A stretch of 64,000 nucleotides of DNA. It comes from a bacterium. GTDB taxonomy: Bacteria; Joyebacterota; Joyebacteria; Joyebacterales; Joyebacteraceae. Numbering within the stretch: position 1 is the first letter of the stretch; each line of letters starts with the position of its first letter. Below the pieces are notes generated by a model that was given only the letters and a program-made list of their open reading frames with translations, ran no database searches and had not been told where the DNA came from. Below are positions 1 to 64,000 of this stretch, in pieces. Location: positions 1 to 64,000 of the forward strand of contig JALGZK010000011.1 of assembly GCA_025774935.1 (NCBI GenBank), written 5' to 3'. The translations under genes were made by a program, and so were the position numbers.

Positions 1-846
1 GCCATCCTCCTGATCCTCCTCTCGGGCGTGTGCTTCTCGTTCGTCGGGATGATCGTCCGCCTCACTGACGCAGTGCCCGTCTACGAGAAGGTCTTCCTCC
101 GGAGCATCGTCTCGCTTGCGATCACCGGGGCCATCGCGCTCAGGAGTCGTGAGAACCCCTTCCAGTGGAACGCGCAGACGCGGCTCGCGATCCTGCGCGG
201 GATGTTCGGCACGACCGCGATGACGCTCTACTTCTACGCGATCGCCAACCTCACGCTAGCGGACGCGACGATCCTGAACAAACTCTCGCCGTTCTTCGTG
301 ATCCTCCTCGCGCCGATCTTCCTGAAGGAGAAGCTGTCGCGCTACGTCGTCCCGGCGATCGTGGTGGCGTTCGTCGGTGCGGTCCTCGTCATCAAGCCGC
401 AGCTCGATTTCCAGGCACTCCCGGCTCTCGGGGGTCTCCTCTCCGCGCTCGCGTCGGCAAGCGCGTACACCGTGGTGCGCTATCTCAGGGGGAAGGAGCC
501 GCCCTACAGGATCGTGTTCTACTTCGCGCTCGTCGCGACGGTCGTGACGATTCCGCCGATGATCGTCAACTTCGTGCCGGTGGCGACTCGCGACCTCATT
601 CCGCTCCTGGCGACCGGCGTCCTCGCGACGGTCGGACAACTCTGCCTCACGTTCGCCTACCACCAGGCGCCCGTCACGAAGATATCGATCTACAACTACG
701 CTCACGTGCTGTTCGCGCTTCTCATCGGTCTCGCTGTGTGGGGGGAGTTGCCCGACCGGCTTGCCTTGGTTGGTGCCGTGCTCATCGTCTGCGCGGCGGT
801 CTACAACCACAGGCGGGTCGTCCGGGAGGTTCCGCCGCCGACCTAG
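1..846 (+). CDS. DMT-superfamily (EamA) transporter, 5' end cut by window
   Basis: The reading frame is open from the first base and ends at a TAG at 844-846, leaving about 281 residues. The true start lies upstream of the window. The protein is a chain of hydrophobic helices with the two-repeat layout of EamA drug/metabolite transporters. Typical segments are LRGMFGTTAMTLYFYAIANL, then LADATILNKLSPFFVILLAP, then a second half with AYHQAPVTKISIYNYAHVLF. Family members sit in the inner membrane and move small metabolites, but the substrate cannot be told from sequence. It converges on the PrsW-like gene with a gap of only 12 bases. Confidence 0.85.
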   Translation, partial: AILLILLSGVCFSFVGMIVRLTDAVPVYEKVFLRSIVSLAITGAIALRSRENPFQWNAQTRLAILRGMFGTTAMTLYFYAIANLTLADATILNKLSPFFVILLAPIFLKEKLSRYVVPAIVVAFVGAVLVIKPQLDFQALPALGGLLSALASASAYTVVRYLRGKEPPYRIVFYFALVATVVTIPPMIVNFVPVATRDLIPLLATGVLATVGQLCLTFAYHQAPVTKISIYNYAHVLFALLIGLAVWGELPDRLALVGAVLIVCAAVYNHRRVVREVPPPT

Positions 847-858
847 CCGAGTTCGCCG

Positions 859-1866
859 TTACTTCCTGCCCAGCATCTGGTGCTGCCAGCGGTCCCGCGT
901 CCTCCATCCGAGGAGCGGGGCCATTGCGAGCATGCCGGTCCGCCCGATGCTCTTCTCCAGAGACTCGATCTCCTGGAGCTTCACTCTGTCGTCGCGATCG
1001 AGTGGAACGTCGAGACCGGCCTCCTTCATCAGGAGCACGCTCTTGGCCCTGAGCGAGAGCTCGGCATGGAGGCAGAGGAGCCGATGCATGTCGGCGACCA
1101 CTCTTGGCGCGAACTTCCCCTCGAGGGAAGCGAGGTATTGCCCGAAGTGAGACTCCGAAATGCGTCCGGTCTGGATCAAGTCGAGAAGGTCCGCATCCGC
1201 GTCGAACCCGATCTCGAGCCAACTCCTGAGAGCCCTCTCGCTACGTCGGAAGACTGCGATGAAGGCGACGGGAAGAACGACCACCAGGCCCGCCACCGTC
1301 AGAACGGGCGAGGCGAGAAGGAGGTTGAACAGCGCATGGAGGAGGTATGCGATACCGAGCGCGGGAAGGAGCACGCGCGCGCCTATCGAGACGAACCGCT
1401 CCGAGAGCGTGAGCGCTACGACACCGAAGAGCGCGGTAGCCACGCCGTGCATGATTGCCGTCCCGAAGCTGCGGAGGATGCACTCGAGGGGGCTCAGCAA
1501 ACACGCGTTCAGGAAGAACGTCGTCTCAACGATTGCGAACCCCGCGCCGATTGCGAACCCGGTGATCGCCGCATCGACCGGGAACCCGACGCGTCTGGCT
1601 CTCACGAGATACACGAGGAAGGCAGCCTTGAGCGCCTCCTCTACCAGGGGCGCCGCGTAGCGGGCGAAGGCCTCAGGGCCCCATCCGAGGACGGTCTGCA
1701 GGTTGGCGTTCAGGAAGAGACTCGCGAATGCTGCTGCTGCCCCTATGACCCCGGCGACGAGGAGCCGCGCGGGACGCACCAGCTTGAAGCTGTCGAGCAA
1801 CAACAGAGAGATCAGAAACGCGACGACCGGGAGAACGGTGGTGACGATTCTGACGGGTAGGCTCAT
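859..1866 (-). CDS. PrsW-family intramembrane metalloprotease
   Basis: 335 residues and mostly membrane-embedded. The PrsW (M82) signature is visible: a Glu-Glu pair with a following Lys (residues 76-80, PLVEEALKA), a glutamate at about 114 (AIVETTFF) and a histidine at about 140 (AIMHGVATALFG), each inside or beside a predicted helix. In Bacillus, PrsW cleaves an anti-sigma factor, but homologues are widespread and their substrates vary. The C-terminal ~120 residues are soluble and charged and carry no recognised domain. The gene lies 15 bases downstream of the 195-residue membrane-anchored protein on the same strand, so the two may be co-transcribed. The family call is firm and the substrate unknown. 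Confidence 0.85.
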   Translation of the reverse strand: MSLPVRIVTTVLPVVAFLISLLLLDSFKLVRPARLLVAGVIGAAAAFASLFLNANLQTVLGWGPEAFARYAAPLVEEALKAAFLVYLVRARRVGFPVDAAITGFAIGAGFAIVETTFFLNACLLSPLECILRSFGTAIMHGVATALFGVVALTLSERFVSIGARVLLPALGIAYLLHALFNLLLASPVLTVAGLVVVLPVAFIAVFRRSERALRSWLEIGFDADADLLDLIQTGRISESHFGQYLASLEGKFAPRVVADMHRLLCLHAELSLRAKSVLLMKEAGLDVPLDRDDRVKLQEIESLEKSIGRTGMLAMAPLLGWRTRDRWQHQMLGRK

Positions 1867-1881
1867 CGCTCGCGCCGCGCG

Positions 1882-2469
1882 CTAGCCCTCGGGTGAGATC
1901 GAGGTCTCGAACAGGACGTCTTCAGACGCGAGCACCCTCAAACGAATCGGCGAGCCGGTGCTGCGGTCGTCCACGAAGTGAAGGTTGTAGTCGCAATCGC
2001 CGCTGTGCTTGAGTTCCGCCTCGTTCGTCCGCACGTTGAGCGTGTGCGCGCCGTCGTCGAGTGCCGTGTACCCCTCGAACCGGAGATGCTCGTCGTACTG
2101 CAGGACGACCTGCACCTCCTCTGGCGCCGAGAGCCCGAGATGCACAGAGACACCGTTCTCGACGTGCTCGATGCATGCGCCCCCGAAGACCTGGTCGAAC
2201 TCGAGAGGAACGCACTGAGAGCTCAGGAGCTTCGCATCGCCGTCGGCCATCATCGCGCCATAGGGACGGCGCGTGTCGTCGTACGAGACGGGGAAGGGCA
2301 CCGACGCGCTCTGGAGCAGGAGTACGGCGACGACCGCGCAGACTCCGAGGCCGATCAGGAGACCTGCTGCGAACGCGTGGGTCGGTCGCGACGGGAGCCA
2401 GCTCCGCCTCACTGACGGCCGGGTGTCCGAGTCGGGGCGGCGAGGCGTTCCTGCGTCTGTCGTGGACAT
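1882..2469 (-). CDS. Membrane-anchored protein of unknown function
   Basis: 195 residues that I do not recognise. A basic, Arg/Pro-rich N-terminus (residues 1-32) precedes one transmembrane helix (about 33-53, AFAAGLLIGLGVCAVVAVLL). The rest is extracytoplasmic and beta-rich, with three cysteines (CVPLEF, ACIEHV, GDCDYN) that could form disulfides. The start is supported by a strong AAGGAGGGTGAC ribosome site directly before the ATG. Its position upstream of the PrsW-like protease on the same strand makes it a possible partner or substrate, which is inference only. Confidence 0.7.
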   Translation of the reverse strand: MSTTDAGTPRRPDSDTRPSVRRSWLPSRPTHAFAAGLLIGLGVCAVVAVLLLQSASVPFPVSYDDTRRPYGAMMADGDAKLLSSQCVPLEFDQVFGGACIEHVENGVSVHLGLSAPEEVQVVLQYDEHLRFEGYTALDDGAHTLNVRTNEAELKHSGDCDYNLHFVDDRSTGSPIRLRVLASEDVLFETSISPEG

Positions 2470-2620
2470 GTCACCCTCCTTGCATCGACCTTTGTCTCAC
2501 ACTGAGGATACTCCTGAATCCCGCCGGTGGGAAGGGCTCTGTTGCGGGGGACTGCGATCTGGACGCGAGGGCGCAATCCGCCGCCCCGACTCCACGCGGC
2601 CTCCCTGTGGCGGCCACGGC

Positions 2621-2630
2621 GTGGTACAAT
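2621..2630 (+). promoter_or_regulatory. Extended -10 promoter for the VCBS-repeat protein
   Basis: The sequence GTGGTACAAT contains TGG-TACAAT, an extended -10 with five of six matches to TATAAT. No good -35 lies 16-18 bases upstream, as is usual for extended -10 promoters. It sits 60 bases before the chosen ATG at 2690. Confidence 0.45.
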
Positions 2631-2689
2631 CGATGTGCTGGGTGTCAAGAAAAAGCGCCGCTGAGACGAACCGCACGGCGGAGGATGCC

Positions 2690-4483
2690 ATGCGCACCGA
2701 AGCAGTTCTGCTCGCGATCGTCCTCGTCTGCTCCATTCTCCTCGCAGGTCACGCCACAGCCCTCACCTACACCGAGAGTTCCACCGGCCTCATACCGCCC
2801 TCCATGGAGGGCGGTCACACCGAGCTCGAGTTCGCCGATGTCAATGCCGACGGAAACGTCGATCTCCTGTCGATCGGCGACCACGGCTCCCCGTACATCA
2901 ACACGGACCAGCATGGGATCATGGTCTGGTTTGGGGACGGCCTCGGGAGCTGGAGCGTCTTCCAGAACGGGAACTTCGGGTACGGAGGTATCGCAGTCGG
3001 CGACGTCAACGGAGACGGTCTCCTCGACGTCGGGTACGGCATGCACCACGACTACTCGAGCACCGACTTCGGCAACCAGCTCATCGAAGTTGCGCTCGGC
3101 GATGGCACCGGCATGAACTGGGTACCGTGGGACGACGGGCTCGCGACGAGCGGCGAAACGTGGGGCATGTTCGGGACCGACTTCGCGGACGTCGATAACG
3201 ACGGGGATCTCGACGTCGGGAGCAATGCGTTCGGGTGCTGCGCCGGCGTTCACGTCTACCTCAACCATATGGACGGAACCTGGGCGCAGTCGTGGGGGTT
3301 CATCGGCGGGAACTCGTCGATGGACTTCGAGTTTGGCGACATCGACAACGACGGGAACGCGGACTTCGCCGTGAAGCGCCAGGACGGGACGGTCTACTTC
3401 GGGGACGGCACCGGCAGCTTCGTGAACGGGGACAGCAACCTCCCGAGCCACAGCTACAGGGGCACGTCTCTCGGTGACGTCGACAACGACGGAGGGCTGG
3501 ATCTCGCGTGCCTGAACAGCGGCGCGCCCGAGGTGTGGGTGTGGGACGATGCAGGGGAGGCGTGGGTCGACTTCTCCGGGAACCTCCCGACGTCCGGGAG
3601 CTACAGCGCGACGGCGCTCCACGACATGGACGTCGACGGGTACATCGATCTCGTGGCCTTCGGGAATGGTACCGTGTCAATCTGGCTCGGGGACGGCGCG
3701 GGGATGTGGACCACCGCCGCGGCGTTCGCTGTGCCCGGGACCTACGAGGCGTTCAGGGTAGGAGGGGACTTCGACAGGAACGGATTCCCGGACATGGCGC
3801 TCCTGGACGAGGAGGGGTCCTGGCCGAGCTACCAGAACCACCTCCGGTGTTACCGAGAGGCGTCGGTCGCCCTCGGTCTCACGATCGCACCGGTCTTCCC
3901 CCGAGGGCACGAGCGGATCGCGGGTGGGTCGGTCCAGTTCATCGACTGGATCTCCGCTGTGCCTGCGGGGATGACGACCACCGTCGCCCTCGACTACTCG
4001 ACGAGCGGGCCGTCTGGCCCCTGGTTTCCCATCGCGAGTGGACTCCCGAACAACGGACGGCATCAGTGGACGATGCCGGACGTGAACTCGACGAACTGCT
4101 ACATCCGATACACGGTCACCGGCGAGCGGCAAGAAGAGGTCGCGGTCACGCCTGCCGCGTTCACGGTCCTGGGCGACGAGGTCGGGGTCGACGACGGTGG
4201 CGGCTCAAGGGTCGCGCTCTCGGTTCGGCCGAATCCCGCTACTGGTACGACGACGATCCACTACACGCTTGAGTCACCGGGCCCCGCCACACTCGCGGTC
4301 TACGACGCTGCAGGGAGGCGCGTTGCGCGGCTCGCCGAACTTGCTGCGAGTCAGACGGGGGAGCACCAGGTCGCTTGGAATGGTCGCGACGACTCAGGTG
4401 AGCGTGTCGCTGCCGGTGTGTACTTCTGCAGGCTCGAGGCCGATGGCGAGGTCGTGGCGAGGAAGATCGTGTTCGTGAGATAG
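2690..4483 (+). CDS. Secreted FG-GAP/VCBS-repeat protein with C-terminal FlgD-Ig/type-IX-like sorting domain
   Basis: 597 residues from an ATG preceded by GAGG; the frame is open further upstream but without a signal peptide. A signal peptide (AVLLAIVLVCSILLAGHATA) leads into about seven beta-propeller-type repeats with Asp-rich calcium loops of the form D-x-D-x-D-G-x-x-D (DVNADGNVDLLS, DVDNDGDLDVGS, DIDNDGNADFAV, DVDNDGGLDLAC). A Greek-key-like region follows (about 400-500). The last ~85 residues match the FlgD-Ig/type-IX C-terminal pattern: RPNPATGTTTIHYTL, YDAAGRRVA, GVYFCRL and a terminal KIVFVR. It is probably a surface-attached, calcium-binding adhesion or ligand-binding protein. No enzymatic motif is visible. 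Confidence 0.85.
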   Translation: MRTEAVLLAIVLVCSILLAGHATALTYTESSTGLIPPSMEGGHTELEFADVNADGNVDLLSIGDHGSPYINTDQHGIMVWFGDGLGSWSVFQNGNFGYGGIAVGDVNGDGLLDVGYGMHHDYSSTDFGNQLIEVALGDGTGMNWVPWDDGLATSGETWGMFGTDFADVDNDGDLDVGSNAFGCCAGVHVYLNHMDGTWAQSWGFIGGNSSMDFEFGDIDNDGNADFAVKRQDGTVYFGDGTGSFVNGDSNLPSHSYRGTSLGDVDNDGGLDLACLNSGAPEVWVWDDAGEAWVDFSGNLPTSGSYSATALHDMDVDGYIDLVAFGNGTVSIWLGDGAGMWTTAAAFAVPGTYEAFRVGGDFDRNGFPDMALLDEEGSWPSYQNHLRCYREASVALGLTIAPVFPRGHERIAGGSVQFIDWISAVPAGMTTTVALDYSTSGPSGPWFPIASGLPNNGRHQWTMPDVNSTNCYIRYTVTGERQEEVAVTPAAFTVLGDEVGVDDGGGSRVALSVRPNPATGTTTIHYTLESPGPATLAVYDAAGRRVARLAELAASQTGEHQVAWNGRDDSGERVAAGVYFCRLEADGEVVARKIVFVR

Positions 4484-4560
4484 TCCCGGGGTGAGGTCCG
4501 CGGAACGGATCTCCGGCATCGGTGACGACAAGGCCGGACGGGCGACGCTCGGGGAGTCGT

Positions 4561-5130
4561 CTACGGTTCAGCGTGCCCGTAGTGAGCCGAGAACAGGATG
4601 AAGTCCTGCGGACCGACCGGCCCGCCACTCCAGTCGTAGTCGCGGCGCTCGACCTCCAGGCCGTAGTCGCCTGAGAACTCGATGAAGTCCTGCAAGTTCA
4701 GCCAGCCGTTGGAATCCTCAAACAGGTCGAACGCCTTGCAGTCCAGGTCGAAGGTGTCGTTCAGGACGACCGTGTAGATCTGCATGCCGAGTGTGATTCC
4801 GGGCGCGGCGATACTCTCTTCACCGAAACACTCGAAGCGGATCCTGCCTTGGGCGTTCGTCTCCAGATCCACAGGTGTGATCCTGATGTCGCCACCGGTC
4901 ACGCAAAAGAAGAAGCAGTTGTAGGGGATTCGCCCGATCGGGGAGGCGCTCGGCGTCCTCACCGTAACGGTGATGTACTGGGAGACAGGCCCGTCGCCGG
5001 CCGGGCACGTCGTCATGCCGAGGTCGGGACCAAGCATGAGCGACGAGAGGTCGGCATCCGGGGCGTCTGCGGAGGCGATGTTCGCGGCGAAGACGAGCAG
5101 TGCTGTGACCACCACTGATAGCGTCTTCAT
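4561..5130 (-). CDS. Secreted protein with C-terminal dockerin-like EF-hand pair
   Basis: 189 residues from an ATG at 5130 that opens a clear signal peptide (LSVVVTALLVFAANIASADA); an upstream ATG at 5193 would bury it. The middle part contains four cysteines and resembles a beta-sandwich, with no recognised family. The C-terminus has two degenerate 22-residue EF-hand/dockerin-like units (DSNGWLNLQDFIEFSGDYG and GPVGPQDFILFSAHYGHA). Such tails are common in secreted proteins of FCB-type lineages. A sigma-70-like promoter lies upstream on the minus strand (5184-5212). Function unknown. Confidence 0.75.
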   Translation of the reverse strand: MKTLSVVVTALLVFAANIASADAPDADLSSLMLGPDLGMTTCPAGDGPVSQYITVTVRTPSASPIGRIPYNCFFFCVTGGDIRITPVDLETNAQGRIRFECFGEESIAAPGITLGMQIYTVVLNDTFDLDCKAFDLFEDSNGWLNLQDFIEFSGDYGLEVERRDYDWSGGPVGPQDFILFSAHYGHAEP

Positions 5131-5183
5131 CGCGCCGGCTCCACGGTCTGAGGCCATCAGACGGTTCACGAGACTCGCGTGGC

Positions 5184-5212
5184 ACGGTATCACACAACTG
5201 CGTGAGCGTCAA
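5184..5212 (-). promoter_or_regulatory. Promoter for the dockerin-like secreted protein
   Basis: Read on the minus strand: -35 TTGACG (5212-5207), a 17-base spacer, and -10 TACCGT (5189-5184) preceded by TGA, giving an extended -10. The predicted start of transcription is about 47 bases before the ATG at 5130. Confidence 0.6.
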
Positions 5213-5294
5213 TCGACTCAGGATGGACGCGCTTCGCGTTCCGGAGTACGCACACAGGTCAGCGCGCAGGTACGCGGCGTCCGATCAGCCGGCG

Positions 5295-6017
5295 CTAGCG
5301 CCCGCCGAACGCGAGGAGGTAGAACCCGACGCCGATGAGGAGGACACCGGCTGTGACTCGGATGGCCGGCGCCGCCTTTCGGACAGCCGCGCTCAGCTTC
5401 TCGACACCGAGTCCAACACCGATCAGGGCGCCGGCGAGAGGCAGCCCGTATCCGATCGCGAACGCTGCGAGGAGCGCCGCGCCGGCTGCGGCGTGAGCAT
5501 GGAGTGTCGCCATCCCGATGACGAGGAAGAGCGCGGGATTGCAGCCTGCCGAGCAGACCGTGACACCGCCGCCGATGGCAAAGCCGGCGAGCATCGCCTG
5601 TCTCGGACCGACGGGCGCGTCGCCACGGAGGATTCCGGGGGTCGGGATCTTGAGCGGGACCAGCCCGAGGGTCGCGGACCCAAGGAGGACCATGATGAGG
5701 CCGGCGAAGATCCTCCAGTACTTCCCCAGTGCCGCGCCGAGGGTCTGGCTGAGGAGGCCTGCGGCCGCACCGATCACAGCGAGCGCGACCGCCGTGCCCA
5801 GCATGAACGAGAGCGCACCGGCGATGACCGCGCGGCGTTGGCTCCCGCCGGGGAGGCCCTTCCCGGCCAGCGAGCCGGAGTAGCCTGCAATGGCGCCGAT
5901 CACGGGGAGATTGCAGCAGTTCGTGACCGCCCCCACGATCCCGAGCGCGAATGCGGCGGCGAGGACCGTCGGCGTGATCGACGGAGAGGCCAGGGCCTGG
6001 CTGATCCACTCCGGCAC
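5295..6017 (-). CDS. CcdA/DsbD-like polytopic thiol-redox membrane protein
   Basis: 240 residues from a GTG with GGAAGGAG upstream. About six transmembrane helices are arranged in two halves, each starting with a cysteine motif: TNCCNLPVIGAIAGYSG (about 32-48) and CSAGCNPALFLVIG (about 155-168). This is the layout of CcdA/DsbD-beta proteins, which pass electrons from cytoplasmic thioredoxin to an extracytoplasmic thiol protein. The canonical CcdA motifs have single cysteines, so the paired CC and CxxxC forms are variants. It follows the thioredoxin-like gene by 36 bases on the same strand, and the two are probably one operon. The exact substrate is not clear. Confidence 0.75.
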   Translation of the reverse strand: MPEWISQALASPSITPTVLAAAFALGIVGAVTNCCNLPVIGAIAGYSGSLAGKGLPGGSQRRAVIAGALSFMLGTAVALAVIGAAAGLLSQTLGAALGKYWRIFAGLIMVLLGSATLGLVPLKIPTPGILRGDAPVGPRQAMLAGFAIGGGVTVCSAGCNPALFLVIGMATLHAHAAAGAALLAAFAIGYGLPLAGALIGVGLGVEKLSAAVRKAAPAIRVTAGVLLIGVGFYLLAFGGR

Positions 6018-6053
6018 GTCGGTCTCCTTCCGGCTCGAGGGGTCCGGTGATTG

Positions 6054-6773
6054 CTACTTCCCGCAGCTGGTCCCGCAAGGGACCGCGCCGGCCGAGCTCT
6101 GGACGGTCGCGACGACGAACGCTCTCAGGAGCTCGACGGTCCTGCCTTCGCCTTCTGCCAGCGCGAGCTGGCCGAGAGGTCCGACGACGACTGCGGAGGG
6201 AAACGACTCGACACTGGCCGCCAGAACGAGACGCTCGTACCCTTCCGTCCCCTCCTCCTGCGTGACCGCGACGACGTCCTTGCCCGTGTCGGCAAGTCGG
6301 GCGACTGCCTCGTCGATTCGTGCTGAGAGCGCTTCGTTCGCTGTCGCTTCGTCACCCGGGAGGAGGACGAACGCGGCGTCTCTCGCGGCGACGACCTCCG
6401 AGAGGGACGCGGTCGACGCGAGATCGACGCACGGCGTCGAAGGAGAGCACGAAGCACCGGCACCGCACGAAGCGGCGTCCGGGTCGCAGGCGGCGACCGC
6501 CCCGCCACCGGCCTCCGTGGCCGCGATCTCCGCCGATCCTCCGTCGTCCGCGCCGGTCCTCATGATGAGCGACCGCGCCGCCAGGCTCGCAGCGGCGAAC
6601 ATGATGAGAGCGAACGCGACGGTTCTCGCCCGTGAGCCGCCTGATCGCCCGCCCGTCGATTCCTCGCCCTGCAGCTCCGAGCCGTCTCTCGGGGGACCGC
6701 AGTCGCATGAGGACCCGCTCGTGGTTTCCGGACAGCACTCGTTGGGCGGCCTGGCAGTCGGATCGTCGTTCAT
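6054..6773 (-). CDS. Membrane-anchored, cysteine-rich thioredoxin-like protein
   Basis: 239 residues from an ATG with GGAGGGAG eight bases upstream. A cysteine-rich N-terminal head (CCPETTSGSSCDCGPP) precedes one transmembrane helix (ARTVAFALIMFAAASLAARS). An extracytoplasmic part follows with CDPDAASCGAGASCSPSTPC. The C-terminal ~110 residues look like a thioredoxin fold (DVVAVTQEE, SFPSAVVVGPLGQLA), and the protein ends in CGTSCGK. The usual CxxC active site at the start of the fold is absent, so reactive thiols would be those of the linker or C-terminal tail. It is the likely extracytoplasmic partner of the downstream CcdA-like protein. Specific role unknown. Confidence 0.65.
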   Translation of the reverse strand: MNDDPTARPPNECCPETTSGSSCDCGPPRDGSELQGEESTGGRSGGSRARTVAFALIMFAAASLAARSLIMRTGADDGGSAEIAATEAGGGAVAACDPDAASCGAGASCSPSTPCVDLASTASLSEVVAARDAAFVLLPGDEATANEALSARIDEAVARLADTGKDVVAVTQEEGTEGYERLVLAASVESFPSAVVVGPLGQLALAEGEGRTVELLRAFVVATVQSSAGAVPCGTSCGK

Positions 6774-6832
6774 GCGCTCGCTCCCTCCGGAGGTACGGGG
6801 TCGCACTCGGCCCCGTTCGGGTTCTCCCCTCT

Positions 6833-6861
6833 ACTATACAGCGCCACGCACGGCGGGACAA
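6833..6861 (-). promoter_or_regulatory. Promoter for the thioredoxin-like/CcdA-like operon
   Basis: On the minus strand, -35 TTGTCC (6861-6856), a 17-base spacer and -10 TATAGT (6838-6833). It lies 60 bases upstream of the ATG at 6773, divergent from the GH53 gene. Confidence 0.6.
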
Positions 6862-6885
6862 CGCGCACCGTGACAGGCCACGCTC

Positions 6886-6895
6886 GTGGTATCAT
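6886..6895 (+). promoter_or_regulatory. Extended -10 promoter for the GH53 gene
   Basis: GTGGTATCAT contains TGG-TATCAT with no good -35. It would start transcription just before the GGAAGGGAGG ribosome site, giving a very short leader. The identical ten bases recur at 10664-10673. Confidence 0.4.
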
Positions 6896-6919
6896 TCCAG
6901 CGGAAGGGAGGTCCCGGTC

Positions 6920-8080
6920 GTGTTATCTTCACACCGCTCTATTGCGATGGCATTGGCCATTGCTCTCCTGGGCAATGTGGTCGGTTGCGCCGGGCCGGCG
7001 ACCGGTGGCGACCCGGAGACGTCCCCGGGAAACGACGTCTCCGGCGTCGCGATCGGAGCCGACCTCTCGTTCCTTCCCCAGCTCGAGGCAGCCGGCGCGG
7101 AGTACGCCGTCGCCGGCGTGCGCGGCGATCCTCTCACCATCTTCCGGGACCACGGGTTCACGCTTGTCCGGCTCCGTCTCTGGCACACGCCCGAGGAGCC
7201 ATGGCACGGGCTCGACGCAACAGTCGACTTCGCTCGTAGGGTGCGGGACGAGGGCTTCGAGATCATGCTCGACCTCCACTACTCCGACAGCTGGGCCGAC
7301 CCAGGGAAACAGGTGAAGCCCGAGGCGTGGCGTGACGCGGACTTCCCTGCGCTCGTCGACTCCGTCCGGGAGTACACGAGCGCCGTTGTCCGCCGGTTCG
7401 CCGACGCGGACGTCCTGCCCCGCTACATTCAGCTCGGGAACGAGATTGGGGGCGGGCTCCTTTGGGACGATGGCCGGGTGGGGTGGGAGGGAGGCCCGCA
7501 CGACACGTGGGAGCAGTGGTCGCAGCTCACGGAGCTCCTCGCGGCGGCCGCAGAGGGCGTCCGGCGCGCGCAGCCGGCGGGCTCAAGCCCGGCGATCGTC
7601 CTCCACGTCGCGGACGGAGGGGACAACGAGGCGTGCCGGTGGTTCTTCGATCGGGTCGTCGCTGCAGGAACGGAGTTCGACGCGATCGGGCTCTCGTTCT
7701 ACCCGTGGTGGCACGGCGAGCTCGGCGACCTCGAGACAAACGTGCACGACCTCGCCCGGCGCTATGGAAAGGAGATCCTGGTCGTCGAGACCGGGTACCC
7801 GTGGACGCTCAGCTGGTGGGACGACACACACAACTTCGTGGGCGAGCCCGCGCAGCTGCATCCCGGCTACGGCGCCTCCCCCGGATCGCAGGAGCGGTTC
7901 CTTCGGGACCTCGTCGCCGTCGTGGCCGGGATCCCGCGCGGTCTCGGACGGGGCGTGATCTACTGGGAGCCCGCGTGGACCGCCGTGGACGACGGCCCAC
8001 CGAACCCGTACGAGAACCTCGCCCTCTTCGACTTCCACTGGGACGCCCTTCCGGCACTCGGATTCGGGCTCCCGCGTTAG
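6920..8080 (+). CDS. Glycoside hydrolase family 53 endo-beta-1,4-galactanase lipoprotein
   Basis: 386 residues from a GTG nine bases after a GGAAGGGAGG site. The N-terminus is a lipoprotein signal (MALAIALLGNVVGC), so the enzyme should be lipid-anchored outside the cytoplasmic membrane. The body is a full GH53 TIM barrel: GADLSFLPQLEAAG, VRLRLWHTP, LDLHYSDSWADPGKQ. The acid/base glutamate is in QLGNEIGGG (about 175) and the nucleophile in VVETGYPW (about 290). GH53 enzymes cut beta-1,4-galactan side chains of pectin. No other carbohydrate genes surround it, so it may act alone as a scavenging enzyme. The family assignment is firm. Confidence 0.93.
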   Translation: MLSSHRSIAMALAIALLGNVVGCAGPATGGDPETSPGNDVSGVAIGADLSFLPQLEAAGAEYAVAGVRGDPLTIFRDHGFTLVRLRLWHTPEEPWHGLDATVDFARRVRDEGFEIMLDLHYSDSWADPGKQVKPEAWRDADFPALVDSVREYTSAVVRRFADADVLPRYIQLGNEIGGGLLWDDGRVGWEGGPHDTWEQWSQLTELLAAAAEGVRRAQPAGSSPAIVLHVADGGDNEACRWFFDRVVAAGTEFDAIGLSFYPWWHGELGDLETNVHDLARRYGKEILVVETGYPWTLSWWDDTHNFVGEPAQLHPGYGASPGSQERFLRDLVAVVAGIPRGLGRGVIYWEPAWTAVDDGPPNPYENLALFDFHWDALPALGFGLPR

Positions 8081-8155
8081 TCCGGAATCCCGCAACAGAG
8101 CGCCCAGCATCAGCAGGCACCCGGTTTGCTACCAGTGCCATGCAGGAGGAACTGC

Positions 8156-8854
8156 ATGGCACCTTCAGAATCCATCGACACGACCGGCCGCGACGGCGCG
8201 GTCTCGGTAAGGTCGCTCTTCAGCCGCCTCGGGGCGGAGCGCGCAGGCGAGGGAGTGAGTGCGTCGGACGTCGTCATGGACGTCGTCGCGTTCGCAGTCA
8301 CGCTCGTCTTCGCGAGCCTCCATCGGTGGGCGGCGCACGACATCATCTGGGCCCTGTGGATCTCGAGCCTCTGTGTCGGCTACGCGCACATCGTGACAGG
8401 CATCGTCACCGGGACGATCAACTGGTTCAGCGGATCGAAGGCCGTGCAGGTCGTGGGCGCCGTCTTCACGCTCGGGTTCTTCTCCGTCCACTTCGTGGGG
8501 TTCCACTACGGCCACAGCGCGTTCCTCCACATGTTCTTTCCCCTCGTCGGCGAGGGACCGACGCCGGACTTCCCACAGACGGTGGCGGTGACGCTCAGGC
8601 TCTTCTGGCCGTTCGTCCTCATGAGCTTCGTCGCGAGATGGCGTGACCTCCCGCTCAACGGGGTCGATCTCGGCAAGAAGGGCACGTTCTCCGGTCCGTA
8701 CGCCAACGTCATCCGCATGCACATCCTCATCTTCGTGTTCGCCGGGCTCGCCATGGCCGACCTGAGCCGCCTGGCGGTCTACCCCGTCCTCGCGTTCTAC
8801 TTCTTCCCCTGGGGCGCCTTCAGAGACGCGGTCCGGAACCGCCGCAAGGGCTAG
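8156..8854 (+). CDS. DUF6498-type integral membrane protein
   Basis: 232 residues from the ATG with AGGAGGA upstream; an earlier in-frame ATG at 8126 has no ribosome site. It has five or six transmembrane helices and a His/Phe-rich core, VHFVGFHYGHSAFLHMFFPL. That core is characteristic of DUF6498 proteins, whose function is unknown. The N-terminal ~40 residues are soluble and variable. It is a single gene between the GH53 and glutamate-synthase-like genes. The family call rests on recognised sequence pattern only. Confidence 0.65.
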   Translation: MAPSESIDTTGRDGAVSVRSLFSRLGAERAGEGVSASDVVMDVVAFAVTLVFASLHRWAAHDIIWALWISSLCVGYAHIVTGIVTGTINWFSGSKAVQVVGAVFTLGFFSVHFVGFHYGHSAFLHMFFPLVGEGPTPDFPQTVAVTLRLFWPFVLMSFVARWRDLPLNGVDLGKKGTFSGPYANVIRMHILIFVFAGLAMADLSRLAVYPVLAFYFFPWGAFRDAVRNRRKG

Positions 8855-8934
8855 CTCCTACGAGCTTCCCCCGGCAATCGCCGAACCAGCGCGTCCGCCG
8901 GCGGCCGTTTCCGGTGCGCCTCTTCCCGTTGCCG

Positions 8935-8943
8935 TGGTAGAGT
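8935..8943 (+). promoter_or_regulatory. Extended -10 promoter for the rubredoxin-glutamate synthase fusion
   Basis: GTGGTAGAGT contains TGG-TAGAGT, 46 bases before the ATG at 8990, and no convincing -35. It shares its first six bases with the -10 regions at 2621, 6886 and 10664. Confidence 0.4.
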
Positions 8944-8989
8944 CTGTCCCGCCGGCATAACTCTCGAGGAATCGCTGAGGGGGTGGGTC

Positions 8990-10477
8990 ATGGCCAGATT
9001 CCGCTGCGACGTGTGCAACACGTTCGAGTACGATGACACGCGAGGCGACTCCCGGACCGGCATTAAGCCCGGAACGCTTCTCGAGGACTTCCCCGACGAC
9101 TGGCGTTGCCCGATCTGCGACTCGAAGAAGGAGCACCTCCAACCGGTCCACGAGAAGGTCAAGACGGTCCGCGTGCACGAGACGATCATCGACCCGACCA
9201 GAGGCGCGGAGGACACGATCGTCTACGAGGCCACGAAGGCGATCGACGCCGAGAGCTACCTCGGAGAGTGGCGCCGCGAGACCGACGCCCTCGAACGCCA
9301 CATGGAGGACATCCACAGGATCTCCGTCACCGGTGAATCAATCATCGAGCCCATGCGCACCCGGCGGGACGTCATCTCGTGGGACGAGATCCTCATCAAG
9401 GGCGCGCAGCTGGCGAGGATCCCCCTGAACCAGGACGATCCGGTGAACACGAGAACGGTCATCGGTCCGTCCGCCAGGAAGCCGCTCGAGATCGAGACCC
9501 CGGTGTTCGTAACACACATGTCGTTCGGCGCCCTCTCGAGGGAGGTCAAGGTGGCGCTTGCCAAGGGAAGCGCCGCCGTGAGGACGGCCGTGTGCTCGGG
9601 GGAGGGGGGCATTCTCCCCGAAGCGCGGGCCGCGTCCTACCGGTACATCTTCGAGTACGTCCCGAACGAGTACAGCGTCTCCACGGAGAACCTCGCGGCC
9701 TCTGATGCGATCGAGATCAAGATCGGGCAGTCCTCCAAGCCCGGAATGGGCGCCCACCTCCCCGCGGAGAAGGTCACGAAGGAGATCGGGGAGATTCGCG
9801 GCTTTCCGGAGGGAAGCGACATCGCGAGCCCCGCCAGGTTCGAGGACATCCGGAGCGCCGACGACCTCAAGCATAAGGTCGACTGGCTCCGGAAGGAGTC
9901 GGGAGGGAGGCCGATCGGCATCAAGCTGGCCGCCGGTCACATCGAAGCCGACCTCGGGGTCGCCCTGGCTGCCGAGCCGGACTTCATCACGATCGATGGG
10001 CGACCGGGAGCGACCGCAGCATCCCCGCAGTTCATCAAGGCGGCGACATCGGTCCCGACCATCTTCGCGCTCTACCGGGCGCGGAAGTTCCTCGACGAGA
10101 ACGGCGCGAAGGACGTGTCGCTGGTGATAACGGGCGGGCTTCGCGTATCCCCGGACTTCGCGAAGGCGCTCGCGATGGGGGCCGACGCCGTGGCGATCGG
10201 CACGGCAGCGCTCATGGCCACCGCGTGCCAGCAGTACCGGCTCTGCGACACCGGTAAGTGCCCGGTCGGCGTCACCACGCAGGACGAAGAGAGCCGGGCG
10301 AGGCTTCGGGTCGACATCTCCGCGAAGAAGCTCGAGAACTTCCTCCGCGTCTCGACCGACGAGCTTCGGGACTTCGCCCGCCTGACAGGGAAGGATGACG
10401 TCCACGCACTCTCGGTCGGGGATCTTTGCACAACATCTTCCGAGGTGTCAGGGAACACCGAGATTCCTCACGTCTAG
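8990..10477 (+). CDS. Rubredoxin domain fused to FMN-dependent glutamate-synthase-like protein
   Basis: 495 residues. Residues 1-52 form a rubredoxin-type iron site (CDVCNTFEYD ... DWRCPICDSKKE, two CxxC pairs). After a linker comes a complete GltB central/FMN domain (about 110-480). It contains SGEGGILPEA, GQSSKPGMGAHLPAEKV, IGIKLAAGHIEADLG and the 3Fe-4S cysteines in CQQYRLCDTGKCPVG. Archaeal-type and stand-alone GltS proteins use this domain to make glutamate from 2-oxoglutarate with ammonia supplied by a partner. The amidotransferase (GATase-II) domain is missing, so activity as a true glutamate synthase is uncertain. The fused rubredoxin suggests electrons come from a low-potential one-electron donor. 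Confidence 0.85.
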   Translation: MARFRCDVCNTFEYDDTRGDSRTGIKPGTLLEDFPDDWRCPICDSKKEHLQPVHEKVKTVRVHETIIDPTRGAEDTIVYEATKAIDAESYLGEWRRETDALERHMEDIHRISVTGESIIEPMRTRRDVISWDEILIKGAQLARIPLNQDDPVNTRTVIGPSARKPLEIETPVFVTHMSFGALSREVKVALAKGSAAVRTAVCSGEGGILPEARAASYRYIFEYVPNEYSVSTENLAASDAIEIKIGQSSKPGMGAHLPAEKVTKEIGEIRGFPEGSDIASPARFEDIRSADDLKHKVDWLRKESGGRPIGIKLAAGHIEADLGVALAAEPDFITIDGRPGATAASPQFIKAATSVPTIFALYRARKFLDENGAKDVSLVITGGLRVSPDFAKALAMGADAVAIGTAALMATACQQYRLCDTGKCPVGVTTQDEESRARLRVDISAKKLENFLRVSTDELRDFARLTGKDDVHALSVGDLCTTSSEVSGNTEIPHV

Positions 10478-10806
10478 GGCAGCCCCGGGCCGCTTCCCGC
10501 AGCGAGCCCAGTCCGCATTCTAGTCCCCCAGACGGCCTCCCAGAGGCCCTCCGGACCGCCCCGCGCGACTCCCTCCTTTCCCGAGACGGAGCATTTTGCA
10601 CCAAGTGCACATGCGGCCACTCTCTACTTGCCTAAACTTGTATATTGCGTTCAGGCGGCTGAGGTGGTATCATAAAGTCTTGACGGTAGCACATACCTTG
10701 GGAGCACTGAGCCGGGGGCGGTCGCCCGGACGTTCTTGTTCCGTGTGGCCGATGTCCTCGTTTGAGGTTCGTACCCTCGGAGTCGTGCAAGCTCGGGGAG
10801 GGACCG
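10478..10806. other. 329-base intergenic region
   Basis: It holds the promoter at 10645-10673 for the first two-gene module. The stretch 10478-10640 is GC-rich with no coding frame or clear hairpin that I can support. Confidence 0.5.
10645..10673 (+). promoter_or_regulatory. Promoter of module 1 (small sorted protein plus fibre-like protein)
   Basis: -35 TTGCGT (10645-10650), 17-base spacer, -10 TATCAT (10668-10673) preceded by TGG as an extended -10. The predicted leader to the ATG at 10807 is about 130 bases, nearly the same as in module 2. Confidence 0.6.
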
Positions 10807-11331
10807 ATGAGACTGAAAGCGTTGCTGGCCGTTGCCAGTATCCTGTTGATTCTCCCGGCCGCGGGGGTGGCACAGTTCGTGATGCCCTACAGCGTTGTGG
10901 GGAGCGGCGGCGGAGCGATGACGGGGGCTAGCCACCAGATGAACGGAACGGTTGGCCAGGCCGCGATCGGCGTCGTCAGCGGGCCGAACAACACCAACGA
11001 GATCGGCTTCTGGTATCGCCCCGGTTGGATCCTGACCGGAGTGGAGGACGCGGGTGATCTGTACCCCAACACCTTCTGGCTCGGACAGAACCACCCGAAT
11101 CCTTTCAACCCGGTGACGACGATCCAGTTCGGTCTGCCCAAGAGCGCGCACGTCACGATGAAGCTCTACGACGCTTCCGGTCGTGAGGTGATGACGCTCG
11201 TCGACGGGCAGGTCGACGCGGGCTTCCACGACACCGTCGTCGACGGGTCGGGTCTCGCAAGCGGCGTCTACTTCTGCAGGATGGTCTCGGAGAGGTTCGT
11301 CGAGGCGAGGAAGCTGGTGTTGCTGAAGTAG
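10807..11331 (+). CDS. Small secreted protein with type-IX-like C-terminal sorting domain (module 1)
   Basis: 174 residues from an ATG preceded by GGGGAGGGACC. A signal peptide (ALLAVASILLILPAAGVAQ) precedes a Gly-rich motif, VVGSGGGAMTGASHQMNG then TVGQAAIGVVSGP and EIGFWY. That motif is frequent in secreted proteins of FCB-type bacteria. The C-terminal 85 residues carry QNHPNPFNPVTTIQFGLP, YDASGREVMTLVDG, LASGVYFCRM and a final RKLVLLK, the pattern of the FlgD-Ig/type-IX sorting domain. Little more than signal, motif and sorting domain is present. The gene is duplicated at 15319 with the same length. It probably acts with the fibre-like protein 119 bases downstream. Confidence 0.8.
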   Translation: MRLKALLAVASILLILPAAGVAQFVMPYSVVGSGGGAMTGASHQMNGTVGQAAIGVVSGPNNTNEIGFWYRPGWILTGVEDAGDLYPNTFWLGQNHPNPFNPVTTIQFGLPKSAHVTMKLYDASGREVMTLVDGQVDAGFHDTVVDGSGLASGVYFCRMVSERFVEARKLVLLK

Positions 11332-11450
11332 CGGGTGCGGAACGTCCCCTCGACGCCGTTCGAGGCCGGGGTGGAGTGAGGCGGCGGGCGTCGGCGGGCT
11401 GACTGAGAGAGATGAGACGAGCGAGAAGAGCGGAGAAGGAGGCTCTTGGA

Positions 11451-14400
11451 ATGAGACGGGCACTTGTCCTTTGCGCGCTGCTGACGCTGATCGCTGGGCC
11501 GCAGGTGGTCTCTGCGGACGTCCCTGAGCTGATCAGCTACCAGGGAGTGCTTCTGGATGGCACGGGCGTCCCTGTGGAGGATGGTAGCTATCTCCTTACG
11601 TTCCAGATCTACGACGTCGACACGGGCGGGACGCCGCTCTGGGGAGAAGGCCAGCTGGTCACGGTGACCGACGGCGTGTTCGAGGCAGTCCTGGGAAGCA
11701 TCACGCCAATCTTCCTCCAGTTCAACGTTCCCTACTGGCTCGGTGTGTCGATCGGTGGCGACGCCGAGCTCACCCCGCGAACCGAACTGACGACATCGCC
11801 GTACGCGTTCCGCGCGAAGTACGCGGATTTCGCGGCGGACCTCGACTGGGAGACCGCCGGCGACGACATCTACCGCACCCTGGGCAACGTGGGGATCGGC
11901 ACGGACACTCCGGTCTACATCCTCGACGTCGCCGACACGATGCGCGCCACCGGCTTCGTGATGCCGACGGGCGCCACCGATGGCTACGTCCTGACCTCCG
12001 ACGCGACGGGCGTCGCGAGCTGGCAGCCCGGAGGGGGTGCCGGTACCGGCGACATCACCGGCGTGGAGGCGGGCGCTGGCATGACCGGCGGCGGGGACAC
12101 GGGCGACGTGATCCTCGACGTCGGGGCTGGTGACGGCATCGCGGTCGCAGCGGATGACGTGTCTGTGGCCGTCGCTGACATCGCTGGAGACGGGCTCTCC
12201 GACGATGGTCTGAATGACCTCCAGGTGAACACAGGCGCGGGCCTCACGATCGACACCGACGCCGTTGCCCTCGGGCCGACCTACCTCGACGGCAGCGCGT
12301 ACGACGCCGTCTTCGTGAACGAGGGACAGGCCGACGCCATTACGGCCGACATGCTCCTTCCGGATGTCGTGTCGAGCATCTCCGGCGTGTCGAACGACGC
12401 GGGCGACGTGGCCCTCGTGGCGGGAACGAACGTCGTGATCACCCCAGACGACGTCGGAAACACGATCACGATCGATGCGACGGGCGGCGGGGATGGCGAC
12501 ATCACCGCGGTGAACGCCAACGACGGTCTCGTGGGCGGTGGCGACACCGGCGACGTGGACCTCGCGGTCGCCGATGGGGCGGGCTTCGTGGTCCTCCCCG
12601 ACAGCATGTACGTCAACACCGGCGTCGGGCTCGAGGTGGACGCGGACGCGGTCGAGCTGACCGACGCGTACGCCACGGGACTCTCCTACGACTCCAGGTT
12701 CGTCAACGAGAACGAGCCGGACGCGATCTCGCTCGCCATGATCCAGCCGGACGTGGTCTCGAGCGTAGACGGAGTCGCGAACGATGGCGGTGACGTCGAC
12801 TTCGTCGCGGGCGCAGGCGTCACGATCACGCCGGACGACGACCTGAACACAATCACTTTCGAGGCGGCCGGAGGCGGCGACATCACCGCCGTGATAGCCG
12901 GTGCGGGCCTCGCGGGCGGCGGGACCGAGGGAGACGTGACGCTTGACGTCTCGGGAGTCACGGCGGACCTCATCACTCCCGACATCGTCTCGAGCGTGGA
13001 CGGGGTCGTGAACGACGGTGGCGACATCGACCTCATCGCGGGCACGAACATCACGATCACGCCAGACGACGTCGGGAACACGATCACGATCGACGCCGCC
13101 GCGGGAGATGATGGGGACTGGACGATCTCCGGCTCCGACCTGATTCCAGCGGTTGCCGGGAACGTCGGCATCGGCGACGCGACTCCGGCCTACAAGCTCA
13201 CGGTCGAGGCCGAGAACAGCAAGACCGCGAACTTCCTCTTGACCGAGACGAACGACACCGGCGAGGGACGCGCGGCCGTGCACGCGCAGCGCAACCGCAC
13301 GCTTCTGAACAGCGGCGCCACGTTCGCCTACGACCAGACGAACAACGCGATCGTCGGCTACAACGCATACGGCGACCCGCGGACCTTCGGCGTGGCCGGT
13401 TACACTGAGTTCACGTTGAACCGGACAGGCGGCGTGTTCGGCTCGAACTCCGACGCCTCCTGCTGGGGCGCGCTCGGGTTCTTCGATTTCTTCGGCGAGA
13501 GCTACGGCATGTATACGCCGAACATGGTGTGGATCGGCGGCAACGTCGGCATCGGCACCGAAGGCGCTCCCCAGAATAAGCTCGACGTCAACGGGACGCT
13601 GAGGGCCAACGTTCTCAGGCTCACCAACGGCGTGACGTCGGGGTACTTTCTCCAGACGGACTCGGATGGCGTCGGGAGCTGGCAGCCGATCCCGCCTGAC
13701 GACGACTGGACCGTCTCCGGCTCGGACATGTACTCGACGGTCGCCGGAAACGTCGGTATTGGCACAACGACCCCGGCCACGAAGCTCGAGGTCACGGGTA
13801 CGGTGACCGCGACGGCTTTCGTGGGCGACGGCAGTGGTCTCACCAACCTGCCCGCAGGCGTCGAGACCGATCCTGTATTCGGTGCGTCCGAGGCGGCGCT
13901 CCTCGTGGCCGGCGACAAGGCGAACTACGACGCTGCCTTCGGTTGGGGCGACCACGGCCTCGCGGGCTACCTCACGAGCTACACGGAGACCGATCCGGTC
14001 TACGGCGCGTCCGAGGCAGCGCTGCTCGTCGCGGGCGACAAGGCGAACTACGACGCTGCCTTCGGTTGGGGCGACCACGGCCTCGTGGGCTACCTCACGA
14101 GCTACACGGAGACCGATCCGGTCTACGGCGCGTCCGAGGCGGCGCTGCTCGTGGCCGGCGACAAGGCGAACCTGGACACCGCGTTCGGATGGGGTGACCA
14201 CAGCACCGCAGGCTATCTCACGAGCCAGTACTGGACGCAGACCGGTTCTGATGTCTACTACAACACGGGCGACGTCGGCATCGGGACGTCCACTCCGGGA
14301 GCCGCGTTGGATGTCGTTTCAACAGGCACGGGTCTCGCAGTGAGTGTCACAGCGAACTCCTTCGTGACCGCCGCCATCATGGGCGTGAGCACGACGCAGG

Positions 14401-14960
14401 ACATCGGCATCGGCGAGACCGTGCTCGAGCTCGCCGCGGGCACGAGTGCGAACGACGACTCTTACTTCATCGAGGCGCTCCGCGGAACCGACCCGGTCTT
14501 CCGCGTCTGGGGCGACGGTGACGTGACTGCAGACGGCGCTTTCACCGGCGGGGGAGCGGATTTCGCCGAGATGTTCGCGGTGAGCACCGGTGCAGGTTCC
14601 TCGGAGCCGGGCGACGTCATGGTTATCGACCCGTCTGCCACGAGGAAGATCGTGAAGTCGAGCAAGGCGCGGTCGACGCTCGTGAGCGGAATCTACAGCA
14701 CGAAGCCTGGGTTCATCGGGTCTGAGGACTGGAGCCGGAACGCGAGCGACGAGATTCCGCTCGCAGTGGTCGGCATCGTGCCGTGCAAGGTCTCGTGCGA
14801 GAATGGCGCGATCACTCCGGGTGACCTCCTCGTGACTTCGAGCATTCCCGGTCACGCCATGCGGGATGAGACCCCGCGTCCCGGGACAATCCTTGGTAAG
14901 GCCCTCGAGGGGCTCGATTCGGGCACTGGTGTGGTGAAGGTGCTCGTGACCCTCCAGTAA
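11451..14960 (+). CDS. Large secreted fibre-like repeat protein (module 1)
   Basis: 1,169 residues from an ATG with GGAGG upstream. A signal peptide is followed by the N-terminal domain seen in many FCB fibre-like proteins (ISYQGVLLDGTG, then LGVSIGGDAELTPRTEL and SPYAFRAKY). The middle is a long chain of tail-fibre-like beta repeats (VSSVDGVANDGGDVDFVAG, ITPDDVGNTITIDA) and GNVGIGT motifs. Three near-identical 41-residue tandem repeats follow (about 805-927). The C-terminal ~140 residues (ADFAEMFAVS ... IPLAVVGIVPCKVSC ... GTILGKALEGLDSG) resemble the terminal domain of peptidase-G2-like fibre proteins. It likely forms a surface fibre. No catalytic residues can be named with confidence. Confidence 0.8.
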   Translation: MRRALVLCALLTLIAGPQVVSADVPELISYQGVLLDGTGVPVEDGSYLLTFQIYDVDTGGTPLWGEGQLVTVTDGVFEAVLGSITPIFLQFNVPYWLGVSIGGDAELTPRTELTTSPYAFRAKYADFAADLDWETAGDDIYRTLGNVGIGTDTPVYILDVADTMRATGFVMPTGATDGYVLTSDATGVASWQPGGGAGTGDITGVEAGAGMTGGGDTGDVILDVGAGDGIAVAADDVSVAVADIAGDGLSDDGLNDLQVNTGAGLTIDTDAVALGPTYLDGSAYDAVFVNEGQADAITADMLLPDVVSSISGVSNDAGDVALVAGTNVVITPDDVGNTITIDATGGGDGDITAVNANDGLVGGGDTGDVDLAVADGAGFVVLPDSMYVNTGVGLEVDADAVELTDAYATGLSYDSRFVNENEPDAISLAMIQPDVVSSVDGVANDGGDVDFVAGAGVTITPDDDLNTITFEAAGGGDITAVIAGAGLAGGGTEGDVTLDVSGVTADLITPDIVSSVDGVVNDGGDIDLIAGTNITITPDDVGNTITIDAAAGDDGDWTISGSDLIPAVAGNVGIGDATPAYKLTVEAENSKTANFLLTETNDTGEGRAAVHAQRNRTLLNSGATFAYDQTNNAIVGYNAYGDPRTFGVAGYTEFTLNRTGGVFGSNSDASCWGALGFFDFFGESYGMYTPNMVWIGGNVGIGTEGAPQNKLDVNGTLRANVLRLTNGVTSGYFLQTDSDGVGSWQPIPPDDDWTVSGSDMYSTVAGNVGIGTTTPATKLEVTGTVTATAFVGDGSGLTNLPAGVETDPVFGASEAALLVAGDKANYDAAFGWGDHGLAGYLTSYTETDPVYGASEAALLVAGDKANYDAAFGWGDHGLVGYLTSYTETDPVYGASEAALLVAGDKANLDTAFGWGDHSTAGYLTSQYWTQTGSDVYYNTGDVGIGTSTPGAALDVVSTGTGLAVSVTANSFVTAAIMGVSTTQDIGIGETVLELAAGTSANDDSYFIEALRGTDPVFRVWGDGDVTADGAFTGGGADFAEMFAVSTGAGSSEPGDVMVIDPSATRKIVKSSKARSTLVSGIYSTKPGFIGSEDWSRNASDEIPLAVVGIVPCKVSCENGAITPGDLLVTSSIPGHAMRDETPRPGTILGKALEGLDSGTGVVKVLVTLQ
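13863..14231 (+). repeat. Three tandem 123-base coding repeats
   Basis: Copies begin at 13863, 13986 and 14109, exactly 123 bases apart. Each encodes 41 residues starting ETDPV(F/Y)GASEAALLVAG and containing FGWGDHGLAGYLTS. Copies 1 and 2 are almost identical at the DNA level, and copy 3 diverges in its second half. The unit keeps the frame and lies inside the module 1 fibre gene. Confidence 0.9.
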
Positions 14961-14991
14961 GTTCCAGCGACAGAAGCAGCGGACAGTGCCA

Positions 14992-15025
14992 CGGCTGGCC
15001 GGCGATTCGCCGGCCAGCCGTTTCC
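14992..15025 (+). terminator. Terminator hairpin of module 1
   Basis: A perfect 14-base inverted repeat (CGGCTGGCCGGCGA and its complement, 14992-15005 and 15007-15020) follows the stop codon by 31 bases. It is followed by TTTCCCT, a short and imperfect U-tract. Confidence 0.7.
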
Positions 15026-15152
15026 CTGCGTCCGAGACCCTCGCGCCACGGGTAGCACGCCTCGGTCGGGCGACCGCCTCTCTGACGGGCGCATTTGAAC
15101 AGCCTCACTTTAATGAGCATCGACTCAGTCCATCCCGGCGTCGACTTATATC

Positions 15153-15181
15153 TTGCATTTGTCCACCCATAGTGCTATTCT
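15153..15181 (+). promoter_or_regulatory. Promoter of module 2
   Basis: -35 TTGCAT (15153-15158), 17-base spacer, -10 TATTCT (15176-15181) preceded by TGC as an extended -10. The ATG of the small protein is 138 bases downstream of the -10. Confidence 0.65.
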
Positions 15182-15318
15182 TTCGTGAATCGCAGCCGGT
15201 GTTCACATGACGAGCCACACCGTATTCGACTCTCCCCAGCGAATCGAGACCGCGCCCGCCAGCAAGGCGGGACACACGTGTGCGTGCCACGGGGATGGTT
15301 GGTTGAAAGGAGGGAACG

Positions 15319-15843
15319 ATGAGGCGCATGACAACGCTCCTTGTTGTCGCGATGATCTTCCTGCTCCTGCCTCTTGCTTCGAGCGGACAGATCACCCTGC
15401 CGTACGATGTCGTGGGGTGCGGGGGTGGGGAGATGAGCGGCGTCGGCAACGTGGTCCGGGGGACGCTCGGCCAGGGCTGCATCGGCGTCGCCAGCGGCCC
15501 GGGGAACATTCACGAGATCGGCTTCTGGTACCTCTTCGGGGAGCCGGGCACGGGAATCGACGAGGGTGACCTCACCCCAACGAGGTACTGGCTCGGTCAG
15601 AACCACCCGAACCCGTTCAACCCGATGACGACGCTCAAGTTCTCATTGCCCCAGCTCACTCGCGTGATCATGAAGCTCTACGACGCTTCGGGGCGCGAGG
15701 TTCGCACACTCGTAGACGAGGAGCTCCCGGCCGGTCACCACAGTACTGTCGTAGAGGCGCAGGGACTCGCGTCCGGCATCTACTTCTGCCGCATGGTGGC
15801 GGGTAGCTTCGTGGAAACTCGGAAGCTCGTACTACTCAAATAG
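15319..15843 (+). CDS. Small secreted protein with type-IX-like C-terminal sorting domain (module 2)
   Basis: 174 residues from an ATG with AAAGGAGGGAACG upstream. It is a paralogue of the protein at 10807, with the same length and architecture. There is a signal peptide (LLVVAMIFLLLPLASSGQ), the Gly-rich segment VVGCGGGEMSGVGNVVRG then TLGQGCIGVASGP and EIGFWY, and a sorting domain with QNHPNPFNPMTTLKFSLP, YDASGREVRTLVDE and RKLVLLK. Unlike its paralogue, it has two extra cysteines in the Gly-rich segment that could pair. It is the first gene of the second module. Function unknown. Confidence 0.8.
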   Translation: MRRMTTLLVVAMIFLLLPLASSGQITLPYDVVGCGGGEMSGVGNVVRGTLGQGCIGVASGPGNIHEIGFWYLFGEPGTGIDEGDLTPTRYWLGQNHPNPFNPMTTLKFSLPQLTRVIMKLYDASGREVRTLVDEELPAGHHSTVVEAQGLASGIYFCRMVAGSFVETRKLVLLK

Positions 15844-15906
15844 GAGCGGGCCGGTCCTCAGCGCGGCCCACAGGACCGCGCTTGGGGGCGAGCCCAGGCC
15901 CGCTCC
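15843..15906 (+). repeat. Branched inverted repeat between the two module 2 genes
   Basis: A perfect 10-base outer stem (GGAGCGGGCC at 15843-15852 with its complement at 15897-15906) encloses an inner stem (GGTCCT at 15853-15858 with AGGACC at 15872-15877). It begins on the last base of the stop codon and lies 63 bases before the next ATG. No U-tract follows, so an mRNA-stability, processing or partial-termination element is more likely than a full terminator. Confidence 0.55.
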
Positions 15907-15968
15907 GACCGACCTTGGACTCAGGGTGTACTGGTCGGATGCGCGGCTGGACTGAAGGAGGTGCGCAA

Positions 15969-18900
15969 ATGAAACGGGCTCTTGTTCTCTGCGTGCTGCT
16001 GGCGATGGCGACGGCGCCCCAGGTCGTCGCGGCAGCCGTGCCGCAGACGATGAGCTACCAGGGGGTGCTCCAGGACGGATCCGGGAACAACGTGCCGGAC
16101 GGGAGCTACTCGCTGAACTTCCGGATCTACAACGTTGCCGTGGGCGGGAGTTCTCTGTGGTTCGAGGCGCAGACAGTGTCCGTCGTAGATGGGATCTTCG
16201 ACGTGATCCTCGGAAGTACGACACCTCTGACCTTGGCGTTCGATGCCCCTTACTGGCTGGGCATTCAGGTAGGAGCCGACCCCGAGCTGACCCCTCGCAT
16301 GGAGATGACGTCAGCGGCCTACTCACTGAACGCGCAGCACGCCGAGACGGTTGAAATCAGCGGACTCGGAGGCGACGGCCTCGTCGAGGATGGAACCGAA
16401 CTCGATGTCAATCCGGGCACGGGACTCGAGGTGGCCGGCGATGAGGTTGGCCTGACGACCCCATACGCGAATGGCAGCGCCTACGATGGTGTGTTCGTCA
16501 ACGAGGGCCAGGCAGGCTCCGTGACGTCGGGAATGATCGCGCCGGACGTTGTATCGAGTGTCGACGGTGTGTCGAACGACGCCGGCGACGTCGATCTCGT
16601 CGAGGGCGCGAACATTACCATCACACCCAACGACAGCGCGAACACGATCACGATCGCGGCCGCAGGCGGAGGCGACATCTCGGGCGTCACCGCGGGGAAT
16701 GGTCTCGTCGGGGGCGGTACGTCAGGTGACGTGACGCTCGATGTCAGTACGGCGACCGGTCTCCAGGTGGTGGGCGACGCGGTTCAGCTGACGACGCCCT
16801 ACGCGAGCGGCAGCGCGTACAATGGGGTGTTCGTCAATGAAGGTCAGACGAACGGGGTGACGGCCGGGATGATCGCGCCGGACGTGGTCGGGAGCGTAGA
16901 CGGAGTGTCGAACGACGCGGGGAACATCGATCTCCTGCCCGGCTCGAATATCACGATCACGCCGAATGACACCGCGAACACGATCACAATCGCTGCAACG
17001 GGCGTCGGCGACATCACGGCGGTCGACGCCGGAGCGGGTCTCGGCGGAGGCGGTTCCGTCGGTGCCGTCACGGTCAACGTCAATACTGGAACGGGCATTC
17101 AGGTGAGCAGCGATGCCGTGGCGCTGACGACGCCCTACGCGAGCGGCAGCGCCTATGACGGCGTGTTCGTCAACGAAGGACAGGCAAACTCCGTGACGAC
17201 GGGCATGGTCACGCCCGCCATCGTCTCGAGCGTCGACGGCGTCGTCAACGACGGTGGGAACGTCGACTTCGTCGCCGGATCGAACATGACGATCACGCCG
17301 AACGATGGGGCCAATACCATCACGTTCGCTACGAACGGGAGCATTGGCGGCAGCGGGACACCCAGCTACCTTCCGAAGTTCACTGCCCCGTCGACCCTCG
17401 GGAACTCGATCATGTACGAGAGCGGAGGGACGATCTACATCAGCGCCGCTTCGCGAGACGCGAAGGCGAGGGATCTGGAGACCGACGAGCGGAAGGACGG
17501 CGGAGCGTTCTCGAGGAGTCGCCTCCCTCGGCAGCTGGACATCCACGGCAATGACACCTGGACGATCTACGCCGAGGTGAGCGACGTCGACGGTCTTGAC
17601 GGAGAGGCTGCGGTCTTCGGCTACCGCACGGACTCCAACGCCGGAACGGGCTACGCTATCAACACGACGAACAACGGCGTAGTCGGCTACTCGCTCTGGG
17701 GAGATCCCTACACGTTCGGAGTGGCTGGCTACACGTGGGGTGACTTCTCGAACTGCGGCGGCGTCCTCGGCTCCGACGACACGGGGAGCTACTGGGGTTC
17801 GCTCGGATACAGGGATTCTGGCGGATCGTGGTGGGGTGCCTACACCCCGGACAACGCGTACGTCGGAGGAACGCTTCGGCTCCCGGCGGGGGCCTCGTCC
17901 GGTCTCGTCCTGACCTCGGACGCCAGCGGGAACGCGAGCTGGCAGTCCACCCCCTCAGGTGACATCACGGCCGTCACCGCGGGCAACGGCCTCAGTGGCG
18001 GTGGAGGATCGGGAGCGGTGACGCTCCACGTAGGTGCCGGTGATGGCATCGACGTCTCTTCGTCGTCGGTTGCCGTCGACGTCACGGATTTCGCCGGCAC
18101 CGGTCTTGGTGAAAGCTCCAACAACCTGCAGGTGAACACGGGAAGCGGGCTCGGCCTCAGCGGCGACGCGGTGTACGTTCCTTCGGGGGCGATCAACGCC
18201 GGACATCTCGCCACGAATTCCGTTACGCCCGCAGAGATTGCGACCGACGCCGTCGGCGCCCCTGAGATCGCCGCGAACGCGGTCGGCCAGAGCGAGATAG
18301 CCACGGGTGGTGTCGCGTCGGCGGAGGTCGCCGACAACACGCTCACCGCGAGCGACCTCGCGCCTGGTTCCGTCGGCTTCAGTGAACTTCAGGATCCGCT
18401 CACGCTCTCCAGCGCCTGGAACATCAACTCGACCGGCAGCAACGCGCTGGAGGTGGAGTATACGGGCGCCAGCGGTGACAGGATCGCGGTGCGCGGGGAG
18501 TCCACCCCGACGGACTACTACGGCATCGGCGGGGAGTTCGAGGGTGGGTACTACGGATCACGGCACTACTGCTACGGCGCCAGCTCAAGCTACTACACGG
18601 CGCTCTATGCCTCAGCATCCGCCGCTTCCGGGACCAAGTACGGCGTCTACGCACGTGCGGTGGGGACGGGCGGCACGAAGTACGGCGTCTACGGTTACGC
18701 TGAATCCGGCGGCACCGCCTACGCCGGGTACTTCAACGGCACGCTCCACGCGACGACCGCCACCGCGAACGTCAAGGCGTTCAAGATCGACCACCCCCTC
18801 GATCCCGCGAACAAGTACCTGTACCACAGCAGCGTCGAGAGCGCGGACATGATGAACATCTACAACGGGAACGTCGAGCTCGACGGAGGCGGGAAGGCGT

Positions 18901-19232
18901 GGGTTCAGATGCCCGACTGGTTCGATGCGCTGAACGCCGACTTCCGCTACCAGCTTACCGCGATCGGGGCGCCGGGGCCGAACCTGTACATCTCCGAGAA
19001 GATGTCCGGCGGCCGGTTCCAGATCGCGGGTGGCGAGCCCGGTATGGAGGTCTCGTGGCAGGTGACGGGAATCCGCCACGACCCCGTGGCCGAGGCGCAC
19101 CGGATTGAGGTCGAGCAGGACAAGTCCGCGGAAGAGGTCGGCAAGTACCTGACGCCTGAAGTCTACGGCTTCTCGGCAACGCAGGCGGTGGACTACATCC
19201 CGCCGAAGCCGGGCGAGTCGCAGAGGCACTAA
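15969..19232 (+). CDS. Large secreted fibre-like repeat protein (module 2)
   Basis: 1,087 residues from an ATG with GGAGGT upstream. The signal peptide and N-terminal domain are paralogous to those of the 11451 protein (MSYQGVLQDGSGNN, LGIQVGADPELTPRMEM). The repeats are also shared (VSSVDGVSNDAGDVDLVEG, NITITPNDSANTITIAA). The second half has its own modules: VGGTLRLPAGASSG, then AGHLATNSVTPAEIATDAVG and a Tyr/Gly-rich stretch. The C-terminal ~155 residues differ entirely from module 1. They start at KAFKIDHPLDPANKYLYHS and contain WVQMPDWFDALNADFRYQL and GAPGPNLYISEKM, a conserved domain of bacterial fibre-like proteins. The protein probably forms a surface fibre with a swapped tip. Confidence 0.8.
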   Translation: MKRALVLCVLLAMATAPQVVAAAVPQTMSYQGVLQDGSGNNVPDGSYSLNFRIYNVAVGGSSLWFEAQTVSVVDGIFDVILGSTTPLTLAFDAPYWLGIQVGADPELTPRMEMTSAAYSLNAQHAETVEISGLGGDGLVEDGTELDVNPGTGLEVAGDEVGLTTPYANGSAYDGVFVNEGQAGSVTSGMIAPDVVSSVDGVSNDAGDVDLVEGANITITPNDSANTITIAAAGGGDISGVTAGNGLVGGGTSGDVTLDVSTATGLQVVGDAVQLTTPYASGSAYNGVFVNEGQTNGVTAGMIAPDVVGSVDGVSNDAGNIDLLPGSNITITPNDTANTITIAATGVGDITAVDAGAGLGGGGSVGAVTVNVNTGTGIQVSSDAVALTTPYASGSAYDGVFVNEGQANSVTTGMVTPAIVSSVDGVVNDGGNVDFVAGSNMTITPNDGANTITFATNGSIGGSGTPSYLPKFTAPSTLGNSIMYESGGTIYISAASRDAKARDLETDERKDGGAFSRSRLPRQLDIHGNDTWTIYAEVSDVDGLDGEAAVFGYRTDSNAGTGYAINTTNNGVVGYSLWGDPYTFGVAGYTWGDFSNCGGVLGSDDTGSYWGSLGYRDSGGSWWGAYTPDNAYVGGTLRLPAGASSGLVLTSDASGNASWQSTPSGDITAVTAGNGLSGGGGSGAVTLHVGAGDGIDVSSSSVAVDVTDFAGTGLGESSNNLQVNTGSGLGLSGDAVYVPSGAINAGHLATNSVTPAEIATDAVGAPEIAANAVGQSEIATGGVASAEVADNTLTASDLAPGSVGFSELQDPLTLSSAWNINSTGSNALEVEYTGASGDRIAVRGESTPTDYYGIGGEFEGGYYGSRHYCYGASSSYYTALYASASAASGTKYGVYARAVGTGGTKYGVYGYAESGGTAYAGYFNGTLHATTATANVKAFKIDHPLDPANKYLYHSSVESADMMNIYNGNVELDGGGKAWVQMPDWFDALNADFRYQLTAIGAPGPNLYISEKMSGGRFQIAGGEPGMEVSWQVTGIRHDPVAEAHRIEVEQDKSAEEVGKYLTPEVYGFSATQAVDYIPPKPGESQRH

Positions 19233-19311
19233 GAAGCGGCAAGCGCGGGCGGTGTCGGGCAGGCGAGCGCATGACAGGTGCGGTGACCTGACGCCGTGCG
19301 TGAAACAAAAG

Positions 19312-19343
19312 GAGGCCGGTCGACGTTCGCGTCGACCGGCCTC
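19312..19343. terminator. Bidirectional terminator with UUCG loop
   Basis: A perfect 14-base inverted repeat (GAGGCCGGTCGACG, 19312-19325, with its complement at 19330-19343) closes on a TTCG tetraloop. It is flanked by AAAA on the left and a CT-rich run on the right. It lies between two convergent genes and can serve both. Confidence 0.8.
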
Positions 19344-19371
19344 TGTCCTTCTGTCGGTTGGCGACAGGCGT

Positions 19372-21012
19372 CTACGCCTCCCCACCCCTCCACGCGATCA
19401 ACGTCTCGATCTCCTTCGCCAACTTCTCCTCGTCGCCTTGGGAGAACCCGAGGTGGCGGTAGATGACGCGCCCCTCGTGGTCGACGACCACGGTGACCGG
19501 AATGCCGGTCACCTTGTAGGCGTCGAAGACCTCACGGTCCTCGTCACTCAGCACGATGTGGCGGACGTTGTTCTCGTTGAGGAAGTCGCCCGCTGCGGGC
19601 GGCAGCGTTCCGGAGTTGATGGAGACGACCTTGAACCCATCAGCTTCGTACTTCTCGTAGAGCTCCACCAGGTGCGGCAACTCCGCACGGCACGGTCCTC
19701 AGGTGAAGCCCCAGAAGGCCAACAGCACGACGTCGCCCTTGAGGTCCGCGAGCGCGACCGTCTCTCCGTCGCGGCTCGGGAGCGAGAACCCGGGCGCCAT
19801 GGTGACGCCGTCGTACCGTCTCTCGGCGATGAGCTCGTCGAGCGCGTCGGCGCTGCCGTCCCTCGCGGTGAGCATCTCAGCGAGGATCGCTCGGGCGGGA
19901 TCGTCAGCGTCGACCGATCTGGCGACGAGCACCGTGAGGAAGTCGATCGCGCGATCGTCCATTCCGCCGGCACGGTAGACCTCGATCAGGTGGTCGACCG
20001 TGAAGTTCCCGGACGCCGGCGTCTCCGGCGAGAGGGCCAGGGCCTTCTCGAGGTGCGCGGCAGCCCTCTCGGTGTTCCCGGCCTTGAACTGCGCCCAGCC
20101 GGCGGTGTCGAGTGCCATCGTGGAGTCGAACGCCGAGGGGGCGAGCTCGACCGACCGCTCCGCCATTCGGGCGGCCGTCTCGGGCTCGACACCTCTCTGG
20201 GTCATGTCGTATGCGATGTTGTTCAGGACGTCCCATCCCGTGAACCCCTTCGACGCCGCGAGCGCTTCGACAGCAGCGAGAGCGACGTCGGGATCCTCTT
20301 CGATCGCGAGACGATACACGCTGGCCTGGAGCACGCCCTTGACGATCGGGTCGTCGGCCTCCGCGATGTGGGACTCAGCCGCGGCAATCGCGGCATCGAG
20401 CCCGTCGCGCTCGGCGACCTCGCCGAGAAGCGCGCCGTACGCCCTGTCCAGCATCGACGGCCACATCTGAGCGTCCTCGGTTCCCGCCTCGGATCGGGCG
20501 AGCCCGACGCGGGCGACCTCGACAGTGAGCTCCTTGTCGGTGAGCTCGCTGCCCGAGTGGTACCACGTCAACCAGATGTGCGGTGTCTGGACCGCGGTGT
20601 CGTCGGCGATGAGGTCACGCGCGAGCTCTTCGGCGCGTGCCACGTGCGCCGGATCGTCGGTCGCGACGAGGGCGCGGTCGTACCTGGACAGCACGAAGCC
20701 GTGGCGCTCCGGTGTCGCCGGAACCTCGTAGAGCTTCTCCCACGCCTCGAAGGCGGCGTCCTGCCCGCCGGCTTCCTCGGCGGCAGAGACGGCCGTGTCG
20801 ATCGCCCGTCCCAGGATATCGCCGGCCTCCTCGGGTGCCTCTGCGTTCGCGGTCACGAAGGCGAGGGCTTCCTCGGATCGTGCGGCGGCGTCCTCGATGG
20901 CCATGATCCTGTCCAGCTCGTGCTCCAGGGCCGCGAGGCGCTGCTCGGAGCAGCCCCAGAACGCGCCCAGCACGAGGGCTACCACAAAGGCGAGCGCAAT
21001 TGCCCGTCTCAT
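19372..21012 (-). CDS. TlpA-type thioredoxin lipoprotein, probable selenoprotein (UGA read as Sec at residue 438)
   Basis: Translated through one in-frame TGA (19701-19699) this is a 546-residue protein. The N-terminus is a signal sequence ending in GAFWGC, a plausible lipoprotein site. Residues ~25-390 are helical and TPR-like. Residues ~400-546 are a complete TlpA/redoxin domain: APGFSLPSRDGETVALADL, VVLLAFWGFT, then U-G-P-C, AELPHLVELYEKYEADGF, VTGIPVTVVVDHEGRVIYRH. The TGA falls exactly on the first cysteine of the CGPC active site, and the resolving cysteine and everything after remain in frame. A hairpin of bacterial SECIS type starts 11 bases after the TGA. A plain stop would remove the active site. 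Its likely role is disulfide reduction outside the cytoplasm. Confidence 0.85.
19672..19698 (-). promoter_or_regulatory. SECIS-like hairpin directly after the in-frame UGA
   Basis: On the minus strand, ten bases after the TGA, GTGCGG (19688-19683) pairs perfectly with CCGCAC (19677-19672) around the loop AGTTG. An ACC/GGT pair below could extend it past an internal loop. The apical loop begins 17 bases after the UGA and has G as its second base. Both fit the known rules for bacterial SECIS elements read by SelB. Confidence 0.7.
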
Positions 21013-21129
21013 CAGAACCTCCCTCAGTAGGGGACCTTGCCTGATTCGGAAGTCATCCTACACGAGTTTGAAATTGACTTCCACCCATTCCTTCGGTACC
21101 CTATCTTCTGTGGTGACAGGGAGATGCGG

Positions 21130-21810
21130 ATGATGCGGGTTGAGAGTCACCCTTGGGCGGTCTCCGTCCAGGAGGCCTTCCGGATACAGGAGGAGCTCAG
21201 GGAGCGACTGGTACTGGAGGACGTTCCGGACCCACCGAAGACGATCGCGGGCGTCGACGTCTCCTTCTCGCGCGGACAGGATCTCGTCCACGCGGCGATC
21301 GTTGTCCTCGAATCGGAGTCCCTCGAGCTCGTCGAGACTGTATCGGCCACGCAGCAACCGGTTTTCCCTTACATTCCCGGCCTCCTCTCGTTTCGCGAGG
21401 GGCCGGTGGTGCTCGAGGCCTTCGAGCAACTCGACGGCGCGCCCGATCTCGTCATGTTCGACGGTCAGGGCATCGCGCATCCGAGGGGTCTCGGCCTCGC
21501 ATCGCACATCGGCGTCCTGATCGACAGGCCGTCGATCGGGTGCGCGAAGTCGAGGCTGATAGGCGAGTTCAAGGAGCCGAAGCAGAAGCGCGGCTCTATG
21601 AGGACCCTGAGCATTCAGCGGAAGAAGGTCGGCGTCGTCCTCCGCACCAAGGACCAGACGAAGCCGCTCTTCGTTTCGCCCGGCCACAGGATCACGATCG
21701 AGACTGCGGCCGAACGGGTGCTCGGTGCAGGAAGAGGATACCGGCTTCCCGAGCCGACGCGACGCGCGCACCACGAGGCCGCACGCGTCAAGCGGGAGCG
21801 CGGCGGGTAA
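21130..21810 (+). CDS. nfi: Endonuclease V (deoxyinosine-specific DNA repair nuclease)
   Basis: 226 residues. Three in-frame ATGs lie close together (21124, 21130, 21133); 21130 is chosen for its six-base spacing from AGGGAG. The Nfi signatures are complete: the metal-binding AGVDVSF near the N-terminus, the PYIPGLLSFREGP segment that holds the wedge region, and DGQGIAHPRGLGLASHIGVL with the second catalytic aspartate. Endonuclease V nicks DNA one base 3' of hypoxanthine produced by adenine deamination. Divergent from the selenoprotein gene. Length matches the family. Confidence 0.93.
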   Translation: MMRVESHPWAVSVQEAFRIQEELRERLVLEDVPDPPKTIAGVDVSFSRGQDLVHAAIVVLESESLELVETVSATQQPVFPYIPGLLSFREGPVVLEAFEQLDGAPDLVMFDGQGIAHPRGLGLASHIGVLIDRPSIGCAKSRLIGEFKEPKQKRGSMRTLSIQRKKVGVVLRTKDQTKPLFVSPGHRITIETAAERVLGAGRGYRLPEPTRRAHHEAARVKRERGG

Positions 21811-21911
21811 GCCGGGCGAAGAGGAGGATTTCGCGAGGTCATCGTTTGGCGTAGGCAGAGACGAGGAGAACACGGGTGGAGCCAGGAGATATAGGGACGG
21901 GAGGTGTTGAG

Positions 21912-22103
21912 ATGCCGAATACGTTTCCGGCTTGCCGCATGTGTGAGAAGGGAGTCCTGATTCCCCTATCGGACTACGGGCGTGACGGGGCGGCCATCAC
22001 CTACAAGGCGTGGGTTTGCTCCAACCCGAACTGCGGTTACCACTTGAGGATCGACAACGGCGAAATCAGCCGTGGTACCAGAGTGAACGAAGCCGCCAAG
22101 TAG
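21912..22103 (+). CDS. Small zinc-ribbon protein
   Basis: 63 residues from an ATG six bases after GGGAGGT; an upstream GTG at 21876 would add 12 residues without a better ribosome site. Four cysteines form a zinc ribbon, CRMCEKG near the N-terminus and CSNPNCGYHLRIDNGEI in the second half. Similar tiny ribbons are often nucleic-acid-associated or regulatory, but nothing here fixes the role. It lies between nfi and the HAD phosphatase gene on the same strand. Confidence 0.65.
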   Translation: MPNTFPACRMCEKGVLIPLSDYGRDGAAITYKAWVCSNPNCGYHLRIDNGEISRGTRVNEAAK

Positions 22104-22197
22104 GACCAGCGTTCCCCGATCGTGGGCGGGGGCAGTACCTGACTAACGAGACCAGCGGTTTCGCTCGTGTTCACACCTCGTCGTCAGAGGACGTTCG

Positions 22198-22887
22198 ATG
22201 ATCCGAGCAGTCATCTTCGACCTGGACAACACGCTCACCGACTTCATGCGCATGAAGGAGGTGTCGATCGAGGCGGCCATCGAGGAGATGATCGACGCGG
22301 GTCTCCCGATGGCGGCCGAACTCGCGAAGCGGAAGCTCTTCGAGATCTACGACCGGGAGGGGATCGAGGACCAGCGTGTCTTCGACAAGTTCCTGGAGGA
22401 GGAGCTCGGCGAGATCGACCCGAAGATCCACACGGCGGCCGTGCTCGGCTACCGCCGGGGCCGCGAGTACACGCTCGTGCTGTACCCTCACGTCAAGAAG
22501 ACGCTTCTCAACCTCGCGCGCAGGGGCCTCAAGCTCGTCATCCTCTCCGACGCGCCGCGGTATCAGGCGTGGTCCCGCTTGTGCTACCTCGGTCTCCAGC
22601 ACTTCTTCGATCACGTCATCACGTTCGAGGACACACGCGTTCGGAAGCCCGATCCGGCGCCGTTCAAGAAAGCGATCGACCTCCTCGACATGAAGCCCGA
22701 GGAGGTAGTCATGGTGGGCGACTGGCCCGAGCGCGACATGGTGGGTGCCTCCGGTGTCGGGATCAAGACCGTCTACGCCAAGTACGGGGACACGTCGGGG
22801 GCGACCATCTCCGGCGGGGACTTCGAGATAGACGACATCTCGCAGCTCGTCCCGATCGTGGAGCAGCTGATGGAGGGGGCGGACTAG
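22198..22887 (+). CDS. HAD-superfamily hydrolase (phosphatase-like)
   Basis: 229 residues. All four HAD motifs are present: FDLDNTLTD (nucleophile and acid aspartates) at residues 7-15, LSDAP (motif II), RKPDPAPF (motif III lysine), and GDWPERDMVGA (motif IV). A helical C1-type cap sits between motifs I and II. The form resembles the archaeal/bacterial HAD subgroup that hydrolyses small sugar or glyceraldehyde phosphates. The substrate cannot be assigned. It is followed at 14 bases by acpS, and the run 22198-24822 looks like one transcription unit. Confidence 0.85.
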   Translation: MIRAVIFDLDNTLTDFMRMKEVSIEAAIEEMIDAGLPMAAELAKRKLFEIYDREGIEDQRVFDKFLEEELGEIDPKIHTAAVLGYRRGREYTLVLYPHVKKTLLNLARRGLKLVILSDAPRYQAWSRLCYLGLQHFFDHVITFEDTRVRKPDPAPFKKAIDLLDMKPEEVVMVGDWPERDMVGASGVGIKTVYAKYGDTSGATISGGDFEIDDISQLVPIVEQLMEGAD

Positions 22888-22900
22888 GGCGGAGGGGGGC

Positions 22901-23275
22901 ATGATCCGAGCGATCGGCACAGACGTCGTCGACCTCGAGCACTTCGAGCACGTGGTCTCCCACTCGCGCCCGGGGTTCCTGAGCCGCCTCTTCACGGACG
23001 AAGAGATCGCGTACTGCGAGAAGTTCAAGGAGAACATGGCCTCCTACGCTGCCATCTTCGCGGCGAAGGAGGCCTTTTTGAAGGCCCTCAGGACCGGCCT
23101 CGCGCCAGGGATGACCTGGCGGGACGTCGAGGTCGTCCACGGGCGTGGCGGAGCCCCGACCATCGTGGCGCGAAGGCGGTGCGCGGAGCTTCTGGGCCAA
23201 GGCAGCGCCCACGTCACGCTGTCCCACTCGAACAGCACGGCGCACGCGGTCGTCGTCATCGAGGACCAGGAATGA
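22901..23275 (+). CDS. acpS: Holo-[acyl-carrier-protein] synthase
   Basis: 124 residues, normal length. The N-terminal IGTDVVDLEHFE and the downstream FAAKEAFLKAL supply the magnesium and CoA-binding residues of AcpS-type phosphopantetheinyl transferases. The enzyme attaches 4'-phosphopantetheine to apo-ACP for fatty-acid synthesis. Its stop overlaps the ATG of nnrDE (ATGA), a pairing of acpS and the NAD(P)HX repair gene that is common in bacteria. Confidence 0.93.
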   Translation: MIRAIGTDVVDLEHFEHVVSHSRPGFLSRLFTDEEIAYCEKFKENMASYAAIFAAKEAFLKALRTGLAPGMTWRDVEVVHGRGGAPTIVARRRCAELLGQGSAHVTLSHSNSTAHAVVVIEDQE

Positions 23276-24822
23276 AACTCGTCACATCCGAGAGCATGCG
23301 GGCGATAGACAACCAGTGCATCCAGGCGCTCGGCATCCCGGGGCTCAGGCTAATGGAGAACGCCGGTGTCGGGACCGTCCGGTTCATGGAGCACGAACTC
23401 GGCGCTCTCGCGGAGAAGAACTTCACCGTCGTGTGCGGGAAGGGGAACAACGGCGGCGACGGTTTCGTCATCGCGCGGGAGCTCACCGCCCGGGGCGCGA
23501 GCGTGAAGGTCTATCTCGCGGGTCACGCGGCCGATGTGTCAGGCGATGCTCGCGCGAACCTCGACAGGCTCGGCGAGGGGAAGGTGACCGAGCTTTCCGA
23601 CGGGAAGTCGATCGGCGAGCTCGTCGAGGCGATGACGAAGAGCGACGCGGTCGTCGACGCCGTCTTCGGGACGGGCTTCGAGGGCGTGCCGCGTGGTCTC
23701 TCCGGAACGGTCATCGGGCAGATGAACGTCTGTGGGCGGCCGGTGCTCGCCGTCGACGTCCCCTCGGGGCTGAACGCGACGACGGGTGTCGCGGAAGGCG
23801 AGTGCGTTCGGGCGGCGTGGACGTGCACCATGGGGCTTCCGAAGCGCGGCTTCTACCTCTACCCCGGGAGGGACTACGTGGGGAGGCTCCACGTGGTCGA
23901 CATCGGCGTCCCCGCGAAGGCGATCGAGGAGGTGGGCGTTCGTGACAACGTGCTCACGGTCCGGGAGGCGGCGGCGCTCATGCCCGACCGTCCCGGAGAT
24001 GCCCACAAAGGCACCTTCGGCAAGGTCGTCGTGGTCGCAGGCTCGGTCGGCTACACGGGGGCAGCGGCGCTCGCGTCGATGTCGGCGGCGAGGAGCGGCG
24101 CGGGTCTCGTCTTCCTCGGGACACCGACGAGCCTGAACGATGTGATGGAGACGAAGCTCACCGAAGTGATCACGAGGCCGCTGCCGGAGACCGCGGCGCG
24201 GGCTCTCTCGAAGGACGCGTTCGAGCCCGTGCTCGAGCTGATTCGGGACGCCGACGCCCTCGCGATCGGTCCGGGGGTCTCGCAGGACCCATCCGCGCAG
24301 GCTCTCGTTCAGGCGGTGGTGGAGGAGGTCGCGATCCCGTGCGTGGTCGACGCGGATGGAGTGAACGCGCTCTCCCCGGACCGGATCGCCGGACGGCGGG
24401 GACGCGGCGCGATGGTGCTCACGCCGCACCCGGGGGAGATGTCCAGGCTGACCGGTCACCCGACAGCGGAGGTTCTCGAACGCCGCGACGAGATCGCACG
24501 CGAAGTCGCTGCGAAGACCAGCACCACCGTCGTGCTGAAGGGCGCCGGGAGTCTGATCGTCGAGCCGGGAGGTGAGCTCTTCCTGAATCCGACCGGCAAC
24601 TCCGGACTCGCGTCCGGCGGGAGCGGCGATGTATTGACGGGCGTCATCGCCGCTCTTCTCGGTCAGGGACTCTCCGCGACCGACGCGGCGGCGCTCGGGG
24701 CATACGTGCACGGACTCGCCGGGGACATCGCGGCGGCCGAGAAGGGCGAGATCGGGATGGTCGCCGGCGACGTGATGGAGGCGCTGCCGGAGGCGTTCCT
24801 GAGGATCGTGGGCGCGGCGTAG
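23272..24822 (+). CDS. nnrDE: Bifunctional NAD(P)H-hydrate epimerase / ADP-dependent dehydratase
   Basis: 516 residues from an ATG overlapping the acpS stop. Residues 1-~220 are the YjeF_N epimerase (AIDNQCIQALGIPGLRLMEN, VVCGKGNNGGDGFVIAREL, VDVPSGLNATTG). Residues ~230-516 are the ribokinase-like dehydratase (HKGTFGKVVVVAGS, LTPHPGEMSRLTG, SGGSGDVLTGVIAALLGQG). Together they repair hydrated NADH and NADPH in the cytoplasm. Length and order match the fused family. Confidence 0.93.
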   Translation: MKLVTSESMRAIDNQCIQALGIPGLRLMENAGVGTVRFMEHELGALAEKNFTVVCGKGNNGGDGFVIARELTARGASVKVYLAGHAADVSGDARANLDRLGEGKVTELSDGKSIGELVEAMTKSDAVVDAVFGTGFEGVPRGLSGTVIGQMNVCGRPVLAVDVPSGLNATTGVAEGECVRAAWTCTMGLPKRGFYLYPGRDYVGRLHVVDIGVPAKAIEEVGVRDNVLTVREAAALMPDRPGDAHKGTFGKVVVVAGSVGYTGAAALASMSAARSGAGLVFLGTPTSLNDVMETKLTEVITRPLPETAARALSKDAFEPVLELIRDADALAIGPGVSQDPSAQALVQAVVEEVAIPCVVDADGVNALSPDRIAGRRGRGAMVLTPHPGEMSRLTGHPTAEVLERRDEIAREVAAKTSTTVVLKGAGSLIVEPGGELFLNPTGNSGLASGGSGDVLTGVIAALLGQGLSATDAAALGAYVHGLAGDIAAAEKGEIGMVAGDVMEALPEAFLRIVGAA

Positions 24823-24870
24823 CGGGGGTGGGCGGTGACGACGATGCGAACGCGACGGTGAGCGCGGAGC

Positions 24871-24905
24871 GGCGGGACGGCAGGCACGGGTCCCGCCTTC
24901 TGTTG
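24871..24905 (+). terminator. Hairpin after nnrDE
   Basis: GGCGGGAC (24871-24878) pairs perfectly with GTCCCGCC (24890-24897), followed by TTCTGTT. The stem is short and the U-run is broken. It falls in the 144-base gap before the M20 peptidase gene. Confidence 0.45.
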
Positions 24906-24966
24906 GAACCGAAACGACGAACCAGCTGACTGCAGAGTATGGGACTCAACGGACAGTGGAGGAACG

Positions 24967-26154
24967 ATGCCGAAGTCACTTCTGAAGGACGCCGAGAAGC
25001 TGGCGGGGAAGCTGTCGAAGATCCGCAGGCAGATCCACATGAACCCGGAGACGGCCTACGAGGAAAAGGAGACGGCCAAGCTGGTCGCGGAGACGCTCAG
25101 GGGGCTCGGCCTCGACGTCAGGACGGGCGTCGCGAAGACGGGTGTCGTCGGGCTTCTGAAGGGTGGGAGCCGAGGAAAGACCGTCGCGATGCGCGCCGAC
25201 ATGGACGCCCTGCCCATCAAGGAACAGAACGACGTCCCGTACCGCTCGAAGGTCGAGGGGAAGATGCACGCGTGCGGGCACGACGGCAACACGACGACCG
25301 TCCTCGGCGCCGCGATGCTCCTCTCGAAGATGCGCGGCGACATTGCCGGGAACGTCAAGTTCGTATTCCAGCCGTCGGAAGAGGCGCCGCCCGGGGGCGC
25401 GGCACCGATGATCAGAGCCGGCGTGCTGTCGAACCCTAAGGTCGACGCGATCATCGGCGTCCACGTCGACCCGTCCATAGCGACTGGTAAGGTGGGGCTC
25501 CGCGAGGGACCGATGATGGCGGCCGCGGACAACTTCGACGTCGCCGTGATCGGCGAGGCCGCGCACGGCGCGAAGCCGAACCTGGGCGTCGACGCGATCG
25601 CGCTCTCGGCACAGGTAATCTCTGCTTTGCAGACGATCCCATCCAGGCGGATCAATCCCGTGCACCCGGTCGTCGTGACGCTCGGGAGAATCCAGGGCGG
25701 GTATCGCAGGAACGTCATCGCCGACCGCGTCGAGCTCGAGGGGACCGCGCGGACCCTCCACGCGAAGGACCGCACGTCGGTCGAGAAGATGATCGGGACG
25801 GCGGTCGCGCACGTCACGAAGTCGGGAGGCGGGACGTTCGAGTACAGCTACGAGCGCGGGTACCCAATCCTCACGTGCGACGGGGGAATCACCGACGTCG
25901 TACGGCGCGCGTCCCGCGAACTCCTCGGCAGAGGGAGCGTCGTCGAGATCGACGAACCGTCGATGGGCGGCGAAGACTTCGCCTACTTCGTGAACGAGAT
26001 TCCGGGCACGATGTTCCGCCTCGGCGTCATGAACAAGAAGAAGGGGTTCACGTATCCGTGGCACCACCCGAAGTTCAACCTCGACGAGGACGGTCTCTGG
26101 ATGGGCGCGGCCGTGATGGCGAAGGCGGCCCTCACGTGTCTCGAGGAGCTGTAG
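24967..26154 (+). CDS. M20-family amidohydrolase (N-acyl-amino-acid/aminoacylase-like)
   Basis: 395 residues, usual length. The metal and catalytic segments of the M20D group are in order: MRADMDALPIKEQN, MHACGHDGNTT, FQPSEEAPPGGAAPM (the Glu-Glu pair), GVHVDPSIATGKVG, and MGGEDFAYF near the C-terminus. A dimerisation domain is inserted between. Relatives include hippurate hydrolase, aminoacylase and indole-acetyl-amino-acid hydrolase. The exact substrate is undecided. Soluble, with no signal peptide. Confidence 0.88.
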   Translation: MPKSLLKDAEKLAGKLSKIRRQIHMNPETAYEEKETAKLVAETLRGLGLDVRTGVAKTGVVGLLKGGSRGKTVAMRADMDALPIKEQNDVPYRSKVEGKMHACGHDGNTTTVLGAAMLLSKMRGDIAGNVKFVFQPSEEAPPGGAAPMIRAGVLSNPKVDAIIGVHVDPSIATGKVGLREGPMMAAADNFDVAVIGEAAHGAKPNLGVDAIALSAQVISALQTIPSRRINPVHPVVVTLGRIQGGYRRNVIADRVELEGTARTLHAKDRTSVEKMIGTAVAHVTKSGGGTFEYSYERGYPILTCDGGITDVVRRASRELLGRGSVVEIDEPSMGGEDFAYFVNEIPGTMFRLGVMNKKKGFTYPWHHPKFNLDEDGLWMGAAVMAKAALTCLEEL

Positions 26155-26190
26155 GCTTGGGGCGCGGGTCCGGAGGTGCGGGGAACGAGC

Positions 26191-27180
26191 GTGCGTGAGT
26201 TCGAGCTCATAGAGGCCATCAGAAGGAAGATCGGCGCCCCCGGCCGCGGGACGGTCGTCGGCATCGGTGACGACGCGGCGGTCTACGAACCGCCGGGCGG
26301 GCTCGAGCTCTTCACGTCCGACGCGTTCGTGGAGGACGTGCACTTCCGGAGGGACTACTCCACGTTCCTCGAGATCGGCGCGAAGTGCATGGTCGCGAAC
26401 GTGAGCGACATAGCGGCGATGGGTGGGTTCCCGACGCGCGCGACTGTCTCGCTCGCGGTGCCCTCGGACGTCGGGGAGGAGGAGATCGGCGAGCTCTACG
26501 ACGGCCTCATCGAGGTGGCGAAGAAGTACGCGGTCGAGATCGTGGGGGGAGACATCGTCGGATCACCGAGCGGACTGGTCGTGGCGATCGCGCTCGTGGG
26601 AGCAGCCGACGGCGACCGGGTCGTGCTTCGGGGAGGCGCGGTCGTCGGAGACGCCGTCCTAGTGACGGGAGAGCTCGGGGGAGCGCAGGCGGGATTGATC
26701 GCGCTCGAGAAGGGACTGCCGAGCGAGGGCGACATTGCAAAGGCGTTGGCGAGACACCGGCTCCCGGCTCCGCGGGTGGCCGAGGCACAGGCGCTTCTCG
26801 ACGTGGCGACGCCGCACTCGATGATCGACATCAGCGACGGACTCGGTTCGGAGGTCTGGCACATAGCCGACGAGAGCGGCGTCGGGATCGAGCTCTGGGA
26901 AGCGAAGATCCCCGTGTCCCCGGGGGCGACGGAGGTGGCGAAGCGGCTGGGACTCGACGACCTAGACCTCGCGGTCTCGAGCGGGGAGGAGTTCGAGCTC
27001 GTCGTGACCGTGCCGCCGTCGGAGGTCGATCGGGCGATCGAGCACGTGACGACCGTGACCGGCACGCCGCTCTCCTGGGTGGGGAAGGTCGTCGCGGCCG
27101 GCGAGGGGTGCAGGCTCGAGCGCGGAGACGGGACCTTCGAGCCGCTTGGGCGCACGGGGTACGAGCACCTGACGGACTGA
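26191..27180 (+). CDS. thiL: Thiamine-monophosphate kinase
   Basis: 329 residues from a GTG that gives the family-typical opening REFELIEAIRR. A GTG at 26176 would sit on top of the ribosome site. ThiL motifs are present: VGIGDDAAVYEP, TSDAFVEDVHFRRDYSTF, NVSDIAAMGGFPT, VGGDIVGSP, and MIDISDGLGSEVWHI. The enzyme makes thiamine pyrophosphate from thiamine monophosphate with ATP. It starts 36 bases after the M20 gene. Well-supported call. Confidence 0.93.
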   Translation: MREFELIEAIRRKIGAPGRGTVVGIGDDAAVYEPPGGLELFTSDAFVEDVHFRRDYSTFLEIGAKCMVANVSDIAAMGGFPTRATVSLAVPSDVGEEEIGELYDGLIEVAKKYAVEIVGGDIVGSPSGLVVAIALVGAADGDRVVLRGGAVVGDAVLVTGELGGAQAGLIALEKGLPSEGDIAKALARHRLPAPRVAEAQALLDVATPHSMIDISDGLGSEVWHIADESGVGIELWEAKIPVSPGATEVAKRLGLDDLDLAVSSGEEFELVVTVPPSEVDRAIEHVTTVTGTPLSWVGKVVAAGEGCRLERGDGTFEPLGRTGYEHLTD

Positions 27181-27208
27181 GCGCATCCGAGGCGATGAGA
27201 CGCCAGTC

Positions 27209-27229
27209 AGTGTTCAGAATGTGAACACT
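27209..27229. repeat. Perfect 8-base palindrome GTGTTCA-type
   Basis: AGTGTTCA (27209-27216) and TGAACACT (27222-27229) flank a five-base spacer. It is AT-richer than its surroundings and lies 29 bases after thiL and 71 bases before a strong promoter. It could be an operator half-site pair, or a weak hairpin. Confidence 0.5.
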
Positions 27230-27234
27230 AGAAG

Positions 27235-27263
27235 AGGCCCGGACCCTGGGGGGTTCCGGGCCA
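27235..27263 (+). terminator. Hairpin after thiL
   Basis: GGCCCGGA (27236-27243) pairs with TCCGGGCC (27255-27262) in a GC-only stem. No U-run follows, so it is a terminator candidate of moderate quality. Confidence 0.45.
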
Positions 27264-27299
27264 GCCTGCACAAAAGGGGGGCAGCTCGTACGTTGATTG

Positions 27300-27328
27300 T
27301 TGACAGCTTGAACATCGTGTGATATTCT
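27300..27328 (+). promoter_or_regulatory. Strong sigma-70-like promoter upstream of the C25 protease
   Basis: Consensus -35 TTGACA (27300-27305), 17-base spacer, -10 TATTCT (27323-27328) preceded by TGA. It is among the best-matching promoters in the window. Transcription should start near 27335. Confidence 0.8.
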
Positions 27329-27347
27329 AGAAGTTACTGGGGATCAC

Positions 27348-27405
27348 ATGAAGGCCTTCGATCTGGACTGACTGACAGGATCAGATTCGAGGGCCTATTT
27401 TGTTT
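27348..27405 (+). promoter_or_regulatory. Attenuator-like leader: short peptide frame overlapping a terminator hairpin
   Basis: An ATG at 27348, three bases after GGGGAT, opens the heptapeptide MKAFDLD (stop at 27369-27371). Its codons form the left arm of a hairpin: 27352-27365 (AGGCCTTCGATCTG) pairs with 27382-27396 with one bulge and one G-U pair. ATTTTGTTT follows. This terminator sits about 15 bases into the predicted transcript and 40 bases before the protease ATG. It may stop most transcripts, or define a ~70-base RNA. Confidence 0.6.
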
Positions 27406-27444
27406 GGGGTGAACGGTGGTACCCGCGCAACCGGTCGGAGCTGG

Positions 27445-29865
27445 ATGGCGAGGAGCACTCGCCTCGGCAGCTCTCGGGATCAGCGGTTCACGGTAGTCGC
27501 GCGTCTTTCGGGGTGGGTCGGGATCCTCCTGGTGATTGGAGCGTTCCCCGCTCTCTCCGCGGCCGCCTTCGACGAGGTGGTCGCGACTCTGTCATTCGAC
27601 GCGAGCGAGCTCGTCTTCGAGCACCACGAGGGTTACGACCTTGTGTCCCTCAAGGGCGCCGACTACCTCACTGAGCCCGCGAACCCGATGCTCCCCGCGC
27701 TCAGCATCCAGCTCCTGCTTCCCCCCGGTGCCGATCCGTCGGACGTCACGGCGGTCACGAGCGGGACGGTCTTCCTCCCCGAGCGATACAGCATAGTACC
27801 CGCGCCTCGGCCAGCCACATTCTCCTCTCGAGGGGCAGCAGAAGTTCCCCAGCCGAATCACTCAACCTACAATTCGGTGCTGCCATACCCGAGTGAGGTC
27901 GCTCGGCTGGCCGGGGTCGGGTCGTTCGACGGTCGCCGCATCGCAACGGTGATCGTGACACCTCTTCAGTACGTGCCCGCGACGGGTGAGCTCCTCCTTC
28001 ACTCCGAGATCGACATCGTGGTGTCGACCGAGCCGGCGGCGGACGCCGCGGACTTCGCGAGCGTACGCGAGCCGTCTCGCGTGACGGCGGCGGTCGCCCG
28101 GAGCGCCATCGCGAACGCGGAGGCTCTCGGCAGGTACGATGGGCACTCCGTGGAGACGCCCCGCGCGAGCGGCGACTTCGACTACCTCATCGTTTGTCCT
28201 GAGGCGCTCGCTGACGAGTTCGCCCCCCTTGCCGAGTGGAAGACGAGGAAGGGCGTGAAGGCCAGGATCGTCACGCTCGAGGAGATCGCCGAGGATCCGT
28301 TCCTCGCGGGGATCGACGAACCTGAAGCAATCCGGAACTGCATCATCCACCATTACACCGAGAACGGAATCAGCTGGGTGCTTCTCGGCGGCGACACGGA
28401 GGTGGTGCCGGCGAGAGACGCATACGACTTCTTCTACGAGCAGGGCATCCCGTCCGACCTCTACTACGCGGACCTCGACGGAACGTGGGACGAGGACGGC
28501 GACGGGCTGTGGGGCGAGCATGAGGACGACGGGATTGACATGTACTCGGACGTCTTCGTCGGCCGGGCGCCGGTCGTGACCGAGGACGACGCGGCCGCGT
28601 TCGTGGCAAAGGTGCTGTCGTATGAGGGCGCTGCCTATCACGTGGTCGACGACTACGAACTCAGGATGCTCTTCCTGGGCGAGATCCTCTGGGACTCGCC
28701 GGATCCGTACACCGACGGCGGCTACGCTCTCGACATGATCGACGCGGACTACGTCCCTGGCCGGTTCGACCAGATCACGAAGCTCTACGAGCGTAACGGC
28801 ACCCTCTCCCTCGGGAGTGTCATGACGGAGCTGCAGGAGGGCTACGGCATCGTCATGCACGAGGGCCACTCGACGATGTACTACGTGAGCATCGGCGATG
28901 ACGACCTCACGTCTCAGTCGCTCGACCAGCTCACGAACGACGCCCGCGCCGGAGTGTGGTACTCGGTCGGCTGCTGGTCGGCTGCGCTCGACCACGACGC
29001 GTTCGCGGAACACTGGCTCCGGAACCCTGACGGCGGCGGGGTCGCCTACGTCGGGAACTCGAGGTACGGATGGGGCTGTCCTGGCTACCCCGGACAGTGC
29101 GTCTCCGATCTCTACAGCCAGCAGTGGGCGAACTCTCTCTTCGTGAAGGACCTCGTGCACGCGGGGGCCGTTCACGCCGATGCGAAGCACCACTACGTCG
29201 GCCTCTCGAGGTCCGACGACTACATGCGGTATGCGATGTACGAGCTGAACCTCCTCGGCGACCCGGAGATGCCGATCTGGACCGATCGTCCGGCGCCGCT
29301 CACTGTCGTCCACCCCGAGGCGGTCGAGATGGACGAGTCGGCGCTCGAGGTGCTCGTGCGGTCCGACGGCTTCCCTCTCGAAGGCGCGACCGTCTGCCTC
29401 GGCTCCGAGGAGGCGAGCGTCTACGAGGTCGGGACGACGGATAACGCCGGGCGCGTGTCCTTCGAGCTCGACGTCGTCGACGCGTTCGACGCGACGCTCA
29501 CCGTTACCTCGCACAACCATGTTCCGTACGGCGGCGTGATTGCCGTCGGCTACGGCGCGACCGGAATCGACGATGATGAGATCGGGAGCGTGACAGCGCT
29601 CTACGAGAACTACCCGAATCCGTTCGGCCCTCTGACCACTCTAGCGTTCAGCCTCGCTGAGCGGGAACGGGTGACGATCACGATCTACGACGTGAGTGGC
29701 AGGGTGGTCGACGTGCTGATCGACGAGGCGCTGCCTGCCGGGCGCTCGTCGGTTCACTGGGACGGCAAGGACGGCGCCGGCCGCGACGTTGCGACCGGGG
29801 TCTACTTCGCCAGGATGTCGGCGGGAAGCTCGCACTTTGAAACGAAGATGATGTTGGTGAGGTGA
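27445..29865 (+). CDS. Gingipain-type cysteine protease (peptidase C25) with type-IX-like sorting domain
   Basis: 806 residues from an ATG with GGAG upstream; an alternative TTG at 27400 lies in the terminator U-run. A signal region (VGILLVIGAFPALSAAAF) precedes a C25 propeptide-like part (to ~245). The caspase-like catalytic domain carries FDYLIVCPEALADEFAPL, WVLLGGDTEVVPARDAYDF, the catalytic His in MHEGHSTMYY (His475) and the catalytic Cys in YSVGCWSAALD (Cys510). A carbohydrate-fold domain follows. The C-terminal ~85 residues (YENYPNPFGPLTTLAFSL, YDVSGRVVDV, GVYFARM) are a FlgD-Ig/type-IX sorting domain. It should be secreted and surface-bound. Family assignment is firm. Confidence 0.92.
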   Translation: MARSTRLGSSRDQRFTVVARLSGWVGILLVIGAFPALSAAAFDEVVATLSFDASELVFEHHEGYDLVSLKGADYLTEPANPMLPALSIQLLLPPGADPSDVTAVTSGTVFLPERYSIVPAPRPATFSSRGAAEVPQPNHSTYNSVLPYPSEVARLAGVGSFDGRRIATVIVTPLQYVPATGELLLHSEIDIVVSTEPAADAADFASVREPSRVTAAVARSAIANAEALGRYDGHSVETPRASGDFDYLIVCPEALADEFAPLAEWKTRKGVKARIVTLEEIAEDPFLAGIDEPEAIRNCIIHHYTENGISWVLLGGDTEVVPARDAYDFFYEQGIPSDLYYADLDGTWDEDGDGLWGEHEDDGIDMYSDVFVGRAPVVTEDDAAAFVAKVLSYEGAAYHVVDDYELRMLFLGEILWDSPDPYTDGGYALDMIDADYVPGRFDQITKLYERNGTLSLGSVMTELQEGYGIVMHEGHSTMYYVSIGDDDLTSQSLDQLTNDARAGVWYSVGCWSAALDHDAFAEHWLRNPDGGGVAYVGNSRYGWGCPGYPGQCVSDLYSQQWANSLFVKDLVHAGAVHADAKHHYVGLSRSDDYMRYAMYELNLLGDPEMPIWTDRPAPLTVVHPEAVEMDESALEVLVRSDGFPLEGATVCLGSEEASVYEVGTTDNAGRVSFELDVVDAFDATLTVTSHNHVPYGGVIAVGYGATGIDDDEIGSVTALYENYPNPFGPLTTLAFSLAERERVTITIYDVSGRVVDVLIDEALPAGRSSVHWDGKDGAGRDVATGVYFARMSAGSSHFETKMMLVR

Positions 29866-29884
29866 GTCGGTTTGAGGTGAGTCG
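29859..29884 (+). repeat. Direct repeat of 11 bases at the protease stop
   Basis: GAGGTGAGTCG occurs at 29859-29869 and again at 29874-29884, the first copy spanning the stop codon. It is a short duplication of unknown meaning. Confidence 0.5.
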
Positions 29885-30236
29885 TCCGGAGGCCCTCGAC
29901 GCGCCGCTCAGAGAGGCGCCCTCCGTTCGGCCGCCGGACCGATCCCCGCGACGGGGCACTTGGGTCGCGGGGTGAGCGTCCAGAAGCCGCCGCACATTCC
30001 GTGCTCCTACATTGGACACTCTCATGGTTGCAGGACCCGGAGCACGCCGGGCGGCCCACGGTTCGGGCGACTCATAGCGGAGCAACGGCGCGTCGCGAGA
30101 GCGGCGCGCCGACTCCGCCCCTCACGCACAGATGAGCTGGCCGGTCCCCTCGCCGAAGTCATCCGAGAACCTGCGCAAGCATAGTCGTGACCACTGCAGG
30201 GGCCGGCCGGCCACTCTTCTCACTCGCAGCACGTAG

Positions 30237-30268
30237 CCCCGATCGGGCACCCGCCCGGTCGGGGTTTT
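30237..30268 (+). terminator. Intrinsic terminator upstream of the XRE gene
   Basis: CCCCGATCGGGC (30237-30248) pairs with GCCCGGTCGGGG (30253-30264), 12 pairs with one G-U, a four-base loop, then TTTTCGTGTT. It ends whatever is transcribed from the 29.9-30.2 kb region. Confidence 0.85.
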
Positions 30269-30339
30269 CGTGTTCGTGCGGGACTCCCCAGGCTGGCTCA
30301 TGGGTGTCCGGGGAGTTCGTTTGGATATGTACTTCGCAC

Positions 30340-30375
30340 TTGACATTATGTTCGGTACACCGTACATTTGGTGTA
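30340..30375 (+). promoter_or_regulatory. Promoter and overlapping operator for the XRE gene
   Basis: Consensus -35 TTGACA (30340-30345), 17-base spacer, -10 TACATT (30363-30368). The inverted repeat TACACC (30356-30361) / GGTGTA (30370-30375) brackets the -10, which is where an autorepressor would bind. Confidence 0.7.
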
Positions 30376-30404
30376 TCGGCGGCTCACTTCCCAGGAGGAT
30401 GTCG

Positions 30405-30653
30405 ATGCGACGGAGGGGGGTTTCGGACGAGCCGAGGGTCCGGCTACGGACCCATCTCAAGCAGCACCGTGCCCGACTGGACATGACCCAGGAGGAGCTG
30501 GCGGCGCAGGTGGGGGTCAGGAGACAGACGATCTTGGCGATCGAGAAGGGGTACTTCGTCCCGTCCGCGCTTCTCGCGTTCCTCCTGGCGCGGGAGCTCG
30601 GGATGCCGGTCGATGAGCTCTTCGAGCTCGAGTTCGAGGAGGACGCATCATGA
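30405..30653 (+). CDS. Small XRE-family DNA-binding regulator
   Basis: 82 residues from the ATG six bases after AGGAGG; the ATG at 30399 would touch that site. The helix-turn-helix is at about residues 25-46 ([20 protein letters not shown]), followed by [20 protein letters not shown] and PVDELFELE. It is like the short YgzD-type regulators that control a co-transcribed membrane protein. The ATGA overlap with the next gene indicates an operon. The inverted repeat over its own -10 suggests autoregulation (inference). Confidence 0.88.
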
Positions 30654-31201
30654 GAACCGAGATGGACGTGATGCACATGGACGAACGACAGAGACTCCAC
30701 TGGCTCAAAGCCAACAGGGCGACACTCATGACGGTCGGCGTGGGGTGGCTCCTCTGGATCGGGTTCGAGCTAATCGAGGGGCGGACGCCGTGGTCTCTCA
30801 TCTGGATGGTGCCGACCGTTGCGGCGGTACGTCTCGGTTTCTACTGGTTCTACGCCCGCGACCGTGACGTGCTCTGGAGAGAGCGCCTGCTCTTCTTCGT
30901 GCTCGTCGGGGCAGGGCACTTCATCGCGACGATCGCGGCGCAGCTCGGGGAGTTCTCGACGAGCGGCCTCTTCGGGATCTTCCCTGAGCCCGGTCACACT
31001 GCGTGGTCGGCTACGGTGCGCGTCCTGGAGTTCCCTCTCGTAACGCTGTCACGGGGTAGCGGGACGTTCGAGACCGCCGCGTACGGATGGATGATGATTC
31101 TGAACAGCGCGCTCTGGGCCGGTGTCATCTCAGCCGCAGTCTGGGCACTGAGGCGCAAGCGGGATGGAACTCGCACTCCTGAACTCGGGGTCTCTCACTG
31201 A
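30650..31201 (+). CDS. Integral membrane protein co-transcribed with the XRE regulator
   Basis: 183 residues, with the ATG overlapping the regulator stop. There are four predicted membrane helices ([65 protein letters not shown]) and a short charged N-terminus. I do not recognise a family. Pairing with a small XRE regulator is a common arrangement for membrane proteins of unknown function. Confidence 0.7.
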
Positions 31202-31291
31202 CCGCACCGGGAGGGGTTCAACCTCTTGCGCTTCAGACGGTCTCAAATCGTATGGGCTCGTCCAGCTCGGCAACGCTCGGGAGGTATCCGC

Positions 31292-32680
31292 ATGAAACTC
31301 GTTTCGATGGCCGTGATCGTGGTCGTCCTCTGCGCGACGGTTATGTTCGACGCCGGCGCCTGGGCATCGGACTGCAGAGTGGTCGTACTCAAGGACGGGG
31401 ACGACGGACTCGCTCTCGAGATCGTGACTCTGGTCGAGGGTGAGACGACGCTCTTTGGCAGCGGCAAGGTCATCACCGTCATCGTGCCGTTCGGCATCGG
31501 CATGTCCGGGGACCTGCTGAAGGCCGAGGACGTGCGGCGGGAGATGGGCGTGCACTGCGAGGGCGGGGAGATTCGGATCACGTCGTATCGTCCGGACGGA
31601 ACGGACCGGGCGCTACCGGTCGTTCCGGTGGCTGACCTCGACGCGTACGACATCCGGGTGAACGTCACGACGGGAGACGGAAGGAAGCGCGCGTTCAAGG
31701 TCAGGGCATATCGACAGATCGAGACGGACGATGGACCCGTCATCGACATGTTCGGCGGCGCGATTCCGATGGTGTCGGGTGACTACTCGGTGACGACGGA
31801 GGTGAGCGAAGCGGAGGCGCGAAACGGGGTGTACGGCCACGCCGCCCTCCGGTACGTCGACGGGCTCCTGTTCACGGAGGGCAGGACGACCGACGGAACG
31901 ACGGGCACGTTCATCGTCGACTTCGGTGCGGGCGGCACGGTCGTGGCGAGGGAGTTCCTGCCCGACGACGCAGAGATCGAGGAACTCCTTGCCATCGAGC
32001 ACTCGGGTGAGGGGAGTCGCGTGCTCCCTGGAACGATGTCGGGTGCGGGCGGGGAGGTAGCAGGTTTCCTCGGGCGGGCAGAGCTCGCGGGGTTCTCGAT
32101 CGGGTCGATCACGTTCGGGGACACGCGGGTGAGCGTCATCGATGAGATGCCGGACTTCGGGGACGCACCGATAGCCGGGATCCTCGGCCTCGACGTCCTG
32201 GCCCGGGCGGCAGTCGTTTCGTTCGGGTACGATGACGAGGCGCGACTCGTGATGAAGCCCTCGTCCAGCGACGCCGGCACGGAGGGGAGCATCGAGCTTC
32301 CGTTCCGCATGGCGGCCGACCACATTTTCGTCGAGGGCGGGCTCGGCGCGGCCCCCGTGACGTTCCTCTTCGACACGGGGGCGCGGGGGACGATCGTCCC
32401 GGAGTCGGTCGCGGAGGCGTCGGGCCTGGGAGCGGGGGAGGAGGTCGACCGGGAGTTCCGCGGTCTTGACGGCAATCCCCTGCCCGCCCGCGTGGTCACT
32501 GTGGAGGGTCTCACGCTCGGAGCGGAGTTGTTCCCGCCGATGCAGATCTACGTCGCAGACCTGCCGGTTCTTGCGAACTGGGGCCTCGACGAGACGAGCG
32601 GACTCCTCGGGAACGACTTCCTCGAGAACTACGACCGGGTCGAGCTTGATTTCGAAGGTGGGGTGCTCAGGCTCAGGTAA
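31292..32680 (+). CDS. Secreted retropepsin-like aspartic protease with two lobes
   Basis: 462 residues from an ATG with GGGAGG upstream. A signal peptide (SMAVIVVVLCATVMFDAGAWA) is followed by an unassigned beta-rich region (to ~190). Two successive retropepsin-like units come next. Lobe 1 has FIVDFGAGGTVVAREFL and GILGLDVLARAAVVSFGYD. Lobe 2 has FLFDTGARGTIVPESVAEA and GLLGNDFLENYDRVELDF. Lobe 2 keeps the catalytic DTG. Lobe 1 reads DFG, so it may be structural only. Most bacterial relatives have one lobe and dimerise, so this looks like an internal duplication. Substrate unknown. Confidence 0.8.
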   Translation: MKLVSMAVIVVVLCATVMFDAGAWASDCRVVVLKDGDDGLALEIVTLVEGETTLFGSGKVITVIVPFGIGMSGDLLKAEDVRREMGVHCEGGEIRITSYRPDGTDRALPVVPVADLDAYDIRVNVTTGDGRKRAFKVRAYRQIETDDGPVIDMFGGAIPMVSGDYSVTTEVSEAEARNGVYGHAALRYVDGLLFTEGRTTDGTTGTFIVDFGAGGTVVAREFLPDDAEIEELLAIEHSGEGSRVLPGTMSGAGGEVAGFLGRAELAGFSIGSITFGDTRVSVIDEMPDFGDAPIAGILGLDVLARAAVVSFGYDDEARLVMKPSSSDAGTEGSIELPFRMAADHIFVEGGLGAAPVTFLFDTGARGTIVPESVAEASGLGAGEEVDREFRGLDGNPLPARVVTVEGLTLGAELFPPMQIYVADLPVLANWGLDETSGLLGNDFLENYDRVELDFEGGVLRLR

Positions 32681-32743
32681 TTCGGGCGGGCTATCGGGCG
32701 GAATCCGATTCGCAACCGATCCGAATCCGTCCCCGATGAGACG

Positions 32744-32768
32744 ACGGAGGCGCCGTGAGCGCCTCCGT
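32744..32768. terminator. Hairpin between convergent genes
   Basis: ACGGAGGCGC (32744-32753) pairs perfectly with GCGCCTCCGT (32759-32768) around CGTGA. It lies between the retropepsin-like gene and the minus-strand MBL hydrolase. A U-run is lacking on both sides. Confidence 0.5.
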
Positions 32769-32833
32769 CTCGTGTGTCGTGGCCCGCCAGTCCTACCCGG
32801 GTCGTGCGGGTCCGAGTCCTGGCCACGGCCGCG

Positions 32834-33601
32834 TCAGGCGGCTGCAGCGACTCTCTTCTCCAGTTCCTCGATGTGCTCGTCGATGATCTCCGGTCCGCAG
32901 ACCTCTCCATGACCCGGCACGATCCTGTCGATCTCGAGCCGCTTGATCTTCTCGAGGCCGGCGATCCACTTCTTCCAGTCGCGCACTTCCCCGAACATAG
33001 TGACCGGCCCCGCGCGCTCGTTGATCGCGTCGCCGGCGAAGAGGACCTTGCTCTTCGGGTGGTACACGACGAGGTCGCACGGCGTGTGCCCGGGCAGGTG
33101 CTGGATGAGGATCTCCTCGCCGTTGGCCGCGAGGGAGACCTCCTCGCCGATGTGGCGGTGCGGCGACACGGGATGAACGTTCCCCACGTGCTTCCGGCAC
33201 GTCTCCGGGTCGATCTTGAGGAAGGCCTCGATCATTCCCTGGTAGTCCGTCGCATCGAGATGCGAGCGCATGTCCGCCATGCAGCCACCGAACGACTTGT
33301 GCGCGTAGATGAGCGTGTGGCGGTCGTCGAAGTAGCTGGCGGCGTAGCAGTGGTCGAGGTGGTGGTGCGTCAGCACAAGGTACGACATCTCTCGGCCCGG
33401 CGCCTTCGTCTGGGCGTAGTCCCACACGTAGCGTCCCTGCGCCTCCGTCTGCCCGGAGTTGACGAAGACCTGAGCGCGCCCGGTGGCGATGATCCCGACG
33501 TTCGCGGCGTGAACGCCCTCCAGCGTCTCCATGTCGAGAATCGCGTGGACGCCGTTGCCAAGGTCGGCAGTTCGCGGAACTCCGAGGCCTGGCTGTTCCA
33601 T
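32834..33601 (-). CDS. Metallo-beta-lactamase-fold hydrolase
   Basis: 255 residues. The zinc-binding signature THHHLDHCYAASYF is at about 79-92, with later ligands in QHLPGHTPCDLVVYHP, FAGDAINE and IVPGHGEV. The opening (VHAILDMETLEGVHAANVG) and the length fit the glyoxalase-II/beta-lactamase-like group. Most such proteins are thioester, lactone or phosphoester hydrolases. The substrate is not evident. It lies 60 bases downstream of thrS on the same strand. Confidence 0.85.
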   Translation of the reverse strand: MEQPGLGVPRTADLGNGVHAILDMETLEGVHAANVGIIATGRAQVFVNSGQTEAQGRYVWDYAQTKAPGREMSYLVLTHHHLDHCYAASYFDDRHTLIYAHKSFGGCMADMRSHLDATDYQGMIEAFLKIDPETCRKHVGNVHPVSPHRHIGEEVSLAANGEEILIQHLPGHTPCDLVVYHPKSKVLFAGDAINERAGPVTMFGEVRDWKKWIAGLEKIKRLEIDRIVPGHGEVCGPEIIDEHIEELEKRVAAAA

Positions 33602-33661
33602 GCTCTTACCCCCTGAGGGATCAGTGCTGTCGCGTGGAAGCTGTCGGAATCGCGGGCGCGG

Positions 33662-35539
33662 CTATCCGACGAAGATGGGCCTGAGCGAGAGGCGCTTCGG
33701 TACGTTGAGCGGCCGGAATGGCCGACCCGCGGTCTTCTCCTCGATGAGCGAGTTGAGCCTGTCGAGCGAGAACGTCTCCTGTTCGCCGCCGTGCACTCGG
33801 ACCGAGAGTTCGCCGCTCTCGACCTCGCGGTCTCCGACGACCAGAACGAACGGAACCCACCGCCTTCCTGCCTGCCGGATCTTCTTGCCGACGCTCATGT
33901 CGCGGTCGTCGAAGTCGGCGCGGAAGGGGATCTTCTCGAGAAGCGATTCGCAGAAGGCGTGGTGCCTGTCTGCGACGGGGATGATGCGGATCTGCGTCGG
34001 CGCGAGCCAGAGCGGGAAGTTCGGTACGCCCTTCTCTCGCACCTTGATCGCCTGCTGCTCGAGGATGGCGCAGAGCACCCGCTCGATCGAGCCGGAGATC
34101 GAGGTGTGCATGAGGATCGGGTGTCTCTTCTGGCCGTCCTCCTCGACGTAGGTGATGTCGAAGCGGTCGGTGTTCTCGACGTCGATCTGTACTGTTGAGA
34201 GGCACGAAGACTTGCCCTGAGCGTCGACGAAGTTGTACTCGAGCTTCGCGACGAAGTAGAAGAAGCGCTCGTCCCAGATCTCCACGAGCATCGGCTTGCC
34301 TGCGCGCCGGGCGATCTCGCCGGCGAAGTCCGGGTCTTCGTCCATGAACCCGCGAACGAACCGCACGGCGACCTCGTAATCGATCCCGAAGTCATCCATG
34401 CATCGGGTGGAGAGCTCCATTTGCTGCAGGAACTCCTCGCGCGCGCTTACGTTGTCCCTGGCGAGCGTGTGGAGGTCGGGCATCGTGAACGTGCGGAGCC
34501 GCCTGAGTCCGGCAAGCTCGCCGGTCTGTTCGCGGCGGAACGAGTAGTGGCTGATCTCGAAGAGCCTCGCCGGGAGCATGCGGTGGGAGAGCTGCATGTC
34601 GTGCTGCATCAGATACTGGCCGAAGCAGGCGGCGAACCTGAGGAAGAACTCCTTCTGGTCGGAGAGGAGCACGTACTGCCGCGCGGGGAAGCGGTTCAGG
34701 TAGCTCATCAGGTTCGGGTGCTGGTAGTCGTACATGATGGGCGTCTCGACCCGCATCGCTCCGTACTCGGTGAGGAGGTTCGAGACGTGCTCCTCCGAGA
34801 GGCGCTTGATGAGCTCGCCGTCGGGATACCAGCGGAAGTTCCCGCCGTCCGACGCGGGCTCGTAGTCGACCAGCTCCTGCCTGCGCATGATCTCGATGTG
34901 GGCGGGCGGTTCGTCTGACGCCCGCGTTCCTGAGATCTCGTAGTCGTACATGAGCTTCACGTTGGGGCACCCCGGGAAGTCGAAGTCCTCCGCTAGGCAC
35001 GACACTCCGTCTGGCGACATGATGCACCACTCGGACCGGAGCACCTTCTCGGCCTTGATGGCCTCGGACGCGTCCTTGTCCTCGACGTCGGCGGATTTGC
35101 CTTCTTCCGGGACGATCGTCTTCGCGAGCTCCGAGAGCGGGTGTCCCTTGCACTCGATCTCGAAACCCTTGTAGAACCCGAATGGCGCCTCGTGGATCGT
35201 GAGGTCGTCGTTCGCGCGCATGAGTTCCCCGATCCTCGCGAGGACCTTCGTCGCTACCCTGGGAGAGGAGAGGTTGCTCGAGAGATGGGCGTACGGGTAG
35301 AGCATCACGTCCGCGGTCCCGACCTCCCGGGCGTGGTCGGCGATCGTCGTCGCTGCCTGTCTCGCCACGGACTCGACGTTCTTCTCGTCGGTCTTCTCCG
35401 AAGCGAGGTACGCGACGAGCGCGTCGCCTGTCGAACCGTTCCGCTGGTCCTCGGGCAGCTCGGCCATCGAGGAGACGGCAGAGGTCTTCTCGGTAACGTG
35501 AAAGCTGAACTTCGCTGCGTGGATAAGGAGGATACGCAT
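33662..35539 (-). CDS. thrS: Threonyl-tRNA synthetase of archaeal type
   Basis: 625 residues. The N-terminal ~145 residues (MRILLIHAAKFSFHVTEKT, VMLYPYAHLSSNLS, FGFYKGFEIECKGHPLSEL) are the archaeal D-aminoacyl-deacylase-like editing domain, not the bacterial TGS and N2 domains. A class II core follows, with RLFEISHYSFRREQTGEL (motif 2), a zinc-site histidine near ILMHTSISGSIERV (motif 3) and an anticodon-binding domain (APTQIRIIPVADRHHAF). It charges tRNA-Thr and should edit mischarged Ser. It has its own minus-strand promoter (35658-35686). The archaeal architecture in a bacterial chromosome suggests ancient transfer. No second ThrRS is in view. Confidence 0.92.
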   Translation of the reverse strand: MRILLIHAAKFSFHVTEKTSAVSSMAELPEDQRNGSTGDALVAYLASEKTDEKNVESVARQAATTIADHAREVGTADVMLYPYAHLSSNLSSPRVATKVLARIGELMRANDDLTIHEAPFGFYKGFEIECKGHPLSELAKTIVPEEGKSADVEDKDASEAIKAEKVLRSEWCIMSPDGVSCLAEDFDFPGCPNVKLMYDYEISGTRASDEPPAHIEIMRRQELVDYEPASDGGNFRWYPDGELIKRLSEEHVSNLLTEYGAMRVETPIMYDYQHPNLMSYLNRFPARQYVLLSDQKEFFLRFAACFGQYLMQHDMQLSHRMLPARLFEISHYSFRREQTGELAGLRRLRTFTMPDLHTLARDNVSAREEFLQQMELSTRCMDDFGIDYEVAVRFVRGFMDEDPDFAGEIARRAGKPMLVEIWDERFFYFVAKLEYNFVDAQGKSSCLSTVQIDVENTDRFDITYVEEDGQKRHPILMHTSISGSIERVLCAILEQQAIKVREKGVPNFPLWLAPTQIRIIPVADRHHAFCESLLEKIPFRADFDDRDMSVGKKIRQAGRRWVPFVLVVGDREVESGELSVRVHGGEQETFSLDRLNSLIEEKTAGRPFRPLNVPKRLSLRPIFVG

Positions 35540-35629
35540 GTTCGGTTTTCCCAGGGTCTTCCTGCGACGCTCTAGGTTGTCTCGATGTTCGGGATCCGGG
35601 TGCTCGGTGTCAGGGGTCCGGATTCACGA

Positions 35630-35653
35630 CTCCGCGGGGCCCTTCCCGCGGAG
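35630..35653 (-). terminator. Hairpin in the thrS leader / after the ECF gene
   Basis: CTCCGCGGG (35630-35638) pairs perfectly with CCCGCGGAG (35645-35653). On the minus strand it lies just after the thrS -10 and 11 bases after the ECF S-component stop, with no U-run. It could end the upstream operon or be a leader structure. Confidence 0.45.
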
Positions 35654-35657
35654 GCTC

Positions 35658-35686
35658 ATTGTATCACGCTTTCCGCACCCGCTCAA
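35658..35686 (-). promoter_or_regulatory. Promoter of thrS
   Basis: On the minus strand, -35 TTGAGC (35686-35681), 17-base spacer, -10 TACAAT (35663-35658) preceded by TGA. It overlaps the end of the ECF gene and leaves a leader of about 110 bases before the thrS ATG. Confidence 0.65.
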
Positions 35687-36263
35687 TCGCACGCACGATG
35701 GCGGGCACGAGGGCGAGCTGGATGGCCATTCCCACCCAACCCGCGCCGATTGCGGCGAAAGCGGCGACGACCGTCCTGGCCTGGATGCCGATGACCGGCG
35801 CAAACCAGACGACGACGAGCACCCAGACGACCCTTCCGACGACCATGGCCGGGACGAGCGCGAACCAGACCGAGAGCGTCGCCGCCCGCGCCCTGCTCTC
35901 AGGTGTCTCGTCCTCCGCCCCGCGGCCCCACCTCTTCCGAAGGAAGGTGCAGAACCAGGGCCTCAGGAGCCCGGCGACGAACCCGTACGTTGCGAGCTCG
36001 AAGACCATCGGCACCATGTAGAAGACGGGAGGGCGGCCGACGAGGATGCTCGAGAGGACCGGCGAACCCGCGCCGACGATGAGCCCGGCGATGGGCCCGA
36101 GGACCAGGCCCGCGATGAACGTCGGGATGTGCATCGGGAGGAAGATTCGCCCGCCGAGCGGGAACATGTGGAAGAGCATCGGCAGCAGGATCCCCAGAGC
36201 CAGGAGGAGCGCCGTACCCGTAATGGTCGTCGTGCTGAGCCTGTGCCGGGGCTGGTAGGTCAT
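35664..36263 (-). CDS. ECF-type transporter substrate-binding (S) component-like membrane protein
   Basis: 199 residues from an ATG with GGAGGG upstream, overlapping the fmdE stop (ATGA). About six membrane helices are visible. The N-terminal half has the S-component look: ALLLALGILLPMLFHMF, LPMHIPTFIAGLVLGPIAG and GAGSPVLSSI. S components bind a vitamin or metal and dock on a shared energising module (EcfA, A', T), which is not in this window. The ligand is unknown. Coupling to an FmdE-type protein hints at a metal- or pterin-linked cofactor, which is inference. Confidence 0.7.
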   Translation of the reverse strand: MTYQPRHRLSTTTITGTALLLALGILLPMLFHMFPLGGRIFLPMHIPTFIAGLVLGPIAGLIVGAGSPVLSSILVGRPPVFYMVPMVFELATYGFVAGLLRPWFCTFLRKRWGRGAEDETPESRARAATLSVWFALVPAMVVGRVVWVLVVVWFAPVIGIQARTVVAAFAAIGAGWVGMAIQLALVPAIVRAIERVRKA

Positions 36264-36688
36264 CCCTCGCTCGCTCCCTCCGCGCTCTCGCCTATCGTGA
36301 AGAGCCGACCTTCCTCCATCTCCCATATCTTGCAGGAGAACTCCTCGCAGTCTTCCTCGCGGCACTCCTTCTCGATCCAGTCGAAGATCTCGGTCCGCAG
36401 GGTGATGGTCATCGTCCTACCTTCTCCGACGACGTCGATGGCCATGCGGCGGTCGTTCCCGACCTCGACCCCGCTGTTGCCGATCGTGCAGGGTGTCGAC
36501 ATCTGTATGCCGTCGACCATGCACGAGTACGGCGGTGCCTTCCCCGTGTGCGCGCGGATGCGGTAGGCGAACGGAGTCTCTCCGAACTCCCGCGTCACGA
36601 CTCCTCCCATCCGGAGCCCGACGACGAGATACGGCCCGAGGTGGGTGTGGAAGTCCGCCGCCTGCCTGAGTTCCTCCGGCACGTTCAC
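36260..36688 (-). CDS. FmdE-family protein
   Basis: 142 residues from a GTG with GGAG six bases upstream (the frame is open to 36772 but without a ribosome site). The FmdE fold is clear: ADFHTHLGPYLVVGLRMG at the start, then YSCMVDGIQMSTPCTIGN, and IRAHTGKAPP. FmdE was named from formylmethanofuran dehydrogenase operons, but stand-alone homologues are widespread in bacteria and of undefined function. The extra cysteines near the C-terminus (KECREEDCEEFSCKIWE) could bind a metal. First gene of a two-gene operon with the ECF S component. Confidence 0.8.
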   Translation of the reverse strand: MNVPEELRQAADFHTHLGPYLVVGLRMGGVVTREFGETPFAYRIRAHTGKAPPYSCMVDGIQMSTPCTIGNSGVEVGNDRRMAIDVVGEGRTMTITLRTEIFDWIEKECREEDCEEFSCKIWEMEEGRLFTIGESAEGASEG

Positions 36689-36742
36689 GGGTGTCTCCGG
36701 GGTTCTGAAGGTCCTCGGCGCCTGTCGTCTCCTTCGGTCGGC

Positions 36743-36771
36743 ATTATACAGAAGGAGGCGGCTGCCCGCCA
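36743..36771 (-). promoter_or_regulatory. Probable promoter of the fmdE-ECF operon
   Basis: A perfect -10 TATAAT on the minus strand (36748-36743), 54 bases before the GTG start. The matching -35 (TGGCGG, 36771-36766) is poor. Confidence 0.45.
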
Positions 36772-36845
36772 CCGCGCACGTGGGCGCCCCGCGCGATCGG
36801 GGGCCACCGCGTCCGTGCGGGGTGTCCGAAGGAAAGGCGCGCTCG

Positions 36846-36875
36846 TTGACCCGGTTCGAGCCGACCTGCTAGACT
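36846..36875 (+). promoter_or_regulatory. Promoter of the small membrane protein/glycosyltransferase pair
   Basis: -35 TTGACC (36846-36851), 18-base spacer, -10 TAGACT (36870-36875) preceded by TGC. It is 62 bases before the ATG at 36937. Confidence 0.55.
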
Positions 36876-36936
36876 CCGCGCAGGCGCGAAGGGAGGTCGT
36901 TGGCCAGCGCGCCCTGCCGGAACCCAGGAGGTGTTC

Positions 36937-37137
36937 ATGGTCGCGAACCCCGAGAGAGAGCCGGCGACCGTCGAGCCCGCGGGGGGAGACTCCCCCGAGG
37001 AGAGACCCGCTCGGCGGCTCGGCGCCGTGGGAGCGTGGATCGTCGTCATTCTGTGCTGCCTGCTTCTCGCGGCGTATCTCTTCCTTCACGACACGTCACT
37101 CCGCTCCGTTCTCGACTGGACGGCGTCCGGCCAGTGA
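36937..37137 (+). CDS. Small single-pass membrane protein
   Basis: 66 residues from an ATG seven bases after GGAGG. A charged, Pro/Glu-rich N-terminus precedes one membrane helix (VGAWIVVILCCLLLAAYLFL) and a short tail. I recognise no family. It ends 7 bases before the glycosyltransferase-like gene and is probably translated with it. It may be an accessory subunit, but that is a guess. Confidence 0.6.
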   Translation: MVANPEREPATVEPAGGDSPEERPARRLGAVGAWIVVILCCLLLAAYLFLHDTSLRSVLDWTASGQ

Positions 37138-37144
37138 GGTCGCA

Positions 37145-39109
37145 TTGGGCATCCTGACGGTCACCCTGACGATCGGGCTTCTGTTCTGCGCGGTCCTCCC
37201 CGTCGCGCGCCTCTGGCGCTCGAGGGCGGCGGCGATCGTCGCCGTCGGAGTATTCGCCTTCGGTCTGCTCGTCCTGGCGGTCCAGTTCCTCGGCATCATC
37301 TCGGCGGCGACCGGCGCGAGGGCGGTCGCCCCGTTGCCGCTCCTGGTGACCGTGGCGGTCGCGTGCGCCATCGTGTGGGCGCGTGAGTTCCTGCGCAGGA
37401 AGCGGGGGGAGGCCCGCGGGGGCCCGGTTCTCGCCTTGAGGGCGATACCGGCCTGGCCGTCGGCCGCAGCAGGGGCCGGTGCGGCGTTCCTCTCGGTCGC
37501 GGTGTCGTCGGCGCTCTCCGCTCCGCCCCGCGGGTGGGACGTCCTCACCTACCACCTCCCGCGAGCCGCGGCCTGGCTCCTGCACGGAGACCTCGGCGTC
37601 TACGGTTCCACTGGAGCGTTCTACCCGGGGAACGCGCAGCTCGCGATCCTGCTCCTGTTCTTCTCGGGGAGCGACCTCCTGGTGTCGCTCGTCCAGCTCC
37701 CGTTCGTTCTTCTCGGCGCCGTGGCCCTCTACGGCCTCGCCCGGCAGCTCGGCGCCTCGACCACCTCTTCGTCGGTGCCCGTGCTCATCCTCCTCACGTC
37801 ACCGATCGTCTTCTTCCAGACCACGATCGCGAAGGACGACCTTGTCGTGACGGCGCTCGTCGCGGCGTTCCTGTTCTTTCTCGTGCGGTCGCTCGGAGTG
37901 GCGGGGAGTGAGACGGCGAGCGGGCGTCGCGTCGCGGCTGAGTCCGCGGTGGCGGGACTCGCACTCGGTCTCGCCGTCGGCACGAAGTACTCGATCCTCC
38001 CGTTCGCGATCGTCTCTGTGGCCGTCGTGTTCGGGGCGCACGCGTGGCTCGCGGGCCGTGAACGCTGCGCGACCGGGCGGGCGGCGCTGGTCGCGGGTAT
38101 CTTCGCACTCGGGGTGGTTCTGCCGTCGGCGTTCTGGTTGATCCGGAACCTCGCGGTGACCGGGAACCCGATCGAGCCCCTGTCCCTCTCGCTCGCCGAG
38201 TGGGCCGGGTCGTCGGGCCTCGAGCAGGAGTTCCAGTTCGTTCCGACGCGCGGGTCGTGGTGGGTCTTCCCGATGATCGACCGCCACCTGAAGACGAGCT
38301 ACAGCGGCTCGGCGGGGTTCGGCGCGGCGTTCGCGGCGTTCGCACTCCCCGGCTTCGCGCTCCTGGTGTGGCGCGCGTCTGCCCGGAACCTGGGCCGCAC
38401 GCTCCGGACGAAGAACGCAGTTGTCCTTGCATCGATCGTCCTGGTCGTCGTCGCGTGGTGGTTCGGCAAGCACCACCTGCCGCGGTTCCTCCTTCCGGCG
38501 ATGGCGCTCGCGACCGTCCCGGCCGCGCTCGTCTTCGACTCCGTCCGGGGCAGAGCACGCGCCGTGCTGTGTGTGGTTCTCGCGGTCGCGGTCCTCTTCT
38601 CGGCCGCGGAGACGCTCCGCGTCGCGTTCCTGGACGACGACGTCACGTGGTCCCACCACCGAGGTGCGAGCCGCGAGGAGTTCTACCACGTTCCGGACGT
38701 TATCTACGAGCTTCCCGTCGGCACCCGGATCCTCCTTCTCCAGCCGACGGTCCACAACTACTACCAGACCTTCCGGTACCCGCTGATCGGCTCCCTCCCC
38801 GGGAACGAGGTTCTCATGGAGGAGGACGTCGGGATTGGTTTCGACATCAAGAACGAGGGCGCACTCGGCGCGTACCGCGATCTGATCGACGCCGACATCG
38901 AGTACGTCTTCATGAGGACGATCGGCGTCAAGCCATACGAGACGTGGTTCGACGACTTCCCCGACCTCTACGAAAAGGTCGTGGACAAGACCGAGCGGAG
39001 CTACCCGTGGTACCGCGTCAGCATCGCGGTGACGCCGGAGGGCGAGGTGCTGGGCGGAGGCACGGTGGTCACGAAGATGTACCGCGTCATCTCTGAAGCC
39101 GGCGGATAG
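37145..39109 (+). CDS. Polytopic membrane glycosyltransferase-like protein (GT-C fold)
   Basis: 654 residues from a TTG with GAGGT nine bases upstream; no ATG or GTG is suitable. It has 12-13 membrane helices. The first large loop carries PRGWDVLTYHLPRAAAWLLHGD, matching the GT-C signature in which the aspartate contacts the lipid-phosphate sugar donor. A globular C-terminal part (from ~520) follows. Relatives in the GT39/ArnT/DUF2029 range add sugars to proteins or lipids from polyprenyl-phosphate donors. Acceptor and sugar are unknown. The short membrane gene upstream is co-oriented at 7 bases. Confidence 0.75.
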   Translation: MGILTVTLTIGLLFCAVLPVARLWRSRAAAIVAVGVFAFGLLVLAVQFLGIISAATGARAVAPLPLLVTVAVACAIVWAREFLRRKRGEARGGPVLALRAIPAWPSAAAGAGAAFLSVAVSSALSAPPRGWDVLTYHLPRAAAWLLHGDLGVYGSTGAFYPGNAQLAILLLFFSGSDLLVSLVQLPFVLLGAVALYGLARQLGASTTSSSVPVLILLTSPIVFFQTTIAKDDLVVTALVAAFLFFLVRSLGVAGSETASGRRVAAESAVAGLALGLAVGTKYSILPFAIVSVAVVFGAHAWLAGRERCATGRAALVAGIFALGVVLPSAFWLIRNLAVTGNPIEPLSLSLAEWAGSSGLEQEFQFVPTRGSWWVFPMIDRHLKTSYSGSAGFGAAFAAFALPGFALLVWRASARNLGRTLRTKNAVVLASIVLVVVAWWFGKHHLPRFLLPAMALATVPAALVFDSVRGRARAVLCVVLAVAVLFSAAETLRVAFLDDDVTWSHHRGASREEFYHVPDVIYELPVGTRILLLQPTVHNYYQTFRYPLIGSLPGNEVLMEEDVGIGFDIKNEGALGAYRDLIDADIEYVFMRTIGVKPYETWFDDFPDLYEKVVDKTERSYPWYRVSIAVTPEGEVLGGGTVVTKMYRVISEAGG

Positions 39110-39269
39110 TCGTCCCGGCCCGAAACGGACCTCCCGCGGCCCCCGGCCGCACTCACGCGCGTCCGAATCTCTCCCCACGCCAGCGAGTCCCTACTATATA
39201 GAGGGAGTGCTCCCCCGGAGCCGCGTCGCGGCACGCGGGCGGCGCCGAGGGATCACGGGGGGAAAGCAA

Positions 39270-39755
39270 ATGGCACGCAGCAACCTGTACGCGCTCCAAA
39301 TGGCTCTCGTCGTCCTCGCCGCGGTGGCGACTGCGGTCCCGGGGCAAGGGGCCGTCGTGTTCGTGGCGACGCTTGATGCCTCGCAGAACGTGCCGCCAAC
39401 AGAATCGCCTGCGACCGGGGCGGCGCTTCTGGTCCTGAACGATGCTGAGACGGAGGTCGCGTACACCGTCACCTACTCCGGACTCATGGGCTCGGAGGTG
39501 GGAGCGCACTTCCACAACGCGCCTCCTGGAGAGAACGGGTCGATACTTCACACGCTCCCGATGGGCACCCCGAAGGTGGGAGTCTGGGACGTCAGCCTGC
39601 ACGACGTCGGCGAGCTCTACGCCGGTCGGATCTACGTGAACGTCCACAGCACGGCCTACTTCTCGGGCGAGATCCGGGGCGACATCACTGAGTCGCTCGC
39701 CGCCGCCATCGACGAGCGTCAGAGCTGGAGCCGCATCAAAGCCCTCTACCAGTAG
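39270..39755 (+). CDS. Secreted CHRD-domain protein
   Basis: 161 residues from an ATG with GGGGGGAAAG upstream. A signal peptide (MALVVLAAVATAVPGQG) is followed by one CHRD domain: VATLDASQNVPPTESPATG, AYTVTYSGLMG, AHFHNAPPGENG, and YVNVHSTAYFSGEIRGDI. CHRD domains occur in animal chordin and in many bacterial secreted proteins of unknown function. A short helical tail ends the protein. An AT-rich block CTACTATATAG (39191-39201) lies upstream, but I cannot fix a -35. Confidence 0.88.
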   Translation: MARSNLYALQMALVVLAAVATAVPGQGAVVFVATLDASQNVPPTESPATGAALLVLNDAETEVAYTVTYSGLMGSEVGAHFHNAPPGENGSILHTLPMGTPKVGVWDVSLHDVGELYAGRIYVNVHSTAYFSGEIRGDITESLAAAIDERQSWSRIKALYQ

Positions 39756-39796
39756 CTGGCGGCGCCGTTTTCGCGAGCGACGCCGAATCCCCTTCT

Positions 39797-39837
39797 GGCC
39801 GGGGGCGGGGCGGCAGGTCCACCCGCCCCGTCCGGCC
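39797..39837 (+). terminator. GC-rich hairpin after the CHRD gene
   Basis: GGCCGG...CGGGGCGG (from 39797) pairs with CCGCCCCG...CCGGCC (to 39837) with a small bulge. It is followed by CACTCTTGCCTTG, which is only weakly U-rich. Confidence 0.45.
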
Positions 39838-39843
39838 GCACTC

Positions 39844-39872
39844 TTGCCTTGCTCCATCCCCGCAGGTAAGAT
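39844..39872 (+). promoter_or_regulatory. Promoter of the hyp operon
   Basis: -35 TTGCCT (39844-39849), 17-base spacer, -10 TAAGAT (39867-39872). It lies 129 bases before the hypF ATG, just after the CHRD terminator. Confidence 0.5.
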
Positions 39873-40001
39873 GAATGACTCGCGAAGGAACAGCCAGGTA
39901 GAGCCCGCCGGGCCGGCAGCTGGGGCCGTGAGCGGGCCCGATTCACGTTCTGGGGGCCCTGTGCCGTGGAGTCGGGCGGGCCGGCCGGCGGACGGGTGGC
40001 G

Positions 40002-42401
40002 ATGGCGGCGCGACTGGTCATACGAGGGGTCGTCCAGGGGGTCGGGATGCGTCCCTTCGTATACCGCCTCGCGCACCTGCACGGGATCTCCGGCTGGGTG
40101 GTGAACTCGAGCCGGGGGGTCATCATAGAGGCCGAGGCGCCGGACGAGGACCTGGACGCCTTCGCGCGAGCGCTCGAAGAGGAGGCTCCGCCGCTCGCCC
40201 GGATCGGGAGCGTTGAGCGTGAGACGATCGAGCCGAGGGGCTTCTCCGGCTTCGAGATCCGGAAGAGCCATTCCGAGGAGGAGGAGAGCACGCTCATCTG
40301 TCCGGACGTCGCGATCTGTCCGGACTGCCTGGCCGAGTTCCTGAATCCGTCGGACCGCCGCCATCACTACCCGTTCATCAACTGCACGAACTGCGGTCCC
40401 CGCTACTCGATCATCGAGGGGACCCCTTACGACAGGCCGAAGACGTCGATGAAGCACTTCAGGATGTGCGACCGATGCCAGCACGAGTATGACGACCCGC
40501 TCGACCGGCGGTTCCACGCGCAGCCGAATGCGTGTGGCGCGTGCGGGCCGAAGCTCGACCTCGCGCTCCCGGTCGATCCCGCCGACGGCACCACCGAGCT
40601 CGTGCTCGGAAGGAGCTACGCGCGGATGCCCGAAGATGTCGCGGCCGCGGCCGAGGGAGACCCGGTCGTCGCGGCTCGCTGGCTCCTGAAGAAGGGCGCC
40701 ATCATCGGCGTGCGCGGACTCGGCGGCTTCCACATCGCCGCGAACGCCGGGATCGATTCGACCGTCCGCGCGCTCCGGGAGAAGAAGGACAGGCCGGCGA
40801 AGCCGTTTGCGATCATGTGCAGGAACATCGACGTAGTCCGGGAGCTCGCTCACGTGAACGCGCTCGAGGAGGAGGCGCTCGAGAGCCCGTGGAGTCCGAT
40901 CGTCCTTCTCAGGAAGAAGGAGATCGGGGAGGGCGGGGAAGGCGTCGCGGACGCCCGGCGGATCTCGCCCGCGATCGCGCCCAGGAACTCATACCTCGGC
41001 GTGATGCTCCCCTACGCCCCGGTGCACCACCTGCTCTTCGACGACCTCGAGGTTCTCATCATGACGAGCGCGAACGAGGCGGGGGAACCGATCGTCTCTG
41101 ACGTCGCGGAGGCACGAGAGCGCCTGCCGGGGATCACGCGGACCTTCCTCGACCACGATCGCGACATCGTCAACAGGAACGACGATTCGATCGTGTTCGT
41201 GGAGGCCGGCCATCTCATGATGTCGCGGCGCTCCCGCGGATACGCTCCGTACCCGATCGAGCTCGGGATCGAGACGCGAGAGGTCCTCGCGTGCGGCACG
41301 GAGCTCAAGAACACGTTCACGTTGCTCAGGGACGGGTGGGCGTTCGTGAGCCCTCACGTGGGTGACCTCGCAAACCAGGCGACGCTCGAGTTCTACGAGG
41401 AGACGGTCGACAAGTTCATGGACTGGTTCCGCGTGAGCCCGACCGTGGTCGCGCACGACCTCCACCCGGATTATCTTGCGACGCGCTACGCGAAACGGTT
41501 CGGCGCCAGGCACGACGCAGCGGTCGAGCTCGTCGGCGTCCAGCACCACCACGCGCACATCGCGTCCGTGATGCTCGAGAACGGAGTCAAGGAGCCCGTC
41601 ATCGGGCTCGCGCTCGACGGCACCGGATACGGAACCGACGGCGCGATCTGGGGCTGCGAGTTCCTCTTGGCGGACAGTCTCGACTTTGAGAGGGCGGGGT
41701 ACCTGAACTACGTGCCGCTCCCCGGCGGGGACGCTGCGATCCGCCACCCGTACCGCGTCGCGCTCTCGCACCTCCACGCCGCGGGGGTCGCGGCGGGCGG
41801 CGACCTAACGGAGCTCGGGCGCACGCTCTTCCCGGACGTACCGGAGGGCGAGCTCGACCTCGTCGTCCAGCAGGTCGAGAAGCGAGTGAACTGCATCGAC
41901 ACGTCGAGCGCCGGACGTCTCTTCGACGCGGTCTCGGCGATGATCGGAGTCTGCTCCGAGATCAGCTACGAGGCGCAGGCGGCGATTGAGCTTGAGTCGC
42001 TCATCGAGCGCCCGTCCGACAGCGTCTACCCGTTCGGGCTCGCGGAGGTCGACGGGAGGCTCGTGGTCGACGCCGCCCCGATCGTGAGGGCGGTACTCGA
42101 TGACGTGAGAGCGGGCGCGGAGAGACGCGACATCTCGGCGGCCTTCCACGGGACGGTCGTGCGGTTCTGCCGGGACGTGGCGGCGCGCCTCTCGGAAGCA
42201 CGGCGCATCAAGCACGTCGCCCTCGCGGGCGGCGTCTTCCAGAACAGGTTCCTCCTGAGGTCGCTCGTCGGCGCGCTCGAGGAGGACGGTCTCACGGTCC
42301 TCCTCCACAAGGAGGTCCCGACGAACGACGGGGGCGTCTCGCTCGGCCAGGCCGCCGTGGCGAACGCCCGCACCCTCGCGGGCTGGACGACCTCGGGGTA
42401 G
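40002..42401 (+). CDS. hypF: Hydrogenase maturation carbamoyltransferase HypF
   Basis: 799 residues from an ATG; GTG at 39996 is an alternative. Domains in order: acylphosphatase (RLVIRGVVQGVGMRPFVYRL), two paired zinc fingers (CPDCLAEF, CTNCGPRYSI, CDRCQHEY, CGACGPK), a YrdC-like domain (RGLGGFHIAANAG, KDRPAKPFAIMCRN) and a Kae1-like domain with QHHHAHIASVMLENG. HypF converts carbamoyl phosphate to a carbamoyl-adenylate and passes the group to the HypE C-terminal cysteine, where it becomes the cyanide ligand of the [NiFe] site. First gene of the hyp operon. Confidence 0.95.
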   Translation: MAARLVIRGVVQGVGMRPFVYRLAHLHGISGWVVNSSRGVIIEAEAPDEDLDAFARALEEEAPPLARIGSVERETIEPRGFSGFEIRKSHSEEEESTLICPDVAICPDCLAEFLNPSDRRHHYPFINCTNCGPRYSIIEGTPYDRPKTSMKHFRMCDRCQHEYDDPLDRRFHAQPNACGACGPKLDLALPVDPADGTTELVLGRSYARMPEDVAAAAEGDPVVAARWLLKKGAIIGVRGLGGFHIAANAGIDSTVRALREKKDRPAKPFAIMCRNIDVVRELAHVNALEEEALESPWSPIVLLRKKEIGEGGEGVADARRISPAIAPRNSYLGVMLPYAPVHHLLFDDLEVLIMTSANEAGEPIVSDVAEARERLPGITRTFLDHDRDIVNRNDDSIVFVEAGHLMMSRRSRGYAPYPIELGIETREVLACGTELKNTFTLLRDGWAFVSPHVGDLANQATLEFYEETVDKFMDWFRVSPTVVAHDLHPDYLATRYAKRFGARHDAAVELVGVQHHHAHIASVMLENGVKEPVIGLALDGTGYGTDGAIWGCEFLLADSLDFERAGYLNYVPLPGGDAAIRHPYRVALSHLHAAGVAAGGDLTELGRTLFPDVPEGELDLVVQQVEKRVNCIDTSSAGRLFDAVSAMIGVCSEISYEAQAAIELESLIERPSDSVYPFGLAEVDGRLVVDAAPIVRAVLDDVRAGAERRDISAAFHGTVVRFCRDVAARLSEARRIKHVALAGGVFQNRFLLRSLVGALEEDGLTVLLHKEVPTNDGGVSLGQAAVANARTLAGWTTSG

Positions 42402-42437
42402 ACATCTACGGCGACAGACTGGGAAGCGTGGTCTATC

Positions 42438-42680
42438 ATGTGTCTCGCGGTACCGGGCAGGATCATCGAGATCGACGGGCAGAACGCGAAGGTGGACTTC
42501 GGGGGCGTCACGCGCGAGGCGAACCTCATGCTGATGGAGGACGCTGCGGTCGGAGAATACGTCCTCATCCACGCGGGCTTCGCGATTCAGCGCCTGAACG
42601 CCGAGGAGGCCGAGGAGACGCTCCGGCTCTACGGCGAGCTCGCGCGCGCCCTCGAGAAAGACGACGAGAGGAAGAAGTGA
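42438..42680 (+). CDS. hypC: Hydrogenase assembly chaperone HypC/HupF
   Basis: 80 residues starting MCLAVPGRIIEIDG, with the invariant Cys at position 2. HypC carries the Fe(CN)2CO unit together with HypD and delivers it to the large-subunit precursor. It sits 36 bases after hypF, and its stop overlaps the GTG of hypD (GTGA). Confidence 0.95.
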   Translation: MCLAVPGRIIEIDGQNAKVDFGGVTREANLMLMEDAAVGEYVLIHAGFAIQRLNAEEAEETLRLYGELARALEKDDERKK

Positions 42681-43813
42681 GCACTCCCTTCGACGAGGAA
42701 GCTTTCCGGACCGAGCCCGAGGCCAGGGCGCTCGTGTCGCGCATCCACGAGCTTCTGCGGGAGGAGCTCAGGGGCGAGCCCGTGTCCCTCATGGAGGTCT
42801 GCGGGACGCACACCGTCGCGATATCGCGGGCGGGCATCCGCTCGCTCATGCCCGACGGGCTCAAGCTCCTGTCGGGTCCCGGCTGCCCGGTCTGCGTGAC
42901 GCCCCTCTCGGAGATCGATCGCGCGATCGGCGCGTCGACGCTTCCGGACGTGATCCTCACGACGTTCGGCGACATGATGCGCGTGCCGGGTTCTCAGTCG
43001 ACCCTCGAGAAGGAGAGGGCCGAGGGCGCCGACGTGCGCATCCTCTACAGCCCCCTCCAGGCGATCGAGATCGCGGAGGAGAGTCCCGAGAGCCAGATCG
43101 TCTTCGTGGGCGTCGGGTTCGAGACCACGTCCCCCACCATCGCCGCGACGGTCGTCGAAGCCGCGCGGCGAGGGATCGGGAACCTCTCGGTCTTCCCGTT
43201 CTTCAAGACGGTCCCGCGGGCCCTCGACATGCTGGCCCGCGTCCCCGGTCGTCCTCTCGACGGCTACATCTGCCCGGGTCACGTCAGCGCGATCATCGGC
43301 TCCGGCGCGTACGAGCCGATCGCACGCGAGCACAACATGCCGTGCGTCGTGACCGGGTTCGAGCCTCTCGACATCCTGGCCGGGATCGTGATGCTCCTCG
43401 AGCAGGCCGCGTCCGTCCGGGCGGGCGGGAACGCGAAGGTCGAGACGCAGTACTCACGCGCGGTCACTCGCGAGGGTAACCTGGCGGCACAGGCGGTCAT
43501 CGCCGACGTGTTCCAGGAGTGTGACGCGGAGTGGAGGGAGATCGGGACGATTCCCATGAGCGGCCACGAGTTCAGCGAGCGGTATCGCGCGTTCGACGCG
43601 CGCGACCGCATCGATGTCGATGTGCCCGCGCCCGCCGGTCCGTCCGGCTGCATCTGCGGCGAGATCATGCTCGGACAGAAGCTCCCGACGGACTGCCCGC
43701 TCTTCGCGACAAGGTGCACCCCGCGCGAGGCGGTCGGACCGTGCATGGTGTCGACGGAGGGCGCGTGCGCCGCGTTCTACAAGTACGACCGCGAGACCAC
43801 GGAGGTTCCGTGA
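42677..43813 (+). CDS. hypD: Hydrogenase maturation protein HypD
   Basis: 378 residues from a GTG overlapping the hypC stop. Conserved segments: MEVCGTHTVAISRAGIRSL, LLSGPGCPVCVTP, VGVGFETTSPTIA, the PGHVSAIIG loop, and C-terminal cysteines (CICGEIMLGQ, CPLFATRCTP, GACAAFYKY) that bind the 4Fe-4S cluster. HypD is the scaffold on which the Fe(CN)2CO group is assembled with HypC and HypE. Its stop overlaps the hypE GTG (GTGA). Confidence 0.95.
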   Translation: MSTPFDEEAFRTEPEARALVSRIHELLREELRGEPVSLMEVCGTHTVAISRAGIRSLMPDGLKLLSGPGCPVCVTPLSEIDRAIGASTLPDVILTTFGDMMRVPGSQSTLEKERAEGADVRILYSPLQAIEIAEESPESQIVFVGVGFETTSPTIAATVVEAARRGIGNLSVFPFFKTVPRALDMLARVPGRPLDGYICPGHVSAIIGSGAYEPIAREHNMPCVVTGFEPLDILAGIVMLLEQAASVRAGGNAKVETQYSRAVTREGNLAAQAVIADVFQECDAEWREIGTIPMSGHEFSERYRAFDARDRIDVDVPAPAGPSGCICGEIMLGQKLPTDCPLFATRCTPREAVGPCMVSTEGACAAFYKYDRETTEVP

Positions 43814-44835
43814 AGCGCGACGGGAAGATCAGACTGGCACACGGGAGCGGCGGCGCACTCATGCACGAGCTCATCTCCGAGGTTATCGTCGGCGCGCTCG
43901 GGAACCCGGTTCTCGACGCGCTCGACGACGCGGCCGACCTCGCCGACCTGACCGGTGCGACGATCGGCGGCGGCCGCATCGCGCTCACGACGGACTCGTA
44001 CGTCGTTCAACCGCTCTTCTTCCCGGGCGGCGACATCGGCAAGCTCGCGGTCGCGGGGACCGTCAACGACCTGTCCATGAAGGGGGCGAAGCCCCGGTAT
44101 CTGACGCTCGGGCTCGTCGTCGAGGAGGGGTTCGGGGTCGGCGATCTCGAACGCATCCTCGAGTCGATCGCGAGCACGGCGGGGTCGGCCGGCGTCGCGG
44201 TAGCCGCAGGCGATACGAAGGTCGTTGAACACGGTACCGTCGGAGGCGTCATCCTGAACACCGCGGGCGTCGGCGTAATCCCGGAGGGCGTCTCGGTGTC
44301 GGGGCAGAGGGCCGCCGACGGAGACGCCGTGATCGTGTCCGGAACCCTCGGTGATCACGAGACCGCGATCCTTGTCGCGCGCGAGGAGCTCAGGCTGGAC
44401 GAGGAGATCGCGAGCGACTGCGCGTGCCTGAACGGGCTCGTCGACGTCGTGCTCGAGGCGTGTCCCGACGTGCACGTCCTGCGCGACCCGACCCGCGGCG
44501 GCCTCGGGACCACGCTGAACGAGATCGCGTCGCGCGCCGCCGTCGGGATCACGATCGACGAGCGGAAGATTCCCGTCGAACGCAAGGTGAAGGCGGTCTG
44601 CGACATCCTCGGGTTCGACCCGATCTACATGGCGAACGAGGGGAAGGCCATCGTCGTCGCGCCCGGAAGCGACGCGGACGCGATCGTCGAAGCGATGCGC
44701 GCGCACCCGCTCGGGAAGAACGCCGCCGTCATCGGGAGCGTCGGCGGGAGAAAGGGCGTCTACCTTCGCACGGCGGTCGGCGGGACGCGGCCGATCGTGA
44801 TGCTCGAAGGCGTCCAGCTTCCTCGCATCTGTTGA
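43810..44835 (+). CDS. hypE: Hydrogenase maturation protein HypE
   Basis: 341 residues from a GTG overlapping the hypD stop. It shares the PurM/SelD-like ATP-binding fold: LAHGSGGALMHELI, TDSYVVQPLFFPGGDIG, VAGTVNDLSMKGAKP, VAAGDTKVVEHG, RDPTRGGLGTTLNEIA. It ends in LPRIC, the C-terminal cysteine that is carbamoylated by HypF and dehydrated to a thiocyanate. It is not SelD, since the SelD N-terminal Cys/Sec motif is absent. Confidence 0.95.
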   Translation: MKRDGKIRLAHGSGGALMHELISEVIVGALGNPVLDALDDAADLADLTGATIGGGRIALTTDSYVVQPLFFPGGDIGKLAVAGTVNDLSMKGAKPRYLTLGLVVEEGFGVGDLERILESIASTAGSAGVAVAAGDTKVVEHGTVGGVILNTAGVGVIPEGVSVSGQRAADGDAVIVSGTLGDHETAILVAREELRLDEEIASDCACLNGLVDVVLEACPDVHVLRDPTRGGLGTTLNEIASRAAVGITIDERKIPVERKVKAVCDILGFDPIYMANEGKAIVVAPGSDADAIVEAMRAHPLGKNAAVIGSVGGRKGVYLRTAVGGTRPIVMLEGVQLPRIC

Positions 44836-44881
44836 GCCGGCGGGTCGATCGGCTGGCGGGCACGACCCTGAGAGGACACGC

Positions 44882-45247
44882 GTGCACGAGCTTTCCATCT
44901 GCCAGAGCATGATGAAGATCGTCGACTCGACGATGGAGCAGCACCCTGGCGCCAAGCTCCAGAAGATCTTCCTCGAGATCGGGAAGGGTGCCACGATCGA
45001 GCCGATCCTCCTCAGGGACGCGTTCGCCATCGTCTCGAGCGGCGGTCCGTACGAGGGGACGGAGCTCGTCATCGACGAGATCCCGATCGTCGGCAGGTGC
45101 CGCGACTGCGGCGAGAGCTTCCGCTACGAGGAGATCGCCTTTGGCTGCCCCGGGTGTGGCTCGCGGTCCGTCAGCATCGAGAGCGGGCTCGAGCTCAACA
45201 TCAAGCAACTCGAGATCGACGAGGGGAACGAGGAGAAGGTCACATGA
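44882..45247 (+). CDS. hypA: Nickel-insertion protein HypA
   Basis: 121 residues from a GTG. It opens with the nickel-binding MHELSICQSMM (His2) and carries a zinc finger, CRDCGESFRYEEIAFGCPGC. HypA works with HypB to load nickel into the hydrogenase large subunit. The stop overlaps the hypB ATG (ATGA). Confidence 0.95.
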   Translation: MHELSICQSMMKIVDSTMEQHPGAKLQKIFLEIGKGATIEPILLRDAFAIVSSGGPYEGTELVIDEIPIVGRCRDCGESFRYEEIAFGCPGCGSRSVSIESGLELNIKQLEIDEGNEEKVT

Positions 45248-45909
45248 TCAAGGTAGACGTCGAGAAGAGAATCCAGGACGAGAACGACCGGATCGCCGCG
45301 CAGAACCGGAAGGCCTTCGCGGAAGCGGGTGTTCTCGTGCTGAACATCATCAGCTCTCCCGGTTCCGGGAAGACGACGCTCCTCGAGTCGACGCTCGACC
45401 GGATCGGCGGCGAGATGAACGTCCTCGTGATCGAGGGAGACGTGAGCACCGAGCGGGACATGGACAGGGTGCGGGCGAGGGGAGCGGAAGGGATTCAGAT
45501 CAACACGGGAGGCGGCTGCCACCTCTCCGCAGGGATGATCGCGGAGGTCCTCGGCGGTCTCGACCTCGAGTCGGCCGACGTCGTGTTCATCGAGAACGTC
45601 GGCAATCTCATCTGTCCGTCGACCTACGACCTCGGCGAGGACGTCCGGATGGTCCTTCTCTCGACCACGGAAGGCGACGACAAGCCCATGAAGTACCCGG
45701 CGATCTTCGTCGAGGCGAGCCTCGCGATCCTGAACAAGACCGATCTCCTGGAGCACCTCCAGTTCGACATCGAGAAGGTCGCCGGTGAGATCGAGGTCCT
45801 GAACCCTGGCTGCCAGATCCTCCGCCTCTCCGCCCTCAGGGGCGACGGGATGGACGCGTGGATCGACTGGATCCGCGCGAAGATCGCGGAGAAGAAGGGG
45901 AACTCCTAG
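45244..45909 (+). CDS. hypB: Nickel-loading GTPase HypB
   Basis: 221 residues from an ATG overlapping the hypA stop. G-domain motifs are present: SSPGSGKTTLLE (P-loop, ~37-48), VIEGDVSTERDMDR, IENVGNLICP and LNKTDLL. INTGGGCHLSAGM gives the metal-binding Cys/His of the G domain. The long His-rich or CxxCGC N-terminal nickel store of some HypB proteins is missing. The GTPase drives nickel delivery with HypA. Confidence 0.95.
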   Translation: MIKVDVEKRIQDENDRIAAQNRKAFAEAGVLVLNIISSPGSGKTTLLESTLDRIGGEMNVLVIEGDVSTERDMDRVRARGAEGIQINTGGGCHLSAGMIAEVLGGLDLESADVVFIENVGNLICPSTYDLGEDVRMVLLSTTEGDDKPMKYPAIFVEASLAILNKTDLLEHLQFDIEKVAGEIEVLNPGCQILRLSALRGDGMDAWIDWIRAKIAEKKGNS

Positions 45910-47087
45910 TGCACGCACTCGTATGGTGGGGCATAGTGCTCGTGGGGATCGTGCTTGCGATGTTCGACCCGCGCTTCCGGAGGTGGCTCGCGTCGATGCA
46001 GACCGCGATCACGCTCCTCGCCATCGTCGCCGCGCTCTCGATGGCGGGTGTCCTGATCGGCCAGAACCTCCCGTACGAGGCGTACGTCGGGAAACACGGC
46101 CCCGGGCTCGGAGGATTCATCGTACGCTCCGGCCTCTCGGACGTGTTCGGCGCGTGGTACTTCCTCCTGATCGTCACTCTGCTCGGCGTCTCCATCATCA
46201 CTTGCTCGTTCGTGCGGATCTTGCGCCTCGTACGGACGCCGTCGGGCCTCAGGATCGGGAAGCTGGGGTCGCTCCTCACGCATCTCTCGATCGTGGTCGT
46301 GCTCGCGGGAGGACTGGTGACGGCGCTCACCGGGTTCCGCGTTCCCGCCGAGCGCTTCCTGTCCGCGGGAGACGAGATCGTCGTACCGGAGGGCGGGTAC
46401 TCGCTCAGGGTCGACGCGGCGCGGACCGAGTTCAACGACAGGGGGATGCTCTCGGAGTACGTCTCCGAGGTGACCGTGATCGAAGACGGACGAGACCTCT
46501 TCCCGAAGCGGATCGAGGTGAACCACCCGCTCGTGCACAACGGGGTCGGCGTCTATCAGTTCGAGATGCTCCCATCCGCAACTAGCATCGATGAAGCGAG
46601 GCTCGGCGTGTTCGTGTCGACGCCGCACGGCGAGCGCGGTCCGTTCGAGGTCGTCGCGCCGTTCGGCGAGGAGGTCGAGGTTCCGAACACCGCCTACACC
46701 GTCAAAGTGCTGGAATTCCTCGCACACTTCACCTACGATATCGAAAGCCGGACCGCCAGGTTGGCCTCGGAGTGGCACGACAATCCCGCGGTCCTGGTTC
46801 AGTTGTCCGAGGACGGCGAAGTCCTCGGCGAGCAGTGGGTCTTCGCAGCCTTCCCGGCACACGACGACGGCGGGCTCCCGTGCCGGTTCGTCCTTCTGGA
46901 CTACCGGCCGGATTACGACCGTGCGCTCACGAGGTTCGAGTTCGCGCAGCAGCCGGGCACGCCGCTGCTCTTCGCAGGGTTCGTCGCGATGTCGCTCGGC
47001 TTGTGCCTCACGTTCTGGACACGCAGGCCTGCCGCACCGGCGGATGGCGGCCGGACGGGCGGTCGCGCCGGCGGCTCGAAGACATAA
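45909..47087 (+). CDS. System II cytochrome c biogenesis protein ResB/Ccs1-like
   Basis: 392 residues from a GTG that shares a base with the hypB stop (TAGTG). It has three N-terminal membrane helices (about 5-20, 35-50, 80-100), a fourth after a loop, a large extracytoplasmic domain and a C-terminal helix (LLFAGFVAMSLGLCLTFW). This is the ResB layout. With CcsA it moves haem across the membrane and attaches it to apocytochrome c. Next gene at 6-15 bases. The overlap with hypB makes co-transcription with the hyp operon likely. Confidence 0.85.
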   Translation: MHALVWWGIVLVGIVLAMFDPRFRRWLASMQTAITLLAIVAALSMAGVLIGQNLPYEAYVGKHGPGLGGFIVRSGLSDVFGAWYFLLIVTLLGVSIITCSFVRILRLVRTPSGLRIGKLGSLLTHLSIVVVLAGGLVTALTGFRVPAERFLSAGDEIVVPEGGYSLRVDAARTEFNDRGMLSEYVSEVTVIEDGRDLFPKRIEVNHPLVHNGVGVYQFEMLPSATSIDEARLGVFVSTPHGERGPFEVVAPFGEEVEVPNTAYTVKVLEFLAHFTYDIESRTARLASEWHDNPAVLVQLSEDGEVLGEQWVFAAFPAHDDGGLPCRFVLLDYRPDYDRALTRFEFAQQPGTPLLFAGFVAMSLGLCLTFWTRRPAAPADGGRTGGRAGGSKT

Positions 47088-47102
47088 CAGGGGGTGAGAA
47101 CC

Positions 47103-47909
47103 GTGCCTTCCGGACCCGACATGCTGTACTTCTGGATCGCATTCGGCTGCTACCTCGCCGCGACGGTGGCCGCGTCGCTCTTTGCAGGTCTCAGGAAACC
47201 CGCGCTCCGAAAGGCCGTCTTCTGGCTGTCGGTCGTCGGGCTCGCCGCGAATACGATCGCGCTCGTGGTCAGGACCGTCCTCTCCGGCCACCCGCCGGTC
47301 ACGAATCTCTTCGAGTACATGTCGCTCTTCGCGTGGGCCGTGGTCCTCGGGTTCCTCTTTCTCTGGAAGAGGCCCGGACTCGAGCTCCTGACGGTCTTCG
47401 CGGCGCCGGTCGCGTTCTGCATCATGGTCGTCGCCTCGCTCTTCCCGGCCTCGATCGAGCAGCAGCTCATCCCGGCGCTTCAGAGCTACTGGCTGTGGAT
47501 CCACGTGTCGCTGGCGGTGCTGGCGGAGGCGGCGTTCGCGGTGGCGTTCGTCGCGTCGATCATGTACCTCATCGGGGCCCGACGAGGCTTCGGTGGAGGC
47601 GCGAGCGCCGACCAGCTCGACAGGGTCACGTATCGGGCAATCGGGATCGGCTTTCCGCTCTTCACGATCGGAGCGCTCTTCGCGGGCGCGGTCTGGGCCC
47701 AGAAGGCCTGGGGGACTCCTTGGTCGTGGGACCCGAAGGAGACGAGCTCGCTCATCGTCTGGCTGGTGTACGCGATCTACCTGCACGCCCGGCTCGCCCG
47801 GGGATGGCGCGGCGTCGGTGCGGCGTGGCTCTCGGTCGCGGGTTTCGCCCTGACGATCTTCACGATCCTCGGGAGCGTGTTCTTCGCGGGTCTTCACGCG
47901 TACGGCTAG
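47103..47909 (+). CDS. ccsA: System II cytochrome c biogenesis protein CcsA/ResC
   Basis: 268 residues from a GTG eight bases after GGGGG; a GTG at 47094 is an alternative. Eight membrane helices. Conserved histidines are in GHPPVTNLFEYMSLFAWA, WLWIHVSLAVLAEAAFA and LHARLARGW, and the haem-handling tryptophan-rich loop reads VWAQKAWGTPWSWDPKETS. This is the core haem-lyase subunit of system II. Adjacent to ResB as usual. Confidence 0.92.
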   Translation: MPSGPDMLYFWIAFGCYLAATVAASLFAGLRKPALRKAVFWLSVVGLAANTIALVVRTVLSGHPPVTNLFEYMSLFAWAVVLGFLFLWKRPGLELLTVFAAPVAFCIMVVASLFPASIEQQLIPALQSYWLWIHVSLAVLAEAAFAVAFVASIMYLIGARRGFGGGASADQLDRVTYRAIGIGFPLFTIGALFAGAVWAQKAWGTPWSWDPKETSSLIVWLVYAIYLHARLARGWRGVGAAWLSVAGFALTIFTILGSVFFAGLHAYG

Positions 47910-47949
47910 CAGTGAGGGCCCCCGACTTCGGAGTGGAGAGGGGGAAGGG

Positions 47950-48360
47950 GTGGACGCGGCGAGAGCGGCAAAGCGCCGGGCGTGGATTCTGGCGATCGCG
48001 TACGTAGCACTGATCTTCGCCGTATCGTCGATCCCTGGGTCGATCCTCCGGGTTCCTCAGTTCCGGCTCTCGGACAAGGTGGCCCACGCGGTCGAGTACG
48101 CGGTGCTCGGGTTCCTCCTAGCGTCGGCATACAGGCGGGCCCTCGCTCCCGACCGGCTCAGATGGCTCGGACCGTACGTGGTCGCGACCGGCCTCGCGAT
48201 CGGCGTCGCGGACGAGTTCTACCAGCTGACGGTGCCCGGGAGGGCGACGGAGTTCCTCGACTGGGTCGGAGACGCGGTCGGCGTTCTCGTGGGACTGTGG
48301 ATCTCAAACGTCCTCTATAGAAGGAAGGCGAGCAGGACCGGGCCGGCGGAAACGGCCTGA
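47950..48360 (+). CDS. VanZ-family membrane protein
   Basis: 136 residues from a GTG with GGGGAAGG upstream. Four membrane helices with VanZ pattern: FAVSSIPGSILRV, LSDKVAHAVEYAVLGFLLA (conserved KxxH), and ADEFYQLTVPGRATEFLDWV. VanZ gives low-level teicoplanin resistance in Enterococcus, but most chromosomal relatives have unknown roles. It lies between ccsA and hisS on the same strand. Confidence 0.85.
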   Translation: MDAARAAKRRAWILAIAYVALIFAVSSIPGSILRVPQFRLSDKVAHAVEYAVLGFLLASAYRRALAPDRLRWLGPYVVATGLAIGVADEFYQLTVPGRATEFLDWVGDAVGVLVGLWISNVLYRRKASRTGPAETA

Positions 48361-48386
48361 CCTCTCATCGATCGGGTGGTCGAACG

Positions 48387-49661
48387 ATGAAGTACAAAGC
48401 TCCGAGAGGAACGCGGGACCTCCTTCCCGACGACATCTGGAAGTGGCAGCGCGTCGAGGCCGTCTTCCGGGAGACCGCCGGGCGGTTCGGCTACCGCGAG
48501 ATTCGCGTGCCGGTCTTCGAAGAGACCGAGCTCTTCGCGCGCGGCATCGGCGACTCGACCGACATCGTGCGGAAGGAGATGTACTCGTTCCAGGACAAGA
48601 AGGGGAGGAGCCTCACGCTCCGGCCGGAAGGCACGGCGGGAGTCGTCCGCGCGTACGTCGAGCACAACATGGGGCGCGGGGCGCGCGTGACGAAGCTCCG
48701 CTACTTCGCGCCGATGTTCCGCTACGAACGACCCCAGGCCGGACGCTACCGCGAGTTCTGGCAGTGGGGCCTCGAAGCGATAGGCTCGCCGAACCCGACG
48801 ATCGACGCGGAGATCATCCACTTCTCGGTGAAGTTCCATGAGAGTCTCGGGCTCGCGGGCGCGGAGGCCAGGATCAACAGCGCCGGGTGTCCGAACTGCA
48901 CGCCGGCGTACAACGAGCTCCTCAAGAAGGAGCTCGGGCCGCGGCTCGACGAGTTCTGCGCGGACTGCCAGGTAAGATTCGAGCGCAACCCCCGGCGGAT
49001 GTTCGACTGCAAGAACGAGACGTGCCACGGGATCCTCGCGACGGCGCCTTCGATCCTGGGCTCGCTCTGCGACGAGTGCCGCGAGCACTTCGACGCCGTC
49101 CAGCGCCTCCTTGGCGAGATGTCGGTCAGGTTCTCGGTTGACGAGTCGCAGGCGAGGGGGCTCGACTACTACACGAAGACGATCTTCGAGATCCACCACG
49201 CCGGGCTCGGCGCGCAGAGCGCGCTCTGCGGCGGCGGCCGGTACGACAACCTCGTCGAAGAGCTCGGCGGCGCCCCGACCCCCGCGTGCGGCGTCTCGGG
49301 AGGCGTCGACCGCCTCGTGGCCGCGCTCGAGGGCGAGGGCGCCTTCCCCGAGGGCGCGCCCGGACCCGACCTCTACGTCGTGTCGGTCGGCGAAGCGGCG
49401 GAGCCGAAGAAGGCCTCGATCGCCGCTGCTCTTAGGGGGACCCTCGCCGTCGACGCCGACTACCAGGGACGGAGCATGAAGGCGCAGATGAAGGAGGCCG
49501 GGAAGGTCGGTGCGAGGTACGTCCTCATCGTCGGCGAGGACGAGCTCGCGCGAGGAGTGGCCGTCCTCCGGAACATGGAGACCGGGGACCAGGAGGAAGT
49601 CGCCATCGACGACGCTCCGGCGCAGGTCGCCGCGAAGCTCGGCGGAACAGGGGAGAGGTAG
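48387..49661 (+). CDS. hisS: Histidyl-tRNA synthetase
   Basis: 424 residues. Class II motifs: [14 protein letters not shown] at the start, [36 protein letters not shown] (motif 2), [13 protein letters not shown] (histidine-binding) and [14 protein letters not shown] (motif 3). A C-terminal anticodon-binding domain follows. The insertion has several cysteines ([16 protein letters not shown]) common in this subgroup. It is followed at two bases by aspS, the classical hisS-aspS pair. Confidence 0.95.
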
Positions 49662-49663
49662 CG

Positions 49664-51469
49664 ATGAAGCTGGACGCGATGGGTGATCTCCACCGGAGCC
49701 ACACCTGCGGCGAACTCCGCAAGGGCGACGTCGGGAAGCCGGTCGTCCTCATGGGCTGGGTTCACCGGCGGCGGAACCTGGGCGGCCTTCTGTTCATCGA
49801 CCTCCGAGACCGGTACGGTCTCACGCAGATCGTGTTCCGCCCCGACGCGGATCCGGCTGACTTCGAGCGCGGCAGCCATCTGGGCGCCGAGTACGTCGTC
49901 GCGGTGACAGGTGAGGTCGTCGAGCGTCCTGACGGCACGACGAACCCGGAGCTTCCGACCGGCGAGATCGAGGTCCACGTCTCGGACCTCAGGGTCCTGA
50001 ACGCGTCTCTGACGCCTCCGTTCGTGCTCGAGGAGCCGATCAAGGCGAGCGACGAACTGCGGCTCGAGTACCGCTATCTCGATCTAAGGCGGCCGCACAT
50101 GCAGCGGCTGATCGAGGCGCGGCACACGGCGGCGGCAGCGACCAGGAGCTACCTGAACGGAGTAGGCTTCCTCGAGATCGAGACCCCGATGCTCGCGAAG
50201 AAGACGCCCGAGGGCGCCCGCGACTTCATCGTCCCCTCGCGCGTGCATCCGGGGAAGGTCTACGCGCTCCCCCAGTCGCCCCAGCTCTACAAGCAGATCC
50301 TGATGGTCTCCGGGTGCGACCGGTACTATCAGATCGCGCGCTGTCTCCGCGACGAGGACCTGCGCGCGGATCGTCAGCCCGAGCACACTCAGATCGACTT
50401 CGAGATGAGCTTCGTGACGGAGGACGACGTCTTCGCGGTCGCCGAAGGGCTCATGGCAGCGATCTGGAGTGCCGTGCGCGGCGACGAGATCGAGACACCG
50501 TTCCCGCGGCTTACCTACCGCGAGGCGATGGAGCGGTACGGCAGCGACAAGCCGGACACGCGGTTCGGAACGGAGCTCGTCGACCTGACCGACCTTCTCG
50601 GCGGCACGGACTTCAAGGTCTTCCGCTCGGTCATCGACGGCGGCGGCGCGGTCAAGTGCCTGAACGCGGCCGGCTGCAGCGGGTGGTCGCGGTCGGAGAT
50701 CGACAGGAAAGAAGAGCTCGCGAGGAAGTGGGGCGCCAAGGGGCTCGCCTGGACGAAGGTCGAGGGTGGCGCGTTCGCCGGCGGTGTCGGCAAGTTCTTC
50801 TCCGACGACGAACGCGCGACCGTCATCGAGCGGGCGGCGGCCACGGACGGCGACCTCCTCCTCTTCGTCGCTCACGACCGGAAGAAGGCGAACGAAATCC
50901 TCGGGAAGCTCAGGCTCGTGCTCCGCGACGAGCTCGGGCTCGTGCAGCCGGGTGTCTTCAACTTCGTGTGGATCACGGAGTTCCCCCTCTTTGCGTGGAA
51001 CGAGGACACCGGCTCGTGGGAGGCGGAGCACCACATGTTCTCGATGCCGCGGGCCGAGGATCTCGATCTCCTGGAGAGCGATCCGGGCGAAGTCCTCGGA
51101 CGGCTCTACGACCTCGTCGCGAACGGGCTCGAGATCGCCTCGGGCTCCATCAGGATCCACCGGCGCGACATCCAGGAGCGGGTGATGGCCGTCGTCGGGA
51201 TGTCGAGGGAGGACGCCGAACGCAGGTTCGGTTTCCTCCTGAAGGCCCTCGACTACGGCGCCCCGCCGCATGGCGGGCTCGCCCCCGGCCTCGATCGGAT
51301 CGCGATGCTGCTCACCGACGAGGACTCGATCAGGGACACGATCGCGTTCCCGAAGACCTACCGCGGCCTCTCGCTCATGGACGGCTCGCCGTCCGAGGCG
51401 GAGCCGGAGGTGCTGAAGGAACTCGGGATCGAGCTCGTGGGACCGCGGGACGACGAAGGTCAGGGCTAG
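49664..51469 (+). CDS. aspS: Aspartyl-tRNA synthetase, bacterial type
   Basis: 601 residues. N-terminal OB-fold ([21 protein letters not shown]), then class II core with [39 protein letters not shown] (motif 2), a GAD insertion domain of bacterial AspRS (about 290-400), and [17 protein letters not shown] (motif 3). Charging of tRNA-Asp is certain. Whether it also charges tRNA-Asn cannot be judged here. Translated with hisS. Confidence 0.94.
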
Positions 51470-51473
51470 GACA

Positions 51474-53459
51474 GTGGCTGGTCGACGGCGACTTCCCGAG
51501 ATTGACCGGCACCGGTCCGCAGGCGCGGCGCCGACGGTCGATACGGTCGAGCGGATGCCGCGGGGCCGACAGATAGCCTTCGCCGGCGCGGCGTCGAGTC
51601 TTCTGGGCGTTGCGGCCGGCACCGTCGAGAGCGTCGTCCGCGCCCTCCAGCACTCCTACTACTTCAACACCACGCCATCCTACGTCTCTTATCTTATGAT
51701 CCCGGCCCTCTCGTACGCCGTCGCCGGGCTCGTGCTCGGGATCGTCCTCGCCCTCGTGGCCGTCGCGCTGAGACGTCGCCACGTCGCCTCTGCCGCTCTC
51801 GCCTCGGGAGCGGCCTTCCTGCTCGTCGGCTACTGGGGCTCGGTCTACAGGAGCAGGTTCTTCGACTCCGCGGGCCACGCCCTCGGCCACCTGGCGATGC
51901 TCGTCGGGGCGGCCGCGCTCTTCGTCGTCGTGTGGCGCGTCGCGAGAGCGGTCGTCGGCCAGTCGCGTTCGTGCCGCCGCTCCCTCTACTGCCGGATCGT
52001 GTGGGCGACCCTCGCCGGTCTGGCCGTCGTGGGGATCGCCGGGTGGGGGATCTTCTTCGGCGCGTTGGGCTCCGGGCTGCACGCTCCGAGGGGGGACGCT
52101 CCTCCGGCCGGCGCTCCGAACGTCCTCCTCGTCACGATCGACACGCTCCGCGCGGACCGCCTCGGGTGCTACGGGTACCCGACCGCGCGAGGCCCGCGGG
52201 ACGACGGTCTCGGTACGTCACCCGTCATCGACGCACTTGCGGCCGAGGGCGTCCGCTTTGACGCCGCCATCGTCCCGATGGTCACGACCGACCCGAGCCA
52301 CGCCTCGATCATGACCTCCGTCTACCCGGCCACCCACGGAGTCGTGAGGAACGCCGTGCAGCTCGCGAGCGACGCCACCACCGCGGCCGAGATCTTCCAG
52401 GCCGCGGGCTACCGCACCGGAGCCGCGGTCAGCGTCAAGCACCTCGACGGGTTCATGTCGGGGCTGAGTCAGGGGTTCGTGGACTACTACGACCGGGGCG
52501 ACCACGACAGGTTCGGGTATCACACCGGCTGGCGTCGTGCCGCGAAGATCTTCAGAGGACGGCTGGGGGGATCCCAGCGAGAGGCCAACGCAACCTGCGA
52601 CCGTGCCGTGGAGTGGCTCGGCAAGAAGGACGACCGCCCGTTCTTCTTCTGGGCGCACCTCTACGACCCGCACCATCCCTACGTGCTTCACGAGGAACCG
52701 GGCGTTTCCTTCCGCAAGATCCGCGACGAGGAGATGGCGGTGCTCCCGGAGGCGCGGCTCCGCGAGCTCGCGGACCTGGCGTCGCGGGCGTACGACTCCG
52801 AGATCAGGCACGTCGACGATGCGGTCGGGAGGCTCATCGGCGCCGTCCGGGACGCGGGGCATCTCGATGAGACGATCATCGTCGTCACGTCCGATCACGG
52901 CGAACACATCAGCGAGGAACGCCTCCGCCCCACGCTGTGGTTCGGGCACTACGATGTCTACGAGGAGGTCTGCCGCGTCCCCCTCATCTTCCACGCGCCG
53001 GGGTCTCTCGGCGCCCGCGTCGTGCCCGACCAGGTGAGCGTCATGGACATCGCGCCGACCCTGCTCGAGGTGTCCAGGATCGGTGTCGCGGAGGGCGAGC
53101 CTGACGGGCCCGCAGGGTTCGGGGACGTCTTCGGGCGCAGCCTGGCGCCTCTTCTCGGCGGCGACTCGTGGGAGGAGGCGCCGCTCGTGGTCGACGCGAA
53201 CCCGCACGGGACAGCGGAGGGGCGTGCGCTCAGGACGGGCGGGTGGAAGCTCATCGGCCGCCCGGGAGGGGAGTCGGAGCTCTACGACCTCATCGAGGAC
53301 CCCGGCGAGTTACTGAACACAGCTCACATCGACACGACTGGCGCCCGCCTGCTCGGGCGTGAACTCGCCCGGATCGTCTCGGGGTGGGACGACGTAGTCG
53401 CTCCCGAGCCGGACGAAGAGACTCGCGAGATGCTGAGATCTCTCGGCTACATTAACTGA
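51474..53459 (+). CDS. Membrane-anchored sulfatase-fold hydrolase lacking the formylglycine residue
   Basis: 661 residues from a GTG four bases after aspS; an ATG at 51555 is an alternative. Four or five membrane helices (residues ~35-210) precede an alkaline-phosphatase-superfamily domain: NVLLVTIDTLRADRLGCYGY (metal Asp), HLYDPHHPY and VTSDHGEHISEE. The nucleophile region reads VTTDPSHASIMTSVYPATHG. The Cys or Ser that becomes formylglycine in sulfatases, and the Arg after it, are Thr/Asp and His here. The protein may be a phosphotransferase-like relative using Thr. C-terminal ELYDLIEDPGELLNT is typical of sulfatases. Confidence 0.85.
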   Translation: MAGRRRLPEIDRHRSAGAAPTVDTVERMPRGRQIAFAGAASSLLGVAAGTVESVVRALQHSYYFNTTPSYVSYLMIPALSYAVAGLVLGIVLALVAVALRRRHVASAALASGAAFLLVGYWGSVYRSRFFDSAGHALGHLAMLVGAAALFVVVWRVARAVVGQSRSCRRSLYCRIVWATLAGLAVVGIAGWGIFFGALGSGLHAPRGDAPPAGAPNVLLVTIDTLRADRLGCYGYPTARGPRDDGLGTSPVIDALAAEGVRFDAAIVPMVTTDPSHASIMTSVYPATHGVVRNAVQLASDATTAAEIFQAAGYRTGAAVSVKHLDGFMSGLSQGFVDYYDRGDHDRFGYHTGWRRAAKIFRGRLGGSQREANATCDRAVEWLGKKDDRPFFFWAHLYDPHHPYVLHEEPGVSFRKIRDEEMAVLPEARLRELADLASRAYDSEIRHVDDAVGRLIGAVRDAGHLDETIIVVTSDHGEHISEERLRPTLWFGHYDVYEEVCRVPLIFHAPGSLGARVVPDQVSVMDIAPTLLEVSRIGVAEGEPDGPAGFGDVFGRSLAPLLGGDSWEEAPLVVDANPHGTAEGRALRTGGWKLIGRPGGESELYDLIEDPGELLNTAHIDTTGARLLGRELARIVSGWDDVVAPEPDEETREMLRSLGYIN

Positions 53460-53583
53460 CGGCACCTCATTACACACTCTCCTGACTCCACCCTGACTTC
53501 CTCGGATCGCGCGAAACGCCGCCGAGCGCCCTCCCTGCAGGGTCCAGGGGCGCCCTAACCTCGCGTCCGCTCAGCGAATGGGC

Positions 53584-53612
53584 TTGACACTGACGGGCCG
53601 CTCTGCTAGTTT
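53584..53612 (+). promoter_or_regulatory. Promoter of the small lipoprotein/LysM pair
   Basis: Consensus -35 TTGACA (53584-53589), 17-base spacer, -10 TAGTTT (53607-53612) preceded by TGC. It is 88 bases before the ATG at 53700. Confidence 0.75.
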
Positions 53613-53699
53613 CTCGGAGCGAACGTGAATGTGGGGTTCGCAGTTTCGCCCCTCATGGGGGCGATGTTGTCTCTAATTCCCGGAAGGGGGTGGCACGCG

Positions 53700-53990
53700 A
53701 TGCCTAGGACTATTGCAGGGCTCCTCGGGCTCGCCTCACTGCTGCTCGTGCTGGGTGCCGGTCTGGTGGGGTGCGCTTCGAATCCCCCCTGCGACACGAC
53801 GGTGACGCAGGTTCAGACCTCTCAGGACGGGTGCGCGGCCGCGACCGACGAGCTGGACTCGGCGCGAGAGGCGAGAGCCGAACTCGAGGCGGAAGTCTCG
53901 GCGACGAGGGCCGAACTGGCGCAGCTCGAGGGGCAGCCGGAGGTGCTCGAGAGACGCCTTCACGAACTCAGAAAAGGCAGCGGGCGCTAA
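53700..53990 (+). CDS. Small coiled-coil lipoprotein
   Basis: 96 residues from an ATG with GGAAGGGGG upstream. A lipoprotein signal ends in AGLVGC. Residues ~40-96 are a predicted coiled coil (ATDELDSAREARAELEAEVS, TRAELAQLEGQ). The size and build resemble small envelope spacer lipoproteins. It shares the signal/Cys/coiled-coil design with the LysM lipoprotein 21 bases downstream and is probably co-transcribed with it. Function inferred only as envelope-associated. Confidence 0.7.
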   Translation: MPRTIAGLLGLASLLLVLGAGLVGCASNPPCDTTVTQVQTSQDGCAAATDELDSAREARAELEAEVSATRAELAQLEGQPEVLERRLHELRKGSGR

Positions 53991-54011
53991 GCCGGAAAGG
54001 AGAAGACCACC

Positions 54012-54707
54012 ATGCTGTACAGATTGATAGTTGCAGCGGTCCTCCTTGCGGCGCTTGCGCTCGTGTCGGGCTGCAGCTCCGGGTGTCCCCGAACGGCCGA
54101 TCCGGCGTCGGGCGACTTCTACACCGAGGAGGAGTACAAGAAGTGCACGAAGGAGCAGGCAGCGGAGTACTGCGCCGCGCTCCTTGCCGAGTATGATGCG
54201 AATCAGGGCTGCATCGAACAGGCGACGGCGGATCTCGACCGAGAGAACCGCGCGATGACGGACCTCGAGTCCGAGCTCGACACGATGACACCCCAGCTCA
54301 TGGCGCTCCGGGGCGAGGTCGAGACGCTCGAGCGCGAGATCGCGTACTACGAGGGGCTGCCCAGGATGTATACCGTCACGAAGGGCGACTTCCTCTACAA
54401 GATCTCGGAGATGGAGGAGATCTACGCGGACCCGCTCAAGTGGAAGCGCATCTGGCGGGCGAACAAGGACGTCATCGACGAGTTCAACGACCCGAACCTG
54501 ATCTACCCGGACTGGGAGCTCGTGATCCCGCGCGACTGGCCGTATTCGTACACGGTCAAGGGCGGCGAGAACCTCTGGCAGATCGCCGCCTACTGGGAGA
54601 TCTACGGAGACGGGAGGATGTGGACCCGGATCTTCGAGGCCAACAAGGACGAGATCTCGAACCCGGACATCATCCAGCCTGGTCAGATGCTGAACATCCC
54701 TCGCTAG
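54012..54707 (+). CDS. LysM-domain lipoprotein
   Basis: 231 residues. Lipoprotein signal (VAAVLLAALALVSGC), then a Cys-containing segment (KKCTKEQAAEYC ... NQGC), a coiled coil (~75-115) and two LysM modules. LysM 1 is at ~118-172 (MYTVTKGDFLYKIS, NLIYPDWELVIP) and LysM 2 at ~176-231 (YTVKGGENLWQIA, DIIQPGQMLNIP). LysM binds peptidoglycan, so the protein should tether the outer envelope to the wall. A strong terminator follows. Confidence 0.9.
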   Translation: MLYRLIVAAVLLAALALVSGCSSGCPRTADPASGDFYTEEEYKKCTKEQAAEYCAALLAEYDANQGCIEQATADLDRENRAMTDLESELDTMTPQLMALRGEVETLEREIAYYEGLPRMYTVTKGDFLYKISEMEEIYADPLKWKRIWRANKDVIDEFNDPNLIYPDWELVIPRDWPYSYTVKGGENLWQIAAYWEIYGDGRMWTRIFEANKDEISNPDIIQPGQMLNIPR

Positions 54708-54818
54708 GGGTGCGGTGATCTGGTTGGCTCACGGCGCGATCAGACGGATCCAGGTCCGTGAGCGAGTGGCGTGCCGGACAGGAGAGTCACTCGATAGCAG
54801 GAATTGCATTCATGAGGA

Positions 54819-54866
54819 CGGGCTCTTGGTTCCAGGGCACAAACGCGAACCAAGGGCCCGCCTTTT
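54819..54866 (+). terminator. Intrinsic terminator after the LysM gene
   Basis: CGGGCTCTTGGTTC (54819-54832) pairs with GAACCAAGGGCCCG (54847-54860), 14 pairs with one G-U, followed by CCTTTTG. It separates the lipoprotein pair from the phoH operon. Confidence 0.75.
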
Positions 54867-54917
54867 GATGGACGGGACGCTGTGACGGGAGGCGTCGACG
54901 CGTGAGGGCCGAACGCA

Positions 54918-55895
54918 GTGAAGCGTAAGATCTCTGTAGAAGACATCGACGCGGTCCACCTCTACGGCCGGAACGACGCGAACCTCCGGCTCATCCACGA
55001 CGCGTTCGCCGCGCGCGTGACCGCGCGCGGGGGCGAGATCACGATCGTGGGGGACGACGACGCGGAGGTGCAGCAGATCGAGGCGGTGCTGACCGAGATG
55101 GCGAACCTCGTCCGCCGCGGCCGCACCGTGAGGCGGGAGGACGTGGAGTACGCCATCAGGATGGTCACGTCCGACCGCGGGGAGGAGCTGTCGCGCTTCT
55201 ATGCCGGCGGCACCAGACTTCAGGGACTCAAGAAGCCGGTCGAGCCGAAGACCGTCGGTCAGAAGAAGTACGTCGAGGCGATGCAGGAGCACGACATCGT
55301 CGTCTCGATCGGACCCGCCGGGACGGGGAAGACGTACCTCGCGGTCGCGATGGCGGTCGCCGCGCTCAGGCTCAAGGAGGTCGAGCGCATCGTGCTCGTC
55401 CGTCCCGCCGTCGAAGCGGGGGAGAGTCTCGGGTATCTTCCCGGCGACTATCAGGAGAAGATCGCGCCGTACCTCCGGCCGCTCTACGACGCGCTGAGGG
55501 ACATGATGGACTACGAGAAGGTCAAGCGGCTGACGGAGATCGGGACGATCGAGGTAATACCGCTCGCGTACATGCGCGGGCGGACGCTCAACGACGCCTT
55601 CGTCATCCTCGATGAGGCACAGAACAGTACGATGCCCCAGATGAAGATGTTCCTCACGAGACTCGGCTTCAACTCGAGAGCCGTCGTCACGGGAGACATC
55701 ACGCAGATCGACCTCGCCAACTCCGAGATGTCGGGGCTCGTGAGGATCCAGGAGATCCTCGACGACATCCGCGGAATCGAGTTCGTCTATCTCAACGAGA
55801 GCGATGTGGTACGGCACCGACTCGTGCGTGAGATCATCAAGGCCTTCGAACGGTACGCGAAGACGCGGGAAGAGCGGGCCCGGGAGGACGACTGA
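54918..55895 (+). CDS. phoH: PhoH-family ATPase (YbeZ type)
   Basis: 325 residues from a GTG. An N-terminal KH-like part (VHLYGRNDANLRLIHDAF) is followed by the PhoH ATPase: SIGPAGTGKTYLAVAMAVAA (Walker A), RPAVEAGESLGYLPGD, FVILDEAQNSTMPQMKMFLT (Walker B) and VVTGDITQIDL. YbeZ-type PhoH works with YbeY in rRNA and ribosome metabolism, and ybeY lies two genes on. First gene of an eight-gene operon. Confidence 0.93.
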   Translation: MKRKISVEDIDAVHLYGRNDANLRLIHDAFAARVTARGGEITIVGDDDAEVQQIEAVLTEMANLVRRGRTVRREDVEYAIRMVTSDRGEELSRFYAGGTRLQGLKKPVEPKTVGQKKYVEAMQEHDIVVSIGPAGTGKTYLAVAMAVAALRLKEVERIVLVRPAVEAGESLGYLPGDYQEKIAPYLRPLYDALRDMMDYEKVKRLTEIGTIEVIPLAYMRGRTLNDAFVILDEAQNSTMPQMKMFLTRLGFNSRAVVTGDITQIDLANSEMSGLVRIQEILDDIRGIEFVYLNESDVVRHRLVREIIKAFERYAKTREERAREDD

Positions 55896-58246
55896 TGGCT
55901 CACCTGTTCGGACGGAGACGGGAACGACCCGCGCGGACCGAACGTGTCCGTCTTGGGAACGGCGCGGAGGAGGAGCGCGTCGACGCCGACGAGCGGTCGC
56001 GTTCGATCCTCTACGCGAGCCTGACCCTCCTCGCGTTCCTCGTGATCCTGGAGCTGCTCTTTCCCGGCGCCATCCCCGAGAGCGGCATCGAGCTCCAGGT
56101 CGGTCAGGTCGCCACCGAAGAGCTCGTAGCGCCGTTCGACTTCGACGTCCTGAAGTCGGAGGAGGCGCTCGAGACCGAACGCGCGTCGAGGGAGGCGAGC
56201 GTCGTTCCGGTCTACAGCTTCAGCCGCGCGATTCAGGCCGACCACCGCCAGATCCTCGGCGACCTCGTGACGCGGATCTACGACGTCCGCGAGGGCGACG
56301 AGTCCGACCGCCAGAAACTCGAGATGCTCGGGCAGCTCGGGTACGCGCTCTCCGACACCACCAGGCTGATCCTCCTCGACCCGGACAGGTCCAGGGAGGT
56401 CGAGGAGCGCGCGCGCGTCGTGCTCTTCCTCCTGTACGAGCGAGGTATCCTGCCGGCCCGCGGACATCCGCCTCTCGAGAACGAAGAGACGATCGTGCTC
56501 CTCAAGGACGACGAAGAGTCGATGGAGCGCGTCGGGACGTTCCACCGCGAGGAGAACCTCCCCGATCTCGTGGCGGCGGAGGCGTCGAGGACGTTCGACG
56601 ACCCCGCGATGTCGAGGGCGGTCGCCGAGATCGTCACTCCGTTCCTGGTCGGGAACGTCGTCTACGACTCGGACGTGACCGATCAGAGAAGACGGGCCGC
56701 GCGCGACGCCGTGAGCGAACTGACCGGCGTCGACGTGAAGAAGAACGAGGTCATACTCGAGCGCGGCGAGCGGATCACGAAGGACCACGTCAACGTGGTC
56801 AGGTCGATGAACGAGAAGCGGGCGGAGCTTCTCATGATGGAGGAGGGCCACAAGCGGTTCTTCCCGGTTCTGGGAAGGGCCCTCTCGGCTGCGCTCCTCC
56901 TCGGGCTTCTCTCGCTCTACGCGGGCGTCCGCCGGAAGAAGTTCCTCTTCGGGATGCGCCCGGCACTGCTCTTCCTGGTCGTCGTGATTCTCGTCATGAT
57001 CGGCGCCGCCGTGGTGCACGGTATCGCCGACGCGTCGGAGTTCCTCGTACCGGTCGCGATTCTCGCGATGCTCTTCTCGATGCTCCTGGGGTTCGAGATC
57101 GCCGTAGTCTCCCTCTTCGTCCTGATCCTCCTCGTCTCGCTCTACACCGGCTTCGGCCTCCCGTTCGCGATCGTCTCGCTCGTCGCCGGCACCGTCGCTG
57201 CGTTCTCGGTGAGGCGCGTGAGGAACCGCGAGGACTTCTACTGGTCGGGGATTCGCGTCGTCGCCGCCTACGCGGTCGCGATCCTGGTCGTCGACATCGC
57301 GCGGCTCGAGCTGGGCGTCAGCACGCTCACCCGGATCGGGTGGGGGGGCCTGAATGCGATCGTGAGCATGGGGATCGTGGTCGTGACGCTCCCGCTCTTC
57401 GAGCGAGGGTTCCGCGTGACCACCGACATCACGCTGCTAGAGCTCGCCGACATGAACAAGCCGCTTCTCAGGAAGATGGCGATGACCGCGCCCGGCAGCT
57501 ACCACCACAGCATCGTCGTCGGCAACCTCGCCGAGGCGGCAGCGGAGGCGATCAAGGCCAACGGCCTCCTCGCGCGGGTGGGGGCGTACTACCACGACAT
57601 CGGCAAGCTCGTGGGGCCCGGCTACTTCGTCGAGAACCAGCAAGGGCTCGAGCCTGAGGACAGCAAGCACACGGCGATCAAGCCGAAGATGTCGAGCATG
57701 GTCCTTCGGGCTCACGTCAAGGACGGCGAGGAGCTCGCGCGGAAGGAGGGGCTCCCGGAGCCGATCATCGACGTCATCAGGGAACACCATGGGACCGGCG
57801 TCATGGAGTTCTTCTACAACAAGGCGCTCGAGGAGGCCCAGGACCCGGGCGAGGTGAGCAAGGCCAACTACAGCTATCCGGGACCGCGGCCGCGCAGCAA
57901 GGAGTCCGCGATCATCGCGCTCGCCGACACGATCGAGGCGCGCGTCAGGTCGTCCGCGGAGACGGCCACCCCGAAGCGGATCGAGGCCGAGATCGACGCC
58001 GTGATGGAGAAGCGCTGGCGGGACCACCAGCTCGACGACGCCGAGCTCACGCTCGCGGACCTCCGGAAGATTCGCGACGCCTTCTTCCGCGTGCTCGTCG
58101 GGATGTACCATCAGCGCCTCAAGTACCCCGATCAGGACGGGGAGGGCGAGACGGAAGAGGGGAACGGCGAAGCGGGAAGCGGTCAGAACGGGCTCGTCGA
58201 GGCCGGGAATGGCGATCAGGATCGTCGACAGGCAGAAGAGAACTAA
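55895..58246 (+). CDS. pgpH: 7TM-HD cyclic-di-AMP phosphodiesterase (PgpH-like)
   Basis: 783 residues; the ATG overlaps the phoH stop (TGATG). One N-terminal membrane helix, an extracytoplasmic 7TMR-HDED domain (~60-305), a seven-helix membrane bundle (~310-500) and a cytoplasmic HD domain. The HD domain has YHHSIVVGNLAEAAAEAI, YYHDIGKLVGPGYF and VIREHHGTGVMEFFY. PgpH enzymes cleave c-di-AMP to pApA and respond to signals outside the membrane. The C-terminal tail is Glu/Gly-rich and overlaps ybeY by 38 bases. The activity call rests on homology. Confidence 0.88.
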   Translation: MAHLFGRRRERPARTERVRLGNGAEEERVDADERSRSILYASLTLLAFLVILELLFPGAIPESGIELQVGQVATEELVAPFDFDVLKSEEALETERASREASVVPVYSFSRAIQADHRQILGDLVTRIYDVREGDESDRQKLEMLGQLGYALSDTTRLILLDPDRSREVEERARVVLFLLYERGILPARGHPPLENEETIVLLKDDEESMERVGTFHREENLPDLVAAEASRTFDDPAMSRAVAEIVTPFLVGNVVYDSDVTDQRRRAARDAVSELTGVDVKKNEVILERGERITKDHVNVVRSMNEKRAELLMMEEGHKRFFPVLGRALSAALLLGLLSLYAGVRRKKFLFGMRPALLFLVVVILVMIGAAVVHGIADASEFLVPVAILAMLFSMLLGFEIAVVSLFVLILLVSLYTGFGLPFAIVSLVAGTVAAFSVRRVRNREDFYWSGIRVVAAYAVAILVVDIARLELGVSTLTRIGWGGLNAIVSMGIVVVTLPLFERGFRVTTDITLLELADMNKPLLRKMAMTAPGSYHHSIVVGNLAEAAAEAIKANGLLARVGAYYHDIGKLVGPGYFVENQQGLEPEDSKHTAIKPKMSSMVLRAHVKDGEELARKEGLPEPIIDVIREHHGTGVMEFFYNKALEEAQDPGEVSKANYSYPGPRPRSKESAIIALADTIEARVRSSAETATPKRIEAEIDAVMEKRWRDHQLDDAELTLADLRKIRDAFFRVLVGMYHQRLKYPDQDGEGETEEGNGEAGSGQNGLVEAGNGDQDRRQAEEN

Positions 58247-58723
58247 GATCGACAGGCGCCTCGTGCGCCGGCTCGTGGAGCGGCTCCTGTCCGACCACGG
58301 ACGCAAAGGCGCCGACACCACGATCGTCTTCGCCGACGACGAGTTCATCCGGGGGTACAACCTCGAGTTCCTGGGCCGTGACCGGCCGACCGACGTCCTG
58401 GCGTTCGACATGGCCGACGGCGGCGCCGAGGGGAACGCGGGAACGAGCGGCGAGGCGCCCCGGGAGCCCCTGCCTGGAGAGCTCGAGACGATTCTCGGCG
58501 ACGTGATGATTTCGACCGACCGCGCCGCGGTACAGGCGCGCCGCTACAGGCGCACCCTCGAGCGGGAGATCGCGAAGCTGGTCTCCCACGGGGTCCTCCA
58601 CCTTCTGGGATATGATCACGAAGAACCCGACGAGCGGGCGGAGATGCGGAAGCTCGAGAACCGCTACGTCCGCGAGTTTCTGAGCGAGCGGCCCCGGGGC
58701 GGGCGCGCCCGCGGAACGAGACG

Positions 58724-58727
<4 letters not shown>
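58209..58727 (+). CDS. ybeY: Endoribonuclease YbeY, rRNA maturation factor
   Basis: 172 residues. The zinc motif SHGVLHLLGYDHEEPDERAE gives the three histidines. Upstream are VFADDEFIRGYNLEFLGRDR, PTDVLAFDM and GDVMISTD. An Arg-rich tail follows. The gene starts inside the end of pgpH and overlaps the next gene by four bases. YbeY processes 16S rRNA ends and takes part in ribosome quality control. Confidence 0.93.
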
Positions 58728-60003
<1,276 letters not shown>

Positions 60004-60007
<4 letters not shown>

Positions 60008-61269
60008 CGGTCATCGTTCTCATAGCCGCCGGCGTCGTAATGGCCGCGTTCTTCTCGGGGTCGGAGACGGCGCTCATCTCGCTCAACTGGATCCGTCTCG
60101 AGCACTGGCTCGAGAAAGGACGACGTGGCGCCCGAACCCTCTCCCGGTTCGCCGAGGACCCGCAGCGGCTGCTCGGCACGACGCTCGTCGGAACGAACAT
60201 CGCGATCGTGATGACGTCGTCGCTCGCGTCGTGGCAGCTCCACCACGCGCTGGAACGCTGGCCCGCGGCGTGGGTGGGTCTCTTCTCGACGGTCACCGTC
60301 ACGGTCGTGCTTCTTGTGTTCGGGGAGATCATCCCGAAGGTCGTCGGTCGCAGGCACGCCGACGCGATCACGCTCAAGGTCATCTACCCGCTACAGCTCT
60401 TGTACTGGCTCCTGTCGCCGGTTATCGTCATCGTCACCGGGATCGCCAGCGGAGTCCTGAAGCCGTTGGGCGTTCGCACGACCGAATGGCGGCGCCGGCT
60501 CACGAAGGACCAGCTGCGGCTCCTCCTCACGAGCGAGGGGGAGAAGGCGGGCGCCGTCGACGCGCAGGAGACGAAGCTCATCTCGGGGATCTTCGAATTC
60601 GCGCTGACGACGGTCGAGGAGGTGATGGTCCCGCGAACCGACATCGTGGGACTGTCGCCCGGCGCGACGGTCGGCGACGCCGTGGCGCTCATCCGCGGGC
60701 ACGGATTCTCGCGGCTCCCGGTCTTCTCCGAGGAGAAAGACCGGATCGACGGCATGGTGCACTCCCGCGATCTCCTCGGCCTGGAGAGAGAACGCGGCGT
60801 CGGAGAGCTCGTGCGCCCGCTCTCGCACGTTCCCGAGACGAAGACGTGCGACGAGCTGTTCCGCGAACTGCAGGCGAGACGGCAGCACATGGCGGTGGTC
60901 GTGGACGAACACGGCGGACTCTCGGGCGTCGTCACGCTCGAGGACCTGCTCGAGGAGCTCGTCGGTGAGATCGAGGACGAGTACGACGTCGTCGAGTCGC
61001 TCGTGAGGAGGATCGGCGACGACCTGTTCGTGGTCGACGGCAGAGCGGAGATCGACACCGTCGAGGACGCCCTCGGGCTGGACCTTCCGGAGGGCGACTA
61101 CAACACGATCGCCGGCCTGGTCCTGTCGGCGCTCGGGAGGATCCCGGAGCCGGGCGACGAGGTCGTGGTCGCCGGGCTCGAGCTCAGGGTCATCTCCGCG
61201 AGCGCGACGAGGGTCGGGAAGATCAGAGTGAGGACGAGATGGGCGAAGCCGAGGGACGCACAGGCATAG
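60004..61269 (+). CDS. CNNM/HlyC-CorC family membrane protein, copy 2
   Basis: 421 residues from a GTG overlapping the stop of copy 1 (GTGA). Same domain order: [59 protein letters not shown] pair ([40 protein letters not shown]) and a C-terminal FAD-like domain ([20 protein letters not shown]). The two copies are clearly diverged, so the duplication is old. A role in Mg2+ homeostasis is inferred. Confidence 0.88.
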
Positions 61270-61940
61270 ACGGACAGGACGCCGGGGGTTCGCAGGCCGC
61301 CCAGCCGCCGATCGAGGTGCGGGCCGCAACGAGGCCCGGGCCGCTCCGGGTGCTCCGCCGCTGGTTCCTCACCGGCCTGATCGTGCTCCTGCCGGCAGCG
61401 ATCAGCGTCTTCGTGCTCTGGCGGCTCTTCTTCGGGCTCGACCGCATCCTCGGTCCTTACGTCGAGCAGTATCTGAACAGGCACATCCCCGGCATCGGAC
61501 TCGTGGCGCTCCTCCTCCTCATCATCGTCATAGGCGCGGTCGCGAGCAACTTCATCGGGCGGAAGTTCATCCAGCTCGGGGAACGCGTCGTCGAGAGGAT
61601 CCCCGTCGTTCGCTGGATCTACCGAACGACCAAGGGCCTCTTCTCGACGGTGCTGCACGAGCGGTCGACGAGCTTCCGCAAGGTAGTCCTCGTGCCGTTC
61701 CCCGACAAGGGGAGCTACAGCCTCGCGTTCCAGACGGCCGAGGACGCCGGCCAGCTCGGCGACGCCGTCGGCCGCCCGATGATCACCGTCTTCCTCCCGA
61801 CGACGCCGAACCCGACGTCCGGGTTCTTCCTCGTCGTTCCGCAGGAAGACGTGATCACGCTCCCGATGACCGTCAACGAGGGGCTCCGTCTCGTCATCTC
61901 CGCCGGAGCCCTGACGCGCGAGGGCAACCACGCGCCGTAG
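61239..61940 (+). CDS. DUF502-family membrane protein
   Basis: 233 residues, overlapping the preceding gene by 31 bases. Two membrane helices (FLTGLIVLLPAAISVFVLWR, VALLLLIIVIGAVASNFIG) are followed by the DUF502 soluble part: ERIPVVRWIYRTTKGLFSTV, VVLVPFPDKGSYSLAFQT and FLPTTPNPTSGFFLVVP. Function unknown across bacteria and plants. Its place in a cation-transport operon is notable but not explanatory. Confidence 0.88.
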   Translation: MGEAEGRTGIDGQDAGGSQAAQPPIEVRAATRPGPLRVLRRWFLTGLIVLLPAAISVFVLWRLFFGLDRILGPYVEQYLNRHIPGIGLVALLLLIIVIGAVASNFIGRKFIQLGERVVERIPVVRWIYRTTKGLFSTVLHERSTSFRKVVLVPFPDKGSYSLAFQTAEDAGQLGDAVGRPMITVFLPTTPNPTSGFFLVVPQEDVITLPMTVNEGLRLVISAGALTREGNHAP

Positions 61941-62016
61941 GTTGGGTTCGCGGGCCGCTGTGCCTCCGCAGCGCATGCGTTCGCCCGTTCGTATCGAACA
62001 CTCGAGGACCGCTTTC

Positions 62017-63360
62017 ATGGTCGAACATCACGACGAGAATGTTGTGCATCTCGATCCCGCGGCTTCGCCAGAGTCGATGGCGGAGCGGCTCGCCGGGCTC
62101 CATCCCGCCGACATCGCGGCGTCGCTCGAGCGCGTCGAGGTCGAGATGGTGACCCGGGTCCTGCGCCAGCTGGACCAGGAGACGGCGGGCGACGTCCTCG
62201 TGAACCTCGACGAGCACACGCGGGCGGAGGTGCTCGCGATCCTGAACGCCCCGGAGATCGCCGGCGTCGCCGGGGAGCTCGAGTCGGACGACGCCGCCGA
62301 CGTCATCGGCGCGCTCGAGGAGCCGAAGCGGGACGCGGTCCTCGCGAAGCTGGAAGAGGACGACCGGAAGGTCGTGGAGGACCTGCTCCAGTACACCGAC
62401 GAGTCCGCGGGTGGCATCATGACCTCGGAGTTCGTCTACGTCGACCAGGACGCCCGCGTCGACGATGCGATAGCCGTGATCCGGGAGGCTGCCGACGAGC
62501 TCGACGAGATCCACAACGTCTACGTCACCGATCGCGACCGCAGGCTCCGCGGGGTGATATCGCTCCGCACTCTCGTCCTCGCGCAGCCGGGCGCACGCGT
62601 CGAGGATCTGATGGAGCCCGACGTCGTCACCGTCTCCGCCGACATGGACCAGGAGGACGTCGCGGAGGTCTTCAGGAAGTACGATCTCGTCGCGATCCCC
62701 GTCGTCGATCCGGACGGGACTCTCGCGGGACGGATCACCGTCGACGACATCATGGACGTCATGTACGAGGAGGCGGAGGAAGACATCAGCATCATGGCCG
62801 GAACGAGGGAGGAGGAGTTCCACGAGGACTCGGCGCTCCGAGTCTCCCGGATCCGGCTGCCCTGGCTCGTGGTGGGGGCGCTCGGCGGGCTCGGGTCGGC
62901 CACCGTGATGAACTTCTACCGCCTCTCGCTCGAGAAGGTGCTGGCTCTCGCGTTCTTCGTGCCCGTGATCACGGCAATGGGCGGGAACGTTGGGCTTCAG
63001 ACCTCGACGATCATCGTCCGGAGCATGAGGACCGACCGCCGGCTCGTCGGCGAGACGCGCCAGCGGCTCCTCCGGGAGTGGAGGGTGGCGATCACCAACG
63101 CCATCATCCTGGGAGGAGCCATCTACCTGATCGTGGGGCTCTGGTTCGGCGACTGGCGTCTCGCGGCCGTCGTCGGGGGCTCGCTCGCCGCAGTGATCCT
63201 GGTGGCGGCGACGCTCGGAACCGTCATGCCGTTCGCGCTCAGGCGCATCGGGATCGACCCCGCCGTGGCCCAGGGTCCGTTCGTGACCACACTGAACGAC
63301 ATCATCGGGATACTCGTCTACCTAGGCCTCGCGAGCACGTTCATCGAGAGGCTCGGGTAG
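62017..63360 (+). CDS. mgtE: Magnesium transporter MgtE
   Basis: 447 residues from an ATG after GAGG; the frame is open further upstream without a better site. MgtE N domain (~15-120, LHPADIAASLERVEVEM), tandem CBS domains (EIHNVYVTDRDRRLRGVISL, YDLVAIPVVDPDGTLAGRIT, DDIMDVMYEEAEEDISIMAG), then five helices with FVPVITAMGGNVGLQTSTII. The NGNVGLQ-type loop lines the pore. It conducts Mg2+ and is gated by Mg2+ binding to the cytosolic domains. Confidence 0.93.
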   Translation: MVEHHDENVVHLDPAASPESMAERLAGLHPADIAASLERVEVEMVTRVLRQLDQETAGDVLVNLDEHTRAEVLAILNAPEIAGVAGELESDDAADVIGALEEPKRDAVLAKLEEDDRKVVEDLLQYTDESAGGIMTSEFVYVDQDARVDDAIAVIREAADELDEIHNVYVTDRDRRLRGVISLRTLVLAQPGARVEDLMEPDVVTVSADMDQEDVAEVFRKYDLVAIPVVDPDGTLAGRITVDDIMDVMYEEAEEDISIMAGTREEEFHEDSALRVSRIRLPWLVVGALGGLGSATVMNFYRLSLEKVLALAFFVPVITAMGGNVGLQTSTIIVRSMRTDRRLVGETRQRLLREWRVAITNAIILGGAIYLIVGLWFGDWRLAAVVGGSLAAVILVAATLGTVMPFALRRIGIDPAVAQGPFVTTLNDIIGILVYLGLASTFIERLG

Positions 63361-63391
63361 CGCTCCCGCTGCTCGCGCGGCAGGAGGGGGA

Positions 63392-64000
63392 ATGGCGCTC
63401 GTCAAGTCGCGGGCGGTCGTACTGCGCACCTACCGGCTCGGTGAGACGAGCAATGTCGTCGTGTGCTATACTGAGAACTTCGGCAAGGTGCGCCTCGTGG
63501 CGAAGGGAGCGCGGAAGGGAGGGGGCCGTCTCGGAGCCGCCCTGGAGCCTCTTCTGGTCTCCGGGGTCGTCTTCTACCGGCGGGAGGGCGGTGACCTCTC
63601 GCTCGTGTCCCAGGCCGAGGTCGAGCGCGAGTTCCCGGAACTGCGCCGCGACGTCGTCCGCATGGCGTACGGGAGCGCAGTCGCCGAGCTCGTCGACAAG
63701 CTCGTACCGGGGGAGGAATCCGATCCCCGGCTCTTCGGGATCATCGTCGGCGCGCTCGAGGAGATCGACGCGGCACCCGAGGCCGAGCTGGACGTCGCCC
63801 TCTGGAGGTTCGAGCTCGCCCTCGCGCGCGAGCTTGGGTACACGCCCGAGTTCGGACGATGCGTTCTCTGCGGGAACGAGGCCGGGCGAGACGCGCGGTT
63901 CTCGGCCCGCCACGGGGGAGTCGTCTGCGGCGGATGCCTGGCGACGCGGCCGGAGGTTCCGGTCGCGGGCGCCGCGGCGTCGGCCGCCATCGCGGCACTG
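63392..64000 (+). CDS. recO: DNA repair protein RecO, 3' end cut by window
   Basis: 203 residues are visible from an ATG with AGGAGGGGGA upstream, and no stop occurs before 64000. N-terminal OB fold (VKSRAVVLRTYRLGETSNVV, ENFGKVRLVAKGARKGGGRL, ALEPLLVSGVVFYRREGGDL), helical middle, then the zinc finger (FGRCVLCGNEAG and VVCGGCLATRP). RecO anneals ssDNA and loads RecA in the RecFOR pathway. Its position after ybeY/mgtE resembles the common ybeY-...-recO order. Confidence 0.92.
   Translation, partial: MALVKSRAVVLRTYRLGETSNVVVCYTENFGKVRLVAKGARKGGGRLGAALEPLLVSGVVFYRREGGDLSLVSQAEVEREFPELRRDVVRMAYGSAVAELVDKLVPGEESDPRLFGIIVGALEEIDAAPEAELDVALWRFELALARELGYTPEFGRCVLCGNEAGRDARFSARHGGVVCGGCLATRPEVPVAGAAASAAIAAL

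Follow-up and report, generated by a model that had tools for sequence, protein, structure and literature searches.

The locus and its interrupted reading frame

The stretch of DNA analysed here, 64 kb long and referred to below as the window, carries on its minus strand a gene that is interrupted by one in-frame TGA and that we interpret as encoding a selenoprotein. The features relevant to this interpretation are the following:

5295-6017, minus strand: membrane protein of the DsbD_TM/CcdA-like type, which might supply electrons to extracytoplasmic redoxins
19372-21012, minus strand: predicted selenoprotein gene, 546 residues including Sec438, single in-frame TGA, TAG stop
20944-21012, minus strand: N-terminal hydrophobic export signal or anchor (residues 1-23), in which Cys21 is a questionable lipobox residue (alignment and sequence inspection)
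19813-20943, minus strand: helical, TPR-like region spanning about residues 24-400 (pLDDT mostly above 90 in the AlphaFold2 model)
19384-19800, minus strand: TlpA/ResA-like redoxin domain, about residues 405-543, with UGPC at 438-441 and Ile-Pro at 504-505
19699-19701, minus strand: UGA codon, read as selenocysteine U438, position 1 of the UGPC active site
19672-19688, minus strand: bSECIS hairpin GUGCGG-AGUUG-CCGCAC, loop at 19682-19678

Translation of the frame bore out what the first-pass annotation had noticed: the TGA at 19701-19699 is codon 438 of 546, lies in the active-site stretch FWGFT-U-GPC (residues 433-441), and is followed by 108 further codons before the TAG stop. Among all TGA codons of the window, it is the only one with a coding-like in-frame composition on both sides. 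The dN/dS values of the family copies were 0.14-0.33 on the 3' side of the Sec codon, versus 0.15-0.29 in the 120 codons before it, indicating that, as judged from codon substitutions, the sequence after the Sec codon is under purifying selection similar to that of the upstream region. A plus-strand ORF covering the same region (19252-21030, 592 aa) was rejected as a shadow, as in the nearest relative its best match was 60% identical, versus 81% for the minus-strand frame. Gene callers for which TGA is always a stop would end the protein at Sec438, 109 residues short and deprived of its catalytic domain, in most genomes of the phylum.

Residues 405-532 matched the Pfam families Redoxin (2.1e-24) and AhpC-TSA (1.6e-23). 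The AlphaFold2 model, obtained with a ten-sequence alignment (pLDDT 89), consists of a 19-helix array followed by a thioredoxin fold, with residue 438 placed immediately before a helix (439-458) and with the Ile-Pro at 504-505 as the probable cis-Pro. The top Foldseek match of the model was ResA (TMt 0.91), and hmmsearch of PDB sequences retrieved the Chlorobium DsbE-like protein 3gl3 at 2e-33, as well as ResA. In the model, the C-terminal domain is thus folded like ResA. Position 438 aligns with Cys both in related copies and in Pfam and PDB redoxins, in line with the annotation's proposal that U438 stands in for a conserved Cys.

The N-terminal part, about 390 residues in length, was modelled as a helical array resembling TPR, and Pfam TPR matches near residues 300-330 were below gathering (TPR_2, 24.7 vs. 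27; TPR_6, 22.9 vs. 26.3). In a search of 290 genomes, this region was found at full length in this phylum only, and in partial stretches elsewhere, as would be expected of TPR-like repeats. The fusion of such a region to a redoxin had been called unusual, which holds insofar as neither Pfam nor NCBIfam has a curated family that matches the full-length architecture. The description of the protein as a lipoprotein fared less well. A Cys at the lipobox position is present only in genus g1 and in G008a (FWGC, LWGC, IAGC, LAGC), with IAGC and LAGC in two relatives. The FWG that precedes Cys21 in the window copy makes an atypical lipobox, and the other genera have no Cys there. The protein may at best be a lipoprotein in genus g1 and G008.

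The downstream hairpin and the selenocysteine machinery

The rules for bSECIS elements listed in PMC13188914 include an upper stem of 4-16 pairs, a loop of 3-9 nt with G in one of its first two positions, a distance of 16-37 nt from the UGA, and an MFE of at most -7.5. The hairpin in the window begins 10 nt past the TGA and has 6 pairs, a 5-nt loop (AGUUG) with G at loop position 2, a spacing of 16, and an energy of -9 to -10 kcal/mol. Its stem is short and by folding energy alone it is unremarkable (z about -1), and the case for it rests for this reason on covariation. In all 12 family copies with TGA, a 6-pair stem encloses A-G-U-U-G/U, starting from base 14 when the T of TGA is counted as 1; the AGUU of the loop is invariant, and so is the distance from the TGA. 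All stem cells of these copies are Watson-Crick (72/72), with two-sided changes at three pairs (C-G/U-A, G-C/A-U, and C-G/U-A). Neither the percentage of paired cells nor the covariation score of the stem was matched by any of 500 shuffles, or by partners slid along the alignment. Most control Cys redoxins had no rule-conforming hairpin, or had weak ones only. An Rfam scan of the window gave no match at the gathering threshold, and at a lax threshold only chance matches were obtained over 19372-19760. The 6-pair hairpin with a loop G at the bSECIS distance, as originally claimed, is thus real, fits the published constraints, and covaries.

The stem also leaves a trace in the protein. Residue 443 (Ala GCG, Val GTG, or Thr ACG) tracks bases in the codons of Pro446 and residue 447, while residue 447 (His, Arg, or Tyr) tracks the third base of the Arg442 codon. 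As both residues follow their stem-partner bases, the RNA stem limits the amino acids usable at these positions, which makes this SECIS element a compact case of RNA structure constraining protein sequence.

The presence of selA, selB, selC, and selD, which the first-pass annotation had named as a check, was established for all four genes in the genome to which the window belongs (G000, a 3.24-Mb draft of 96% completeness). The selA match scored 441 bits, with TIGR00474 above its cut-off, and that of selB 345 bits, against a cut-off of 242. The selD gene itself contains an in-frame TGA (ECAGUASKLGP, with Sec as residue 11 within the match), and the same scan found a hairpin of the same class, UGGGUCC-GGA-GGACCUG, 17 nt past its Sec codon. 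Directly after selD lies a tRNA-Sec gene, with the anticodon tca according to ARAGORN. A SelD-like match within the window (26176-27180) was rejected, being the thiamine-phosphate kinase ThiL.

TGA has been reassigned in some uncultured phyla, a precedent for supposing that here too it is a sense codon (e.g., for Trp, Gly, or Cys) and that selenium plays no part. Yet 14 further called genes in the window end in TGA, and the relatives in G001, G004, and G010 have it as their natural stop; moreover, the sole TGA that is read through sits at a redox Cys and is accompanied by a bSECIS, in a genome with complete Sec machinery. Since TGA serves as a stop, its code has not been reassigned, and we regard this explanation as refuted, with a negligible residual probability. 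In a simple gene call of the window, TAG was the commonest stop (25/47), followed by TGA (15) and TAA (7); among the 12 Sec copies of the family, 11 likewise end in TAG.

Sec and Cys copies across the phylum

The sample of the phylum comprised 20 genomes, all of them draft assemblies, from one family and 8 genera. SelA was found in 17 and tRNA-Sec in 19 of these genomes, and a profile search with the protein recovered full-length relatives in 16. At the Sec codon, 12 copies from 7 of the 8 genera have TGA (G000, G001, G002, G003, G006, G007, G008 twice, G009, G016, G018, and G019), and six have TGT or TGC (the second copy of G018, and those of G004, G005, G010, G011, and G014). G018 therefore has one copy of each kind. 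No homologue ending at the Sec codon was found.

These counts bear on one objection to a selenoprotein, namely, that the TGA is a nonsense mutation in a Cys-type TlpA gene, or a sequencing or assembly error, and the gene a pseudogene or an artefact. TGC and TGT are one base away from TGA, Cys copies do exist, and every genome considered here is a draft. However, 12 copies in 7 genera share the TGA, purifying selection on its 3' side is strong, and the hairpin covaries. The recurrence of TGA in the other copies refutes this objection, so we consider it scarcely credible. Taken together, the comparative sequence data strongly support the reading of U438 as selenocysteine.

A SelA match was obtained in all genomes that contain a Sec copy. 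Two genomes with Cys copies only, G005 and G010, both drafts, have no SelA match. Among the six Cys copies, the hairpin is intact in two (G011 and G005) and lacks at least one pair in four (the second copy of G018, G014, G010, and G004). The hairpin can therefore outlast Sec. The G005 relative (L028:2782-2841) reads CGAS at the active site, having lost the second active-site Cys in addition to Sec; its genome has tRNA-Sec and no SelA match.

In a tree of the 18 proteins, which had no outgroup, Sec copies fell on either side of the midpoint root; four Sec/Cys state changes were counted on the best tree, of which two are forced by well-supported branches. We lean slightly towards a history in which the family had Sec at, or close to, the base of the phylum and exchanged it for Cys on several occasions, the intermediates of which can still be seen. 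If this is true, the family would constitute a natural series of stages in the loss of Sec. An enzyme with Sec and Cys forms, caught at several stages of exchange, bears on why Sec is kept or lost, and the family documents the use of selenocysteine across a small uncultured phylum.

TGA codons at the position of a redoxin active-site Cys were also seen outside the phylum, in the UxxC TlpA-like sequences L113, L114, L115, L116, L117, and L118, several of which carry a hairpin of the AGUU or GUU type, equally far from the TGA. In L043, a second redoxin-type match has UDSC and a strong SECIS-like hairpin.

Proposed function, gene context, and known systems

The product of the gene is very probably a TlpA/ResA-type thiol-disulfide oxidoreductase that is exported and attached to the membrane, and into which Sec would be inserted at UGA438 by the SelA, SelB, SelD, and tRNA-Sec of the same genome, guided by the bSECIS 10 nt past the UGA. 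Sec438 and Cys441 would be expected to form a selenenyl-sulfide, and, outside the cytoplasm, to reduce (or exchange) disulfides or oxidised thiols. A CcdA/DsbD-type membrane protein could supply the electrons. The genome encodes two DsbD_TM-family proteins, one of them within the window (5295-6017); this gene and the selenoprotein gene share no operon. The helical TPR-like region may dock a partner protein, or space the redoxin domain away from the membrane.

Decoding of UGA as Sec competes with termination, so the UGA could act both as a terminator and as a Sec codon, with the 437-residue helical domain produced under selenium shortage as a functional protein in its own right. In the model, the upstream part indeed folds as a complete domain, but the fused form is the sole product of the Cys copies, and there is no sign of selection for a short form. 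We consider such a selenium-dependent dual product improbable, and favour the full-length oxidoreductase as the product of the gene.

The selenoprotein gene is divergent from a neighbouring cluster, the order of which is kept across the phylum. The cluster encodes endonuclease V, a 75-residue Cys-rich protein, a HAD hydrolase, an ACPS-type transferase, NAD(P)HX epimerase/dehydratase, an M20 peptidase, ThiL, and a C25 peptidase; no evident redox partner was found among these genes. The 75-residue protein (21876-22103, plus strand; 63 residues from an inner ATG) has two CxxC-like pairs, is zinc-ribbon-like, and is 82-96% identical across the phylum where the match spans its length, with no match in Pfam or NCBIfam. 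Elsewhere in the window, Por_Secre_tail, the type IX secretion sorting domain, was found on two short plus-strand ORFs (10762-11331 and 15319-15843), each followed by an ORF of more than 1100 residues (11412-14960 and 15882-19232) with no Pfam match.

Among known proteins, the Cys-type extracytoplasmic ResA, TlpA, and CcmG resemble the window protein in fold, in the position of CxxC, and in the conserved Glu and Pro after the motif, but differ in having Cys instead of Sec and in lacking the helical region of about 390 residues; against the ResA model NF002854, the window protein scored 92.5 bits, under the curated cut-off of 170. NF041054 (ResA-like WAxxUGC motif-containing protein) likewise combines a ResA-like domain with a Sec motif, although that motif is UGC, as opposed to UGPC here, and the window protein reached 56.2 bits against a cut-off of 300. 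With a TlpA/redoxin thioredoxin fold and a predicted Sec first in UxxC, the window protein belongs with the UxxC TlpA/redoxin selenoproteins. One of these, the bacterial "thiol-disulfide isomerase-like protein" (cd02966), has been on record since 2005 (PMC1088965; PMC13188914) and shares the TlpA-like thioredoxin fold and the Sec position; its description in these sources mentions no helical N-terminal fusion. Another, the "redoxin family protein" (PF08534; PMC9312934, PMC13188914), has in common, as far as its listing goes, UxxC and the Redoxin domain, which is the best Pfam match here. Selenoproteins of this class are thus already catalogued, and what is new is that the domains are fused in this way, that the fusion is conserved across a phylum, and that Sec and Cys have been exchanged repeatedly.
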